Below, piece by piece: positions 1 to 64,000 of a stretch of DNA of 64,000 nt. The notes under the pieces were generated by a model that was given only the letters and a program-made list of their open reading frames with translations, made no database searches and had not been told where the DNA came from. The DNA is taken from contig CANNZV010002625.1 in NCBI GenBank assembly GCA_947561585.1, forward strand, positions 26,338 to 90,337, read 5' to 3'. Within the stretch, counting starts at the first letter, position 1, and each line of letters begins with the position of its first letter. Both the position numbers and the translations under genes were made by a program. The DNA comes from Caprella mutica (lineage: Eukaryota; Arthropoda; Malacostraca; Amphipoda; Caprellidae).

Positions 1-566
1 TTTATGTACTCTACATTTAGGTACTCCATATTTTCGTACTCTATATTTATGTACTCTATATTTATGTACTCTATATTTATGTACTCTACATTTATGTACT
101 CTATATTTATGTACTCTATATTTATGTACTCTACATTTAGGTACTCCATATTTATGTACTCTACATTTAGGTACTCCATATTTATGTACTCTACATTTAT
201 GTACTCTATATTTATGTACTCTACATTTATGTACTCTATTTTTATGTACTCTACATTTATGTACTCTATATTTATGTACTCTACATTTATGTACTCTATA
301 TTTATGTACTCTACATTTAGGTACTCCATATTTTCGTACTCTATATTTATGTACTCTATATTTTCGTACTCTATATTTATGTACTCTATATTTATGTACT
401 CTATATTTATGTACTCTACATTTAGGTACTCTATATTTATGTACTCTATATTTATGTACTCTATATTTATGTACTCTACATTTAGGTACTCCATATTTAT
501 GTACTCTACATTTAGGTACTCCACATTTATGTACTCTATATTTATGTACTCTACATTTATGTACTC
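1..566. repeat. 15-bp minisatellite, ~37 copies, cut by the window edge
   Basis: Unit TTTATGTACTCTACA or TTTATGTACTCTATA, with TTTAGG/TTTTCG variants. The 15-bp period leaves one frame open (MYSTF/MYSIF), but nothing suggests coding. Confidence 0.97.
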
Positions 567-3500
567 AAATTCTCTCTGTTGAATTTCACAAAACAGAATT
601 CAATTTCTACATCCTAAAAAAGATCAAAAATTTTAAGTTTTCCATTCGCTGGCAACCTCAAATAAATATATATGCAGTATATATAATAAATATATATGTA
701 GTTCTTCAATATATGTTAAGACTACATTTTATTTTGTGAGTTTCTATTTGTGTATTTGAAAGCATTTGGTATTCCATTAAAATGTCTCTGGAGTATTTGT
801 ATGGCAGCACTCAGTCGACTACTAATGGCAGTAGAACTGTGCGAGCAAAGGTACAGCTATGAATGATTAGTGTGCTATCTGCTAATGGAATAATTTAACA
901 ACAAATAGTAGTTTAAAGAGACTATCTAACATTAAGTTTGTTTCATATGTTATTTCGAGATTATAAAGTAAAGAATCTATCTATAACTTAGTTTGACAGG
1001 ATGTTAGATTGAATGTACTGGAAAATTGAATTCTATACTAGAGTTAAATATCTCTATGAGTAAAGAATCTATGTATAACTTATACTTTTTATTCTCGATT
1101 TGGTTTACTTACTCAACCTTTAAATTTTCGTGAGTAAAGGATTTATATTTAATTAACTTTAAAATGTTCGATGTCATTAGTTATTTGCGAAAATTACATA
1201 TATCATGACCTACGTTAATTGAAACCCACTATCCGACTACTGTGGGCGTGATTAAGTGACTGAGAATAACGTGACGTCATGTAGTTCCCTTTACTGTTTC
1301 AATAAATTAAATAAGACATCTTCGAAATGGGAATCTATAATGTATGAAATATTAATCATATCATTATAAACCAATATGTGTACTAATCTACTATATAGTA
1401 ATATTTTAATTAGGTACTAAGTCTCTCAACAAATAAAAACTTTTATCCAAATCATTTTTGACTTAATTCGAGGTTACCTACTTCAAAGTTATTAAATAAT
1501 AAGTAATATAATTTATCACCGTCCATTCAGATTTTAAAAAGTCTATTTAATACTATAATATTTTAGAGCATTAATACATCTGATGATAGCATATAAAATA
1601 ACTAATAGCTCTATATAATCATGTATTAATTCCATATATACAGCACTGGTATTAAATACATTTAATGAAAAGGAATTTATTATAAAATACTCTGACTAAT
1701 CTAGCCTTAATTAAGATGTTATAATGGAAAAGAGTTGAATAATGGAAAAGAGTTGAATTATTTCTTCTCTAAAATCAATAAATTCTCTTTTTAATAGAAA
1801 ATCATACGTAGAAAATTGATTGATTGTTTTGATATTTCATGTAAAACAATACAGTTTTCTAAATTTAGGATGATAAAATATTACAAATTGATTGTTATTT
1901 AAATTTAGTTTAATTCATATCCAAAAGTATATACGGATATCATGAATACGAATTGAAATTAAAATTATTTATAATTATCATGTCATTTTTTTCTGAATTT
2001 ACCGTATAGAGACTACAAATAGTTTTATAGAATTTAATCAAAATGCTAACTCGCAATTAATTTCATTTAAGAGATTAAACTTGACTAAGGAATCTGAAAT
2101 TTGAGGTTTTGAAACACTATTCAAAACTAGCAGTTTGAGTTCAATCAAAATACCAGTGAATTGTATAAACTCATTGATTTGCAATGAAACAAAATTCATT
2201 TATATGCTTCATAAAAGTTATTTATGTGAAAGAAGATGTATTATCTATAAAATATACAACAAAAATAATGTGTTATTTTGATAATTGAAAATTCATTTGA
2301 ATGAATCATTTTGATGATATTTTTACTTTTTAAGTATTATTTTAGTAATACATTTTTTTAGTCTATGAATCCAAAACTATGACAATCTTTGCAAATAAGC
2401 TAAAAAATAAACAGAGACTTCCGAGAAATATATAACGTGACGCCCAGTCAGTATAAATTTGCTGAAATTTGGTCTTAAATGAAGTCTCCCAATTACTCTT
2501 TTATTCGGGGATAGGGTATTTTCTTTAGAATTCGTTCCTTTAAATTAAAGTATTAAGTAAATTAAAGGCGAAATGAAGTCAATATACCTATTCAAGTTTT
2601 CATTGCTCTATTGTATGAAAATTTTAAATTTGACCAATCAAAATATTTTCACATCCTATCAAAAAGATTGATATTTCAAATTGAATTCACTGAAAGCATA
2701 TACCGCGGGATATGTACATTTACCTCAGGATTTAAAACTGTTGTTTCACTTTCAGAATTCACTTCCCCAGCAGCAATGCATTAGTCAAAGATCAAAAGTC
2801 CCGCCACGCAATCTCATCTTTTACCAAACCAGGCAAATTTATTCCGTGGATATTCACTGAAGTTAACCATATTTGCAGCTTGCCAAATGATTTTGCCTTT
2901 AGGAAGACCACAATTTGTCAGAGAAGATAAACGCTCTGTGGAGGTATTGCAGCTTTTATTTATATTCCACCTTCTTTTGTGTTAATGTTTGGTTGACTAT
3001 ATATTTATATGACTTGTAGTGTTTACAGTAAATTAAACTTCAGAGTTACTACAATACTAATAGTCTTTACTGTAAATTTACCTTCAGAAATACTAAAACC
3101 TGACAGTCTTAATTGTAGATTAAAATTAAAAGAAAGTAAAATAATTATAACTAGTCTTTATTGTAACTTACAGACATCTTAGCAATTCACAACCATCTTG
3201 ATAATCTTATGAACGTATACAAACAAAGTAATATATCCCAAACTAAGACTTTACATACATCCTAAAGTTCTATATACAAAGTGCATGATACCTGAAAGCT
3301 CTCTATCAGACTGCAGGAAGACATATGACTGCAATGAAACTAAGGCTAAGAAGCCATAGCCTATCTCAGATATTCTCCATCGGTTCTCCAGGGCTCAATA
3401 TAATTGGATTTCTGGAAGCAATACAGAAGCCATCCACATCAATTCAGACGATAAGACGAAATAGTGCATGGAACTATACTATTTATCAAATAATAATGAC

Positions 3501-3711
3501 TATCTAAGTATCGTGCTTTTAATTACCTACTTGGAAATATGAAGTGAATTGCGTTTAGTTAAATTTAACACCTCGGTCCTGACTTTCATTAATATTTGAA
3601 TTGTTTTCCAAATTCGAATGTCGTATTGAAAGAGAACGAGATTTTGTATTGTATTTCAAAAATGTATATTGCAATAAATTACATTGTGTTATAATAGATT
3701 AATAATTCAAT
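567..3711. other. A+T-rich sequence with no supported feature
   Basis: No recognisable coding exon, RNA gene or repeat. A slightly G+C-richer patch at 2750-2950 has acceptor-like and short open stretches, but no frame longer than ~35 codons. The motif CCCACT..GACTACTGTGGGCGTG near 1230 resembles a hairpin at 46.0 kb. Confidence 0.5.
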
Positions 3712-3870
3712 GAATACACTTAGGAACAAGAAGACACTTAGTGACAGGAGGATACATAGGAACAATAGGACACTTAGGAACTTAAGGACACTTTTAAGAA
3801 CATGTGGACATTTAAGAACAAGAGGACACATAAGCACAAGAGAACAAATCAAAGTAAAAGGACAGTTAGG
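3712..3870. repeat. degenerate ~18-bp tandem repeat
   Basis: About eight diverged copies of GGACACTTAGGAACAAGA. The 60-codon open frame across it is a by-product of the repeat. Confidence 0.7.
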
Positions 3871-6720
3871 ACAAATTGAAGAAAAAAGATAATTTTTACA
3901 ACATATATAAGGATATTAAAAAAATGAATGAAAAAAGGAAAATAAATATGGGGTTACTGATTAATATATAGGATCCTTCAAAAAGTTTTTTTACAAACAT
4001 CTATCATTGTTGTATCCTAGCTTCCATTTTAAAAAAAAAGGTTTTCATTCATTTTCTCAAAATTGAAAGGAAATATGTATATATTGCTATATATAGGGGT
4101 TGATAGATGGTTTAATCGTTCCAATTATATAACTTTAAGAGGATATCGGATGGAGTAAATCGAGCCTCTTAAAGCCAGTTAAATTTCATAAGTTTAGAGT
4201 TGTATGTAAAAATATGTAACATTAAACTAATAGATATAAAACCAAACGTACGTGTGTACCCTACATGATATAAAGTAAAAAATAAAACAAAATCGTAAAT
4301 TCCTTTCATATTATAATAATTTTATATTTTATTTAACCCTATAAATTGAATAAATCTGCTTAAAATCATGCTTGAATCGCCAATAATATTGATGTGATTA
4401 TGTGAATTGTTTTCATATGAATCTTCCATGAAACGGCTTCAAATCGCACTTGAATCATCGTTGATTTAAAGACGGTTACAGTCGGTTAGCATGTGCTTCT
4501 TCGATGAAGCGACAATCATTCTGCCTTATTTTATACGAAAAATCTTGGATAAAACGGACACTTCTTCGAGTATTTATCGATGATTCATCGTCAATACGCC
4601 GATTCATGTTTAGGTACTCTTCCAAAAATCGGCTATAAATCGGCCTTGAAAATCAACTGGGTAGTCCTGATGATGAATGGAAATCTTTCTATTAGAAAGC
4701 TTGAAACTTAAAATACCTTCAAAGTTGACTTCAAATAACCTCTTGATAAAACGGATATCCCTTTGAGTATGAATCTTTTCAATCGAATAGGTACATCTTA
4801 AATCAAAATGATGTTTTCTATTCATTATTTTATCGTTTATTCCTTGCAATAATCAATGTAGATAATAATTATCGTATTAACTCTAAAAAGCGTGAACATG
4901 TTCCACTAATAACCTATTCTGTTTATTCAGTCCATTTACTCATATTATTGCAGTAATACATAAATCAGATATCAATATTTTCAGTCTGCAAACTTGTTTT
5001 TGAGAGTTAGGTGAAGATTACGCAGCAACTTTGTAAGATAAGTCAGAAGTTAGAGTCAATATGGTAGAATAAACACAAGAAATGAATTATTCGAATTGCT
5101 ATCTGAACTTCGTAGTGATAAATGTTATTCAACGTAAGAGATAAACTTAGTTGCAGTAATCAGATTGAAACAAACAGATTTTCTTGATTGCAGTTAATTT
5201 TATATGATACGTACATGAATTATATAACTCTAATTGTGCATAAACTACCAATGCGTACCTACCAACAACCTTCATTACAATTATTTATTCAATTAAAAGT
5301 CTAAAATCTGACATTGTAATTGGAAAATGAAATCTAGTCAAAAAAAATTAGAACTTATATGCAGTAATCTATCATAGTTATCATATTATAAATCAACGCG
5401 TTCCTTTATTAATTAGTTAGTTATTCCGTCCGTTACTCTTTCAGTAATTAAATGTAAGCGAATTCGATTCTAATCTCCTTGCTATGAATTTCTCCCCATT
5501 TTGTTATTAGGTAGTTATTAATGTTTTCATTTCAATTTTCAAATTTGAATGTCTAAAAGTCGTTTATTGGGGTACCATTGTCCAATTATTTTGACAAATG
5601 TACCGATATTGTAAGAATATTGAGGCAATGTTGTAGGTGATGTTGTCCAAGAAAATATCATTACTATGAACGTTATCCCTTTCGATGCATGAACTTCAAG
5701 CTAATGACTGAAGACAACTTTTTGCAACTTAAAATGAGAAGAGCATCTGCTGGTTCCCAGGGATGTGAAAATTAATGACATCCTTTTTATCGTGAGTTTA
5801 AATAATCTCCTGTTATAATTAATAGTTAGGTAACATTTTGGTATATGATGAATATAATATATGTTTACGGTATACACACTCGATTGTTCTGAGATGTTTC
5901 GAAAAGATATCAATAATATATGTTATATAATGACTTGTATAATATATTTGGGAAATACAGGGTAATTTATTAATATATTATTATTTCTCTACTATATTTG
6001 ATTCATTTGAAGGTACATACAATGATGGGTATCGTATATAGCAAACCTATAATCTTTCGTTGAAATAGACACTTATTATATGATACTATATATATCATAT
6101 AATTTAAAAAAACGTATGAGTAACTAATAAATAATTTATCGTTAAATTATAAATCAAAATTGAGAAGCCCATTCACACAAAATTAATATCTAAAATAATT
6201 ATTATTGATTTTTATTACAAGAATAATAAAATAAATTCGCAGTTCAAGTCAAATATTTTTAATACTCCGAATTCATTTCATCTTTTCAACATTTTGACCT
6301 AAATATCTACATAAATAATAAAGATAAAAACACTTAAATTCTCTCACAAACGTAAGTTCCAGTGGACTGCAAATGAAGTGTTTGAAGTTAAGCATTACAA
6401 GGCTGTTTCTAATTGAATTTAGAAAGCAGTTGAATATGCATGAGACGAACCTTTGAAATTCTAATTTTCATTGAGGGGTTTGAGGAAAATTCCCCATTTT
6501 CTTGGCCTTTGATCCGTAAGCTTTATTGATGAAGATTGTAAGGAAGATGACACTTTAGGAGAAAGGAATAGTTTTGTCTATTGTCCTCGAAGAAGCGGAT
6601 TGATCTTCCCTCTTGAAAGTCCTTTAAAAGTATGAAAACGGGGAGAGAATTGGGTGATTTAACTGAAATATGAAACAATCTTCACTTCAGTAAGCTTTGA
6701 CCACTTGCTTATTCGATAGT
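3871..6720. other. A+T-rich spacer with a weak two-copy repeat
   Basis: No supported gene. GATAAAACGGA...GAGTATNNATC occurs twice about 190 bp apart (near 4550 and 4743), suggesting an old diverged duplication. The 79-codon frame on the minus strand at 4610-4849 has no recognisable family. Confidence 0.4.
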
Positions 6721-7380
6721 GAAGATCCAAACCTAGAAAATATTGACCTTGAAGATCTCAACCTAGAAGATCTTAACCTAGAAGATCTTAGCCTAGAAGA
6801 TCCTAACCTAGAAGATCTTAACCTAGAAAATATTAGCCTAGAAGATCCTAACCTAGAAGATCTTAACCTAGAAAATATTAACCTAGAAGACCTAAACCTA
6901 AAAGATCTCAACCTAAAAAATCTTAACCTAGAAGACCTAAACCTAAAAGATCTCAACCTAAAAAATCTTAACCTAGAAGATCTAAACCTAGAAGATCTTA
7001 ACCTAGAAAATATTAACCTAGAAAATCCTAACCTAGAAGATCTAAACCGAGAAGATCTTAACCTAGAAAATATTAACCTAGAAAATCCTAACCTAGAAGA
7101 TCCTAACCTAGAAAATCCTAACCTAGAAGATCTAAACCTAGAAAATCTTAACCTAGAAAATCTTAACCTAGAAAATCCTAACCTAGAAGATCTTAACCTA
7201 GAAGATCTTAACCTAGAAGATCTTAACCTAGAAGATATTAACCTAGAAGATATTAACCTAGAAATTCTTAATGTAGAAGATCTTAATCTAGAAAATCTTA
7301 ACCTAGAAGATCTTAACCTAGAAGATTTCAACCTTGAAGGTCTTAAGGTAGAAGATCTTAACCTGGAAGATCTTAATCAT
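6721..7380. repeat. 15-bp minisatellite, ~44 copies (BglII-site rich)
   Basis: Unit GAAGATCTTAACCTA with GAAAAT/GATCCT variants. Because the period is 15 bp, both strands stay open. The plus frame 6697-7410 reads as a (LNLED)n pentapeptide and the minus frame 7331-6687 as (RLRSS)n. No promoter, splice signal or codon bias supports translation. Confidence 0.95.
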
Positions 7381-7399
7381 TATAATTTGAACATTGATA

Positions 7400-8593
7400 A
7401 TCTTCCATAAAAACCTCAACCAAAAAGATCTTAGAAGTGATAATTAGAAAATAGCTTCAGTAAAGATAATAATTAGTAAAGATCTTAACATTGCAGATCT
7501 AAATTCTAAAGATCTCTCCTTCATAGATCATCAAAACAGATTCAAACCATCAAGATCATTAGATAAAAAAACACTACCAGTATTCTACAAACAAGAAATG
7601 TTAATTAAAATTATTAAAATGTTAATTAAAATGTTAATTAAAATGACTAAAATATTAATTAAAATGAAGGAAATGAATAATTAAGATATTGATGGAAAAT
7701 ATTTAATCATCTCCATGATATATTACAAAAATGAGAACACATTATAAGTTAATATATTATCAAGTAAGTATTTTTATTCCCTATTATTTATTCAACCTAT
7801 GCATCTATGTAATCAAAATGACCAATCAACATCTGCATTCAGTTTGTTGTCCCTAATTTATTTCGGGGATTATTGCTCATGACGGCAGGAAATTTTAAAT
7901 TATGAGAAAGGAATAGATTTATAAATTCAATAAAAAAAATATCTTCAAACCTAACTAATTTAAATGTCTTCACTTAAAATTTTGACTTCGCTTAAAAACA
8001 GACTATTAATTTTTTTTCTGATTTAATCTATTAGAATTATTATTTATCATTAAGATGATTACATATTTATTCCTTTTAATATAGCAATAGTACAAACAAT
8101 CTCAAATACTGCTCAGTACCTAAAATCACTAAATAAACCAATCCCAATTTATTATTTTTCCACAATGAAGTCCCCAATTAAGAATCCCTAAGTTACTTTT
8201 GTGGCGTCACTCCCCAACTATTATGCCATGATTCAAAACTTTGTCAATTATTGGATTTTGTAGAAACTTGGAGCTAGACAGCTCTGTGAACAATTTCTCA
8301 CCATTTTTATGAAACTAAAACGCAACTTTCGTCATATCAACATTTTTCTAATGAGATATCATCTTTTCAGTAAGTTTCGCTGTTTTTAATTATCTGAGAA
8401 ATTGGAAATGAAGCAAATGTTGATATTTGGAATTGTAGCACAGTTATATTTATTTACAAAGCGAATTTTTTTTGAGAAATTGTTCAACTGTGGAGGCTTT
8501 AAAAGGAAACTTTTTCGTTTGGAGAATTCTTTCACATAAAAATGATACGGAGAGAAAATGTTTTTCTGTGAAAAGTCTTGAATATCAAAGTAA
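7400..8593. other. A+T-rich spacer
   Basis: Contains a few GTTAATTAAAAT microrepeats at 7600-7670. Nothing else supportable. Confidence 0.4.
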
Positions 8594-11500
8594 TTCGTAA
8601 CTCTTACGGTAAAGAACATTCGTACAATATCTATTTACAGTCAATACAAATAATATTCCACTAGGGATGAACTCTTACGGAGAAGAACATTCATACAATA
8701 TCTATTTACAGTCAATACAAATAATATTCCACTAGGGATGAACTCTTACGGTAAAGAACATTCGTACAATATCTATTTACAGTCAATACAAATAATATTC
8801 CACTAGGGATGAACTCTTACGATGAAGAACATTCATACAATATCTATTTACAGTCAATACAAATAATATTCCACTAGGGATGAACTCTTACGGAGAAGAA
8901 CATTCATACAATATCTATTTACAGTCAATACAAATAATATTCCACTAGGGATGAACTCTTACGGTAAAGAACATTCGTACAATATCTATTTACAGTCAAT
9001 ACAAATAATATTCCACTAGGGATGAACTCTTACGGTGAAGAACATTCATACAATATCTATTTACAGTCAATACAAATAATATTCCACTAGGGATGAACTC
9101 TTACGGTAAAGAACATTCGTACAATATCTATTTACAGTCAATACAAATAATATTCCACTAGGGATGAACTCTTACGATGAAGAACATTCATACAATATCT
9201 ATTTACAGTCAATATAAATAATATTCCATTAGGGATGAACTCTTACGGTGAAGAACATTCATACAATATCTATTTACAGTCAATACAAATAATATTCCAC
9301 TAGGGATGAACTCTTACGGTGAAGAACATTCATACAATATCTATTTACAGTCAATACAAATAATATTCCACTAGGGATGAACTCTTACGGTAAAGAACAT
9401 TCGTACAATATCTATTTAGAGTCAATACAAATAATATTCCACTAGGGATGAACTCTTACGGTAAAGAACATTCGTACAATATCTATTTACAGTCAATACA
9501 AATAATATTCCACTAGGGATGAACTCTTACGGTGAAGAACATTCATACAATATCTATTTACAGTCAATACAAATAATATTCCACTAGGGATGAACTCTTA
9601 CGATGAAGAACATTCGTACAATATCTATTTACAGTCAATACAAATAATATTCCACTAGGGATGAACTCTTACGGTAAAGAACATTCGTACAATATCTATT
9701 TACAGTCAATACAAATAATATTCCACTAGGGATGAACTCTTACGGTAAAGAACATTCGTACAATATCTATTTACAGTCAATACAAATAATATTCCACTAG
9801 GGATGAACTCTTACGGTGAAGAACATTCATACAATATCTATTTACAGTCAATACAAATATTATTCCTCTAGGGATGAACTCTTACGGTGAGGAACATTCA
9901 TACAATATCTATTTACAGTCAATACAATAATATTCCACTAGGGATGAACTCTTACGATGAAGAACATTCATACAATATCTATTTACAGTCAATACAAATA
10001 AAATTCCACAAGGGATGAACTCTTACGGTGAAGAACATTCATACAATATCTATTTACAGTCAATACAAATAATATTCCACTAGGGATGAACTCTTACGGT
10101 GAAGAACATTCGTACAATATCTATTTACAGTCAATACAAATAATATTCCACTAGGGATGAACTCTTACGGTAAAGAACATTCGTACAATATCTATTTACA
10201 GTCAATACAAATAATATTCCACTAGGGATGAACTCTTACGGTAAAGAACATTCGTACAATATCTATTTACAGTCAATACAAATAATATTCCACTAGGGAT
10301 GAACTCTTACGGTGAAGAACATTCATACAATATCTATTTACAGTCAATACAAATAATATTCCTCTAGGGATGAACTCTTACGGTGAAGAACATTCATACA
10401 ATATCTATTTACAGTCAATACAAATAATATTCCACTAGGGATAAACTCTTACGGTAAAGAACATTCGTACAATATCTATTTACAGTCAATACAAATAATA
10501 TTCCACTAGGGATGAACTCTTACGGTAAAGAACATTCGTACAATATCTATTTACAGTCAATACAAATAATATTCCACTAGGGATAAACTCTTACGGTAAA
10601 GAACATTCGTACAATATCTATTTACAGTCAATACAAATAATGTTCCACTAGGGATGAACTCTTACGGTAAAGAACATTCGTACAATATTTATTTACAGTC
10701 AATACAAATAATATCCCACTAGGGATGAACTCTTACGGTGAAGAACATTCATACAATATCTATTAACAGTCAATACAAATAATATTCCACTAGGGATGAA
10801 CTCTTACGGTGAAGAACATTCATACAATATCTATTTACAGTCAATACAAATAATATTCCACTAGGGATGAACTCTTACGGTAAAGAACATTCGTACAATA
10901 TCTATTTACAGTCAATACAAATAATATTCCACTAGGGATGAACTCTTACGGTAAAGAACATTCGTACAATATCTATTTACAGTCAATACAAATAATATTC
11001 CACTAGGGATGAACTCTTACGGTGAAGAACATTCATACAATATCTATTTACAGTCAATACAAATAATATTCCACTAGGGATGAACTCTTACGATGAAGAA
11101 CATTCGTACAATATCTATTTACAGTCAATACAAATAATATTCCACTAGGGATGAACTCTTACGGTGAAGAACATTCATACAATATCTATTTACAGTCAAT
11201 ACAAATAATATTCCACTAGGGATGAACTCTTACGGTAAAGAACATTCGTACAATATCTATTTACAGTCAATACAAATAATATTCCACTAGGGATGAACTC
11301 TTACGGTAAAGAACATTCGTACAATATCTATTTACAGTCAATACAAATAATATTCCACTAGGGATGAACTCTTACGGTAAAGAACATTCGTACAATATCT
11401 ATTTACAGTCAATACAAATAATATTCCACTAGGGATGAACTCTTACGGTAAAGAACATTCGTACAATATCTATTTACAGTCAATACAAATAATATTCCAC

Positions 11501-11790
11501 TAGGGATGAACTCTTACGGTAAAGAACATTCGTACAATATCTATTTACAGTCAATACAAATACTATTCCACTAGGGATGAACTCTTACGGTAAAGAACAT
11601 TCGTACAATATCTATTTACAGTCAATACAAATAATATTCCACTAGGGATGAACTCTTACGGTGAAGAACATTCATACAATATCTATTTACAGTCAATACA
11701 AATTATATTCCACTAGGGATGAACTCTTACGGTGAAGAACATTCATACAATATTTATTTACACATTATACAAATAATATTCCATGAATGA
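8594..11790. repeat. 71-bp satellite-like array, ~45 copies
   Basis: Units start GATGAACTCTTACGGTGAAG and end ATATTCCACTAGG, at an exact 71-bp spacing (for example 8666, 8737, 8808). Most copies differ at only a few bases. Two linked subtypes alternate: GGTAAAG paired with CATTCGTA, and GGTGAAG/GGAGAAG/GATGAAG paired with CATTCATA, with rare recombinants near 9589, 10090 and 11090. The array is non-coding. Confidence 0.98.
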
Positions 11791-12047
11791 TGAACTCTAG
11801 TCTCAATGTACCTGCCTGTCAGTTCAGTTCAATTGTTTCTTCAGATTTTCTTTTACAGAACGCTCTCCGACTTTTCTTCTCCCCTGCTTCATTTTTGCTC
11901 ATTTCCTTGCCACGGGTATCCCGTCCGTCTAACAATATTCTCTATATTCGTTCTGCCAGATGCATTTTTTCATGTTTTAATTATTATTCCAATGGTACTC
12001 ATATGATAATATAGATGACATATTACTAGATTGTGATTCTGTTCTAA

Positions 12048-12247
12048 GGCCCGCTTCACACTTGCGTTTTTTTTACGCAGCGGGAAAAACGCTCTTCTTA
12101 AAATGTGTTCACACTTGCGTTTTTTTATCTCAGAAGTAAAAATCACATTAAATTTTTCACTTAGCAATAAAATAAACGCAAGGGTGATCACATTTTAATG
12201 AGAGCGTTTATTTCCGCGGTGTTAAAAACGCAAGGGTGAAGCTGGCC
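12048..12247. mobile_element. MITE-like inverted-repeat element (~200 bp)
   Basis: Left end GGCCCGCTTCACACTTGCGT matches the reverse complement of the right end (GGCCAGCTTCACCCTTGCGT). Internal ACGCTC / GAGCGT segments also pair. It has no coding capacity. Superfamily is not determined. Confidence 0.75.
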
Positions 12248-12329
12248 TACCAGTCAGTCTATTATACTGTTGATAATAATTAGGAATGCTAGTGATGATA
12301 GTTAAATATTATTTGGATATGCTAACGGT

Positions 12330-14620
12330 TGAATTTGATGTGCTTGTCATCACAGAAACTAGAATTTTTTAAGAGGTTTCGAAATGCTTTAAGAAAAAAT
12401 AATCATAGTGGCATTGAATTTGGTGATTTGAATATATTTGAAGAAGCTTGTGACTCTATCGATACGTGAATGGATATTGTACTGTAAAGATAAAAAGATA
12501 ATTGGTTTTAATAAAAATATAATGAACATTTTGAATAACCCTCATTGCGAGAAGAGGAAATTATGGACATGAACTTGATTGATTATTATGATTCTAGTAT
12601 CATTGGAAGAAAGGTTTCTTAATATGCCATCACAGAATTACATCTCTATTATCTGTAAATCAACTAGATTCACTCGTGCTGTCCAACAAAATCACCCATC
12701 CCTTCTGGAGCATATATGGTACAATAAAACAAAAGTAAATTAATCTTCATACTTAATATTTTTAATTCTGATCATTTAACAAAATTCATATTAATGGAAT
12801 ATTCAACTGCGAGTTTCCAAAATTTTGTCCAGATACAATTTCGTGATCATTCTTCGGATAATGTAAAACTTTTTTCCAATTAATGCGCCAGGTGGAAGGA
12901 GAACTCTTCTAAAAACATTGTTGATGAAAGCACTAATTAATTCACTGTAACTGTTATTTACTTAAATTTAATTTAAATGTTTTCTCATTAAGACTAAATT
13001 CATCACGCAACAAAAAATGTGTATACATTGGTTCAATTCTACAATTCTGGAGGCTAGAAGAAGATAGACATATTTTTATAAACGATTTAAAAAAAACATT
13101 TCATTCAATGTTATATCAAAAGATTTAAAAATGATTTCACTTAAACAATTTTTTTAATTTACACTATCAAATACACGGTGTAATTGAAAAAAAAATTAAC
13201 TTAAAACAATCTTTCAAATCAAAAACCACACAATCAATTAGTTATCAAATATTTATATTGCTATTTTACTAATATTGCTAGTAAATTCAAATCGGATAGC
13301 TTTCCTTCGATCAATGATCCGATTTGTAATATGTGTTTTCACATTTTCGATTCATTCTTAAGCCTGTTTCTCAATTACTATTTCTAACAATTTAAAATAT
13401 TCTAGCTATGGGTTATAAGAAATACCCACCAAGATATTTAAAATGAAAATATTGCAACTCTTCCTACCTTTACATTTACTCATTAATGATACAATATTAA
13501 CTAGAGTGTTCCTAACATCTTAGAGAGAGCTGTAAATTATTGTCTGGTCCTGAATGTAATTGGCCAATCTCTATTGTACCCTTAATAGGTAGAATATTTG
13601 GAAAATGTATTCATTATATGTACTTAATTCTTATTTGCCAACGTTCAATGTAATTAGTAGTAACCAGTTTAATTCCAAAAGTGTATAGGTACAACTAATG
13701 CTTTTCAAAACTTTGTTGATCATATTAATCATGAATTTAATTCTAAGAAGAATATTTTTGGAATTTCTATAGACCTAATAAAGGCTTCCATACGGTTAGT
13801 TACGAATTATATCTAAAGGAGCTTCATAGGTACCTAATACAGGATATTTGTCATAATCACTTCCATAACTATCTTGAGGATCGTTCTCAGGGTCTACGAT
13901 TGGGCAGAGCTATTTTTATAACTCAAAATTTGATTTATGGTATACCTCAGGGAAGTGTACTCGGTTCACTACTTTACAACCTCTTCATTAACGATTTAGT
14001 CAATATTTCTCAAAATATTAATGTATCTCTTTTTTTGCAGACGATAACAATGTGGCATTCCGTGACACTTACTATGAATCTTTAGTGAGAAATACAAACT
14101 AATATCTTTTTAAATTATCTGTGTAGAGATTACAAATAAACTTTGTCTTAATACAAATAAAATGAAAAGAGCTGTCATTCACAAACAGTTCTTCAGCCTT
14201 TTTATACCCTTCATTTTGAATTTTGAAAATAACAAATGAAGATCCATAGCTGTGTGAAGTTTTTTGTGTGAATTTGGATTAAAGGTTAAATTTCTCACCT
14301 TCTATTCATTATGTTTGTACAGAAATATCCAAAGCTACTGGAATTGTAGTTTATAAATCTTCACCTTGCAATTATTGATTAATTTGTCCTGTACTTTAAT
14401 TTACCCATAATTTATTTTTTTGTTTGGAGGGAGAAAAATATCACAAATATAATTTATAGTTTACGTAAACGTGCTCATACTGACTCTCTATTTAAAAAAA
14501 ATACCTATCAATGATATCTGTCAAACTATCTACTGAAATACATATGTTTCTAATACAAAATTCAATCTACTCATCCTACTTGACATAACTACATACTAAA
14601 AGAAGTAAAAATATCGATGC
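12330..14620 (+). mobile_element. decayed non-LTR retrotransposon (endonuclease plus reverse transcriptase)
   Basis: Order matches a Jockey/CR1-type ORF2. Endonuclease: EFDVLVITETRIF at 12331-12370, a stretch like INKPTR..TLIDHI near 12640-12720, and SDHLTKF near 12770. Reverse transcriptase: WPISIVPLIGRIFGKCIH at 13561-13614, FVDHINHEFNSKKNIFGISI then DLIKA at 13712-13788, YGIPQGSVLG at 13936-13965, and a FADD box at 14034-14045 in a shifted frame. C-terminal: LCLNTNKMK near 14150 and KRAHTDSLFKK near 14470. Many stops and frameshifts show it is dead. Confidence 0.85.
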
Positions 14621-15040
14621 TACATTCCCTAGTCTAACTCAATATGAAAGTTTGTTGATTTCCGGGGGCCCCTCATTTGGAATTCTATACCACTACCAAT
14701 TCGCGAGAAAAATAAAGGTCTATTTTAAACGGAAATACAAAGGACACTTGGTGGCTGCTCTATCGTAATGCAGTTATTTCTTGTTTATTTACGCCTTTTT
14801 TCGTTCAGTTACCATTCTTATCTCTGTTGATTTCGTTTGTTGATGCAATGTAAATGATTTTCTTTTACTTACATGTGAATGATTATTGTAGTGTTTTGTT
14901 TGAAATTTTACCTGTATAGATTTTCATTTCCTATATAGAGGAAAACTATAGTTTAACTTGAATATCTTTATATTTTGTAATCATAATTATTACGATTTTC
15001 TTAAATAAAACTATAGATGGGAATTTTATTTTAAAGTGTG

Positions 15041-15086
15041 CTCAATACAAATAATATTCCACTTGTGATGAACTTTTACGGTGAAT
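15041..15086 (+). repeat. isolated partial copy of the 71-bp satellite unit
   Basis: CTCAATACAAATAATATTCC and then GATGAACTTTTACGGTGAA match the 8.6-11.8 kb unit with a few changes, 3.3 kb from the array. Confidence 0.85.
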
Positions 15087-15435
15087 AAATATTAATTACC
15101 AATTATCTAAAATCAAAATTTAGAAATTACAGTGAACGCTTGGTTAAAGTTTCTAATTACTTCTAAACATTATGCAAGATATTAATAGTGCACCATTACA
15201 TTAATTAAATGTGTTGTATAAATAAGCCATTATCTTAATCTCAATCCTATTTTCAGAGTTTGTTTTGTGTTGCACAATGTTGTCGAACAATTTGTGGTAG
15301 TGCTCTGCTTTTTGTGTGTTGTTTATTTGTATTAGAAATTTATGGTTTGTTTTTGTCATGTCAATTGTACAATTGTCCGCTTGTTTGTGTACTGTACAGT
15401 TTTTATTTTGGTTCACTTTTTAAGGTGTACCCAGT

Positions 15436-15807
15436 TTAGAGTGTGTGAACTGTGAATTGCATATTAGTGAGTGATGTCTCTTTGTGATTTTGCTTTTGCA
15501 AATAATACACATCCACAAGAGTCCCTGATTCTTTTCCACATCTCCAGAGAAAAGTAGCAGAGGCCGCACCCACGTTACCGGGAGACTCACGGGAAGACGC
15601 GCCGAAAAAAAGACGGTATTGGGTTTTTAGACGAAACTTGGGAACGTTTTCTTTGATTTGAGTAAGGGAGCTCCCCTCCGCATTCCATGAACGTGCATGC
15701 GGGAGAATTTGGGGAGAGTTTACTCGCTGATCTTCATTAAATTCATGTGGAACCGATGTGTAAGTTTTTTTCAGCTTGTCAATTTGCTCCAGATGGTCTG
15801 ACTCAAT
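15436..15807 (-). pseudogene. unrecognised coding-like open frame, 123 codons without start
   Basis: Stop-free from just after TGA (15810-15808) to TAA (15438-15436), with higher G+C than the surroundings. It contains HLEQIDKLKKTYTSVPHEF and FFGASSRESPGNVGAASATF. The same frame continues upstream of the TGA as SRAKAIAKYQRTYEQLDDSI, as if one stop interrupted a longer frame. There is no early ATG. It could be a decayed transposon accessory ORF or a retrocopy; I do not recognise the family. Confidence 0.35.
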
Positions 15808-16369
15808 TCAAATGCTGTCATCAAGTTGCTCATACGTTCTCTGATACTTAGCTATGGCTTTTGCTCGACTATCACTCTCAAATATTCATTCTGTGGGTAG
15901 GGAGTCTAGGGACTGACCACTACCCTCTTCACCAGCAATTTTTACCTATCTTCACTGTGTTCTTTCATTTGATAGGCTATACAGAGACCTAAAATATGAA
16001 AATAAATAGTACCAACGTAAGTAATTTATGGCAAATGTTCCTTATGCCTACATCGTTCTACGTCAATGTACATATGATCAAAAGATTTTAAATAAATGTA
16101 CCTAAGATCTACAAGCATAAGATAAGGATTATGCATAATTGATGTTAGCACTACTTTGAGAAGCAGTGTTGCATCGGAAGTCTTCTTTATTTTGCCATGA
16201 ATTATTGGCTTACTTGCTTCTTATTGAGGTTTTATACGCAATTGAAATACAAAAATATTCATTGCTTACACGAATTACTGTAGAAATTTAATAGTATGTA
16301 ATGATCTGGAATGACCATTATTTTCTGAACAACCTTTTAAGCAAACAAATCCTCAGAATGTTAGATAGA

Positions 16370-16825
16370 CCCCAATTGGAAATAGGAAACAGGATCGAGG
16401 CTGCGGTTAAGCCGATCGTGATAGTCACAACGGCAGCAAGGGAGCAGCGAGAGCGCAGCGTGGGATCAAAATGACCGCTTTGGGGGGGGGGGGGCTAATT
16501 CTATTTCGGTGTAACTGCGCAGAACTACTCTGTGCACCTGATCCTATTTACCTAGCGCGCTACCTTACTGCGGATACGCGGCCTTTAGCCCAAACTGCTA
16601 TAATAGTGATATAATATTACAGTCGTGGCTAGGGGCCACGCATCCGCAGTTAGGCAGCGCACTAGGCAAATAGGAGCAGGTGCCCAAAGTAGTTTTGCGC
16701 AGTTACGCCTAGTAGAATTAGCCACCAAAGCGGTCAATTTGGCACCCAAGCTGCGCTCTCGCTGAACCCTTGCTGCCGTGGTGATTTAACCGCTGCCTCG
16801 AACCTGCGCCTATTTTCAATCGGGA
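16370..16825. mobile_element. G+C-rich foldback element (~455 bp)
   Basis: Two long inverted arms of about 200 bp flank a short centre near 16595. GAGGCTGCGGTTAA, GGCAGCAAGGG and AGCGAGAGCGCAGC recur in reverse complement on the right side. The left arm has a 13-G run (near 16482-16494) missing from the right arm. G+C content contrasts strongly with the neighbours. It codes for nothing. Confidence 0.85.
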
Positions 16826-17031
16826 TCCTTTGTCGCTTTAACCTGAGTTTTAAGTTAATTCTTTCCCTATCTTTTTATTTTGGAAAGAATAAAAGGCTGG
16901 ATTCAAGTAAAAAATTGTATTTATATCATCACAGTACCGATATATTATCATTATAGTAACATTCATTTTTTTATTTATATATATTATTTAGGGTCTACAA
17001 CATGAATACTATGTACATTAAATAACTTAGA

Positions 17032-17044
17032 GGGGGGGGGGGGG
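17032..17044 (+). repeat. 13-G homopolymer
   Basis: A run of 13 G followed by TAGGGG, next to a G-rich minisatellite. It could form a G-quadruplex. Confidence 0.9.
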
Positions 17045-17093
17045 TAGGGGTACTAAATTATTACTTATAGCTAGCCATTCAGGTATGGGAGAT

Positions 17094-17300
17094 AGGGGTG
17101 GAATTTCAGGATAATAGAGGTGGAATTTCAGGATAATAGAGGTGGAATTTCAGGGAATAGAGGTGGAATTTCAGGGGATAGAGGTGGAATTTTAGGGGAT
17201 AGAGGTGGAATTTCAGGGGATAGAGGTGGAATTTCAGGGGATAGAGGTGGAATTTCAGGGGATAGAGGTGGAATTTCAGGATAATAGAGGTGGAATTTGG
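17094..17300. repeat. 21-bp minisatellite, ~10 copies
   Basis: Unit GATAGAGGTGGAATTTCAGG plus one base; flank units carry ATAATA instead of GGGATA. The minus frame across it reads as a (PPLSPEI)n peptide and is a repeat artefact. Confidence 0.95.
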
Positions 17301-17499
17301 GAAAATAGAAGTAGGAATAAAGTTGGATGTGGTGACTGTATAAAAAAATCAAGTTATTCAAATTATCAGAAGTCATATTAAACTCAATATTAAAAAAGTT
17401 TAGATACAATGTAGAATCGTCACAACAAGATTTAGTGAGATGAAGATTCAAAATGTGATCCGAAAGTTTTATTTGAATTTTTAAAGCCATTTATCGTAA

Positions 17500-18535
17500 T
17501 ATCTAACGTAATATTCAGCGCAGTATTGTGGTAGACTTGCAGTCAGACTGCTAATTTACTGCTTTGATATCAAACCTTTTGAATAGATTTTTAAATTGCA
17601 TAAAGTAAGAAAATAAAGAGTTTTTAACAATTTTAAAATAATTTAAAAATGTTTGTTTTACTCCGATATAAAATGTATTAGCTAAAAATTAGCATTAAAA
17701 AACAATGAATCTAATAGATGTAAGTTACGATCATTTTATGAAGAATTAAAGTTTTTCCGATGATAATAAAACCTGCATAATTGTTATGCAGCTTTCAAAA
17801 ATAATTTTATTCTATTAATAATTGCTGAATTACATGTTTTTATTTAATATAACATTCAAGCAATGATGAATGAATATTGTATAATAAATACTTAATTGAG
17901 AATGATTGGCTAATTAATAAAAAGAATATATTTTAATAGAGATATATAATACTCTGTTAATTACTTCTTAAAACAGCAAGCTATAAAATATATAAGATTT
18001 AATGTAATAAATTAATTAAAAAGCTATTAAATGGCAAATGAAACTAGTGATGGTTCAACCAGGTAAAATAGAATGAAATACTTTAATATTTATAAAAATA
18101 TGATAAATGGGATGCGAATATTATTAATTCATGATAAAATTATTTAATTATGATAAATTAATTATCGATTTGAGAAAAATAAAATAGATTAAATTATCGA
18201 CTAATGATAATTAGGTTAATTAGATAATTAATTTACGAAAAAATAATTGATGGATTATGGAATAATGATAAAAAGGTTGATTAAATTATCGATGTAGGAG
18301 AATATGCTGGGCATATTATTAATAATAAATATCCTAATTAAAATACTCTATTTATTGATAAGGGCTTCACATAATATCAACTAACTGTGCTATGAACATA
18401 GTAAAGTGGCCTAGAACCTCTAACTCTATATATACACTTAAAAAACTCTACTTTTCACCTGGTATGTAATTAATTACCAACATTCTGCCGATATTCATAC
18501 TATCTCTGGTAACAATATTCATAGGGACAATATTT
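17500..18535. other. very A+T-rich spacer
   Basis: Rich in TTAATTA and GATAAATTA words with no organised repeat or gene. Confidence 0.4.
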
Positions 18536-18905
18536 TCACAATGTTGTAACAATATTTACAGGGACAATATTTTCACAATGTTGTAACAATATTGGGATAG
18601 TGTTGCCCAGTTATTATTACAAAAATGTTGAAAGAATATTGGCGGAACATTGTCACAATATTATAACAATATTGGCAATGATGTAACAACATTGACAATG
18701 TTGTTACAACATTAACAATGTTGCAAATATTGGGAGCAATATTGTAACAATATTGGAGCAATGTTGTTACAACATTGGGGGTCACATTGTCCCAATATTG
18801 CAACAATTTGGAAAAAGATTTCCCCAATGTTGTGACAATATTGGGGCAATGTTGTGACAATATTGAGACAATGTTGTGACAATATTGAGGCAATGATGTC
18901 GCAAT
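18536..18905. repeat. degenerate 22-bp minisatellite, family A
   Basis: Diverged copies of CAATGTTGTAACAATATTGG plus two bases. The same family occurs at 20.7 kb (opposite orientation) and 36.8 kb. Confidence 0.88.
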
Positions 18906-19103
18906 ATACATTGTCACCTGGGATAGTTCCAACATTCCCTCAATACTTACTATCGAATGTTGGAGAGATATCGGATTAATGTTGAGGCAATCATCAGGTT
19001 ACAATATTAGGGAAGTTTCAAATTCTGTACAGCATTTACAAAAATTTGTGACTGGGTAAATCTTCGTACTATTTACTACATATTTACAATGATGAGTGAT
19101 GAC

Positions 19104-19276
19104 TAGGCTTGTGACAATATGCGTTTAAAATCATAGTTCTTAAGAATATCACGAAGGAAATGAAATGGTATCGAATACCATATACCGCTGGTGTAGAACC
19201 ATTTAATGCTCTTTATTTCAATCCGTCTATAATATTTTCAGGATCTGTGATTTTAAAGCATATTGTCACAACCCGA
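19104..19276. mobile_element. MITE family B, copy 1 (TAGGGTTGTGAC ends)
   Basis: TAGGCTTGTGACAATATG at the left pairs with CATATTGTCACAACCC at the right. The interior shares AATGGTATCGAATA and CGTCTATAATATTTTC with the copies at 31.2, 43 and 57 kb. Confidence 0.82.
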
Positions 19277-19454
19277 GTGTTAACTATGTTAATGATGACT
19301 ATGTAATTCGAAAGAGATGAGATTTGTGATGATTATTTATAGGGGGAAATTCTGATTTAAAATATAAAAAGCAAACAGGATTAAGGTTCTACCTAGTATT
19401 CTGAAACTTTTTACACCAGGTAAGGGATCTGTCAGACCTGATTTTACCACTTAA

Positions 19455-19695
19455 GGGCCGTACACACGTAGGGTTTTTAATGTCTTTCCACCAGACTTTT
19501 TGCTAAGCTCCTCCTACTTTTTCCACGAGAAAATAAGAAAAAATGATATAATTATTTTTTATTTTAGTTGGTATCCATGATACCTGCAGGTATCAAGGAT
19601 ACCAACTAAAATATTATATTCTGGTTGAAAAAGTAGGAGGAGCTTAGCAAAAAGTCTGATGGAAAGACTTCAAAAACTCTACGTGTGTACGGCCC
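19455..19695. mobile_element. palindromic MITE family C, copy 1, flanked by TTAA
   Basis: Starts GGGCCGTACACACGTAG and ends with its reverse complement. TTAA lies directly on both sides (19451-19454 and 19696-19699). The arms meet at TACCTGCAGGTA. The right arm lacks about 35 bp present in the left arm, unlike the near-perfect copy at 62.9 kb. A TTAA target duplication would suit piggyBac-like mobilisation, but this is inference. Confidence 0.88.
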
Positions 19696-19892
19696 TTAAG
19701 AGCATTTACTCACCAATGTTAGATAGACTCTTTGCCCTATTTGCTCTTTAACTGTTAGTTCATACGTTTGCATATAATGTATATTTTTCAAATTGAATTA
19801 ATCGATTTCTTAATATATTTTCAATATGATTATTAATACAGTATTTCCTTAAATTATACATAATTTGTATGAAGAAAACCTTATGAGAAATA

Positions 19893-19955
19893 ATTGTGGG
19901 CCATGGAAGATTAAGTATGGTAGCCTCTCCATTTTCTATGGCCCCCAATGATTTT
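19893..19955. repeat. short hairpin repeat family D, copy 1
   Basis: TTGTGGGCCATGGAAGATTA pairs with TTTTCTATGGCCCCCAAT across a short loop. Related hairpins lie at 33.7, 34.3, 37.3 and 57.2 kb. Confidence 0.65.
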
Positions 19956-20375
19956 ATCCTGGGAAATAAATTTTAAGTCAAAAACTCAGATTTAATTAAT
20001 GACAGATAATCTTATTCATTAATTATGAGTAAATTTAATAGATATTTTATATATTGACTTTTTGTTTCATGATATTCATTATTTAAAAAAAATCGTATTT
20101 GAAAAATATAAAAAACGGAATTTTCAGAAAATCTTAGAAATGTTTTTTTTTATTCTTTTTTTTCAAGTTTCGAAATTTTACGAAATGTATTTGTAGACAA
20201 ACAACATCAAAAATGTTTATATAAGATAAATTATGTAAAACAACATTGTCCACAACAACATTGTACATCTTCCAAAAATACACTCTATAAGAACCGTCCT
20301 ATCAAATTTATACGCTATATCATACATTCAGGTAAAAATTTCACTGAGGTTTAACCCTACATATTAGCCATACAA

Positions 20376-20540
20376 GGTAAATAACACATGGTAAATAACA
20401 CATGGTAAATAACACATGGTAAATAACACATGGTAAATAACACATGGTAAATAACACATGGTAAATAACACATGGTAAATAACACATGGTAAATAACACA
20501 TGGTAAATAACACATGGTAAATAACACATGGTAAATAACA
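20376..20540. repeat. 14-bp minisatellite, ~12 copies
   Basis: Unit TAAATAACACATGG, almost invariant. Confidence 0.97.
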
Positions 20541-20671
20541 GATGTTTAAACGCATATGTTCAACTGTAAATCGTGAACATATCGTGAACATATCTAGTTC
20601 GTAAATCGTGAATTGAATAAAAATATATTTAGAATGAAAATTTAATTAATATTTAACAATGTTTCTTGGTG

Positions 20672-21118
20672 CAACATTGTCCCAATATTGTTACAACATT
20701 TTCCTAATATTGTTACAACATTGTCCCAATATTGTTACAACATTGTCCCAATATTGTTACAACATTGTCCCAATATTGTCCCAATATTGTTACAATATTG
20801 TCCCAATATTGTTACAATATTGTCCCAATATTGTTACAATATTGTCCCAATATTGTTACAACATTGTCCCAATATTGGTACAACATTGTCCCAATATTGT
20901 TACAACATTGTGCCAATATTGTTACAACATTGTCCCAATATTGTTACAACAATGTCCCAATATTGTTACAACATTGTCCCAATATTGTTACAACATTGTC
21001 CAATATTGTTACAACATTGTCCCAATATTGTTACAACATTGTCCCAATATTGTTACAACATTGTCCCAATATTGTCCCAATATTATTACAACATTGTCCC
21101 AATATTGTTAGAAGATTG
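20672..21118. repeat. 22-bp minisatellite family A, opposite orientation, ~20 copies
   Basis: Unit CCCAATATTGTTACAACATT plus GT; some units lose the TTACAACATTGT half. Array sequence resumes at 21378-21405 beyond a MITE, so the MITE interrupts it. All three plus frames are open, a repeat artefact. Confidence 0.95.
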
Positions 21119-21131
21119 TGACAATGCTGTA

Positions 21132-21377
21132 CACTGAAAAAATTTGCTAGTCAGCCTGACTCATCGCTTGAGTCAAGGCTGCAAAATTTCAATATTGGAG
21201 TCTTTTTTTTCTTGGTTGACTCTACCTGAGTCAATCTGACTATGAATTAGGAGTCAATATGACTCTTGTTTTTGAGTAAAATGTTAGAATGAGTCAAATT
21301 GACTCACATTTTTGAGCCAGTTTTGGGACAAACTGAAAACTCAAATTTTGAGTCAATTTGACTCATTTTTTTCAGTG
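21132..21377. mobile_element. CACTG-ended MITE family E, copy 1 (246 bp)
   Basis: Begins CACTGAAAAAATTTG and ends TTTTTTTCAGTG. The interior is rich in GAGTCAA / TTGACTC motifs. About 85-90% similar by eye to the copy in an FRMD8 intron at 26673-26921. TA lies on both sides of this copy. Confidence 0.9.
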
Positions 21378-21833
21378 TAACAACATTTCCCAATATTATT
21401 TACCTGGGCAATAGAATTGTTTAATATCGAGTATTGCTATTACACTTAGTAACCTATTGACTTTTGTATACTATATTCAATAAATTTACTAAACCATATT
21501 TAACGCAATACTTGAAAATCGTCAAATTTAAACGGCGAATGATTATAGTTTCTGAAAAATTTCCATTTGTTCATTAATTGCATAATTTTTTCTAATAAAT
21601 ATTTTATGCTTCACGAAAAAACTAATAAAATAATATTTATTATCTCACTCTCATTTTACAAATATTCAATATTGATTTAATATTCAAACTATAAAGTTAA
21701 CTAAAGTGAGGGCAAATTTGGTACACCAACATCGATAGTGATTTACCTTTAAATCTATAATGAATGAAAGTTGAAGATTAAAATATAGTATTTCACTTAA
21801 AATCTCAATTGTCAGTCATCTTGAAAAATAGTT

Positions 21834-21839
21834 TTTATT
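21834..21839 (-). promoter_or_regulatory. candidate poly(A) signal of FRMD8
   Basis: AATAAA on the minus strand about 440 bp past the preferred stop codon. The hexamer is common in A+T-rich DNA, so support is positional only. Confidence 0.3.
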
Positions 21840-21963
21840 CTCCTAAGTCTCGACTCACCAAACTTCTTATCTGTTTTTACTTTTTATGCAGAAAACTTAC
21901 CCTGCATTTGCTTTTACTTTTTACTCTTCATTTTCTTGTATCTTTCCCCCACCCGATTGACTT

Positions 21964-22110
21964 CACTCAAAATCCACTTGTGTCCTACCCCCCATCTTCA
22001 CTCAAACACCTTATCCATCTCTCCCTCTCCTCTATTTTCACTCAAACACCCCAAGCACCTCTCCCTCTACCCCTATTTTCACTCAAACACCCCAAGCACT
22101 TCCTCCACCA
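21964..22110. repeat. pyrimidine-rich 35-41 bp degenerate tandem repeat
   Basis: Four copies of TTTTCACTCAAACACCCCAA at 21964, 21999, 22039 and 22080, in the probable FRMD8 3' UTR region. Confidence 0.75.
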
Positions 22111-22279
22111 CCCGCTCCATTTCACTGAGTGGGGGACTCTCTTGCAAAGTAGCGTTGCTGACCCTCCCCTCCACCATCCGATGGTACTTCAGATCCTGGT
22201 GAAGACTGCTGTGTTGGCTGTGGTTCTGATCGGGTTTCATGAGGAGCACAATTGGTCAGACATACTGCGCGAGTGCTCC

Positions 22280-22323
22280 TCATCTGTGGAAATGCCATGA
22301 CCCCATAGTGCCTACGCAGCGTC
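22280..22323 (-). CDS. FRMD8 (bili): FRMD8 terminal coding exon (preferred form)
   Basis: Acceptor GTTTCAG/GACGC at 22324. Joined to exon 9 it reads ED-GRCVGTMGSWHFHR and TGA at 22280-22282. The EDGR junction resembles EDGKG in human FRMD8, which is why this acceptor is preferred. A second acceptor-like site (TTTCCACAG) at 22284 would give a different tail ending SDQLCSS and a TGA at 22237-22239. Which is used cannot be decided from sequence. Confidence 0.6.
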
Positions 22324-25300
22324 CTGAAACAAACACGCTGTTAGATGACGCACTAAATAAAAAGATAACACAATGAGATAAAAAGATAACGGAATGAGAT
22401 AAAAAGATAACACAATGAGATAAAAAGATAACGGAATGAGATAAAGTATAACGCACTGTGGGAGCTTAAGCGACAAGATACACGACATACAAAAACTGTT
22501 CCACTAGAGTTAAATATTCAATAGACTTAGGCCCCTTTCATACTAGCGTTTTTTTTCATGCCACATCAAATGTATTGGTTCGTGGAGGAACGCTACGACT
22601 GGTTAAGCGTATGTGTTTTGTATGATTGGGCGTTTTTCATGCTAGATTTTTGTAGAAAAAATCGCCTCGTGTGAAATAGGGCTCAGTACTTTCCACCAAG
22701 TATTGCAAACTAGATATCAAACATGTATCTCTGTCATACAGAGTTCAGAATGAAAGTTAAATTAAACAAAAAGGACGTCAGGAAATCCTAATCTTAAATA
22801 TTCCTCTATTTTCTGCAGTCTTAGGAGCTTCAATCTTATGCAGAAAACTATTGAATAGCTAGCTAATCAATCACCAGAATGAGTTGAACTACAATAACTG
22901 GAGAAAGATATGTGCACCAAATACCTAAAATTTGTTGGAATATTATTCTACGAAAATAAAATAATGTTATGAATGTGTAACTATGATCTTCATGGATGAG
23001 TTATTTTAAGATTCCATTTTGTTCTGATTTTTGGATCAAGAAGAAGTAGTTCGGTGGTATAAGAAAACTAGAAGAATGACCTGAATTAGGATTTTACCAC
23101 AAAATCCCTAGTATTCCATAAATATTCTTTGAGAGTATTTATTAAAACATATTTTACAGAGCTGTAGCTGTTCAATTTCATTTACTGCTTAATTAACTGA
23201 CAAAGAGGTTCGAAGGGTAGCATGTTTCCTGTTACAAATATATTAGAGTGTATTAATATACCCATCACTTAAATTTGTCAACGAAAAGTCAGGTAAGTTG
23301 GTAACCCAGCATTCAGATGTTAAGTCTACGGAACACACTCACCATCTTCCGTGAATGTAGCGAGACAAAGCTTCTCCAGTTTGTTACTCAAAGTGGACCC
23401 AGGCACTTCTTTTCTCGACACTGTAGCCAATGGAACTAACACGTCTGTAAAAATAGATAGGGTTAGATGAGAGAAAAATATAAATTATCAGCATGAAAAT
23501 TTTGTATGATACAACAATAATCAAGTACTAAATTGTTTATAATGAATTGATTAATCAAGCTTATGATAATAGGTTTCCAGCGAACTCTATTTCTTTAACT
23601 ATAAATTCTCAATTCACATCTGTTGTGACGGGAGATTTACAAAAATGGCATTTCCAAATTCAAAATTGAATTAGAGAAACCTATCTGGAATAACGTTAAA
23701 GGTCCTTTCTACGATTAATTTAAATTTGTAGAGCTAAGGTTATGTAACACATTACAGTTAACAGAAAAGAACCTGATCAGGTATTCGCTTCGAAATTAAT
23801 TATAGTATAACAAATATTCAAACTGAACCTTCACTGCCTGTCACTGTAATAGGTTAAATAAAGGAACACGAAAGCCTTACAAATTATATCTCGTATTTTC
23901 GTATATTTGATGGTTATTACTTGTTAGGTAATTTTAGGTACTAATGATTTTTAGTGTAGAGGAATTTAGGCTATGGTATGGCTAACTTCTTATGATATAA
24001 CTATCAGCCTTGTTATCGTTTGGAATCAATCAGAAGTAACCCTTTCTGTTTCTTTGTTTAGTTAGTTTAGAAAGACGGAGGGTAATGCAAAACCCATCCA
24101 AATAACTTAAATTAAATATTATAATAACCGTATAGAACTAAATTTGAAAAGGTTTGCAGTTTTAAAATCAGAACCTTGGCTCTAATGAATAGAGTAATAA
24201 AAAATCTGTAAAATGGAGGGGACTTTTATCACTACTAATTAGACTGCTCGAAACTCAATCGATCGAAAAACAAGTGCTCGAACGAATAATTGTTCGGATG
24301 AACAATTACTCGAAGGTTAAGTTAGATTAGAATAAACTGTTATTGTTTATTCGAGCAATTGTTTTGAACAACTGCTTTCAAAAATTGTCTTTCGAGCAAT
24401 TTACCTAGAACCGGTTTGGACAGATACCAGTTCTTTCTTTACTGGATTAATATTATCGAAAATATATAAGCTATTCCTTCTACATTATTTGATTTATTTC
24501 ATTAACATATTTGAATAATTCGAATATCATTTATGTAATGAATATAATATATGAGAAATTAGTGAATTTTTGTCAATTATTTAGTCTCGTTTCGACCAAT
24601 TAAAAGAAGTTATACTATTTGAAGGGCAACTAAGGTAAAGAATAAATTAGTAATTTTCCTGGATAGATTTTTATATTTCATGTTCATTGACGATCAAAAT
24701 AGCTTTTTGTTAATTACACATTAATTTCATTATTTTTAATTCATTTTTTATATATTAAGAATTTATAAAGATATTTTTCTAGCTACTTCTTGTCGTGAAA
24801 AATATGTTAAATAAGAAAATTAGAACCATTAATTGGGTGAAAGATTTGACTTAAGAGAATGTATCCTTTCATTTAAATATAAGTTATGATAAACCTGATG
24901 ATAAATAATAATTGATGATAAAAATGATCTCTTCAAAACTCTGGTATTTTATACGAAATGAACGCTTTAAAAAAATTTAGATTAAATTTAAGTAGGTAAA
25001 TATTACATACAACAATGATGAAGCTTGTTTTTTTATTTTGAAAATTGTATTAATTTCACGTAATTATTGATAGCGACAGTGAATGGAAGTTATTTAATTA
25101 TATTGAAAAATGTATCGATATATTTTAATTATAAGATAAAACTCAATATCAACCATATATGTATATTACAAAATCTATTTTCAAAATATTATGGAAAATT
25201 ATTATATCTTTTTTCTCTTTGAAAATTATTAAATGAAGTTCCTGTACAATGTAAATGTATTCCTATTTAATTTATTATGTTTTTTTTTCTTATATTTGAT

Positions 25301-28300
25301 TTAAAATTATAAAGATGCAATACATTTGTTCATGTAAGCTGTTGTTTAACATAACACTTAGAGAAAATAATCCAGTAGCCCATAGATTATCTTTAACAGC
25401 ATTGTAAGTAGGTACATATTCATACCTATATTACATATTTAAGAAATATATTGAATAAACTATATAGATTAACTGTCGTTAGTGAGGTAAATTGTTTCGT
25501 TTGAACAGTTCAGGAGTTCACAATTTATTACTAATAATTAGGGTTGTGACATTTTGTAAGAAAATATGCTCTAAAATTATAAATTCCATGTAATCCTAAG
25601 CGTGATATGAAAAATATTGTGGAGAACCCTTCTAGTTTAGCGATAGGAAGTTCCAATACCCTAAATTTTGATGTTGCTTATAACATTCATGGAGTTTATA
25701 GTTTTAAGAGCATATTTTTACAAAAAAGTCACAACCCTGCTAATAATACACTAGTTACCCCTGCAATAAATTTTCTCTTAAAATAATACACCTACAATGT
25801 TTAAAGGTGAAGTTAGATATCTTCCTTTCAATTTATCATATAATGTAACTATATGCTGAATGAAATAAGGATATGACGATATAATTATCATTGAATTGCA
25901 AAATATTTGAGTTCGTTATATTTTAGTAATATTCATTAAGACGAAATCTATAGACAAAGCATTCATGTCGCCTAGTTGTTGTTCATGGAAAAGCTATCTA
26001 TTTTGTTTCATTTCTTACTTTGGATGCGGAAACGCATAGTAATATACTTAGGAAGTTTAATTCTCAAACTACTGTCTTAAAATTATTAGTATTTAGTATT
26101 TAATACTCAGTCTCAATAAACAAGTTTGAGGTAGAAAGTGATGTAAACAAATTGAGGTTTATGGCCCAGGTTTCTGAAACCAACTTTATAGATTATAATT
26201 ACAGTAGAAATCCTATAAAATAAATGAGTTAGGATGTAGGTACCCCGTAAAGTGAACAAATTTTCTTCAGTCTGCCATAAAATAGCCATCAGTTTTCTAA
26301 AACTTATGTTTCTAGACTTTTTTTTATCGCAGACTAAAGAAAATTTTGTTCACTTTACGGGGTACATTCTAACCTATTAACTATAGAGGAGTTCTACTGC
26401 ACTCGAGAATGTAATTTAGGTGGTGATTAGTTTTTCTCACCATCGGCTTCAGTTGCCTGGTCCATCATATGGCCCTCCAAATCATCAGGGTACAGCGCTG
26501 CCCTTCTCTTGATGTCCTCAACGAAACTGTTTATAAGGGCATCCATCATTACGGCCTGAAAGATAGGAATAGAGTAAGACTTCATGATGAAGAGAATACA
26601 GTTCTCTTTAAAAGATAATATCAGTTCTTCGAAGTAAAAATAGTTTTTTTTCAGTTTTAAAGATAATACCTGCACTGAAAAAAATTGTGAGTCAACCTGA
26701 CTCGTCGCTTGAGTCAAGGCTGGTAAAACTCGAATAATTGAGTCTTTTTTATTGATTGACTCTACCTGAGTCAATCTGACTATGAATTAGGAGTCAAAAT
26801 GACTCTTGTTTTTGAGTAAAGTATTAGGATGAGTCAAATTGACTCACATTTTTGAGCTGGTTTTGGGACAAACTGAAAACTCAAATTTAGATTCAATTTG
26901 ACTCGTATGTTTTCTTCAGTGAGTTCTGTGACATAAAATTATTAAATTCCTTACTAAATATAGTTTCGATAGTTTCTTCAAAATGAGTACGGAGGTATTC
27001 ATTTTTAAATCAGAATCACAAGTGAAATTTGGTATCTTTTGAAGAGATAAATCATCAATTGCTTGCTTATTTTTAGTATTTACCTGTTTAGAGAATATCT
27101 GCAGTACTTTAGAGTATCTCCGCACACCTTCTACTACTGCAAACTGCACGAAAAGGCAGGGCATGGAATCTGAAGACCAATCGGTTGACGGTTGTGCGTA
27201 TTCCCAGGAAAGCTCGTCATACCGGAGAGATAAAAGTATATTCTACGGAAAAAAAGTCATTGTGAAACACTGAATTAGACAATTCATAATTATATAAAAT
27301 ATTGCTGGATGGAATTACAGTTAGCACTTTCAGTCACGGTATAACTTTTATATATTTTTTGTAGTTTTGATAGTCGAACTACGTTACTACGATGGTTGTA
27401 AATAGACTCTAGACAAAATATTATTGCTGACTCAACATTTATATATGAGGCGGTTAGTCAGACTGGCCACGTACTTTCATGCGGAAACAATGATTACACG
27501 CTAATTATGTACATGATATCGCTTGTTTGCAACAACAACATCGTATACACAAAAACATGTATTTTAGAGTAATCTATATAGACATATAAATCATAAAATG
27601 CTGATCATTTTGGTAAAAAGATCATCATTGTAACTCAAAAATATACCGCTAGAAAGACTAAATGTCCTAACGATATACCATTAAATGTACGTACATTACA
27701 AGTACTAAAATGCCTCTCCTGAAAAATAGCTTTTTTGAAGTTATGACACTGTTCTCGCAAACAAGTGATATATGGACCCCATTGCATCACTTTACTAGCT
27801 GATTAAGTCAAGAGTGAACTGTGCATATTTTTTAATTAGGTAATCCTAGTAAGAGCGGTGACTGGAGGGTTTAAATAATTTCATTCACTTTTGTGCAACT
27901 ATTCACTGGCACAAATTATTCGCAATTGTGTAGTAATTCTGTTCTTAATGGTCACTCACCGACTGACTTGGGTCAATGACCGTCAAACCCGCCCCGTTGA
28001 TGGCGATAATGACCGGTAGGTCAGGTCTTGGTAGCCAGAGGGTCATTCCCCGTCTCGGAACCTCTATTTGACCGTGAAAAAAAGCACTCCTGAAAGGTTA
28101 GAAGATGAAAAGTAAATATTTTCAAACATGTTAGTACCCCTCTGTAATGAAATTCTGTTTAGTGAATGTGTGTCCTGAGTAAGAACGTAGCCTCTATAGT
28201 GAACAAATTTCAATCACTAAACAGGACTTCTTTATAGAGGAGTTCTACTGTAGTTATAGTTAATAACAATTCTATTTATCAAAATATTTTATTGAAAAAG

Positions 28301-31300
28301 ATACAATCTATTACATTTAATTTTATTTGAAATACAGGGTTTCTGAATTAGTTCTTTTCTAATTTGTATCTCCAATTAAATTTACCCCAAAAAAGGTGTT
28401 GCATAGGAGTCACTGAAATTGTTCCAAACCAATCATGTCAAACTTGCGATTTTTTATGACAATAATTTTCAATTAAAAACAAAAATTCTCTCTCCGAAAC
28501 TCACCCATAGTACGGAAAAGCCCAGAAAAACTCACCCATAGTACGGCAATGTCCAGCAAAACTCACCCATAGTACGGCAAAGTCCAGCAAAACTCACCCA
28601 TAGTACAGCAAAGTCCAGCAAAATTCACCCATAGTACGATAAAGTCCAGCAAAACTCACCCATAGTTCAGTAAAGTCCAGTAAAACTCACCCATAGTACA
28701 GCAAAGTCCAGTAAAACTCACCCATAGTACGGTAAAGTCCAGTAAAACTCACCCATAGTACGGCAAAGTCCAGTAAACCTCACCCATAGTACGGCATAGT
28801 CCGGCAAAACTCACCCATAGTACGGCAAAGTCCAGTAAAACTCACCCATAGTACGGCAAAGTCTAGCTAAACTCATCCATAGTACGGCAAAGTGCAGCAA
28901 AACTCACCCATAGTACGGCAAAGTCTGGAAAAACTCACCCATAGTACGGCAAAGACCAGAAAAACTCACCCATAGTACGGCAATGTCCAGCAAAACTCAC
29001 CCATAGTACGGCAAAGTCCAGCAAAACTCACCCATAGTACGGCAAAGTCCAGCAAAACTCTTCCATAGTACAGCAAAGTCCAGCAAAATTCACCCATTGT
29101 ACGGTAAAGTCCAGTAAAACTCACCCGTAGTACGGCAAAGTCCAGTAAAACTCACCCGTAGTACGGCAAAGTCCAGTAAAACTCACCCGTAGTACGGTAA
29201 AGTCCAGTAAAACTCACCCGTAGTACGGCAAAGTCCAGTAAAACTCACCCGTAGTACGGCAAAGTCCAGTAAAACTCACCCGTAGTACGGCAAAGTCCAG
29301 TAAAACTCACCCGTAGTACGGCAAAGTCCAGTAAAACTCACCCGTAGTACGGCAAAGTCCAGTAAAACTCACCCATAGTACGGCAAAGTCCAGCAAAACT
29401 CCAGGTATTTCCTAGCCAGTTTTCGACACTGCACGTTGTTGGGTATCGACCGGTACTGCTCAATAATCCTAATTTCGGGGCAGCTCTTGCTGCTAAAACT
29501 AATCAGATCAGCGAGTTTTAACCGACACACGTTATCTGGGAGGTAATCTAGTAGACGACGTCTGAAAATTAGAAAGCGGAGTGTTAGAGAGAATTGAAAT
29601 TGAAATGAATTGGTTTGAGTTTAAATGCAAGGAAAGAATTACTTCGTGAAATAAACTGTCCAATGTATGTAAATAAATAAAGTTAGTCAAAGGCTTAAAC
29701 AAGCTCTAAGTACAAAATAATTAGTTAGTGTTGTGAATAAAAGTTGGTGAAGATCATTAAAAAGTTTGATAATTAAGATGATGCCTGACAGAAGTATCAT
29801 TGTTATCAATTTTGTTATTGTTTCATGTGTTTCATCATGGCAATAATAACTAGGAACTCATCCTAATGATATCTTCGAGAAACCTTTGATATTTTGAAAC
29901 ATAATTGTACCTTTAGACACTTAATGGCAAAATTAAAAACTTAATTTTATCTCTATCCATTAAAACGTATTGATAATTTTGAAAACCTATTGACTTTTTC
30001 GAAAGCCTAAATGACATTCGCAAAATCCTATGTGACATTTTGAAATCTTAGATTACATTTTGAAGCTTATATTACATTTTCGAAAGCTTAGATTACATTT
30101 TCGAAAGCTTATATTACATTTTCGAAAGCTTAGATTACATTTTCGAAAGCTCGGATTACATTTTCGAAAGCTTAGATCACATTTTCGAAAGCTTAGATTA
30201 CATTTTCGAAAGCTTAGATTACATTTTCGAAAGCTTAGATTACATTTTCGAAAGCTTAGATTACATTTTCGAAAGCTTAGATTACATTTTCGAAAGCTTA
30301 GATTACATTTTCGAAAGCTTAGATTACATTTTCGAAAGCTTAGATTACATTTTCGAAAGCTTAGATTACATTTTCGAAAGCTTAGATTACATTTTTGAAA
30401 GCTTAGATTACATTTTAGAAAGCTTAGATTACATTTTCGAAAGCCTAATGACGTTTTAAAAATCCTAAATGACATTTTTGAAACTTCAATGATATTTTCG
30501 TAAACCCATAAAGCCTTTCAACAGCCTAAATAACAATATTTCAAATACCCATTCCCCCACCCCTCACCGAAAGAAAGAAGGCGTGTGCGTGTTGTGATCG
30601 TAAGGCCCCAACTCCAGTCTCGCCTGAATCCCAGCCAACATTTCGTTGTCGGAAGACTCGCAGGGGTACCTCGCCGTGAGCAGGTTCCACTTTGCCTCTT
30701 CGTAGAGAAGTTCTAAAATTTTACAGTCTCTGCAATGAAAAGTGATGTTAGTATGAAAAAACAACCATCTTAATGCTCTAAAAAATGATAGTCTTAATGA
30801 CTGTGATAAGGGTGACCGGTCCTTTCGCCGAAAACCCTATCGTCGATAACCATTTCGCCGAAAACAACTTCGCCGCATGACACGTTCGCCGAATGACACT
30901 TCTGCCGAAAATTTAAAAAAAAAACAGTATACGTTATAAATATAAAGAGATATAGTCCATCTAAGGTTAGGTTAGCGGTCCGATTGGAAGGGAAGTGTCG
31001 TTCGGCGAATGTGTTTTCGGCGAAAGGACCTATAAAACCGATCAAGACCGGTTTTGATTATTCTAATTTCTGTATCTTCAAATATTTCATTGTACGTATT
31101 TAGAAAAATATTGGAGATTAAATTCGAGTGACATAAAAGTTTTACCTCCAATCATTTTTGTGAAATTAGTAGGGTTGTGACAATATGTTTTTATAATCCT
31201 ATAGATCCGAAGACGATCATAGAAATAAAATGGTATCGAATACTCTATTCCGCTGGTGTAGAAGAACGATTCATACAGTTTAATTCTCTCCGTCTATAAT

Positions 31301-33312
31301 ATTTTCGGGATCTATGATTTTAAAAGCATATTGTCCCAACCCTAGTACATACTAAGAATTTGTAAGCATTGACGCTGATTCAAACCTCTTGTGCATAATG
31401 ACAATCAATTCTTTATCTGCATTTAATAACACAGTCAAAAAAAGTATAATCACCCATTGATGAAAAAAAAATCTTCTATCCATGACGATATTTGATTTGA
31501 CTAAAATGTTATCGCTATTTATCATTGATTTAAAACACTCATAGTTTATCTTTTTCGCAAAAATATCAACAATTTTCTCTAAAATTGTGGTATTTTAAAG
31601 GAAACCGGGATAAGGTGAGCAGATTCGAGAAAAATAGATCCTGTAAATTTTCCGATTGGGATTGATTCTTACCTAATTTTGACCTCATCCCTCTTGGTGA
31701 AGAATATGTTCCTCCTAAGGACTATCTTAGGCTCATGAGCCAATCTCTCGTCTTTAGAAGTTAGAGGCGTCTGACCAAACCTTCTGAGCATATCCGCCCA
31801 GTGCTTTCTCACTTCGAGGGGCCTGTGGAATGGTTTCAGTTGAATCTCTGAAAAAGAACGTAGTGGTCAGACGACAATGAGAAAAAGTGTGCATTGATTG
31901 CATTGTAGTAAAAGGGAATAATGTTATAAATAATTCTTTCTCTATGTGTGAACAGAAAAATGTAATTGAAGAAGAATCATCATGGATATTTATGATTGCA
32001 TTGCGGATTAGGACCCTCTTAAAGTTAAAAATGAAATTATTGAGTATATTAAACTCACCCCAATTGGTCGGATATTAATATTTGTTATACAGATTAGTAC
32101 TCTTTTAAAGTTAAGAATTCCAATTATTGAACTCACCCAATAAAGGACAAACCATCCAGATGGCGAAAACCTCCATAGCTTGTTTCGGAAGGTTCATCTC
32201 CTCCTCTTCTATGATCAGAGCCAACATTTCTCTGGCCGTGACTCTCATGCCATCCTCTAGTCTGAACCTGATGGCTAGTCTAGAGTGTAGGTAAACGCAG
32301 GCATCAACCGTACTGCCGATACTTTTGTTGTTAGAGCAGCTGTTGTTGTTGCTGATGTTGGAATTGCTGTTTGGAGAAGTGCCGTTTGTTGACCCTCCAA
32401 CTGAAAACAGAATTTGATAATTCTTAGCTATGAGTGTAGTTACTACACCGAAAAGTTCATTTTTACTATGCGGGCTTCTGTCTTATGAATAAAAATGAAA
32501 ATGAGCGTAGGCTCAAACAAGTTTCAAGCCACTACTTATTTTCAAAAATATATTTCTCAATTTGTTATGCAACAATATTAAAATGGAGTATACTTATATG
32601 TGAGTATACTTTCAGATTATGAGGAATTATTGTTTATGAATATATTTCCACTACCATTTTCTACATCTCTTCACTTTACAATTAAAAATATTCTTAGTTT
32701 TTATATATGATGTCAATGATTTTTTCTGACAGCTGAAAATATATATTAATGAGTTTGTTTGTTTCCCTGTAATCACATTACGAGAATAAAGTGATAAGAA
32801 AATGTCTATCTGATATTATATCACCTGTTCAAGACAGTTTCTATTATCTTTTCTCACCTTTAGTTTTCCTGTCGATGTCAGGCTTGATTTTCTTCTCCAA
32901 GACTTCCTGATCCTGGTGATGGCCCCCAGTTGGAGGCACATGACTGATGATGGATGAAGATGAGGTGGGGGGTATACTGTGTCCGTGTGGGGGTCCGTGA
33001 TCATGCTGTGTCGCACTGTGTGGGGGAGTGTGCGTGTGGGACATGTGGGGTGTATGCGGCCGCCTTTGGAGAGTTTGCGTCATATGGGGGCCCGGTGGTT
33101 GTTGATGGGGAACCATGCCCCCGTGTGGATGATTGCCCTTATCGATGGATGTGTCTATGCCCATTGGTGTGACTTCGAACCCCATAGGGGCTAGGCCGGG
33201 GTAGTACATTGGAGAGGAGGAGTTGGAAGATGTTTTATCTAGGTGATCGGCACTCCCCTTGTAGTCCTTCGCTCTCAGGAAATCAGCTGTCGCTCTCTCG
33301 CGGAGAAATTCC
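22280..33312 (-). CDS. FRMD8 (bili): FRMD8/Bili-like FERM-domain protein gene, 10 coding exons, 5' end missing
   Basis: Joined coding exons, 5' to 3' on the minus strand: 33312-32858, 32400-32137, 31847-31673, 30729-30568, 29561-29373, 28089-27960, 27242-27084, 26555-26441, 23444-23343, 22323-22280. Every intron is GT-AG and every junction keeps phase, giving about 597 codons plus TGA. The product aligns with human FRMD8 throughout. Recognisable blocks are MEVFAIWMVCPLLEIQLKP (FERM F1), LELLYEEAKWNLLTARYPCE and LELGPY (F2), then LPYYGSAFFHGQIEVP and VLQIFSKQ (F3). FRMD8 is a cytoplasmic adaptor: mammalian FRMD8/iTAP binds iRhoms and stabilises the iRhom-ADAM17 sheddase, and Drosophila Bili binds Arrow/LRP6 and dampens Wnt signalling. 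The first visible exon enters in phase 2, so at least one 5' coding exon is missing. Exon 1 codes for a His/Pro-rich region absent from the short human N-terminus. Family assignment is confident; function in this organism is inferred. Confidence 0.93.
22354..22455. repeat. 21-bp minisatellite, ~5 copies
   Basis: GAGATAAAAAGATAACACAA or ...ACGGAA alternating, in the last FRMD8 intron. Confidence 0.9.
22530..22684. mobile_element. MITE-like inverted repeat, possibly related to the 12.0-kb element
   Basis: Left GGCCCCTTTCATACTAGCG weakly pairs with right CGCCTCGTGTGAAATAGGGC. It resembles the 12048 element in design (GGCCC...TTTCACAC..GCG). In the last FRMD8 intron. Confidence 0.55.
23343..23444 (-). 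CDS. FRMD8 (bili): FRMD8 exon 9 (C-terminal tail)
   Basis: 102 nt, acceptor TTTTTACAG/ACG, donor GAAGATG/GTGAGT. It codes for DVLVPLATVSRKEVPGSTLS and then NKLEKLCLATFTED. The end resembles human IQHLSTIDYVEDG. It is 3 kb from exon 8 and joins it in frame. Confidence 0.82.
24243..24400. repeat. weak inverted repeat in FRMD8 intron 8
   Basis: GCTCGAA / TTCGAGC and CAATTGTTCG-type words recur in inverted order. Diverged and of uncertain origin. The rest of this 3-kb intron (23445-26440) shows little else apart from the MITEs listed. Confidence 0.35.
25539..25739. mobile_element. MITE family B, long variant (copy 2)
   Basis: TAGGGTTGTGACATTTTGTA and its reverse complement (TTTTACAAAAAAGTCACAACCCT) bound a ~200-bp palindromic element. 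The interior differs from the other copies. It lies in FRMD8 intron 8. Confidence 0.75.
26240..26399. mobile_element. hairpin plus fragment of MITE family F
   Basis: GTACCCCGTAAAGTGAACAA pairs with TTGTTCACTTTACGGGGTAC (26240-26365) with ~38-bp arms. TCTGCCAT..AAATAGCCATCAG and CTATAGAGGAGTTCTACTG match the element at 41640-41883. In FRMD8 intron 8, close to exon 8. Confidence 0.7.
26441..26555 (-). CDS. FRMD8 (bili): FRMD8 exon 8 (end of FERM F3)
   Basis: 115 nt, acceptor ATCTTTCAG/GCC, donor GAAGCCGATG/GTGAGA. It codes for AVMMDALINSFVEDIKRRAA and a short acidic tail, matching human AELMSSLIEYCIEL. Read-through of the donor would add only GEKN before a stop. Splicing to exon 9 is preferred because phase is kept. 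Confidence 0.88.
26673..26921. mobile_element. CACTG-ended MITE family E, copy 2 (in FRMD8 intron 7)
   Basis: Same ends (CACTGAAAAAAATTG...CTTCAGTG) and the same GAGTCAA-rich interior as 21132-21377. It lies between exons 8 and 7 and does not touch a splice site. Confidence 0.9.
27084..27242 (-). CDS. FRMD8 (bili): FRMD8 exon 7 (FERM F3)
   Basis: 159 nt, phase 0 at both ends, acceptor TCCGTAG/AA, donor AAACAG/GTAAAT. It codes for ILLSLRYDELSWEYAQP and then RRYSKVLQIFSKQ. This matches the human LGLRFQELSWDH and NKLLKIYSKQ segments. Confidence 0.93.
27960..28089 (-). CDS. FRMD8 (bili): FRMD8 exon 6 (FERM F3 start)
   Basis: 130 nt, acceptor CCTTTCAG/GAGTGC, donor CAGTCG/GTGAGT. It codes for SAFFHGQIEVPRRGMTLWLP followed by AINGAGLTVIDPSQS. 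This aligns with human CAFFHGEVDKP and VAISLEGVHVIDSREK. It joins exon 5 in frame by completing the split Gly codon (GG/G). Confidence 0.94.
28136..28256. mobile_element. MITE family F, short copy (FRMD8 intron 5)
   Basis: GTGTCCTGAGTAAGA, GTAGCCTCTATAGTGAACAA and TATAGAGGAGTTCTACTGTA match the fuller element at 41640-41883. Confidence 0.75.
28499..29403 (-). repeat. 31-bp minisatellite made of an FRMD8 exon 3' end plus its 5' splice site, 29 copies
   Basis: Units start every 31 bp (28499, 28530, 28561 ... 29367). On the minus strand each reads GGACTTTGCCGTACTATGG and then GTGAGTTTT. The unit at 29367 is the genuine end of exon 5 and its donor. Some 27 of the 29 keep a GT donor; GT is lost at 28871 and 29057, and 28623, 28778 and 29088 have GTGAAT or GTGAGG. 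The eight units 29119-29336 share a TAT to TAC change. The copies at 28530-28622 and 28964-29056 look like a duplicated block. As 31 is not a multiple of 3, extra units would shift frame. Confidence 0.97.
29373..29561 (-). CDS. FRMD8 (bili): FRMD8 exon 5; its 3' end is the seed of a splice-donor minisatellite
   Basis: 189 nt, acceptor AATTTTCAG/ACG, donor TACTATGG/GTGAGT. It codes for RRLLDYLPDNVCRL, then KYLEFCWTLPYYG, matching the conserved LPFYG at this position in human FRMD8. The last ~29 nt and the donor are repeated 28 more times downstream in the intron as 31-bp units. If this donor is skipped, the reading frame hits TGA at once (TAT GGG TGA), so correct use of this first donor is essential. 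Confidence 0.92.
30060..30440. repeat. 21-bp minisatellite, ~18 copies (FRMD8 intron 4)
   Basis: Unit GATTACATTTTCGAAAGCTT plus A, each with a HindIII site. It starts about 130 bp past exon 4 and does not include the donor. Both strands stay open as an artefact of the 21-bp period. Confidence 0.96.
30568..30729 (-). CDS. FRMD8 (bili): FRMD8 exon 4 (FERM F2)
   Basis: 162 nt, acceptor CATTGCAG/AGAC, donor TTTCG/GTGAGG. The peptide ILELLYEEAKWNLLTARYPC, then ARLELGPYDHN, is almost collinear with human [20 protein letters not shown] and CRVQLGPYQPG. It is the strongest single anchor for the family call. Confidence 0.95.
30818..31030. mobile_element. MITE family G, copy 1 (GGTCCTTTCGCCGAAAAC ends)
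   Basis: The ends are exact inverted repeats of ~18 bp. The left subterminal part has five short tandem TTCGCCGAAAAC-like modules. In FRMD8 intron 3. A diverged copy lies at 53.5 kb. Confidence 0.88.
31170..31344. mobile_element. MITE family B, copy 3 (FRMD8 intron 3)
   Basis: TAGGGTTGTGACAATATG and CATATTGTCCCAACCCTA bound a 175-bp element with AATGGTATCGAATACTCTAT inside. Confidence 0.88.
31673..31847 (-). CDS. FRMD8 (bili): FRMD8 exon 3 (FERM F1/F2)
   Basis: 175 nt, acceptor TTTTTCAG/AG, donor AAAATTAG/GTAAGA. It codes for EIQLKPFHRPLEVRKHWADM, then RRFGQTPL and KIVLRRNIFFTKRDEVKIR. This corresponds to human [20 protein letters not shown] and FLQFRRNVFFPKRRELQI. Confidence 0.93.
32137..32400 (-). 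CDS. FRMD8 (bili): FRMD8 exon 2 (Asn/Ser linker and FERM F1 start)
   Basis: 264 nt, acceptor TTTTCAG/TTGG, donor ATTGG/GTGAGT. It opens with an Asn/Ser-rich stretch (SNSNISNNNSCSNNKS) and then gives the F1 ubiquitin-like lobe: ACVYLHSRLAIRFRLEDGM followed by MEVFAIWMVCPLL. The second part matches the human ALDVFALWLVSPLLE segment. Confidence 0.92.
32858..33312 (-). CDS. FRMD8 (bili): FRMD8 visible exon 1 (N-terminal His/Pro-rich region)
   Basis: 455 nt between acceptor TTGCAG/GG and donor AAAG/GTGAGA; enters in phase 2 and leaves with one base of the next codon. It begins EFLRERATADFLRAKDYKGS. It then becomes low-complexity, rich in His, Pro, Gly, Thr and Ser (for example PHTPHMSHTHTPPHS and GPPHGHSIPPTSSSS), and ends in a basic KKIKPDIDRKTK. 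G+C content is well above the flanking DNA. An internal Met (MYYPG) is near codon 46, but the open frame upstream of it and the clean acceptor argue that translation starts in an earlier exon. This region should be disordered and lies before the FERM F1 lobe. Confidence 0.85.
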
Positions 33313-33357
33313 CTGCAATCGAGAGAAGGAAATTGCAGTGCAAGATAGAAACCAATT

Positions 33358-33650
33358 CTAAGTACTATCGACTAAAGAAATGTTAAAAAGATGCCGATAT
33401 GGGTACTATCGACTAAATAAATGATAAAAAATATACCAATAGAGGTACCTTTAACAACGGCTAAAAAATGCCAATGTGAGTACTATCAGATAACAAATGA
33501 TGAAGAGATAACAATATGCGTACTATCGGTTAAAGAAAAGAAAAACAGAAAATTATATAAGTACTATCAGTTAAAAAATTTATGGAAGGATACAAATATA
33601 AGTACTATCGGCTAAAGAAATGATATTACGTACTATCAGTCTAAAAAATA
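33358..33650. repeat. degenerate ~42-bp tandem repeat upstream of FRMD8 exon 1
   Basis: About seven diverged copies of GTACTATCGACTAAAGAAAT followed by an A-rich stretch. It starts ~45 bp upstream of the exon 1 acceptor, so lies in the intron. Confidence 0.75.
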
Positions 33651-33745
33651 TCTTGATCAGTGTACCCTGGGTAGTATTATGGAAATAATTACGATACAAC
33701 CTATTGAAAAATATTGAAATTTAATATAATCTAAATTAAGCCTGA

Positions 33746-33826
33746 ATGAAAATTATGGTGGGATTATAGAAGACGAAGTATTATCCCCTCTCAATCTTCT
33801 ATGACCCCACCATAACTTTCGGAGAA
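33746..33826. repeat. hairpin repeat family D, copy 2
   Basis: AAAATTATGGTGGGATTATAG pairs with CTATGACCCCACCATAACTTT. Confidence 0.8.
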
Positions 33827-34267
33827 TGGAATAGTATTAGGAATTGGCACTGTAACATCAGAATAGTTGATAAGGGTTCCTTGTTCCAAATATTTAATTC
33901 ATGGTAGCGTGCATGTATAGGTGGGTGCGTGACAGCAGTACCACCTAAAAACCATGTACAACTCGTACACAAAAAGCAACCAATACCCTTTGCAGAGCCG
34001 CTTTCCTAGCAAGTAATGTACAAAATGATAATTAAAAAATTTAATGAGAAAACATAGTCATAAATAAGCATTAGTGTTCATTTATTAAAAAATATAAGTT
34101 TATATTTTTTTCTCAATATTATTTACTATTTTAACTAATACCAAAATAAATCAATTATTCTCATTGTTATTTTTCCTTTTTTATTCATGTATATAGATTT
34201 TAAAATTTCACGGAGAATTTATATAATTAAAGATTGTTATACAACATCGAGTCAGATTAATTATGGG

Positions 34268-34345
34268 AGAGAGTTATTGTGGGGCCATAGAAGATTAGGA
34301 AGACTGCCCAATTTGATCTTCTATAACCCCACCTTAAATTTTATC
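34268..34345. repeat. hairpin repeat family D, copy 3
   Basis: GTTATTGTGGGGCCATAGAA pairs with GATCTTCTATAACCCCACCT. Confidence 0.8.
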
Positions 34346-34609
34346 CAGGTATCTTCTATTCCATGCATTTATTGCAAATAATTATTAAAACCTACTTGAT
34401 ACCTTTACAATTAGCAGAAAAAAAGAGTAAAGTAACTATCTAGCAATTGAGAGTAGAGGGTCTAAGTGACAGACAGACCCTTTACCCTATTTGACATTCT
34501 ATACCGGAAGTTGCCAGTTTACTCTGTCCTCTGATGAATAAGAAATACTTTGAATGTCAAAGAAAAATACAACAAATGTCAAGCTTTTGATGTCACATAT
34601 TTATACTGT

Positions 34610-35265
34610 ACAGGCATCCCCCACTCTCATTACGTCTCAGACTTATGACAGATCTAATAAGTGTGGGACATATTCCTCACTTATTACACTTCAGACTTAT
34701 GACAAGTCAAATAAGTGTATGACATGTCCCTCTCTTATTATGTCTCAAACTTATTACAAGTCGAATAAGTGTGGGACATATCCCTCTCTTATTATGTCTC
34801 ACACTTATAACAAGTCGAATAAGTGTGGGACATATCCTTCTCTTATTATACCTCAGACTTTTGACGAATCGAATAAGTGTGGGACATATCCCTCTCTTAT
34901 TATGTCTCAGATTTATGACAAGTCGAATAAGTGTGGGACATATCCCTCTCTTATTATGTCTCAGACTTATGAAAAGTCGAATTAGTGTGGGGTATGTCCC
35001 TTTCATATTATGTCTCAGACTTATGACAAGTTAAATAAGTGTGAGATAAGTCCCTCTCTTATTACATCTCGAACTTATGACAAGTCAAATAGGTGTGGGA
35101 CATGTCCCTCTCTTATTACGTCCCAGACTTTTGACAAGTCGAATAAGTGTGGGACATATCCTTCTCTTATTATGTCTCAGACTTATGACAAGTTGAATAA
35201 GTGTGAGACAAGTCCCTCTCTTATTATGTCTTAGACTTATGATGAGTTGGATAAATGTGGGGCAT
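34610..35265. repeat. 54-bp minisatellite, ~12 copies
   Basis: Units contain TCTCAGACTTATGACAAGTC and AATAAGTGTGGGACATATCC. A lone fragment (GGGACATGTCTCACACTTAT) is at 36754. The 54-bp period keeps several frames open. Confidence 0.95.
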
Positions 35266-35279
35266 GCCTCGCACTTTTT

Positions 35280-36750
35280 CTCTCTGGTATAGAAAATATT
35301 TCAAGATTTTAACATTGGTAATTTGGTAAGTAGTTTTCATCTCAGTTTCTTTCACAGTAACTATTACAAACATTATGATTTAGGTTGTTGAGTTTGATTG
35401 ATAATTATTATTGTATAATAATGTATTTACAATAAAAGGAATTTCAAATGAATATTACATCATACATATACTATCTATACTAATAATTTCCTTAGTGTGT
35501 TTATTTATTTATTTATTTGGTGTCCGCTTTTACACGACGGGTATTAAACATGAAGAATGTAACTATGATACGCACGGGAATATATTGACTTGATATTTAA
35601 ATTCCCCTTTTCTATTCAATTGTTAAATGTATTTTATCTATAAAATAAATTAGACTATGCAGAAAATTTAATTTTAATTGAATTCATTAAAAGTAACCTA
35701 ATAGCGGGTAATAAATTGCTATTAATGATGACCTGATATTTTTAACGGGAAAGTACACTAGTATATACATAATTAATAATTTGGAGTAGAGTTTTAAGTT
35801 TTATAATTTGTATTTCCATCAAATAGTATTTGTATCTTTAATAAATATTGCAGTTCTCTTTTCACAGAGCTGCTTCCACCATTTTACATTTTCGTTTGGG
35901 TAACATAATGAGGGTTGGTAATTAGATGATTTGTTTAGTTTCCTTATTTAATATTGGAACTGTTGAACACTGAAAAAAGATCAATTGGTCATTACTTTGA
36001 ATACACTAAATATAAAGCAGAGTAAAGTAACCAGTGACCAAACGAGTATCTAATGCCGAATACTTATTTATAAATATTGTAACAATTAAATTATATTTTT
36101 GGTAAATAGCAAAATAATTTGGATCCATTATAACCAAACCTATTTTTTGTCACCACGCATCACTACCATTCCTTTTTCTGGGTGTTTGACTCTAATCCAG
36201 CAATGTTTCATAGTGCGGATTAGGATTCGTTTGGATACTTCTAAAATTTGAGATAATCACAGATATTAATTTATCGTTAATAGATGACTACATTAACGAT
36301 ATCTGTCACACTGTGAAACCTATTACGCAACAGCTTTCTAAAATGAATTCCGTGAACTTAATTTGACTAAAACAATATATATTTAAAAATAGTATTTATT
36401 CGTTTTCAAAATTCAACAGTATATTGTGTTTCATTTCAGAAAAAGCTGCTCACAATTACAATTAAATTTAAAAGAAAATACTCATAAAAAGCTCCAACTA
36501 ATCAATATTCTATTCGATACAATATCACAAAGGATTTTGCAATAATTAGAATAATTGTCACTGCAGTCGCACAAATTCAACTAAATTAATCAAACGATTA
36601 TATAATATTAAACAGACTTCGTACTGCACTAATATGCATGCAACGTCACTCCAAATGAAAATAATAATATAGTCAGTTATAAAATACTTTCTTTGATCCT
36701 TTGTTCGAAGAAACACAATATTGTAAGGGTATAATTATAAAATTTTAACT
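35280..36750. other. A+T-rich spacer
   Basis: No supported gene or organised repeat. A CACTGAAAAAAGATC motif near 35970 resembles a MITE family E end but has no partner. Confidence 0.4.
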
Positions 36751-36826
36751 TCGGGACATGTCTCACACTTATTACTGAATTATCTAAAGTGTGAGTTATA
36801 TGATTTTATAACAAGAACGGGGTACT

Positions 36827-37227
36827 GTTGTAACAATATTGAGACAATGTTGTAATAGTATTGGGGCAATGTTGTAACAATATTGGGGCAATGTTGTAAC
36901 AATATTGGGGCAATGTTGTAACTATATTGGGGCAATGTTGTAACAATATTGGGGCAATGTTGTAACAGTATTGGGGCAATGTTATAATAGTATTGGGGCA
37001 ATGTTGTAACAATATTGGGGCAATGTTGTAACAATATTGGGGCAATGTTATAATAGTATTGGGGGCAATGTTGTAACAATATTGGGGCAATGTTTTAATA
37101 GTATTGGGGCAATGTTGTAACAATATTGGGGCAATGTTGTAACAGTATTGGGGCAATGTAGTAACAATATTGGGGCAATGTTGTAACAATATTGGGGCAA
37201 TGTTGTAACAGTATTGGGGCAACGTTA
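36827..37227. repeat. 22-bp minisatellite family A, ~18 copies
   Basis: CAATGTTGTAACAATATTGG plus GG, same orientation as 18.5 kb and opposite to 20.7 kb. More homogeneous than the 18.5-kb array. Confidence 0.95.
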
Positions 37228-37317
37228 CCACGAAAAAATGGTCCCTATGTAACAATTTCAGCATCATATATTCATATCACATGTTATTTATTCATTTTTA
37301 GTGTTCTCTCCTGGGGA

Positions 37318-37462
37318 AAAGTTATGGGGGGCCATATAAGATTAATAGGGAAAGGATATGGTGGGGCCATAGAAGATTAAAACGTGTTCCATCTCAATTT
37401 TCTATGGCTCCACCATAACTTTCCCCTCTCAATCTTCTATGGCCCCACCATAACTTTTTCTT
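37318..37462. repeat. hairpin repeat family D, compound copy 4
   Basis: Two GTTATGG/GGGGCCATA segments on the left pair with two TTTTCTATGG..CCACCATAAC segments on the right, giving nested or alternative hairpins. Confidence 0.8.
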
Positions 37463-37469
37463 TGTATTA

Positions 37470-38790
37470 GTCTTATTCATATTTTCAATGTGAAAATGAA
37501 AGTAAAATAATATTGATGCATCATTTTTCATTAGGATATTACATTAAAATCAAAATATTAATAATATCAATTAAAATATATAATTATATTAAATTTATAT
37601 TTTTAATCATTAAATTATATAAAATTATGTTATGCAAACAATTTTTAGATTAACTTTTATTCGTTATTAAATTATTGTTTATAAACTTTTTTCACATTAA
37701 TTTTATTGGTTAATGCAGCAAAGAGAAATATATTTAATATCAAAGTTAATAATTAACTTTTAAGTTCTAAAATAAATATTTTTTATATGCACAAAAATTG
37801 ATATATAATTTTTAAAAAATACTGATGAATCATTTCTCAAGAATATTCATAATTTCTTTTAAAGTTTAATTTAGAAAAAATTGATATTAAAATAAGAAAT
37901 AAACTACAACTCATATTAAAATTCAAACTGCAGCTGGTATGCTCATCACATATTTTATAAATTAAACACGAAGCAACTTTTTAAACTAATATTTAAAATT
38001 ATTTAATGAATATCATTTAATACTTCTTCATCAAATATATATGAATATAATATATTCAAAAGCATCAAACATTAATAAAATTCAATGAACTTTCCCGTTT
38101 CTGCAATTTTTTATCTCAAAAGGACCTCACTTTTACCATGGAAAACAGGACCTATCAACTATTTACTTCTCAAAATAAAGACACTATCTGAATTTGTTTA
38201 AAAACAAAGAGTCCGCCATTTCTTCAGAAGTTAGATTGCACAAAGTTTATGTGAAGTAAAGAGAGAATTTTAAATGAGGAGATACCGACCGCTACGGTGC
38301 TGTAAAATGGCGATACGTTAGCAACAAATAATGTTAAATATATACCATTTAAATGTTATTCTGAATACTAGTTATGGGATTGAGAAATCGAAAAGATGAC
38401 TATATTTATTTCTCAATTTGAACGAATAGACCAATCACGATCTTCCCTGTGTATTTGATATTTATTTCTAATATTGTAAATAATATAAGATATAACAAGA
38501 AATGGAATATAAAAACATCAATTCATAGACTCATACAATTGCAATGTAATTTACAGCATCTACATCAAAAATTACTGAAAAATATGCCTTTCAAATTTTA
38601 GATTTCTCCCTACCAAAATAAATCTATTTGATCTATTAAAAAATCTTCATATATTCTGTATATAATAATTTAAAGGTACTAGAATATATATTTAATTACC
38701 ATACCTAATTTCAGTATAATCAATCCAAGAAAAAGGTACACAGAATTAATTAAATACAAACAACTGTTAATCGTATATTCTTAAATAAAC
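37470..38790. other. very A+T-rich spacer
   Basis: No gene or organised repeat seen. Confidence 0.4.
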
Positions 38791-38799
38791 AGACGAAAA

Positions 38800-38960
38800 A
38801 TTAATGAAGAGTAGAAGTAATGAATTAATTCTCAACTGTATGGGAATACTACCAATCGAAACTAATAAAATAGAAAACAATGTAACTATCGTACCTGTTG
38901 TTCCCCAGGGAAGTGTATTAGGGCTCTACTATTTTTACTCTTCACTAAATAGAAATAAGA
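38800..38960 (+). mobile_element. reverse-transcriptase scrap of a non-LTR element
   Basis: VPVVPQGSVLG at 38891-38923 is the conserved RT block (V/I)PQGSVLGP. No FADD box or other domain could be found, so this is a short, dead remnant. Confidence 0.6.
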
Positions 38961-39074
38961 TTCTCATAGAGCTGTATTTTTTTCTCACGATGATTCAGCT
39001 TAAAGATTAAATTAACGAAAATATTCAATGGAAACTTTGAAAGTAAAATTCTGTACCTATTTTTACAATTTGAA

Positions 39075-40115
39075 TGCACTTTATTTAAAGTAGCACTTTA
39101 AGTAGACTTTATTTGAATTAGCACTTTAAGTGGACTTTATTTGAATTAGCACTTTAAGTGGACTTTATTTGAATTAGCACTTTAAGTGAACTTTATGTAG
39201 AATAGCACTTTAAGTGGACTTCATGTAGAATATTACTTTAAGTGAACTTTATGTAGAATAGCACTTTAAGTGGACTTTATGTAGAATAACACTTTAAGTG
39301 GACTTCATGTAGAATATTACTTTAAGTGGACTTTATGTAGAATAGCACTTTAAGTGGACTTTATGTAGAATAGCACTTTAAGTGGACTTTATGTTGAATA
39401 GCACTTTGAGTGGACTTTATGTAGAATAGCACTTTAAGTGGACTTCATGTAGAATAGCACTTTAAGTGGACTTTATGTAGAATAGCACTTTAAGTGGACT
39501 TTACGTAGAATAGCACTTTGAATGGACTTTACGTAGAATAGCACTTTAAGTGGACTATATGTAGAATAGCACTTTAAGTGGACTTTACGTAGAATAGCAC
39601 TTTAAGTAGACTTTACGTAGAATAGCACTTTAAGTAGACTTTATGTAGAATAGCACTTTAAGTGGACTTTATGTAGAATAGCACTTTAAGTGGACTTCAT
39701 GTAGAATAGCACTTTAAGTGGACTTCATGTAGAATATTACTTTAAGTGGACTTTATGTAGAATAGCACTTTAAGTGGACTTTATGTAGAATAACACTTTA
39801 AGTGGACTTTATGTAGAATAGCACTTTAAGTGGACTTTATGTTGAATAGCACTTTAAGTGGACTTTATGTAGAATAACACTTTAAGTGGACTTTATGTAC
39901 AATAGCACTTTAAGTGGACTTTATGTACAATAGCACTTTAAGTGGACTTTATGTACAATAGCACTTTAAGTGGACTTTATGTAGAATAACACTTTAAGTG
40001 GACTTTATGTAGAATAGCACTTTAAGTGGACTTTATGTAGAATAGCACTTTAAGTGGACTTCATGTACAATAGCACTTTAAGTGGACTTCATGTACAATA
40101 GCACTTTCTGTACAC
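39075..40115. repeat. 28-bp minisatellite, ~37 copies
   Basis: Unit TAGCACTTTAAGTGGACTTT plus ATGTAGAA. The first units have TTATTTGAAT instead of TTATGTAGAA, and the right-most partial unit again has TTATTTGA. Confidence 0.97.
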
Positions 40116-40620
40116 TTTATTTGATGATGTATGTATAAATTTCTCTCAAGCAGACTATATGATATTAGATATAATTATATATTGTTAATATATAATATAT
40201 TATATAATCAAATATTGATAATAATAACCAATTTACTAATAGATATTCCAATCTAACATTTATATAAACATATCATGCTTTTCAATAAGTCTATTTCTAA
40301 TCACTCTAAAGTTATTTTTTCAATAACAATATTATAAAACTCTCCATTATTGCTGCAAGTTAAACAATCATAAGATGCTAAGAAAAACTTCAATAGATAC
40401 ATATTCACATTTTACGAGTTACTTCCATGGAGTTTTAGACAATTGAACATTATTGTCGTTTTACCTCATTAAATTAATTGCTTTAGTCCTTTAATAGACA
40501 CTTTAACGAGCGAAAGAAATCCTTTTAAATTCATAATGGAGCTTCTGAAGACTGTAACATAATGATGTAAGTGTATTATTATTGTAGTTTTTGTTTATTA
40601 ACTATGTATTTATTGGTATT
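40115..40620. other. A+T-rich spacer
   Basis: Nothing supportable. Confidence 0.35.
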
Positions 40621-40624
40621 CTTA

Positions 40625-40843
40625 TCTTATTGGTATTTTATTGTTATCTTATTGTTATCTTATTGTTATCTTATTGTTATCTTATTGTTATCTTATTGTT
40701 ATCTTATTGTTATCTTACTGTTATCTTATTGTTATCTTATTGTTATCTTATTGTTATCTTATTGTTATCTTATTGTTATCTTACTGTTATCTTATTGTTA
40801 TCTTATTGTTATCTTATTATTATCTTATTGTTATCTTATTGTT
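40625..40843. repeat. 11-bp minisatellite, ~20 copies
   Basis: Unit ATTGTTATCTT, nearly invariant. Confidence 0.97.
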
Positions 40844-41316
40844 GATAGCTGATTCCTTTTATTGAATTATATTTTACAAAAGATTTAGTGAATTATAGAA
40901 CTTAATGCCGTTCACTTTTCTGAGTTTAATCCAAGAAAATTAAGTAATTATTCTTTTATTAAATAATCCATTCTAGCTAATGCTACTAAAAATGATAAAT
41001 GACTTAATTCCCTATTAATCTTCCTATTCACGCTGTTTTTTCATCAATTAATGTACCACTGCAGAAAACACCCTCAGATCATTGCATTAACATTATTAAC
41101 TCATTAACAAATTGAAATAAGCCTCTGTTAGTATATTGCCTAACTTACACGTGTTTATTTAATATATCAGCTGTGTTCTTGTTATTGAGAGCGAGTGTTC
41201 TAAATACATTTTTCATGCCAAAGTTGCGTCGAATTGAATTATCCGACAAGGAAACATGATATACTGTAAGTTTAGATAAAGTAAGATAAGTGAAATATCC
41301 TATTCTACAGATAGAA

Positions 41317-41481
41317 TTAAATATTAGTTCATAATACACGTGCTTTATAAAAATACAAGTACGACAATGTTCAAATATTAGTTCATAATACACGTACTGT
41401 ATTAATAAACAAGGACGACAATGTTCAAATATTAGTTCATAATACACGTACTGTATTAATAAACAAGCAGGACAATGTTCC
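41317..41481. repeat. 54-bp tandem repeat, 3 copies
   Basis: Units start AATATTAGTTCATAATACAC and end GACAATGTTC; copies 2 and 3 are almost identical. Confidence 0.92.
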
Positions 41482-41639
41482 GCGAATGTTCTAATCCTGT
41501 TTTGATTTCAACAAATTCGAAAGCACTGAAGTACAATGAGTGGCTTGACTGAAACGTAATTTATTATCATGTCCGACCCAATTTCGAGACGGCCTCTCAT
41601 GAAATATCTGATATAGAACAACACACGGAGAGAATTAAA

Positions 41640-41883
41640 GTAGAACTCCTCTATAGTGAAATCCTGTATAGTGAAATGAAGTGTCCTGAGTAAAGAGATA
41701 GCCTGTATAGGTAATGTAGTGTTCTTCGTAAAGAAGTAGCCTCTATAATATAGTGATCAAATATATTTTATTCTGCCATTAAATGGTCATCAGTTTTCTA
41801 ATCTGTTCACTATAGAGGCTACTTCCTTCCTCAGGACACTACATTCACTATAGATGATTTCATTATAGAGGAGAATTCTACTG
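41640..41883. mobile_element. MITE family F, full copy, pogo/Tigger-like end motif
   Basis: AGTAGAACTCCTCTATAGTG at the left pairs with TATAGAGGAGAATTCTACT at the right. CAGTAGAAC...TATA-type ends are typical of pogo-like Tc1/mariner elements, so this may be such a MITE (inference). Partial copies are in FRMD8 introns at 26.3 and 28.2 kb. Confidence 0.75.
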
Positions 41884-41889
41884 TTGTTG

Positions 41890-42665
41890 TATTCTCATTT
41901 GCACTTAATTCTCTCATCCTATATATCATTAGAGAGAGAGACAGGTAATTACAGAAAGATATACTTTAAGAACTTTACGTATGTGAGACTCTTTGAACCA
42001 TGTTAAGCCTTATATACCTTTTTCAAAAAACTAAAACATACAACTCAATGAAAGATACAATGAAGTATCATTAATTTAATTCAGCAAAATAAAAATGAGC
42101 TAAAAAATTGAATTTTAAGGTTTTTTCTAACTTTACTCATTAAACTAAAACTATCAAAAAGTCAATTTTACAGACTTTAAAACATTGCATATCATAAATT
42201 ATTATTGGTTACTTATTTTTAATTAAAATATATTATTTTAAAATAAATAAAGTATCCTCCAATAAAAATTGAAGGTAAAACTAACAAAAACTCAGATGTA
42301 CAGAGAATGTAGTTAAATGATTAGAATACAATGTTAAATTCAAGGTATAAAGATATAAAGGAAAGAAAAGAAAAGAGCGAATACAAAGTATCAACAGTTG
42401 CGATTTTAAGGTTCAGCAAATTTAACTAGTGTAAATTCACACTAGACGGTACAAGCCTTTCTATAAACTGAGATAGAAGCTAAACATTGACCTGAAATTA
42501 CGTAATTTCAACTTTGACGTTAGACTCAAATGCATGCATGCAAGAGAATTGTATTACTTCAGAACACCAAAAAGCTGTTAGCATGCTAATCGTATCAACT
42601 GTCCGACGAAAAAAACACTGCTGTGTGTTCCTTTTATCCAAACAAGATTAGAAACCAGCTGGAAC
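41890..42665. other. A+T-rich spacer
   Basis: No supported gene or repeat. Confidence 0.35.
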
Positions 42666-42670
42666 ATTCA

Positions 42671-42771
42671 TAATCGGCAGTTCCTCTGCTGTTGTGGATA
42701 ACTGTAAATATTGATGGTATTTTATCGTAAAATATCGAACTTATCCTAGGAAAGGTCCGATAGAAGACGAT
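42671..42771 (-). repeat. dispersed core repeat H, copy 1
   Basis: On the minus strand it has the family's TCGGAC, TAAAATACCATCAATATTTA and GCCGATTATG words in the same order as the other copies. Confidence 0.8.
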
Positions 42772-42885
42772 AATATGTAACTGTTACAAATTTATGATAA
42801 TTTTTTTAATTGGCATTTCCCTTCTAAAATTCATTTTTTTATATAGAAATTATTTTTTTAGAAGATATGATAGTCTAATAATAAT

Positions 42886-43440
42886 TAGGGTTGTGACACT
42901 GATTTTAAAATCATAGATCTTAACCTTAATGAGTTTGACGTGTGTTTTCTAAGCATATCTTTTTTAAATTACTTTATATCTTTAATATCATTCCTTCAAA
43001 TTTATTGGCCTTTCTTGACTTTGTTCCTACATAAATACCAAATATATTAGTGTATTTAAACGTTCAAAAGTATTTACGTATAGGCGTAAATCACGTAAAT
43101 TAGGAAATGAATTGCCCAATCACAGTTCTGCTCTCTCAGTTGCCAATGTCCTATATACATATGTATTTATTTCTCCTTATACGTTCAATATTTTAACTTA
43201 AGATTTGGTACACATTAGCTTAGTATACATACTAACAACTTGTAAAAAATACAGCACCGTCAGTTAATAAATAAGACATGTGTTTTAAAAAACATAGCCA
43301 AACCTTTCGATACATTCTTATAGTCAAACTCATTAGAATTAAGAAAATCACAGACGAAATGAAATGGTATCGAATACTATATACCACTGATGTAGAATAT
43401 TTTCGTGATCTACAATTTTAAAAGCATATTGTCACAGACT
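42886..43440. mobile_element. MITE family B, copy 4, split by a nested element
   Basis: Starts TAGGGTTGTGAC and ends CATATTGTCACAGACTA. The interior AATGGTATCGAATACTATAT follows after a ~410-bp insertion (42925-43337). Confidence 0.8.
42925..43337. mobile_element. nested inverted-repeat insertion (~410 bp)
   Basis: AATGAGTTTGAC (42928-42939) is the exact reverse complement of GTCAAACTCATT (43323-43334). It interrupts a family B MITE. No coding potential. Confidence 0.65.
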
Positions 43441-43900
43441 AATAACCTAAATATCATCCCCAGGGAGCAAGAAATATTTAGTCTGATAAGCTCAAACAAT
43501 TTGCATTCTCGGAATAAGAAAACTAGCAATTCATGAGCTACTCTTATCGCTCAAATTGAAGCCAGAGGATAACGTGGACAAGCTTTCTATCTAGGTTATC
43601 TAACTACTTCAATTAACGTGTAGGAATTTGTAAATGTAATATAAAGAGCTTTTTGTATTTATAAAGGATAAGATATAAATGAAAGTTCAGGATTTTGTAT
43701 TAAAAAATTGTTTTCCATTTCGATTCATATATACGTATGTATGTAGAATATATTGACAGCTGAATAAAAAATCCATGAAGCAATTATAAAATATTTGGAT
43801 ATCGTTCAAATTATAGAACGAATACACAGACAACGTGAAAAATAAATTATTCTACAAAAATCTAATCGTCATAATGATAAATTTGAAAACACCTATACTG

Positions 43901-44030
43901 TATCGTCTTTCGTCGGACATTCCCTGCCGGGTGATAATTTCTGAAATCTTGATATTTTACTATAAAATACTATCAATATTTACCGTAATGGACAATAACA
44001 GACGATCTGCCGATTATAAATTTGATTTTA
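43901..44030 (+). repeat. dispersed core repeat H, copy 2
   Basis: Order: TATCGTC, CGTCGGACATTC, TGATATTTTACTATAAAATA, CTATCAATATTTACCGTAAT, GGACAATAACAGACGATCTG, CCGATTATAAATTTG. It ends ~250 bp before the 21-bp array. Confidence 0.85.
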
Positions 44031-44274
44031 TAAACAGAAACTACGTACATTCTTCTAACATTTTTGACAAATGCCTAGAACAGTTATAGGGCACAAACTG
44101 TGTCAAATGGCCAGAACAGATTCGATAGAACACTGACAATAAAATATAACATCTGGCGGTGGTCCTTTAACGTTTCTGAAGTGTCTAGACTAAGTCAGTA
44201 TCAGCTGCTAGCAAACAGAAACTATCTGGTAACTTGAGCAACAGATTTGGGATTTGACAGAAAATGGAGATGTG

Positions 44275-45640
44275 ACTGTTACAGTCTCTTGTCACTATGT
44301 CACAGTCTATTGTCACTCTGTTACAGTCTCTTGCCACTCTGTTACAGTCTCTTGCCACTCTGTTACAGTCTCTTGTCAGTCTGTTACAGTCTCTTGTCAG
44401 TCTGTTACAGTCTATTGTCACTCTGTTACAGTCTCTTGTCACTATGTTACAGTCTCTTGTCACTATGTTACAGTCTCTTGTCACTATGTCACAGTCTCTT
44501 GTCACTCTGTTACAGTCTCTTGTCACTATGTTACAGTCTCTTGTCACTCTGTTATAGTCTCTTGTCACTCTGTTACAGTCTCTTGTCACTCTGTTACATT
44601 CTCTTGTCACTCTGTTGCAGTCTCTTCTCACTATGTCACAGTCTCTTGTCACTATGTTACAGTCTTTTGTCACTCTGTTTCAGTCTCTTGTCACTCTGTT
44701 ACAGTCTCTTGTCACTATGTTACAGTCTCTTGTCACTCTGTTACAGTCTCTTGTCACTCTGTTACAGTCTCTGTCACTCTGTTACAGTCTCTTGCCACTC
44801 TGTTACAGTCTGTTGCCACTCTGTTACAGTCTCTTGTCAGTCTGTTACAGTCTCTTGTCAGTCTGTTACAGTCTCTTGTCACTCTGTTACAGTCTCTTGT
44901 CACTCTGTTACAGTCTCTTGTCACTATGTTACAGTCTCTTGTCACTATGTTACAGTCTCTTGTCACTATGTCACAGTCTCTTGTCACTCTGTTACAGTCT
45001 CTTGTCAGTCTGTTACAGTCTATTGTCACTCTGTTACAGTCTCTTGTCACTATGTTACAGTCTCTTGTCACTCTGTTACATTCTCTTGTCACTCTGTTAC
45101 AGTCTCTTCTCACTATGTCACAGTCTCTTGTCACTATGTTACAGTCTTTTGTCACTCTGTTTCAGTCTCTTGTCACTCTGTTACAGTCTCTTGTCACTCT
45201 GTTACAGTCTCTTGTCACTATGTCACAGTTTCTTGTCACTCTGTTACAGTCTCTTGTCACTCTGTTACAGTCTCTTGTCACTCTGTTACAGTCTCTTGTC
45301 ACACTGTTACAGTCTCTTGTCACTCTGTTACAGTCTCTTGTCACTCTGTTACAGTCTCTTGTCACTCTGTTACAGTCTCTTGTCACTCTGTTACAGTCTC
45401 TTGTCTTTCTGTTACAGTCTCTTGTCACTATGTCACAGTTTCTTGTCACTCTGTTACAGTCTCTTGTCATTCTGTTACAGTCTCTTGTCATTCTGTTACA
45501 GTCTCTTGTCACTGTTACAGTCTCTTGTCACTCTGTTACAGTCTCTTGTCACTCTGTTACAGTATCTTGTCACTCTGTTACAGTCTCTTGTCAATCTGTT
45601 ACAGTCTCTTGTCACTCTGTTACAGTCTCTTGTCACTCTA
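44275..45640. repeat. 21-bp minisatellite with higher-order repeat, ~65 copies
   Basis: Unit CAGTCTCTTGTCACTCTGTT plus A, with CACTAT, CAGTCT and GCCACT variants. Blocks of variants recur about 461-482 bp apart (TTGCCACT pair at 44330 and 44791; CACTATGTCACAG at 44629 and 45111), so 22-23 units form a higher-order unit. Open frames of over 470 codons on the plus strand are artefacts. Confidence 0.97.
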
Positions 45641-45649
45641 TATTAGCCG

Positions 45650-46310
45650 TAACTATGGCTTATTAATTATTGGTAAATAGGGTAAAGCTCTGATATTTCG
45701 AGAATTCGCTTTATTTATATCAGTTAAAAGATGTATCTACCACTTATATTAGTCCCTCTACGCAAAAATGTTATATTGATTTATTCGTTCTTTCGATTAT
45801 AATTTCATAGCTGAAGGTAGTATATATTAGAAGGCAGAATATATTGATAATTTTATGCCATTTTTAATGTTGTATTTAGGTGTTTAAGATTTAATTTTAG
45901 CATAATCAAGAGGAAAAAGTTATAATCGCCCATACAAATAAGTGAGTACAGTTTTAATTTTCTACGTAACCGTACCTTTTTCATTAGTTTTCTAATATCT
46001 CACAAAACTCGAACACTCACAGTAGTCGGTAAGTGGAGATTAACATAAGCCACCACAGAAGCTTCTTAAAAACCACTCTGACTCTACGTTAACACCCACT
46101 TAACTACTACTGCGGGTGTTCCAGTACTAAACTGTTCTTCGTTTTCTAACATTAGAGTTCAAAGACCGAGAAGAGGCAATTTTGGTTTGATTGTCACTTT
46201 GTGATACTCTTCCTAATCTCCGTTAACCCAATTCGTAGAGTGGGGCAAACGCTTCCAATTAATCCAAGAATTGGAGCGAAGACAATTGGATAATTGAGGT
46301 GAAAATAATA
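45650..46310. repeat. spacer with an imperfect ~115-bp hairpin at 46015-46131
   Basis: ACACTCACAGTAGTCGGTAA pairs loosely with TTAACTACTACTGCGGGTGT; a similar motif occurs near 1230. Otherwise nothing supportable. Confidence 0.5.
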
Positions 46311-46311
46311 C

Positions 46312-46805
46312 CATCATCGCAGTGACTCTTTTCTCTGATAGTACATCATCACAGTGACTCTTTTCTCTGATAGTACATCATCACAATGACTCTTTTCTCT
46401 GATAGTACATCATCACAGTGACTCTTTTCTCTGATAATACATCATCACAGTGACTCTTTTCTCTGATAGTACATCATCACAGTGACTCTTTTCTCTGGTA
46501 GTACATCATCACAGTGACTCTTTTCTCTGATAGAACATCATCACAGTGACTTTTTTTTCTCTGATAGTACATCATCACAGTGACTCTTTTCTCTGATAGT
46601 ACATCATCACAGTGACTTTTTTTTCTCTGATAGTACATCATCACAGTGACTCTTTTCTCTGGTAGTACATCATCACAGTGACTCTTTTCTCTGATAGTAC
46701 ATCATCACAGTGACTCTCTTCTCTGATAGTACATCATCACAGTGACTCTTTTCTCTGATAGTACATCATCACAGTGACTCTTTTCTCTGATAGTACATCA
46801 TCACT
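46312..46805. repeat. 32-bp minisatellite, ~15 copies
   Basis: Units read TCATCACAGTGACTCTTTTC plus TCTGATAGTACA. Two units have an expanded T run (GACTTTTTTTT). Confidence 0.97.
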
Positions 46806-47170
46806 TGTTTCCTTTCTTCAAAATCATTGACCTCAATTTTCTGAAATATCCTAGAACCTACTCTTGCTCAATTACAATTGCAGGGCAAATACTCAATTAC
46901 CGTTCATACCCTTTAGTTACCGAATGGTAATTTGAGCATGGTTCTAAAATACCTAATGAGACACTTTTTCCCATGTATTTAATGTTATTTTATCATAAGA
47001 TAGTATTTTGATTTTTTTAAATGTATTTAAATGAAGTCTTTAGACAATTCCATCGGTAACCTGTTATATTTGATATAATTACACCTTTCATTCACTTCAT
47101 TTGTTATTTATTCTGCAGAAAAACCATGCAGTTTACACTAATATTTTACATTTCAGTACAGGGAAAATAT
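46806..47170. other. spacer between two arrays
   Basis: No supported feature. Confidence 0.35.
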
Positions 47171-47171
47171 A

Positions 47172-49700
47172 CAGTGGCCGATATGACACAGTAGCCGATA
47201 TGACACAGTAGCCGATATGACACAGTAGCCGATATGACACAGTAGCCGATATGACACAGTAACCGATATGACACAGTAACCGATATGACACAGTAACCGA
47301 TATGACACAGTAACCGATATAACACAGTAGCAGATATGACACAGTAGCCGATATGACACAGTAGCAGATATGACACAGTAGCCGATATGACACAGTAGCC
47401 GATATGACACACTAGCCGATATGACACAGTAGCCGATATGACACAGTAGCCGATATGACACAGTAGCCGATATGACACAGTAGCCGATATGACATAGTAG
47501 CCGATATGACACAGTAGCCGATATGACACCGTAGCCGATATGAAACAGTAGCCGATATGACACAGTAGCAGATATGACACAGTAGCCGATATGACACAGT
47601 AGCAGATATGACACAGTAGCCGATATGACACAGTAGCCGATATGACACACTAGCCGATATGACACAGTAGCCGATATGACACAGTAGCCGATATGACACA
47701 GTAGCCGATATGACACAGTAGCCGATATGACACAGTAACCGATATGACACAGTAGCCGATATGACACAGTAGCCGATATGACACAGTAGCCAATATGACA
47801 CAGTAGCCGATATGACATAGTAGCCGATTTGACACAGTAGCCGATATGACACAGTAGCCGATATGACACAGTAGCCGATATGACACAGTAGCCAATATGA
47901 CACAGTAGCCGATATGACATAGTAGCCGATATGACACAGTAGCTGATATGACACAGTAGCTGATATGACACACTAGCCGATATGACACAGTAGCCGATAT
48001 GACACAGTAGCCGATGTGACACAGTAGCTGATATGACACAGTAGCCGATATGACACAGTAGCCGATATGACACAGTAGCCGATATGACACAGTAGCCGAT
48101 ATGACATAGTAGCCGATATGACACAGTAGCCGATATGACACAGTAGCCGATATGACACAGTAGCCGATATGACATAGTAGCCGATATGACACAGTAGCCG
48201 ATATGACACAGTAGCCGATATGACACAGTAGCCGATGTGACACAGTAGCTGATATGACACAGTAGCCGATATGACACAGTAGCCGATATGACACAGTAGC
48301 CGATGTGACACAGTAGCTGATATGACACAGTAGCCGATATGACACAGTAGCCGATATGACACAGTAGCTGATATGACACAGTAGCCGATATGACACAGTA
48401 GCCGATGTGACACAGTAGCTGATATGACACAGTAGCCGATATGACCCAGTAGCCTATATGACACAGTAGCTGATATGACACAGTAGCCGATGTGACACAG
48501 TAGCCGATATGACACAGTGGCCGATGTGACACAGTAGCCAATATGACACAGTAGCCGATATGACATAGTAGCCGATATGACACAGTAGCCGATATGACAC
48601 AGTAGCCGATATGACACAGTAGCCGATATGACACAGTAGCCAATATGACACAGTAGCCGATATGACATAGTAGCCGATATGACACAGTAGCTGATATGAC
48701 ACAGTAGCTGATATGACACAGTAGCCGATATGACACAGTAGCCGATATGACACAGTAGCCGATGTGACACAGTAACTGATATGACACAGTAGCTGATATG
48801 ACACAGTAGCCGATATGACACAGTAGCCGATATGACACAGTAGCTGATATGACACAGTAGCCGATATGACACAGTAGCCGATATGACACAGTAGCTGATA
48901 TGACACAGTAGCCGATATGACCCAGTAGCCGATATGACACAGTAGCTGATATGACACAGTAGCCGATATGACACAGTAGCCGATGTGACACAGTAGCTGA
49001 TATGACACAGTAGCCGATATGACCCAGTAGCCGATATGACACAGTAGCCGATATGACCCAGTAGCCGATATGACACAGTAGCTGATATGACACAGTAGCC
49101 GATATGACACAGTAGCCGATGTGACACAGTAGCTGATATGACACAGTAGCCGATATGACCCAGTAGCTGATATGACACAGTAGCCGATGTGACACAGTAG
49201 CTGATATGACACAGTAGCCGATATGACACAGTAGCCGATATGACACAGTAGCCGATATGACACAGTAGCCGATGTGACACAGTAGCCGATATGACACAGT
49301 AGCCGATGTGACACAGTAGCTGATATGACACAGTAGCCGATATGACACAGTAGCCGATATGACACAGTAGCCGATATGACACAGTAGCCGATATGACACA
49401 GTAGCCGATGTGACAAAGTAGCTGATATGACACAGTAGCCGATATGACACAGTAGCTGATATGACACAGTAGCTGATATGACACAGTAGCCGATATGACA
49501 CAGTAGCTGATATGACACAGTAGCTGATATGACACAGTAGCCGATGTGACACAGTAGCTGATATGACACAGTAGCCGATATGACACAGTAGCCGATATGA
49601 CACAGTAGCCGATGTGACACAGTAGCTGATATGACACAGTAGCTGATATGACACAGTAGCTGATATGACACAGTAGCTGATATGACACAGTAGCCGATAT
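47172..49700. repeat. 17-bp minisatellite, ~148 copies (2.5 kb)
   Basis: Unit CAGTAGCCGATATGACA; common variants are AGCTGAT, GATGTGA and CAGTAACC. The minus strand is open for up to 833 codons, because 17 bp read in three frames makes one stop-free 17-residue repeat. It runs directly into the 34-bp array at 49.7 kb. Confidence 0.98.
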
Positions 49701-49704
49701 GATC

Positions 49705-50225
49705 ATAGCCAAAAGATCCTTCCTAGCCACTACACGGTACACTGAAAAGATCCTTCCTAGTCACTACACGGTACACTGAAAAGATCCTTCCTAGTCACTA
49801 CATGGTACACTAAAAAAATCTTCCTAGCCACTACACGGTACACTGGAAAGATCCTTCCTAGCCACTACACGGTACACTGAAAAGATCCTTCCTAGCCACT
49901 ACACGGTACACTGAAATTATACTGCCTAGCCACTCCACGGTACACTGGAAAGATCCTTCCTAGCCACTACACGGTACACTGAAAAGATCCTTCCTAGTCA
50001 CTACACGGTACACTAAAAAAATCCTTCCTAGCCACTCCACGGTACACTGGAAAGATCCTTCCTAGCCACTACACGGTACACTGGAAAGATCCTTCCTAGC
50101 CACTACACGTTACACTGAAATTATACAGCCTAGCCTGTATACGGTACACTGAAAATATGCTGCCTACCCTGTATACGGTACACTGAAAATATACTGCCTA
50201 CCCTGTATACGGTACACTGAAATAT
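49705..50225. repeat. 34-bp minisatellite family I, array 1 (~15 copies)
   Basis: Unit GATCCTTCCTAGCCACTACA plus CGGTACACTGAAAA. The last four units change to CCTGTATACGGTACACTGAA. The right flank (50236-50310) resembles the right flank of array 2. Confidence 0.95.
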
Positions 50226-50429
50226 CCTCCTTATAGCCACTTCCTTTCGAAAACAACATATTTTTGTAACCAGCTATCACTAACTTTATCATATCGATTA
50301 CTGTGTAGTTACAGCATAGTTGGTCATTCAGAATTTCAAATATAATAATTATAGTTAATCCCAGAGGGTTTATCTGAGCTATCTTTTGCCACATCAATCT
50401 AGGTAAAGTGGCTAGTGGCTGTTTCTAAA

Positions 50430-51985
50430 GCCATCGGCTTAGCTCTGACGCAGATGCCTAATCCAACAGAAAGCCTTCGGTCGAGAAGAACTTTGTTCAA
50501 AATATCTGAGGGTATTATGTAGATTTCACCAGAGTTCACCTAACTTCATGTAAAATAGTCTTAGTGTAATATTAGTCATTGCTCCAAATTGAAATTTACA
50601 ATTGATAATTGTGAATACACGAAAAATGATTTAATATATGTGGGTATTATGTAGATTTCAACAGGGTTCACTTGACATGATAATCGGTTTAATTAAATTT
50701 AACTATATCTCGTTCAGAAATTCGGTTTTTCAGTTCAACTCGGTCAGAATGTTTATTCAGGCAACATTGTCCTGATAATGTTGCCTAAGAAATAGCTACT
50801 GTTATTAATAACAAAACTATAGAGGGTTAATATTGTTCTGTTTTCAGATAATGCTAATATACAATGTACTATCAAAGAAAATTCACTGCGTGATGGTAAT
50901 TTCACTAAACACAGTTTTCTAATTCTAAATTTGTCCTCTGTACCCAAGTGAAATTGAAAATATCTACAGTCATTACAATTATATTAATAGAGTTTCACAT
51001 TAGAAATGCGAAATTCGTAGTAAACTGTTAAAAAATCATTAAGGATTATCTTTTCTTTGAATTTAGAGTTAAAGAAGAAATTACGTAACGATTATTTGAC
51101 AGTTTACCAATATCACATTTACAAGATTAAACTTTACTAATTGTAATGCTGGTTGATATTATTTAATTAATTTGGGTACATGATGACCAAATATATGAAA
51201 TTTGAAACAACAGAAATCTAAAAAATCTAATTTGAGAAATTTACATCATGACGAGACTCTTTTCTTTGATAGTAGATATCAATTCAAATTGAAAATTATG
51301 GAAGGGCCTTCGATAATTAAGCGAGATTTCATTTATTCTTCTAGGATCCCACCATAAGTTTACATCTGGGCTGCTCTACTATCAAGTTTAATTATACGAA
51401 TAATTATTTAGTCACCCTTTGAATGTTTCATTTTCTAAATGATAGAAAACTGAACACCTACGGGAGACTAACCTATTCTTATTTTTCATTTTTTAACGGT
51501 TAACTGAAAGAAGCATTACCTGAAATAAACCATTTATATCTTTTAACCATGCCGATGAATGCAAGTAAAAATAATGATGTGTAATATATAGAGAGAAAAA
51601 CAAATACAAATATACATTTTAAAATATGAAGTGAGAAATGAAATTTCAAGGAACAAAATAATTTTGAAAATTGAACATTACGTGTGCTAGATATAATATA
51701 TTTCTTGAAACAATGAACAAGATTAAAAAACTAGGGAAAAAATAAATAACGTTCAAAAATGTATGATAAACATTGAATATGTTTAGACATTCATCTAAAA
51801 AAAACAATTATAAGAATGATTATAATCATACGAATAGAACATGCACCATCAGTATTTCACAACCAAAAAAAAATGTAGAAATATCAGTCATTCATGAACA
51901 TCTTTTAATTACTGTAAATTATCGTTATCTCATTAATATATAAACTTTAAAGTTATTATATTTATTGATTCTATTATAAAATAAA
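50430..51985. other. A+T-rich spacer between the two family I arrays
   Basis: No gene. CAACATTGTCC..GATAATGTTG at 50762-50785 resembles a family A unit. 51297-51362 weakly resembles hairpin family D. Confidence 0.4.
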
Positions 51986-51989
51986 TATA

Positions 51990-53385
51990 CACAGTTTCCG
52001 ATAACTGATTAGAAAATGATGTTCAGTTTTCGATTGCAAGTGGCTAGGTAGGATTTTTTCAGTTACATTGTAATGGCTGAGAAGGACATGATCCTTCCCA
52101 ACCTGCACTACACGGTACACTGAAAGATCCTTCCCAACCTGCACTACACGGTACACTGACAAGATCATTCCTAGCCTGCACTACACGGTACACTGAAAAG
52201 ATCCTTCATAGCCACTACACGGTACACTGAAAAGATCCTTCCTAATCTGCACTACACGGTACACTGAAAAGATCCTTCCTAGCTTGCACTACACGGTACA
52301 CTGAAAAGATCCTTCCAAGCAAAAACATGGTACACTGAAAAGATCCTTCCTAGCCACTACACGGTACACTGAAAAGATATTTCCTTGCCACTACACGGTA
52401 CACTGAAAAGATCCTCCATAGCCACTACACGGTACACTGAAAAGATCCTTCCTAGCCACAACACGGTACACTGAAAAGATCCTTCCTAGCCACTACACGG
52501 TACACTGAAAAGATCCTTCCTAGCCACTACACGGTACACTGAAAAGATCCTTCCTAGCCACAACTCGGTACACTGAAAAGATCCTTCTTAGCCACAGCAC
52601 GGTACACTGAAAAGATCCTTCCTTGCCACTACACGGTACACTGAAAAGATCCTTCCTAGCCACAACACGGTACACTTAAAAGATCCTTCCTAGCCACTAC
52701 ACGGTACACTGAAAAGATCCTTCCTAGCCACTACACGGTACACTGAAAAGATCCTTCCCAGTCAATACACAGTACACTGTACACTGATAAGATCCTTCCT
52801 AGCCACTACACTGTACACTGAAAAGATACTTCCTAGCCACAGCACGGTACACTGAAAATATCCTTCCCAGTCACTAGACAGTACACTGAAAAGATCCTTC
52901 CTAGCCACTACACGGTACACTGAAAAGATCCTTCCTAGCCACTACACGATACACTGAAAAGATCCTTCGTAGCCACTACATGATACACTGAAAATATCCT
53001 TCGTAGCCACTACACGATACACTGAAAAGATCCTTCGTAGCCACTAGATGGTACACTAAAACATCCTTCTTAGCCACTACACGGTACACTGAAAAGATCC
53101 TTCGTAGCCACTAGATGGTACACTAAAACATCCTTCTTAGCCACTACACGGTACACTGAAAATATCCTTCACAGTCACTACACGGTACACTGAAAAAATC
53201 CTTCCTAGTCACTACACAGTACACTGAAAAGATCCTTCATAGCCACTACACGGTAAACTGAAAAGATCCTTCCTAGCCACTACACGGTACACTGAAAAGA
53301 TCCTTCTTGCTGATTTCCTTTTGCAAACTGAACATCTTTTCATAACTTGCTATCGGTTAATGTGTCATGTATGTAGTGTAATCAT
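51990..53385. repeat. 34-bp minisatellite family I, array 2 (~36 copies), bounded by inverted flanks
   Basis: Direct units run 52090-53305 with the same 34-bp unit as array 1. At the left edge one unit is inverted (GTGGCTAGGTAGGATTTTTT at 52040). Left flank reverse complement (AAAACTGAACATC...CAGTTATCGG) matches the right flank (CAAACTGAACATC...TTGCTATCGG). The array thus sits inside a diverged terminal inverted repeat, like the interior of a MITE. Confidence 0.85.
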
Positions 53386-53547
53386 TTTTATGTCAAAGAA
53401 ATTACAAAATATTATCAATCCAATGTGTTGGTTGAGAATGGAAGCTGCAATACGAAAAAAAATTCACTCAAAAACCAATATAATTGCATTCCTTCACTTT
53501 TTCTGATCAAAATTAGACAAACATTTTATTGTGTAATACTGTGACCG

Positions 53548-53926
53548 ATCTTTCCGCCGAAAACACTTTCTCCTCACGACACCTTTTATGATTGACACTT
53601 TCGCTAAAAATTTAAAATAGCCCAATACTTGGTAAATATAATAAGATATTGAGCACCTAAGGGTAGGTTAGCGGGTTCGTGAAATAGTCCGACACCTAAT
53701 TAGTTCGACACTTTTAGATTATTTATATGAAACAGAAATTTAGTTCCATCCGCTAGTTTGTTGTATGGCAATGGGTGGTCGGGAGACGTGGTTCGATAAT
53801 CACAAAATTTACAATTTACTGCTTTTTTAGTAAACCTACTAAATTCTTCTAAAAATTTGTCATATTTTTGGTGAAAGTGTCATGTGGCAAAAGTATTTTT
53901 CGACGAAAGTATTTTTGGCAAGATGG
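53548..53926. mobile_element. MITE family G, diverged copy 2 with inserted sequence
   Basis: GATCTTTCCGCCGAAAACAC at the left and TTTTCGACGAAAGTATTTTT near the right. CTAAGGGTAGGTTAGCGG is shared with 30818-31030, followed by ~200 bp not found in that copy. Confidence 0.65.
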
Positions 53927-54142
53927 TCTAGAATCGTGTAATACATAAAATAACATAAATATTTATGTATTGCTACACCATAAATATTCGGAACACAAAT
54001 TTATTTTTTACCGTTTCTGTGTACGGGAGATAAATTCGACAAGTTATGTTCTAACAAATTGTTGAGAGCGAGAGAAGACTTTCAGAAAACATCAAAGAAA
54101 AAGATAAGCTTACCTTGAAATTATGGCAGACCTGTCGAGAAA

Positions 54143-54202
54143 ATGAATCAGGAAATTTTATTAGATGGGTCAAGAGGAAGAAAGTTTGTTAATGTTAAGC
54201 AG
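54143..54202 (+). CDS. speculative exon ending in a tandemly repeated splice donor
   Basis: ATG AAT CAG... gives MNQEILLDGSRGRKFVNVKQ directly followed by GTAAGTG, a perfect consensus donor. A second frame across the same DNA (reading KLTLKLWQTCRENESGNF) is also open, so coding is uncertain. There is no recognisable family or downstream exon. Confidence 0.2.
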
Positions 54203-54395
54203 GTAAGTGTGCTAGTACACAGGTAAGTGTGTTAGTACACAGGTAAGTGTGTTAGTACACAGGCAAGTGTGTTAGTACACAGGCAAGTGTGTTAGTACAC
54301 AGGTAAGTGTGTTAGTACACAGGTAAGTGTGTTAGTACACAGGTAAGTGTGTTAGTACACAGGTAAGTGTGTTAGTACACAGGTAAGTGTGTAAG
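54200..54395 (+). repeat. 20-bp minisatellite, 10 copies, each with a consensus 5' splice site
   Basis: Unit CAGGTAAGTGTGTTAGTACA. Donor-like CAG/GTAAGT occurs at 54200, 54220, 54240, 54300, 54320, 54340, 54360 and 54380; 54260 and 54280 are CAG/GCAAGT, which is also a valid GC-type donor. Confidence 0.96.
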
Positions 54396-54419
54396 TAAAA
54401 ATAAATGTATAGTAGATAA

Positions 54420-55380
54420 TTAAACTATCGCAAAATAACAGCAAAAAGTATTAGAATAGCTCAATTAATTCACCTCATTTATAATACAACTGTATATGTA
54501 TACGAAAACGGCTTTCTAAATATTTAAAAATATAGTACACAGCACATAAAGCTTTTAAGATATTGTCTCTACTGCATACGTTTCTATCGACCCACCCCTG
54601 TATGCATAATGTTTTTACAGATAATGTATTTATAGATAACTCTTCTCTGATTGGTCAACAAGGAGGAGAGGCCAACAGGGGGTAGAGCACTAAACCGTTA
54701 GTCTCCGCCTACTGTTAACACCTCCCCCCTGCATATAGTTAAAAGTTGGATTAAATTACATTTTATATAATAAGAATTTCTAAATTCTCAGCATATATTG
54801 CTGTAATGTAATTTGATGTGTCCGCTAGTTTGTTGTACTGCTCATTTCATGATGGAATGACCTGTTGGGGAGTTAGGGGGCCCCTATACACTTATTGGTC
54901 AATTTCCATAGCCAATCAATGAGTTAGTAACCTTAAAACCAGTACCCTAAAAACTTATCCTCAAGGAACAATAATTTTAAAACTATATTCTTAGTGGTAG
55001 TAACCTTATAATTTCTAACCTTAGAGGTGCCACCTATAAAAATACATAAACTAAATACCGGATGCATCATAAAAATGACCATTAAAATAAATTTATGGTG
55101 GCGAGAATGTGTCCAAAAATTGTTACCTTACTCTAGATAGAATCATTATAAAGCTTTTGTTTAGAATAAATATATTAAATACCATGAGAAATTATGTCTT
55201 CGAATATCATTATGTATAAGATTGAAATATTCTGCCTAAATATTTTGAAGATGATGTTAATACACAACATTGCACACCAACGTCAACCGAATGTATTCTC
55301 TTAAAAGAAACGTCAAAATAAAATAAAATCTCTAGGATTCTATCAGATATTATATCTTTATATTCTCTATTATATCTCAT
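54420..55380. other. spacer, no supported gene
   Basis: A short G+C-richer patch at 54650-54740. CCGCTAGTTTGTTGTA occurs at 54823 and 53750, so is part of some dispersed repeat. Confidence 0.35.
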
Positions 55381-55384
55381 CTCT

Positions 55385-55795
55385 TTCCTTCATTCCATCT
55401 TCCCTCAACATTCCCACCATCTTCCCTCCATCTTCTCTCCACATTCCATCCATCTTCCCTCCATCTTCTATCTACATCCCCTCCATCTTCTCTCAACATT
55501 CTCTCCACATTCCCTCCATCTTCTCTCAACATTCCCTCCATCTTCTATCAACATTCCCTCCACATTCCCTCCATCTTCTCTCAACATTCCCTCCATCTTC
55601 TATCAACATTCCCTCCACATTCCCTCCATCTTCTCTCCACATTCCCTCCATCTTCCCTCCACATTCCCATCTTCTCTCCGCCATCTTCCATCCAAATCTC
55701 CTCCATATTCGCTCCACATTTCTTCCACGTTCCCTACATATCTGCTCCACACTCCCTCCATGTCCCCTTCATCTCCCCTCCACATCCCCTCCGCA
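55385..55795. repeat. pyrimidine-rich degenerate tandem repeat
   Basis: Irregular copies of TTCCCTCCATCTTCTCTCAA and ACATTCCCTCCA; nearly pure C/T with scattered A. Confidence 0.9.
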
Positions 55796-55799
55796 TCGC

Positions 55800-56590
55800 T
55801 GCAGACTAGACCGGAAGGTTGTTTCTTAATTAAACCTCCTCGTATTCATTAATTCTCTACTTTTATTCTCCATGTGAATTAATAAACTACATGGAAATAA
55901 TTATTGAGAACATTTTTCTGGGGGAAGGAAACAATATTATCAGACAGCATTATTAATTTTTTTAGATACATTTGCTATGCTTCCCAGTCAAAAAATATAA
56001 TCGAAAATACAGTAATTTATCAAAGGCATATATTTAATATGAATGGTTCTAATTCATATTAATTACATTTTTCCAAATTGATATAATAAATTGGAATACA
56101 AATAATGTAATCACTACGTAATAAAATTAACAAACATCCATTTAACTTATATGACCGTAGATGTAAAACCCACCGACAATACGTAATTTAGCCTACAGAT
56201 TGGTATGTTTTTTCGTCTAGTTACCTAGTATCTGTAATGACGTTCGAAAGCTTTCAAAGAATGTGTGTCCGAAGTCCCAAACATTGTTTGTCGAATTCCA
56301 CAGCTCACAAACTATGTCTCGACAGATTTTCTCAATTATTTCCACTTCTTCTGGAAATTCTAGAAGTTTTCAGTGTAAGTCTGATCATAAAAAATAGAAA
56401 GTGACTTCTGTACTTTTGATAAAAATACTTTCTATATACTACTTAATTTAATAACTTTGTATTTTATTGCCAATTTATTATGTATGTAATTTTCTTTATT
56501 ATGTATAAAAGAATATATAAAATATATATTATAAAACTACGTGAATCAAATCTTAATTTTCTTTAAATTAAAAATACGTTGTCTTTAGCG
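55800..56590. other. A+T-rich spacer
   Basis: No supported feature. Confidence 0.35.
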
Positions 56591-56705
56591 GTCTACCGTG
56601 TTTCGTCGGACATTTCCGTCAGATTATTGTGATATTTTACGATAAAATACTATCAATATTTACCGTAATGGACACAAATTAAATGATCTGCATATTGTAA
56701 ATATT
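56591..56705 (+). repeat. dispersed core repeat H, copy 3
   Basis: TTTCGTCGGACATTTCCGTC, then GATATTTTACGATAAAATAC and TATCAATATTTACCGTAATG, GACA...GATCTGC. Confidence 0.85.
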
Positions 56706-56942
56706 TAAACTGATAAATTCAGTAATTCAAATCCACATCGAATATTATCCATTCGAAATATTATAAATGTTGTGTCAAAATATTAATTGCATTCACTATA
56801 ATAACGATTAAATACAACATCAGATTTAATCTGCAGCTTAAGAGATTATGACTAATGATGATTATAAATGATATAACATTAATCAAATGGGAGATTAAAG
56901 TTGTACCATCTTCAAAAGGAACTCAATGGCTATGATTATTAT

Positions 56943-57109
56943 TAGGGTTGTGACAATATGATATTAAAATCAAAAATTCAAAATATATTAAAGACGGAGA
57001 GAATTAAGGAGTATTGAATGGTTCTACAAGCGGTATATAGAATTCGATACCATTTCTTCTGTGACATTCTTAAGATCTATGATTTTAAAATCGTATTGTC
57101 ACAACCCTA
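56943..57109. mobile_element. MITE family B, copy 5 (inverted interior)
   Basis: TAGGGTTGTGACAATATGAT pairs with TCGTATTGTCACAACCCTA. The interior (GCGGTATATAGAATTCGATA) is the reverse complement of other copies. Confidence 0.9.
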
Positions 57110-57170
57110 ATTATTATTCAAAGTGGAAGATATTATGGTATGTGAGAAGTCTAAAAGGGGGTTTGAATCT

Positions 57171-57364
57171 CCTATAGCCCCACCATAACTTTCTCTCTCA
57201 ATCTTCTATGGCCCCACCATAGCTTTCTCTCTCAATCTTCTATGGCCCCACCATAACTTTCTCTTTCAATCTTCTATGGCCCACCATAACTTTCTTTCTT
57301 AATCTTCTATGGCCCACCATAATTTTATCTCTTAATCTTCTATGGCCCACCATAACTTTCTCTC
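57171..57364. repeat. 34-bp tandem array derived from one arm of hairpin family D
   Basis: Six copies of TCTTCTATGGCCCCACCATA plus ACTTTCTCTCTCAA (for example 57202, 57236). The unit equals the right arm of the family D hairpin. Confidence 0.92.
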
Positions 57365-57369
57365 CTAGT

Positions 57370-58540
57370 AAAGTGTACCTGTGATGATTTTATTTAACAC
57401 TTTACTAATTTCCAAAAAGAAACATTATTAATTATTATGCTTGTAGATATTTCAAATTGGTCTGGTTACACGATGACAAATTTGTAAGATTTTTAATTAG
57501 TAGAAAATTAGAAAAGTGTTATTTGTTAAATTATTCAAATTATGACATTTATCTTTTCACTAGCTCTTCAAAATCACGAAAAATAGCAGAGAGAGTTTCT
57601 ATACAGAGAATATCTGAAATTGTCTCTCCTCAATCTCCTCAAATCCACAAAATAAAACATGACAATCCTCACCAAAATATCCTTCCCTCACCGAAAATCT
57701 GTTCATTTTTTTTCTAAATAATATCATGATCCACTTGATTCTGAGACCATCTGTCCCCAGATTTCTTCCGATCCTTTCATAGGTATCAGGCTAAATCTTT
57801 TAAATAATATTATTATCTTCAGGAAGCTTTTGGTCAGGTAATATTTACTCGAGAATCAGCAGATGGTATCATTTACTTCGATTGCAGATTATAAACTTTA
57901 CAGCAACAGACTAATTTTAAGTTATTTTTGCGATAAAGAATTTATGTATCTTCAAGTGATTCAATTAGGGATCTATTCAGAAGCTCAAATCATTTCAAAA
58001 ACTTACTAGGCAAAGCATCTAGTAATTATTCATTAAAAGGTATTCATTCCAAATAATTGATAGCAATCATATGCAAGGCCGCACAACTCAATTACAGAAG
58101 GAAAAAGAATCCATTCAGTTCGCAATTAACTCCCACGATGTTCTAAAAATAAGAACCCTTTCCTTCTACAAATCTTTAGTTAAAACAAATATCAAGATAG
58201 AAAAAGCGCCCCAACTGAATCTTTTCGGGGAACAAAAATTCAAACATGAAAAAAGATTCTCCGAGTCTCGTCTAATTGGACCAATATCTATTTTCGGGGT
58301 GAAAGAGTTCGAGGGATGTCTAAGAAAAGGGGTTTTAATGCAAGAATACGAATAATTGATTCAATGTGAAAACTGAATCATATCACACTTAAACATTGAA
58401 TGCGTGGTAAAGCAAATATATATCACCACATGGTAAACTTATAAATTCTATAATAAAACCAGTTTTTCAACTCAAAAATATTCAACAATATAACTATACA
58501 TGAATTGAAGTATTTAGAGATTGTCGTTAATATCAGGCAA
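57370..58540. other. spacer with two unassigned short open frames
   Basis: Plus-strand frames 57457-57717 (86 codons) and 58071-58355 (94 codons) have normal complexity but no recognisable domain, splice context or start signal. I do not call them genes. Confidence 0.3.
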
Positions 58541-58655
58541 GAAAGATTTATTCCTGGGATATAATGGGAATATCCCAGGCAAGAAGGATTTATCCTGGGA
58601 TATTCCCTTAATATCCCAGGAATAAACCCTTGCTGCCTGGGATATCCCAATTGCT
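58535..58655. repeat. cluster of inverted repeats around GGGATATTCCC
   Basis: TTTATTCCTGGGATAT, GGGAATATCCCAGGCAAGAA, ATCCTGGGATATTCCC and AATATCCCAGGAATAAA pair in several ways. Confidence 0.8.
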
Positions 58656-58895
58656 TTATTTCTTCTTTACTCAAAATACGAAAGAAAATTGTCTTCGAGC
58701 CTATATTTCAAACTCAAAAAATTATTACCGGGACGTTCCATGAATTTTCACAAGGAATATTCCATAAATATCATAACCGCATATAAAAGGATAACCTAAG
58801 TTATTTATAATCGATACTAAAAAGATCATCTTTCTACGCCAATAAATGATTCGACGAAAATCCTATTGTAATTCATCTAAAATGTGAATCATAAA

Positions 58896-59017
58896 TCTAT
58901 CGTCCATCGGACATTCATGACACTAAAATCTCAAATTATGATATTTCACGATTAAATACTATCAATATTTACCGTAATGGACAATAACAGACAATCTACC
59001 GATTCTAAATATTCGGA
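58896..59017 (+). repeat. dispersed core repeat H, copy 4
   Basis: ATCGTCCATCGGACATTC, GATATTTCACGATTAAATAC, TATCAATATTTACCGTAATG, GACAATAACAGACAATCTAC, CGATTCTAAATATT. Confidence 0.87.
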
Positions 59018-59388
59018 CTCGCAATCAATGGCGTACCTATCATCGGAATAAATAACTCCTATCAGCAGAGTCTGACATTCAGGTAACAAGCATGTCGATA
59101 CTTTGGAGATGTGGAGGGACATCTTCTCAAGATAACTCTAATTAGAAACCTCTTTGAGTACTCTTACTTACTCCTACTCTTACTTTTCTACTCTCTTACT
59201 CTCTCCTACTCTTAGTTATTTTCTTTTTAACTTTCCTCAATCAAAACATAATGAAAAAGAAGTCTCCGTTCTCAGGATTAGCAAATATTTCAACATGAAA
59301 CACATTTTTTTGTCCTTTTTTCGTGTCGTTGCAACTGGTGACAGAAACTACCCAGTGACAGACATTGTTTGAACTGTGAGAGTTTGGG

Positions 59389-59426
59389 AACAACAATGTT
59401 GTTAGAGCTCTAACAACATTGTTGTT
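59389..59426. repeat. 38-bp perfect palindrome at the array border
   Basis: The left half reads AACAACAATGTTGTTAGAG and the right half is its exact reverse complement, centred on GAGCTC. It contains the CATTGTTG motif of the array that follows. Confidence 0.95.
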
Positions 59427-61497
59427 TGACTACTAACATTGTTGTTTGACTACTAACATTGTTGTTAAACAACTAACATTGTGATTAAACAACTAACTTT
59501 GTTGTTAAATAACTAACATTGTTGTTAAACAACTAACATTGTTGTTAAATAACTAACATTGTTGTTAAACAACTAACATTGTTGAAAAACAACTAACATT
59601 GTTGATGTTAAACAACTAACATTGTTGTTAAACAACTAACATTGTTGTTAAACAACTAACATTGTTGTTAAACAACTAACATTGTTGTTAAACAACTAAC
59701 ATTGTTGTTAAACAACTAACATTGTTGTTAAATAACTAACACTCTTGTTAAACAACTAACATTGTTGTTAAACAACTAACTTTGTTGTTAAACAACTAAC
59801 ATTGATGATAAACAACTAACATTGTTGTTGTTAAACAACTAACATTGTTGTTAAACAACTAACATTATTGTTAAACAACTAACATTGTTGTTAAATAACT
59901 AACACTCTTGTTAAACAACTAACATTGTTGTTAAACAACTAACTTTGTTGTTAAACAACTAACATTGATGTTAAACAACTAACATTGATGTTAAACAACT
60001 AACATTGTTGTTAAACAACAAACATTGTTGCTAAACAACTAACATTAATGTTAAACAACTAACATTGATGTTAAACAACTAATATTGTTGTTAAACAACT
60101 AACATTGTTGTTAAATAACAAACATTGTTTCTAAACAACTAACATTGTTGAATAACAACTAACATTGTTGTTAAACAACTAACTTTGTTGTTAAACAACA
60201 AACATTGTTGTTAAACAACTAACATTGTTGTTAAACAACTAACACTCTTGTTAAACAACTAACATTGTTGTTAAAAAACTAACTTTGTTGTTAAACAACA
60301 AACATTGTTGTTAAACAACTAAAATTGTTGTGAAACAACTAAAATTGTTGTTAAATAACTAACACTCTTGTTAAACAACTATTATTGTTGTTAAACAACT
60401 AACTTTGTTGTTAAACAACTAACATTGATGTTAAACAACTAACATTGTGATTAAACAACTAACTTTGTTGTTAAATAACTAACATTGTTGTTAAACAACT
60501 AACATTGTTGTTAAATAACTAACATTGTTGTTAAACAACTAACATTGTTGAAAAACAACTAACATTGTTGATGTTAAACAACTAACATTGTTGTTAAACA
60601 ACTAACATTGTTGTTAAACAACTAACATTGTTGTTAAACAACTAACATTGTTGTTAAATAACTAACATTGTTGTTAAACAACTAACATTGTTGACAAACA
60701 ACTAACATTGTTGATGTTAAACAACTAACATTGTTGTTAAACAACTAACATTGTTGTTAAACAACTAACATTGTTGTTAAACAACTAACATTGTTGTTAA
60801 ATAACTAACACTCTTGTTAAACAACTAACATTGTTGTTAAACAACTAACTTTGTTGTTAAACAACTAACATTGATGTTAAACAACTAACATTGTTGTTGT
60901 TAAACAACTAACATTGTTGTTAAACAACTATTATTATTGTTAAACAACTAACATTGTTGTTAAATAACTAACACTCTTGTTAAACAACTAACATTGTTGT
61001 TAAACAACTAACTTTGTTGTTAAACAACTAACATTGATGTTAAACAACTAACATTGTTGTTAAACAACAAACATTGTTGCTAAACAACTAACATTAATGT
61101 TAAACAACTAACATTGATGTTAAACAACTAATATTGTTGTTAAACAACTAACATTGTTGTTAAATACAAACATTGTTGCTAAACAACTAACATTGATGTT
61201 AAACAACTAACATTGTTGAATAACAACTAACATTGTTGTTAAACAACTAACATTGTTGTTAAACAATTAACATTGTTGCTAAACAACTAACATTGTTGTT
61301 AAACAACTAAAATCGCTGTTAAACATCTAACATTGTTGTTAAACAACTAACTTTGTTGTTAAACAACAAACATTGTTGTTAAACAACTAACATTGTTGTT
61401 AAACAACTAACATTGTTGTTAAACAACTAACACTCTTGTTAAACAACTAACATTGTTGTTAAAAAACTAACTTTGTTGTTAAACAACAAACATCATT
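59427..61497. repeat. 20-bp minisatellite, ~103 copies, with ~1-kb higher-order repeat
   Basis: Unit ATTGTTGTTAAACAACTAAC; each unit has a near-palindrome GTTGTTAAACAAC. Variant blocks recur: ATTGTGATT at 59478 and 60444, GTTGAAAAAC at 59581 and 60547 (966 bp), ATTGTTGTTGTT at 59821 and 60890 (1069 bp). Confidence 0.97.
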
Positions 61498-61502
61498 GTT
61501 CG

Positions 61503-61585
61503 AGGATAAAATACTATCACTATTTACTGCTATGGACAATAACATACGATGTAGCTGCCAATTATAAAATTTCAACTGAGCAATT
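61503..61585 (+). repeat. dispersed core repeat H, copy 5, 5'-truncated by the array
   Basis: GATAAAATACTATCACTATT, TACTGCTATGGACAATAACA and CGATGTAGCTGCCAATTATA continue directly from the end of the 20-bp array. The upstream half of the core is missing. Confidence 0.82.
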
Positions 61586-61689
61586 CTACCTCTACACCAA
61601 CAACATATTTGATTTATCGATATCGGTAGCCATCCGACGATAACTATGTACAACAATATCGGCAGCTTTTCCAATAGGATTAGATATCA

Positions 61690-62062
61690 CAATACCGATA
61701 ACGCATATAACCGCTGGCGTATACCACCGCAACCGTTTATCTCCGCTAGCGTATATATCCGCTAACGTATATCTCCTCTAGCAAATAACTCTGCTGGCGT
61801 ATAACTTCGCTGGCGTATAAATATCCTCTATTGTATATCTCCGCTAGTGTATATCTCCGCTAGTGCATATCTCCGCTAGTGTATATCTCCGCTAGTGTAT
61901 ATCTCCGCTAGTGTATATCTCCGCTAGTGTATATCTCCGCTAGTGTATATCTCCGCTAGTGTATATCTCCCATGGCGTATATCTTCGCTAGCGTATATTA
62001 CCGCTACAGTATATCTCCCCTTGCTTATATCTCCGCTCGCGTATATCTCCGCTATCTCCCAC
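61690..62062. repeat. 16-bp minisatellite, ~22 copies
   Basis: Unit ATCTCCGCTAGTGTAT; homogeneous in the middle (61850-61970) and diverged towards both ends (GCTGGCGTATAACT). Confidence 0.93.
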
Positions 62063-62189
62063 CGCCTCTGCCGCTTATTGTTATTCAAAGCCTAGCGTCA
62101 ATAAACGTATTGGCCAAATAGCAATCATTGATAACATGTGGATAGATGTAATATGTATTAGCGGTAGGGAACGTGGGATACCTATGGAT

Positions 62190-62676
62190 ATGTGAGCTGC
62201 TTACGTGAGTAGGGATAGTCAGGGATATTGATGACTGTAGGGGATATTCAGGGGATGCTAAAGGGATATTGATGACTGTAGGAGATATCCAAGGGATGTT
62301 AAGGGGATATTGATGACTATAGGAGATATCCAAGGGATGCTAAGGGGATATTGATGACTGTAGGAGATATCCAAGGGATGTTAAGGGGATATTGATGACT
62401 ATAGGAGATATCCAAGGGATGTTAAGGGGATATTGATGACTGTAGGGGATATCCAAGGGATGTTAAGGGGATATTGATGACTGTAGGAGATATCCAAGGG
62501 ATGCTAAGGGGATATTGATGACAGTAGGGGATATCCAAGGGATGTTCAGGGGATATTGATGACTGTAGGAGATATCCAAGGGATGTTAAGGGGATATTGA
62601 TGACTGTAGGGGATATCCAACGGACGTTCAGGGGATATTGATGACTGTAGGGGATATCCAAGGGATGCTAAGGGAT
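62190..62676. repeat. 41-bp minisatellite, ~11 copies
   Basis: Units read ATATTGATGACTGTAGGAGA plus TATCCAAGGGATGTTAAGGGG, spaced 41 bp (62227, 62268, 62309). Confidence 0.95.
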
Positions 62677-62935
62677 AATTTAATATCTAAATTAATACCT
62701 AGTTTGTTATTCTATTCCATACCGCATTTCATACTTAACTTCATATTCAATTTAACATCTTATACAATAACTAATACAATACCTAATAGAGAGTAACACC
62801 TAAATGAATACCTAATTCAGAGTAATGCTTACTTTAATACCCACTATAATAGCTAATTAATTTAGAGTTAAATAGAAGGGTATAACTAATTATGCAGCCG
62901 CACATAGAGAAATTATAATGGTGGGCTTCTGTAAA

Positions 62936-63199
62936 GGGTCGTACACACGTAGGGTTTTTTAAGTCTTTCCACCAGACTTTTTGATAAGCTCCTCCTACTT
63001 TTTCCACAAGAAAATAAGAAAAAACGATATAATTATTATTTATTATAGTTGGTATCCATGATACCTGCAGGTATCATGGATACCAACTAAAATAAAAAAT
63101 AATTATATCGTTTTTTCTTATTTTCTTGTGGAAAAAGTAGGAGGAGCTTATCAAAAAGTCTGGTGGAAAGACTTAAAAAACCCTACGTGTGTACGGCCC
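62936..63199. mobile_element. palindromic MITE family C, copy 2 (near-perfect 132-bp arms)
   Basis: GGGTCGTACACACGTAGGG pairs with CCCTACGTGTGTACGGCCC; the arms meet at TACCTGCAGGTA. TTAA follows the right end, and the left flank is GTAA. It fills in the segment missing from the right arm of copy 1. Confidence 0.93.
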
Positions 63200-63209
63200 T
63201 TAAGATTGC

Positions 63210-63590
63210 GAAGCAACCCAGGTTGATATTCCGTTGCCCCACATTATTTTCTCTCTGTGTAACCGACTTACAGTTTATATAGGGCAAATGTATTCCATTA
63301 TATTATGTTCTATTTGTGTTTATCTATTGTTGAAGCTGTTTGTGTAACAAATTGAATGTTCCATGGCACTATCACATTGTTAGAGTCAATGTTAATGTAT
63401 TTACCGATGTCGAAGCATGTTAAATTATGATACAATAAATAAATTGAAACATGGTAACTAACTGGAAATGAAGTTATTAGAATTACACCTCATGTTATTT
63501 TTACATCAGTAGACACAGAGAAAAATGTAAGCTGATAAGTATTGTTACTGTTTTAAAATTGTTATAAATGATATATTATATTTAAATACC
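63210..63590. other. A+T-rich spacer
   Basis: No supported feature. Confidence 0.35.
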
Positions 63591-63596
63591 ATTTCA

Positions 63597-63690
63597 TCGT
63601 ACAATTCCGACGATAATATCTGAAATTTTTATATTTCACTATATGATACGACCAATAATTACTGTATTAATAGATGAATCTCAATAATCT
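63597..63690 (+). repeat. dispersed core repeat H, diverged copy 6
   Basis: TCGTACAATTCCGACGATAA, TCTGAAATTTTTATATTTCA, CTATATGATACGACCAATAA, TTACTGTATTAATAG keep the order of the family with many changes. Confidence 0.5.
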
Positions 63691-63874
63691 AAGTTATTGA
63701 AGCTGTGGTAAGGCGGCAAACTTATTTACCAGTGATTCGCGCCAAAAATGAAGTCGATGACAGAAATGCACCTTAACTCTACTACTACACACCAAAGTTG
63801 GTGAGAAGTTGAGACGAGATGTGACACAGTTCACTTGGAACCCTCCGTCATTTATGACAAAAGTTTGGTAAGCT

Positions 63875-64000
63875 GACAGAGGGGGTTGAAGAGGGGGGGG
63901 GGAATTGTAGAAGATGGGGGAAGAGTGGTAGAAGAGGGAGGAGGAGTTGTAGAAGAGAGGAAAAGAGTTCTAGAAGAGGGAGAAGAGAAGAAAAGAGTTC
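63875..64000. repeat. purine-rich degenerate repeat running off the window
   Basis: Nearly all A/G with TTGTAGAAGA / TTCTAGAAGA punctuation; includes a 10-G run at ~63893-63902. Confidence 0.85.

Follow-up and report, generated by a model that had tools for sequence, protein, structure and literature searches.

The end of an FRMD8 exon in the amphipod Caprella mutica, together with its 5' splice site, forms the first copy of a long tandem array. Very probably this array is an ordinary minisatellite that was founded across the exon end, with the first donor in use and the other donors being decoys carried along as neutral passengers. In the analysed window, which comprises 64,000 nucleotides of contig CANNZV010002625.1, TRF places the array at positions 28497-29401 with a period of 31, 29.2 copies, 92% matches, and 0% indels, and its score of 1439 far exceeds what chance would produce. 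A unit-by-unit cut yields 28 full 31-bp units (28505..29372, minus strand; consensus GTGAGTTTTRCTGGACTTTGCCGTACTAYGG), each starting at a donor position and corresponding to the final 29 nt of exon sequence with GT added. Read along the minus strand, the terminal 29 nt of the exon (29373..29401; GAGTTT...TATGG, in the codons for LEFCWTLPYYG), taken as the founder copy, are followed by the 28 units from 29372 to 28505 and by a last donor at 28504. The authentic donor GTGAGT (29367..29372, minus strand) sits in the first repeat, as the exon's terminal 29 nt together with the GT make up the first copy, and a final donor-like GTGAGT (28499..28504, minus strand) marks the 3' edge of the array.

This arrangement creates 29 donor positions, the exon's own and 28 later ones. 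GT is kept at 27 of the 29 (26 of the 28 later positions), the exceptions being positions 11 (AA) and 17 (AT). The full GTGAGT occurs at 24 of the 29 including the authentic site, which leaves 23 full-strength decoys among the 28; positions 10 and 25 read GTGAAT and position 20 reads GTGAGG. A first-pass annotation of this DNA had rightly described a 31-bp tandem array of exon end and donor, and its figure of about 27 intact GT donors holds for all sites taken together; as a number of decoys it is slightly too high, because one GT site is authentic and 26 remain. With these 26 GT decoys, 23 of them carrying GTGAGT, its picture of many near-identical sites presented to U1 is justified. The unit length of 31 bp is indeed not a multiple of three, and the frame translation agrees with the earlier statement that TGA comes next once the first donor has been passed. 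The immediate TGA appears in the translations for decoy choices 2, 3, 4, 28, and 29, and it applies to the remaining choices because all share the same start past donor 1. All six matches in a DNA search of this one assembly with 202 bp of the array lie at the FRMD8 locus, and the copy number given here is likewise that of one assembly (903 Mb, 7200 contigs).

The affected gene is represented in the window by ten minus-strand exons from 33314 down to 22283, located by tblastn with three relatives as queries; the numbering refers to these ten, and the match to the tenth is weak (15 residues, E 8.5e-4, with P0002 as query). The exon that precedes the array (189 nt; 29373..29561, minus strand) is the fifth and belongs to the FERM_M region. 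Frame and homology place the following exon (SAFFHGQIE...) at 27960..28089 on the minus strand, with a TTTCAG acceptor immediately ahead. Frames are open in all matched exons, and splice signals are canonical at the borders inspected (all but those of the last two exons). Across the junction 29373/28089 the predicted protein reads LPYYG-SAFFHGQIE, which agrees with the three relatives (LPYYGSAFFYGQIE, LPYYGSAFFHGQIE, and LPYYGSAFFHGQIE). The exon number, the exon end in the conserved LPYYG plus donor, and the start of the next exon at 28089 had all been proposed before, and were confirmed here by frame and homology. The same applies to the identity of the gene: the best two relatives among the matches listed are P0001 from the isopod Idotea baltica (75% identity over 88% of the query) and P0002 (68% identity over 94%). 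In total 165 relatives were found; among the 120 listed, PF00373 is present in nearly all and PF24522 in most, and FERM domain-containing protein 8 is the name given to many of those that have one. A 106-residue fragment taken alone stays below both Pfam cut-offs, and the top PDB matches are KRIT1. By homology the gene is thus a member of FRMD8 (FERM, KRIT1/FRMD8 C-lobe), with the FERM_M and C-lobe assignments coming through the relatives. When the whole assembly (903 Mb) was searched with 281 residues, six candidates were obtained, of which five proved to be matches, and these five lie without exception at the FRMD8 locus. Four of the five matching stretches contain stop codons, and their coordinates show that the stretches extend past the exon ends into the introns, and the stops fall in these intronic parts. 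As the five matches fall at one locus, FRMD8 seems to be single copy, and it appears to be intact.

The terminal 29 nt of the exon also suggest how the array may have arisen. GAGTTT begins 29 nt ahead of the junction, and the intron behind the last copy begins with GTGAGTTTCGG; GAGTTT is therefore found in the exon and again at the intron start, as two words 31 bp apart. Replication slippage or unequal exchange between these two words probably produced the first duplicate, so that the founding unit of a minisatellite would have happened to cover the exon end and the donor, and the array would then have grown through duplication of units and blocks. The 29 nt of the exon are identical to units 11, 12, and 26 and show two or three differences to units 1-9. 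Because coding constraint acts on the exon, units that resemble it were taken as nearest to the founder. No difference separates units 1-5, and units 1-8 are almost uniform (unit 6 is one base off); C at unit position 29 is confined to units 1-8, and A at unit position 10 is shared by units 1-9 and five later units. These near-identical exon-proximal units (units 1-9, 29094..29372, minus strand) are read as the youngest expansion. The more diverged units 10-28 (28505..29093, minus strand) carry the pattern of a block duplication: unit 10 equals unit 25, unit 12 equals 26, unit 13 equals 27, and units 14 and 28 differ by two bases. Among the offsets of 4 to 19 units that were compared, 14 and 15 gave the best self-match, and the block 14-15 units away is read as an older block duplication. 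This structure also bears on the question whether the length of the array is an artefact of the assembly, produced by collapse or false expansion. Identical and near-identical units such as 1-5 and 1-8 are the situation in which assemblers miscount, and the assembly consists of 7200 contigs. However, false expansion would not invent the many private differences and the block structure of units 10-28, and we regard an artefactual length as very improbable indeed.

That a minisatellite should lie across a donor is less surprising in the light of its surroundings. Tandem repeats account for 33% of the bases of the window and, in 12 other loci that were chosen for repeated donor words (ten plus two from separate word counts) and measure about 9 kb each, for 35% of the sequence, or 29% once the chosen arrays are excluded. 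After merging, TRF arrays of at least three copies number 34 in the window, and their founder units correspond to about 1.9% of its non-array sequence. From this per-site figure follows, by our own arithmetic and if arrays start anywhere, a chance of about 16% that an array falls on one or more of the nine FRMD8 donors. Given the high minisatellite density of the window, arrays should occasionally come to lie across a donor by accident; the notable part is its growth to 28 units while the frames of FRMD8 stayed open. The window also contains several very long arrays (47171-49702, 17 bp, 149 copies; 8599-11798, 71 bp, 45 copies; 44276-45639, 21 bp, 65 copies), and an array of 23 copies of a 21-bp unit occupies 29996-30483 in the FRMD8 intron that precedes exon 5. 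In a scan of the window against Rfam, all families stayed below their gathering scores, and ARAGORN detected no tRNA there. Two open frames, at 13747-14082 and 38789-39007 on the plus strand, contain a PQGSVLG stretch, which we take to resemble the reverse transcriptase of non-LTR retrotransposons.

In the TRF arrays with at least three copies, a strict donor motif on either strand occurs in two consensus units, those of the FRMD8 array and of a second array at 54200-54397 (plus strand; TRF, 9.9 copies of the 20-bp unit CAGGTAAGTGTGTTAGTACA). The latter lies directly behind a 20-codon open frame with an ATG at about 54143. It was dismissed as a second amplified exon end, as no gene was recognised there and similar CAGGTAAGT arrays start without an exon recognisable by eye. 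If donor sites were preferred seeds of array formation in this genome, the FRMD8 array would be one case of a general process. Counts of triples seem to favour this idea: at 14-44 base spacing, CAGGTAAGT occurs in 1252 triples and its reversed word in 64, and the counts for CAGGTGAGT are 1739 and 108. Single occurrences of CAGGTAAGT outnumber those of the reversed word only by 7739 to 5361, and CAGGTAAGT is also the word repeated in the second window array. In tandem arrays CAGGTAAGT and CAGGTGAGT are thus 16-20 times commoner than the reversed words, to which dispersed families contribute. However, overlapping triples were counted and dispersed families inflate the counts, and the word of the FRMD8 array itself, TGGGTGAGT, gave only 177 against 105 at a narrower spacing of 24-39 bases. 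In addition, none of the 12 loci showed an exon end recognisable by eye at the start of the array, and one of them (L047) resembles repetitive coding sequence. Preferred seeding at donors is therefore highly doubtful, and the excess was not accepted as proof of a genome-wide donor-seeded amplification, given the overlapping triples, the dispersed families, and the lack of recognisable exon ends in the fetched arrays. One dispersed family is exemplified by AGCACAGGAGACAGGTGAGT, which was found on contigs C30, C35, C38, and C79. At another locus (L046), two 22-bp CAGGTAAGT arrays lie 3.7 kb apart (at 1183 and 4906, both on the turned strand) and agree in their printed upstream and downstream flanks, as if a larger block had been duplicated. 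Kinases had been considered as a sample of exons for arrays at their ends, and were dropped because a number of the matches lie in long frames of bacterial appearance. Running for 600-1500 codons without a stop, the frames around these matches suggest that bacterial contigs are present in the assembly.

If the decoys had a function, their donor bases might be expected to differ from the rest of the unit in conservation. Changes were found in 6 of 168 cells in the six donor columns and in 46 of 700 cells in the other 25 columns, where columns 10 and 29 hold 22 of the 46 changes. Six columns drawn at random were as conserved or more so with P = 0.38 (20,000 draws), and runs of changes per column amount to 1.0 in donor columns versus 1.16 elsewhere. 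The donor bases are thus about as variable as the remainder of the unit, and selection on the decoys finds no support. The column permutation, which has little power with 28 related units, gives no sign of either preservation or purging of donors, and the relatedness of the units makes it a weak test of neutrality. In the favoured reading the decoys would be carried along neutrally, though their copy number may have a slight effect on output, as is reported for human F7.

The F7 gene offers the closest comparison. Original work on the minisatellite in its intron 7 is reportedly that of Marchetti in 1992, Pinotti in 2000, and Borensztajn in 2006. That the array in FRMD8 is an unprecedented system is less well supported in view of this human minisatellite, which is described with the same layout. 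According to two reviews, the F7 donor is located in the first of a series of 37-bp repeats and only the most upstream donor is used (PMC6627357), and four to seven repeats are described, whose number correlates directly with the relative mRNA level (PMC3492156). Both genes have their own donor in the first of highly similar repeats of 37 and 31 bp, respectively. In contrast to the four to seven repeats described for F7, FRMD8 has 28 units plus the exon copy, and the hosts are a mammal and a crustacean. First-donor use is reported for F7 and inferred for FRMD8. Variation in copy number belongs to the F7 report, whereas the FRMD8 array is known from one assembly, and the likeness is one of description rather than of compared sequences. 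Donor-like sites in the later F7 repeats may be deduced from their being called highly homologous, whereas the array in FRMD8 keeps 26 of 28 GT. By this analogy, a donor-spanning minisatellite is of a kind already known, and its size and the crustacean host are what is new.

The protein and the frame suggest which donor is needed: by frame and homology, a full-length protein would require the donor at 29372. Strength alone would not select it, because decoys 2-9 are predicted to pair better with U1. With the U1 5' end, the predicted pairing energy is -10.4 kcal/mol for the first donor, -12.0 for decoys 2-9, and -10.4 for 15 others, with five weaker. Predicted accessibility over 80 nt is 0.026 for donor 1 versus 0.0002-0.0035 for decoys 2-9, with several later decoys equally or more open; over 150 nt, donors 1-9 are all near zero, and accessibility was given no weight in the argument. 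By analogy with F7, the first donor (29372) is probably used here too. The spliceosome would take this site as the first to be transcribed, the one that gives an exon of ordinary size (189 nt), and the only one that avoids the stop; the last decoy would stretch the exon to more than 1 kb. The decoys would then be removed along with the intron; if one of them were chosen on rare occasions, the message would carry an immediate stop and likely be lost to nonsense-mediated decay. Recursive splicing, which had been listed among the possible outcomes, is unlikely. The first 870 nt of the intron, which correspond to the array, contain only three YAG sites, the best of them preceded by 8 pyrimidines in 14 nt, and no acceptor adjoins the donor within the unit.

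Effective competition by the decoys would have other consequences. A large share of FRMD8 transcripts would be spliced downstream and degraded by nonsense-mediated decay, and longer alleles would give less protein. Besides the stronger pairing of decoys 2-9 and the TGA right after the first donor, this idea draws on engineered transcripts: two U1 particles were detected together on one that carries an additional U1 site (PMC8724738), and duplicated 3' splice sites are said to resemble U1 binding in this respect (PMC5389562). These transcripts are like the FRMD8 array in carrying more than one strong site, which in their case are occupied simultaneously, and unlike it in having two sites, with an added U1 site or 3' splice sites instead of competing donors (PMC8724738, PMC5389562). 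A natural case is DOK7 intron 4, where a pair of close donors 11 nt apart competes, one of them gives a truncated protein, and SRSF1 promotes splicing at the downstream donor, the stronger of the pair (PMC5585400). It differs from FRMD8 in that the two donors are of unequal strength and regulated by SRSF1, and do not form a tandem repeat (PMC5585400). The SRSF1 shift in DOK7 and the double binding of U1 argue against a simple rule by which the first donor wins. A minisatellite tied to splicing decisions is also CeRep25B of C. elegans, which occurs near alternative splicing regions; unlike the FRMD8 unit, its motifs are intronic, and a repeated exon donor goes unmentioned in the abstract (PMC4039745). 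However, effective competition by the decoys is very unlikely: the F7 precedent uses the most upstream donor only, more F7 repeats are linked to more mRNA and not to less, and FRMD8 appears single copy and intact.

The decoys could instead be of use to the gene without being spliced. By binding U1 snRNP, they might aid recognition of the first donor or block premature poly(A) cleavage, and their copy number would tune FRMD8 output. Shortly behind the array, still within the intron, three AATAAA/ATTAAA words are found on the minus strand (28293-28327), at 28327, 28321, and 28293; the first donor is about 1.05-1.08 kb away from them and the last one 177-211 nt. Protection by U1 is put at about 1 kb, and intronic pseudo-donors are proposed to lengthen this range (PMC3826338); for F7 intron 7, the mRNA level is stated to go along with the repeat number (PMC3492156). 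However, conservation of the donor bases does not exceed that of the remaining unit, a GC content of 32% would be expected to yield AATAAA-like words by chance, and tandem arrays are frequent at every sampled place. A protective or tuning role of this kind appears unlikely. Its most specific form, a copy-number dial in which 23 full-strength decoys load U1, silence the poly(A) signals of the intron, and keep donor 1 dominant so that FRMD8 output follows the repeat number, is more improbable still. If it were true, many genes in a minisatellite-rich genome would carry such dials and provide natural length series, which could test first-donor scanning against multiple U1 occupancy.

For an ordinary minisatellite across an exon end, the locus bears on donor choice itself. 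For a run of equal donors, two kinds of model are opposed, since scanning or exon definition would favour the first donor, whereas multiple U1 occupancy, according to what is reported of work by Eperon, could favour the donor nearest the acceptor. A downstream-favouring rule would predict mostly stop-bearing FRMD8 messages. FRMD8 of C. mutica thus represents a natural test with 29 positions in an intact-looking gene, in which the choice of any but the first donor would easily be read as a stop-bearing message. With about one third of the sampled DNA in tandem repeats, the genome of this amphipod suggests a routine tolerance of repeats across splice sites.
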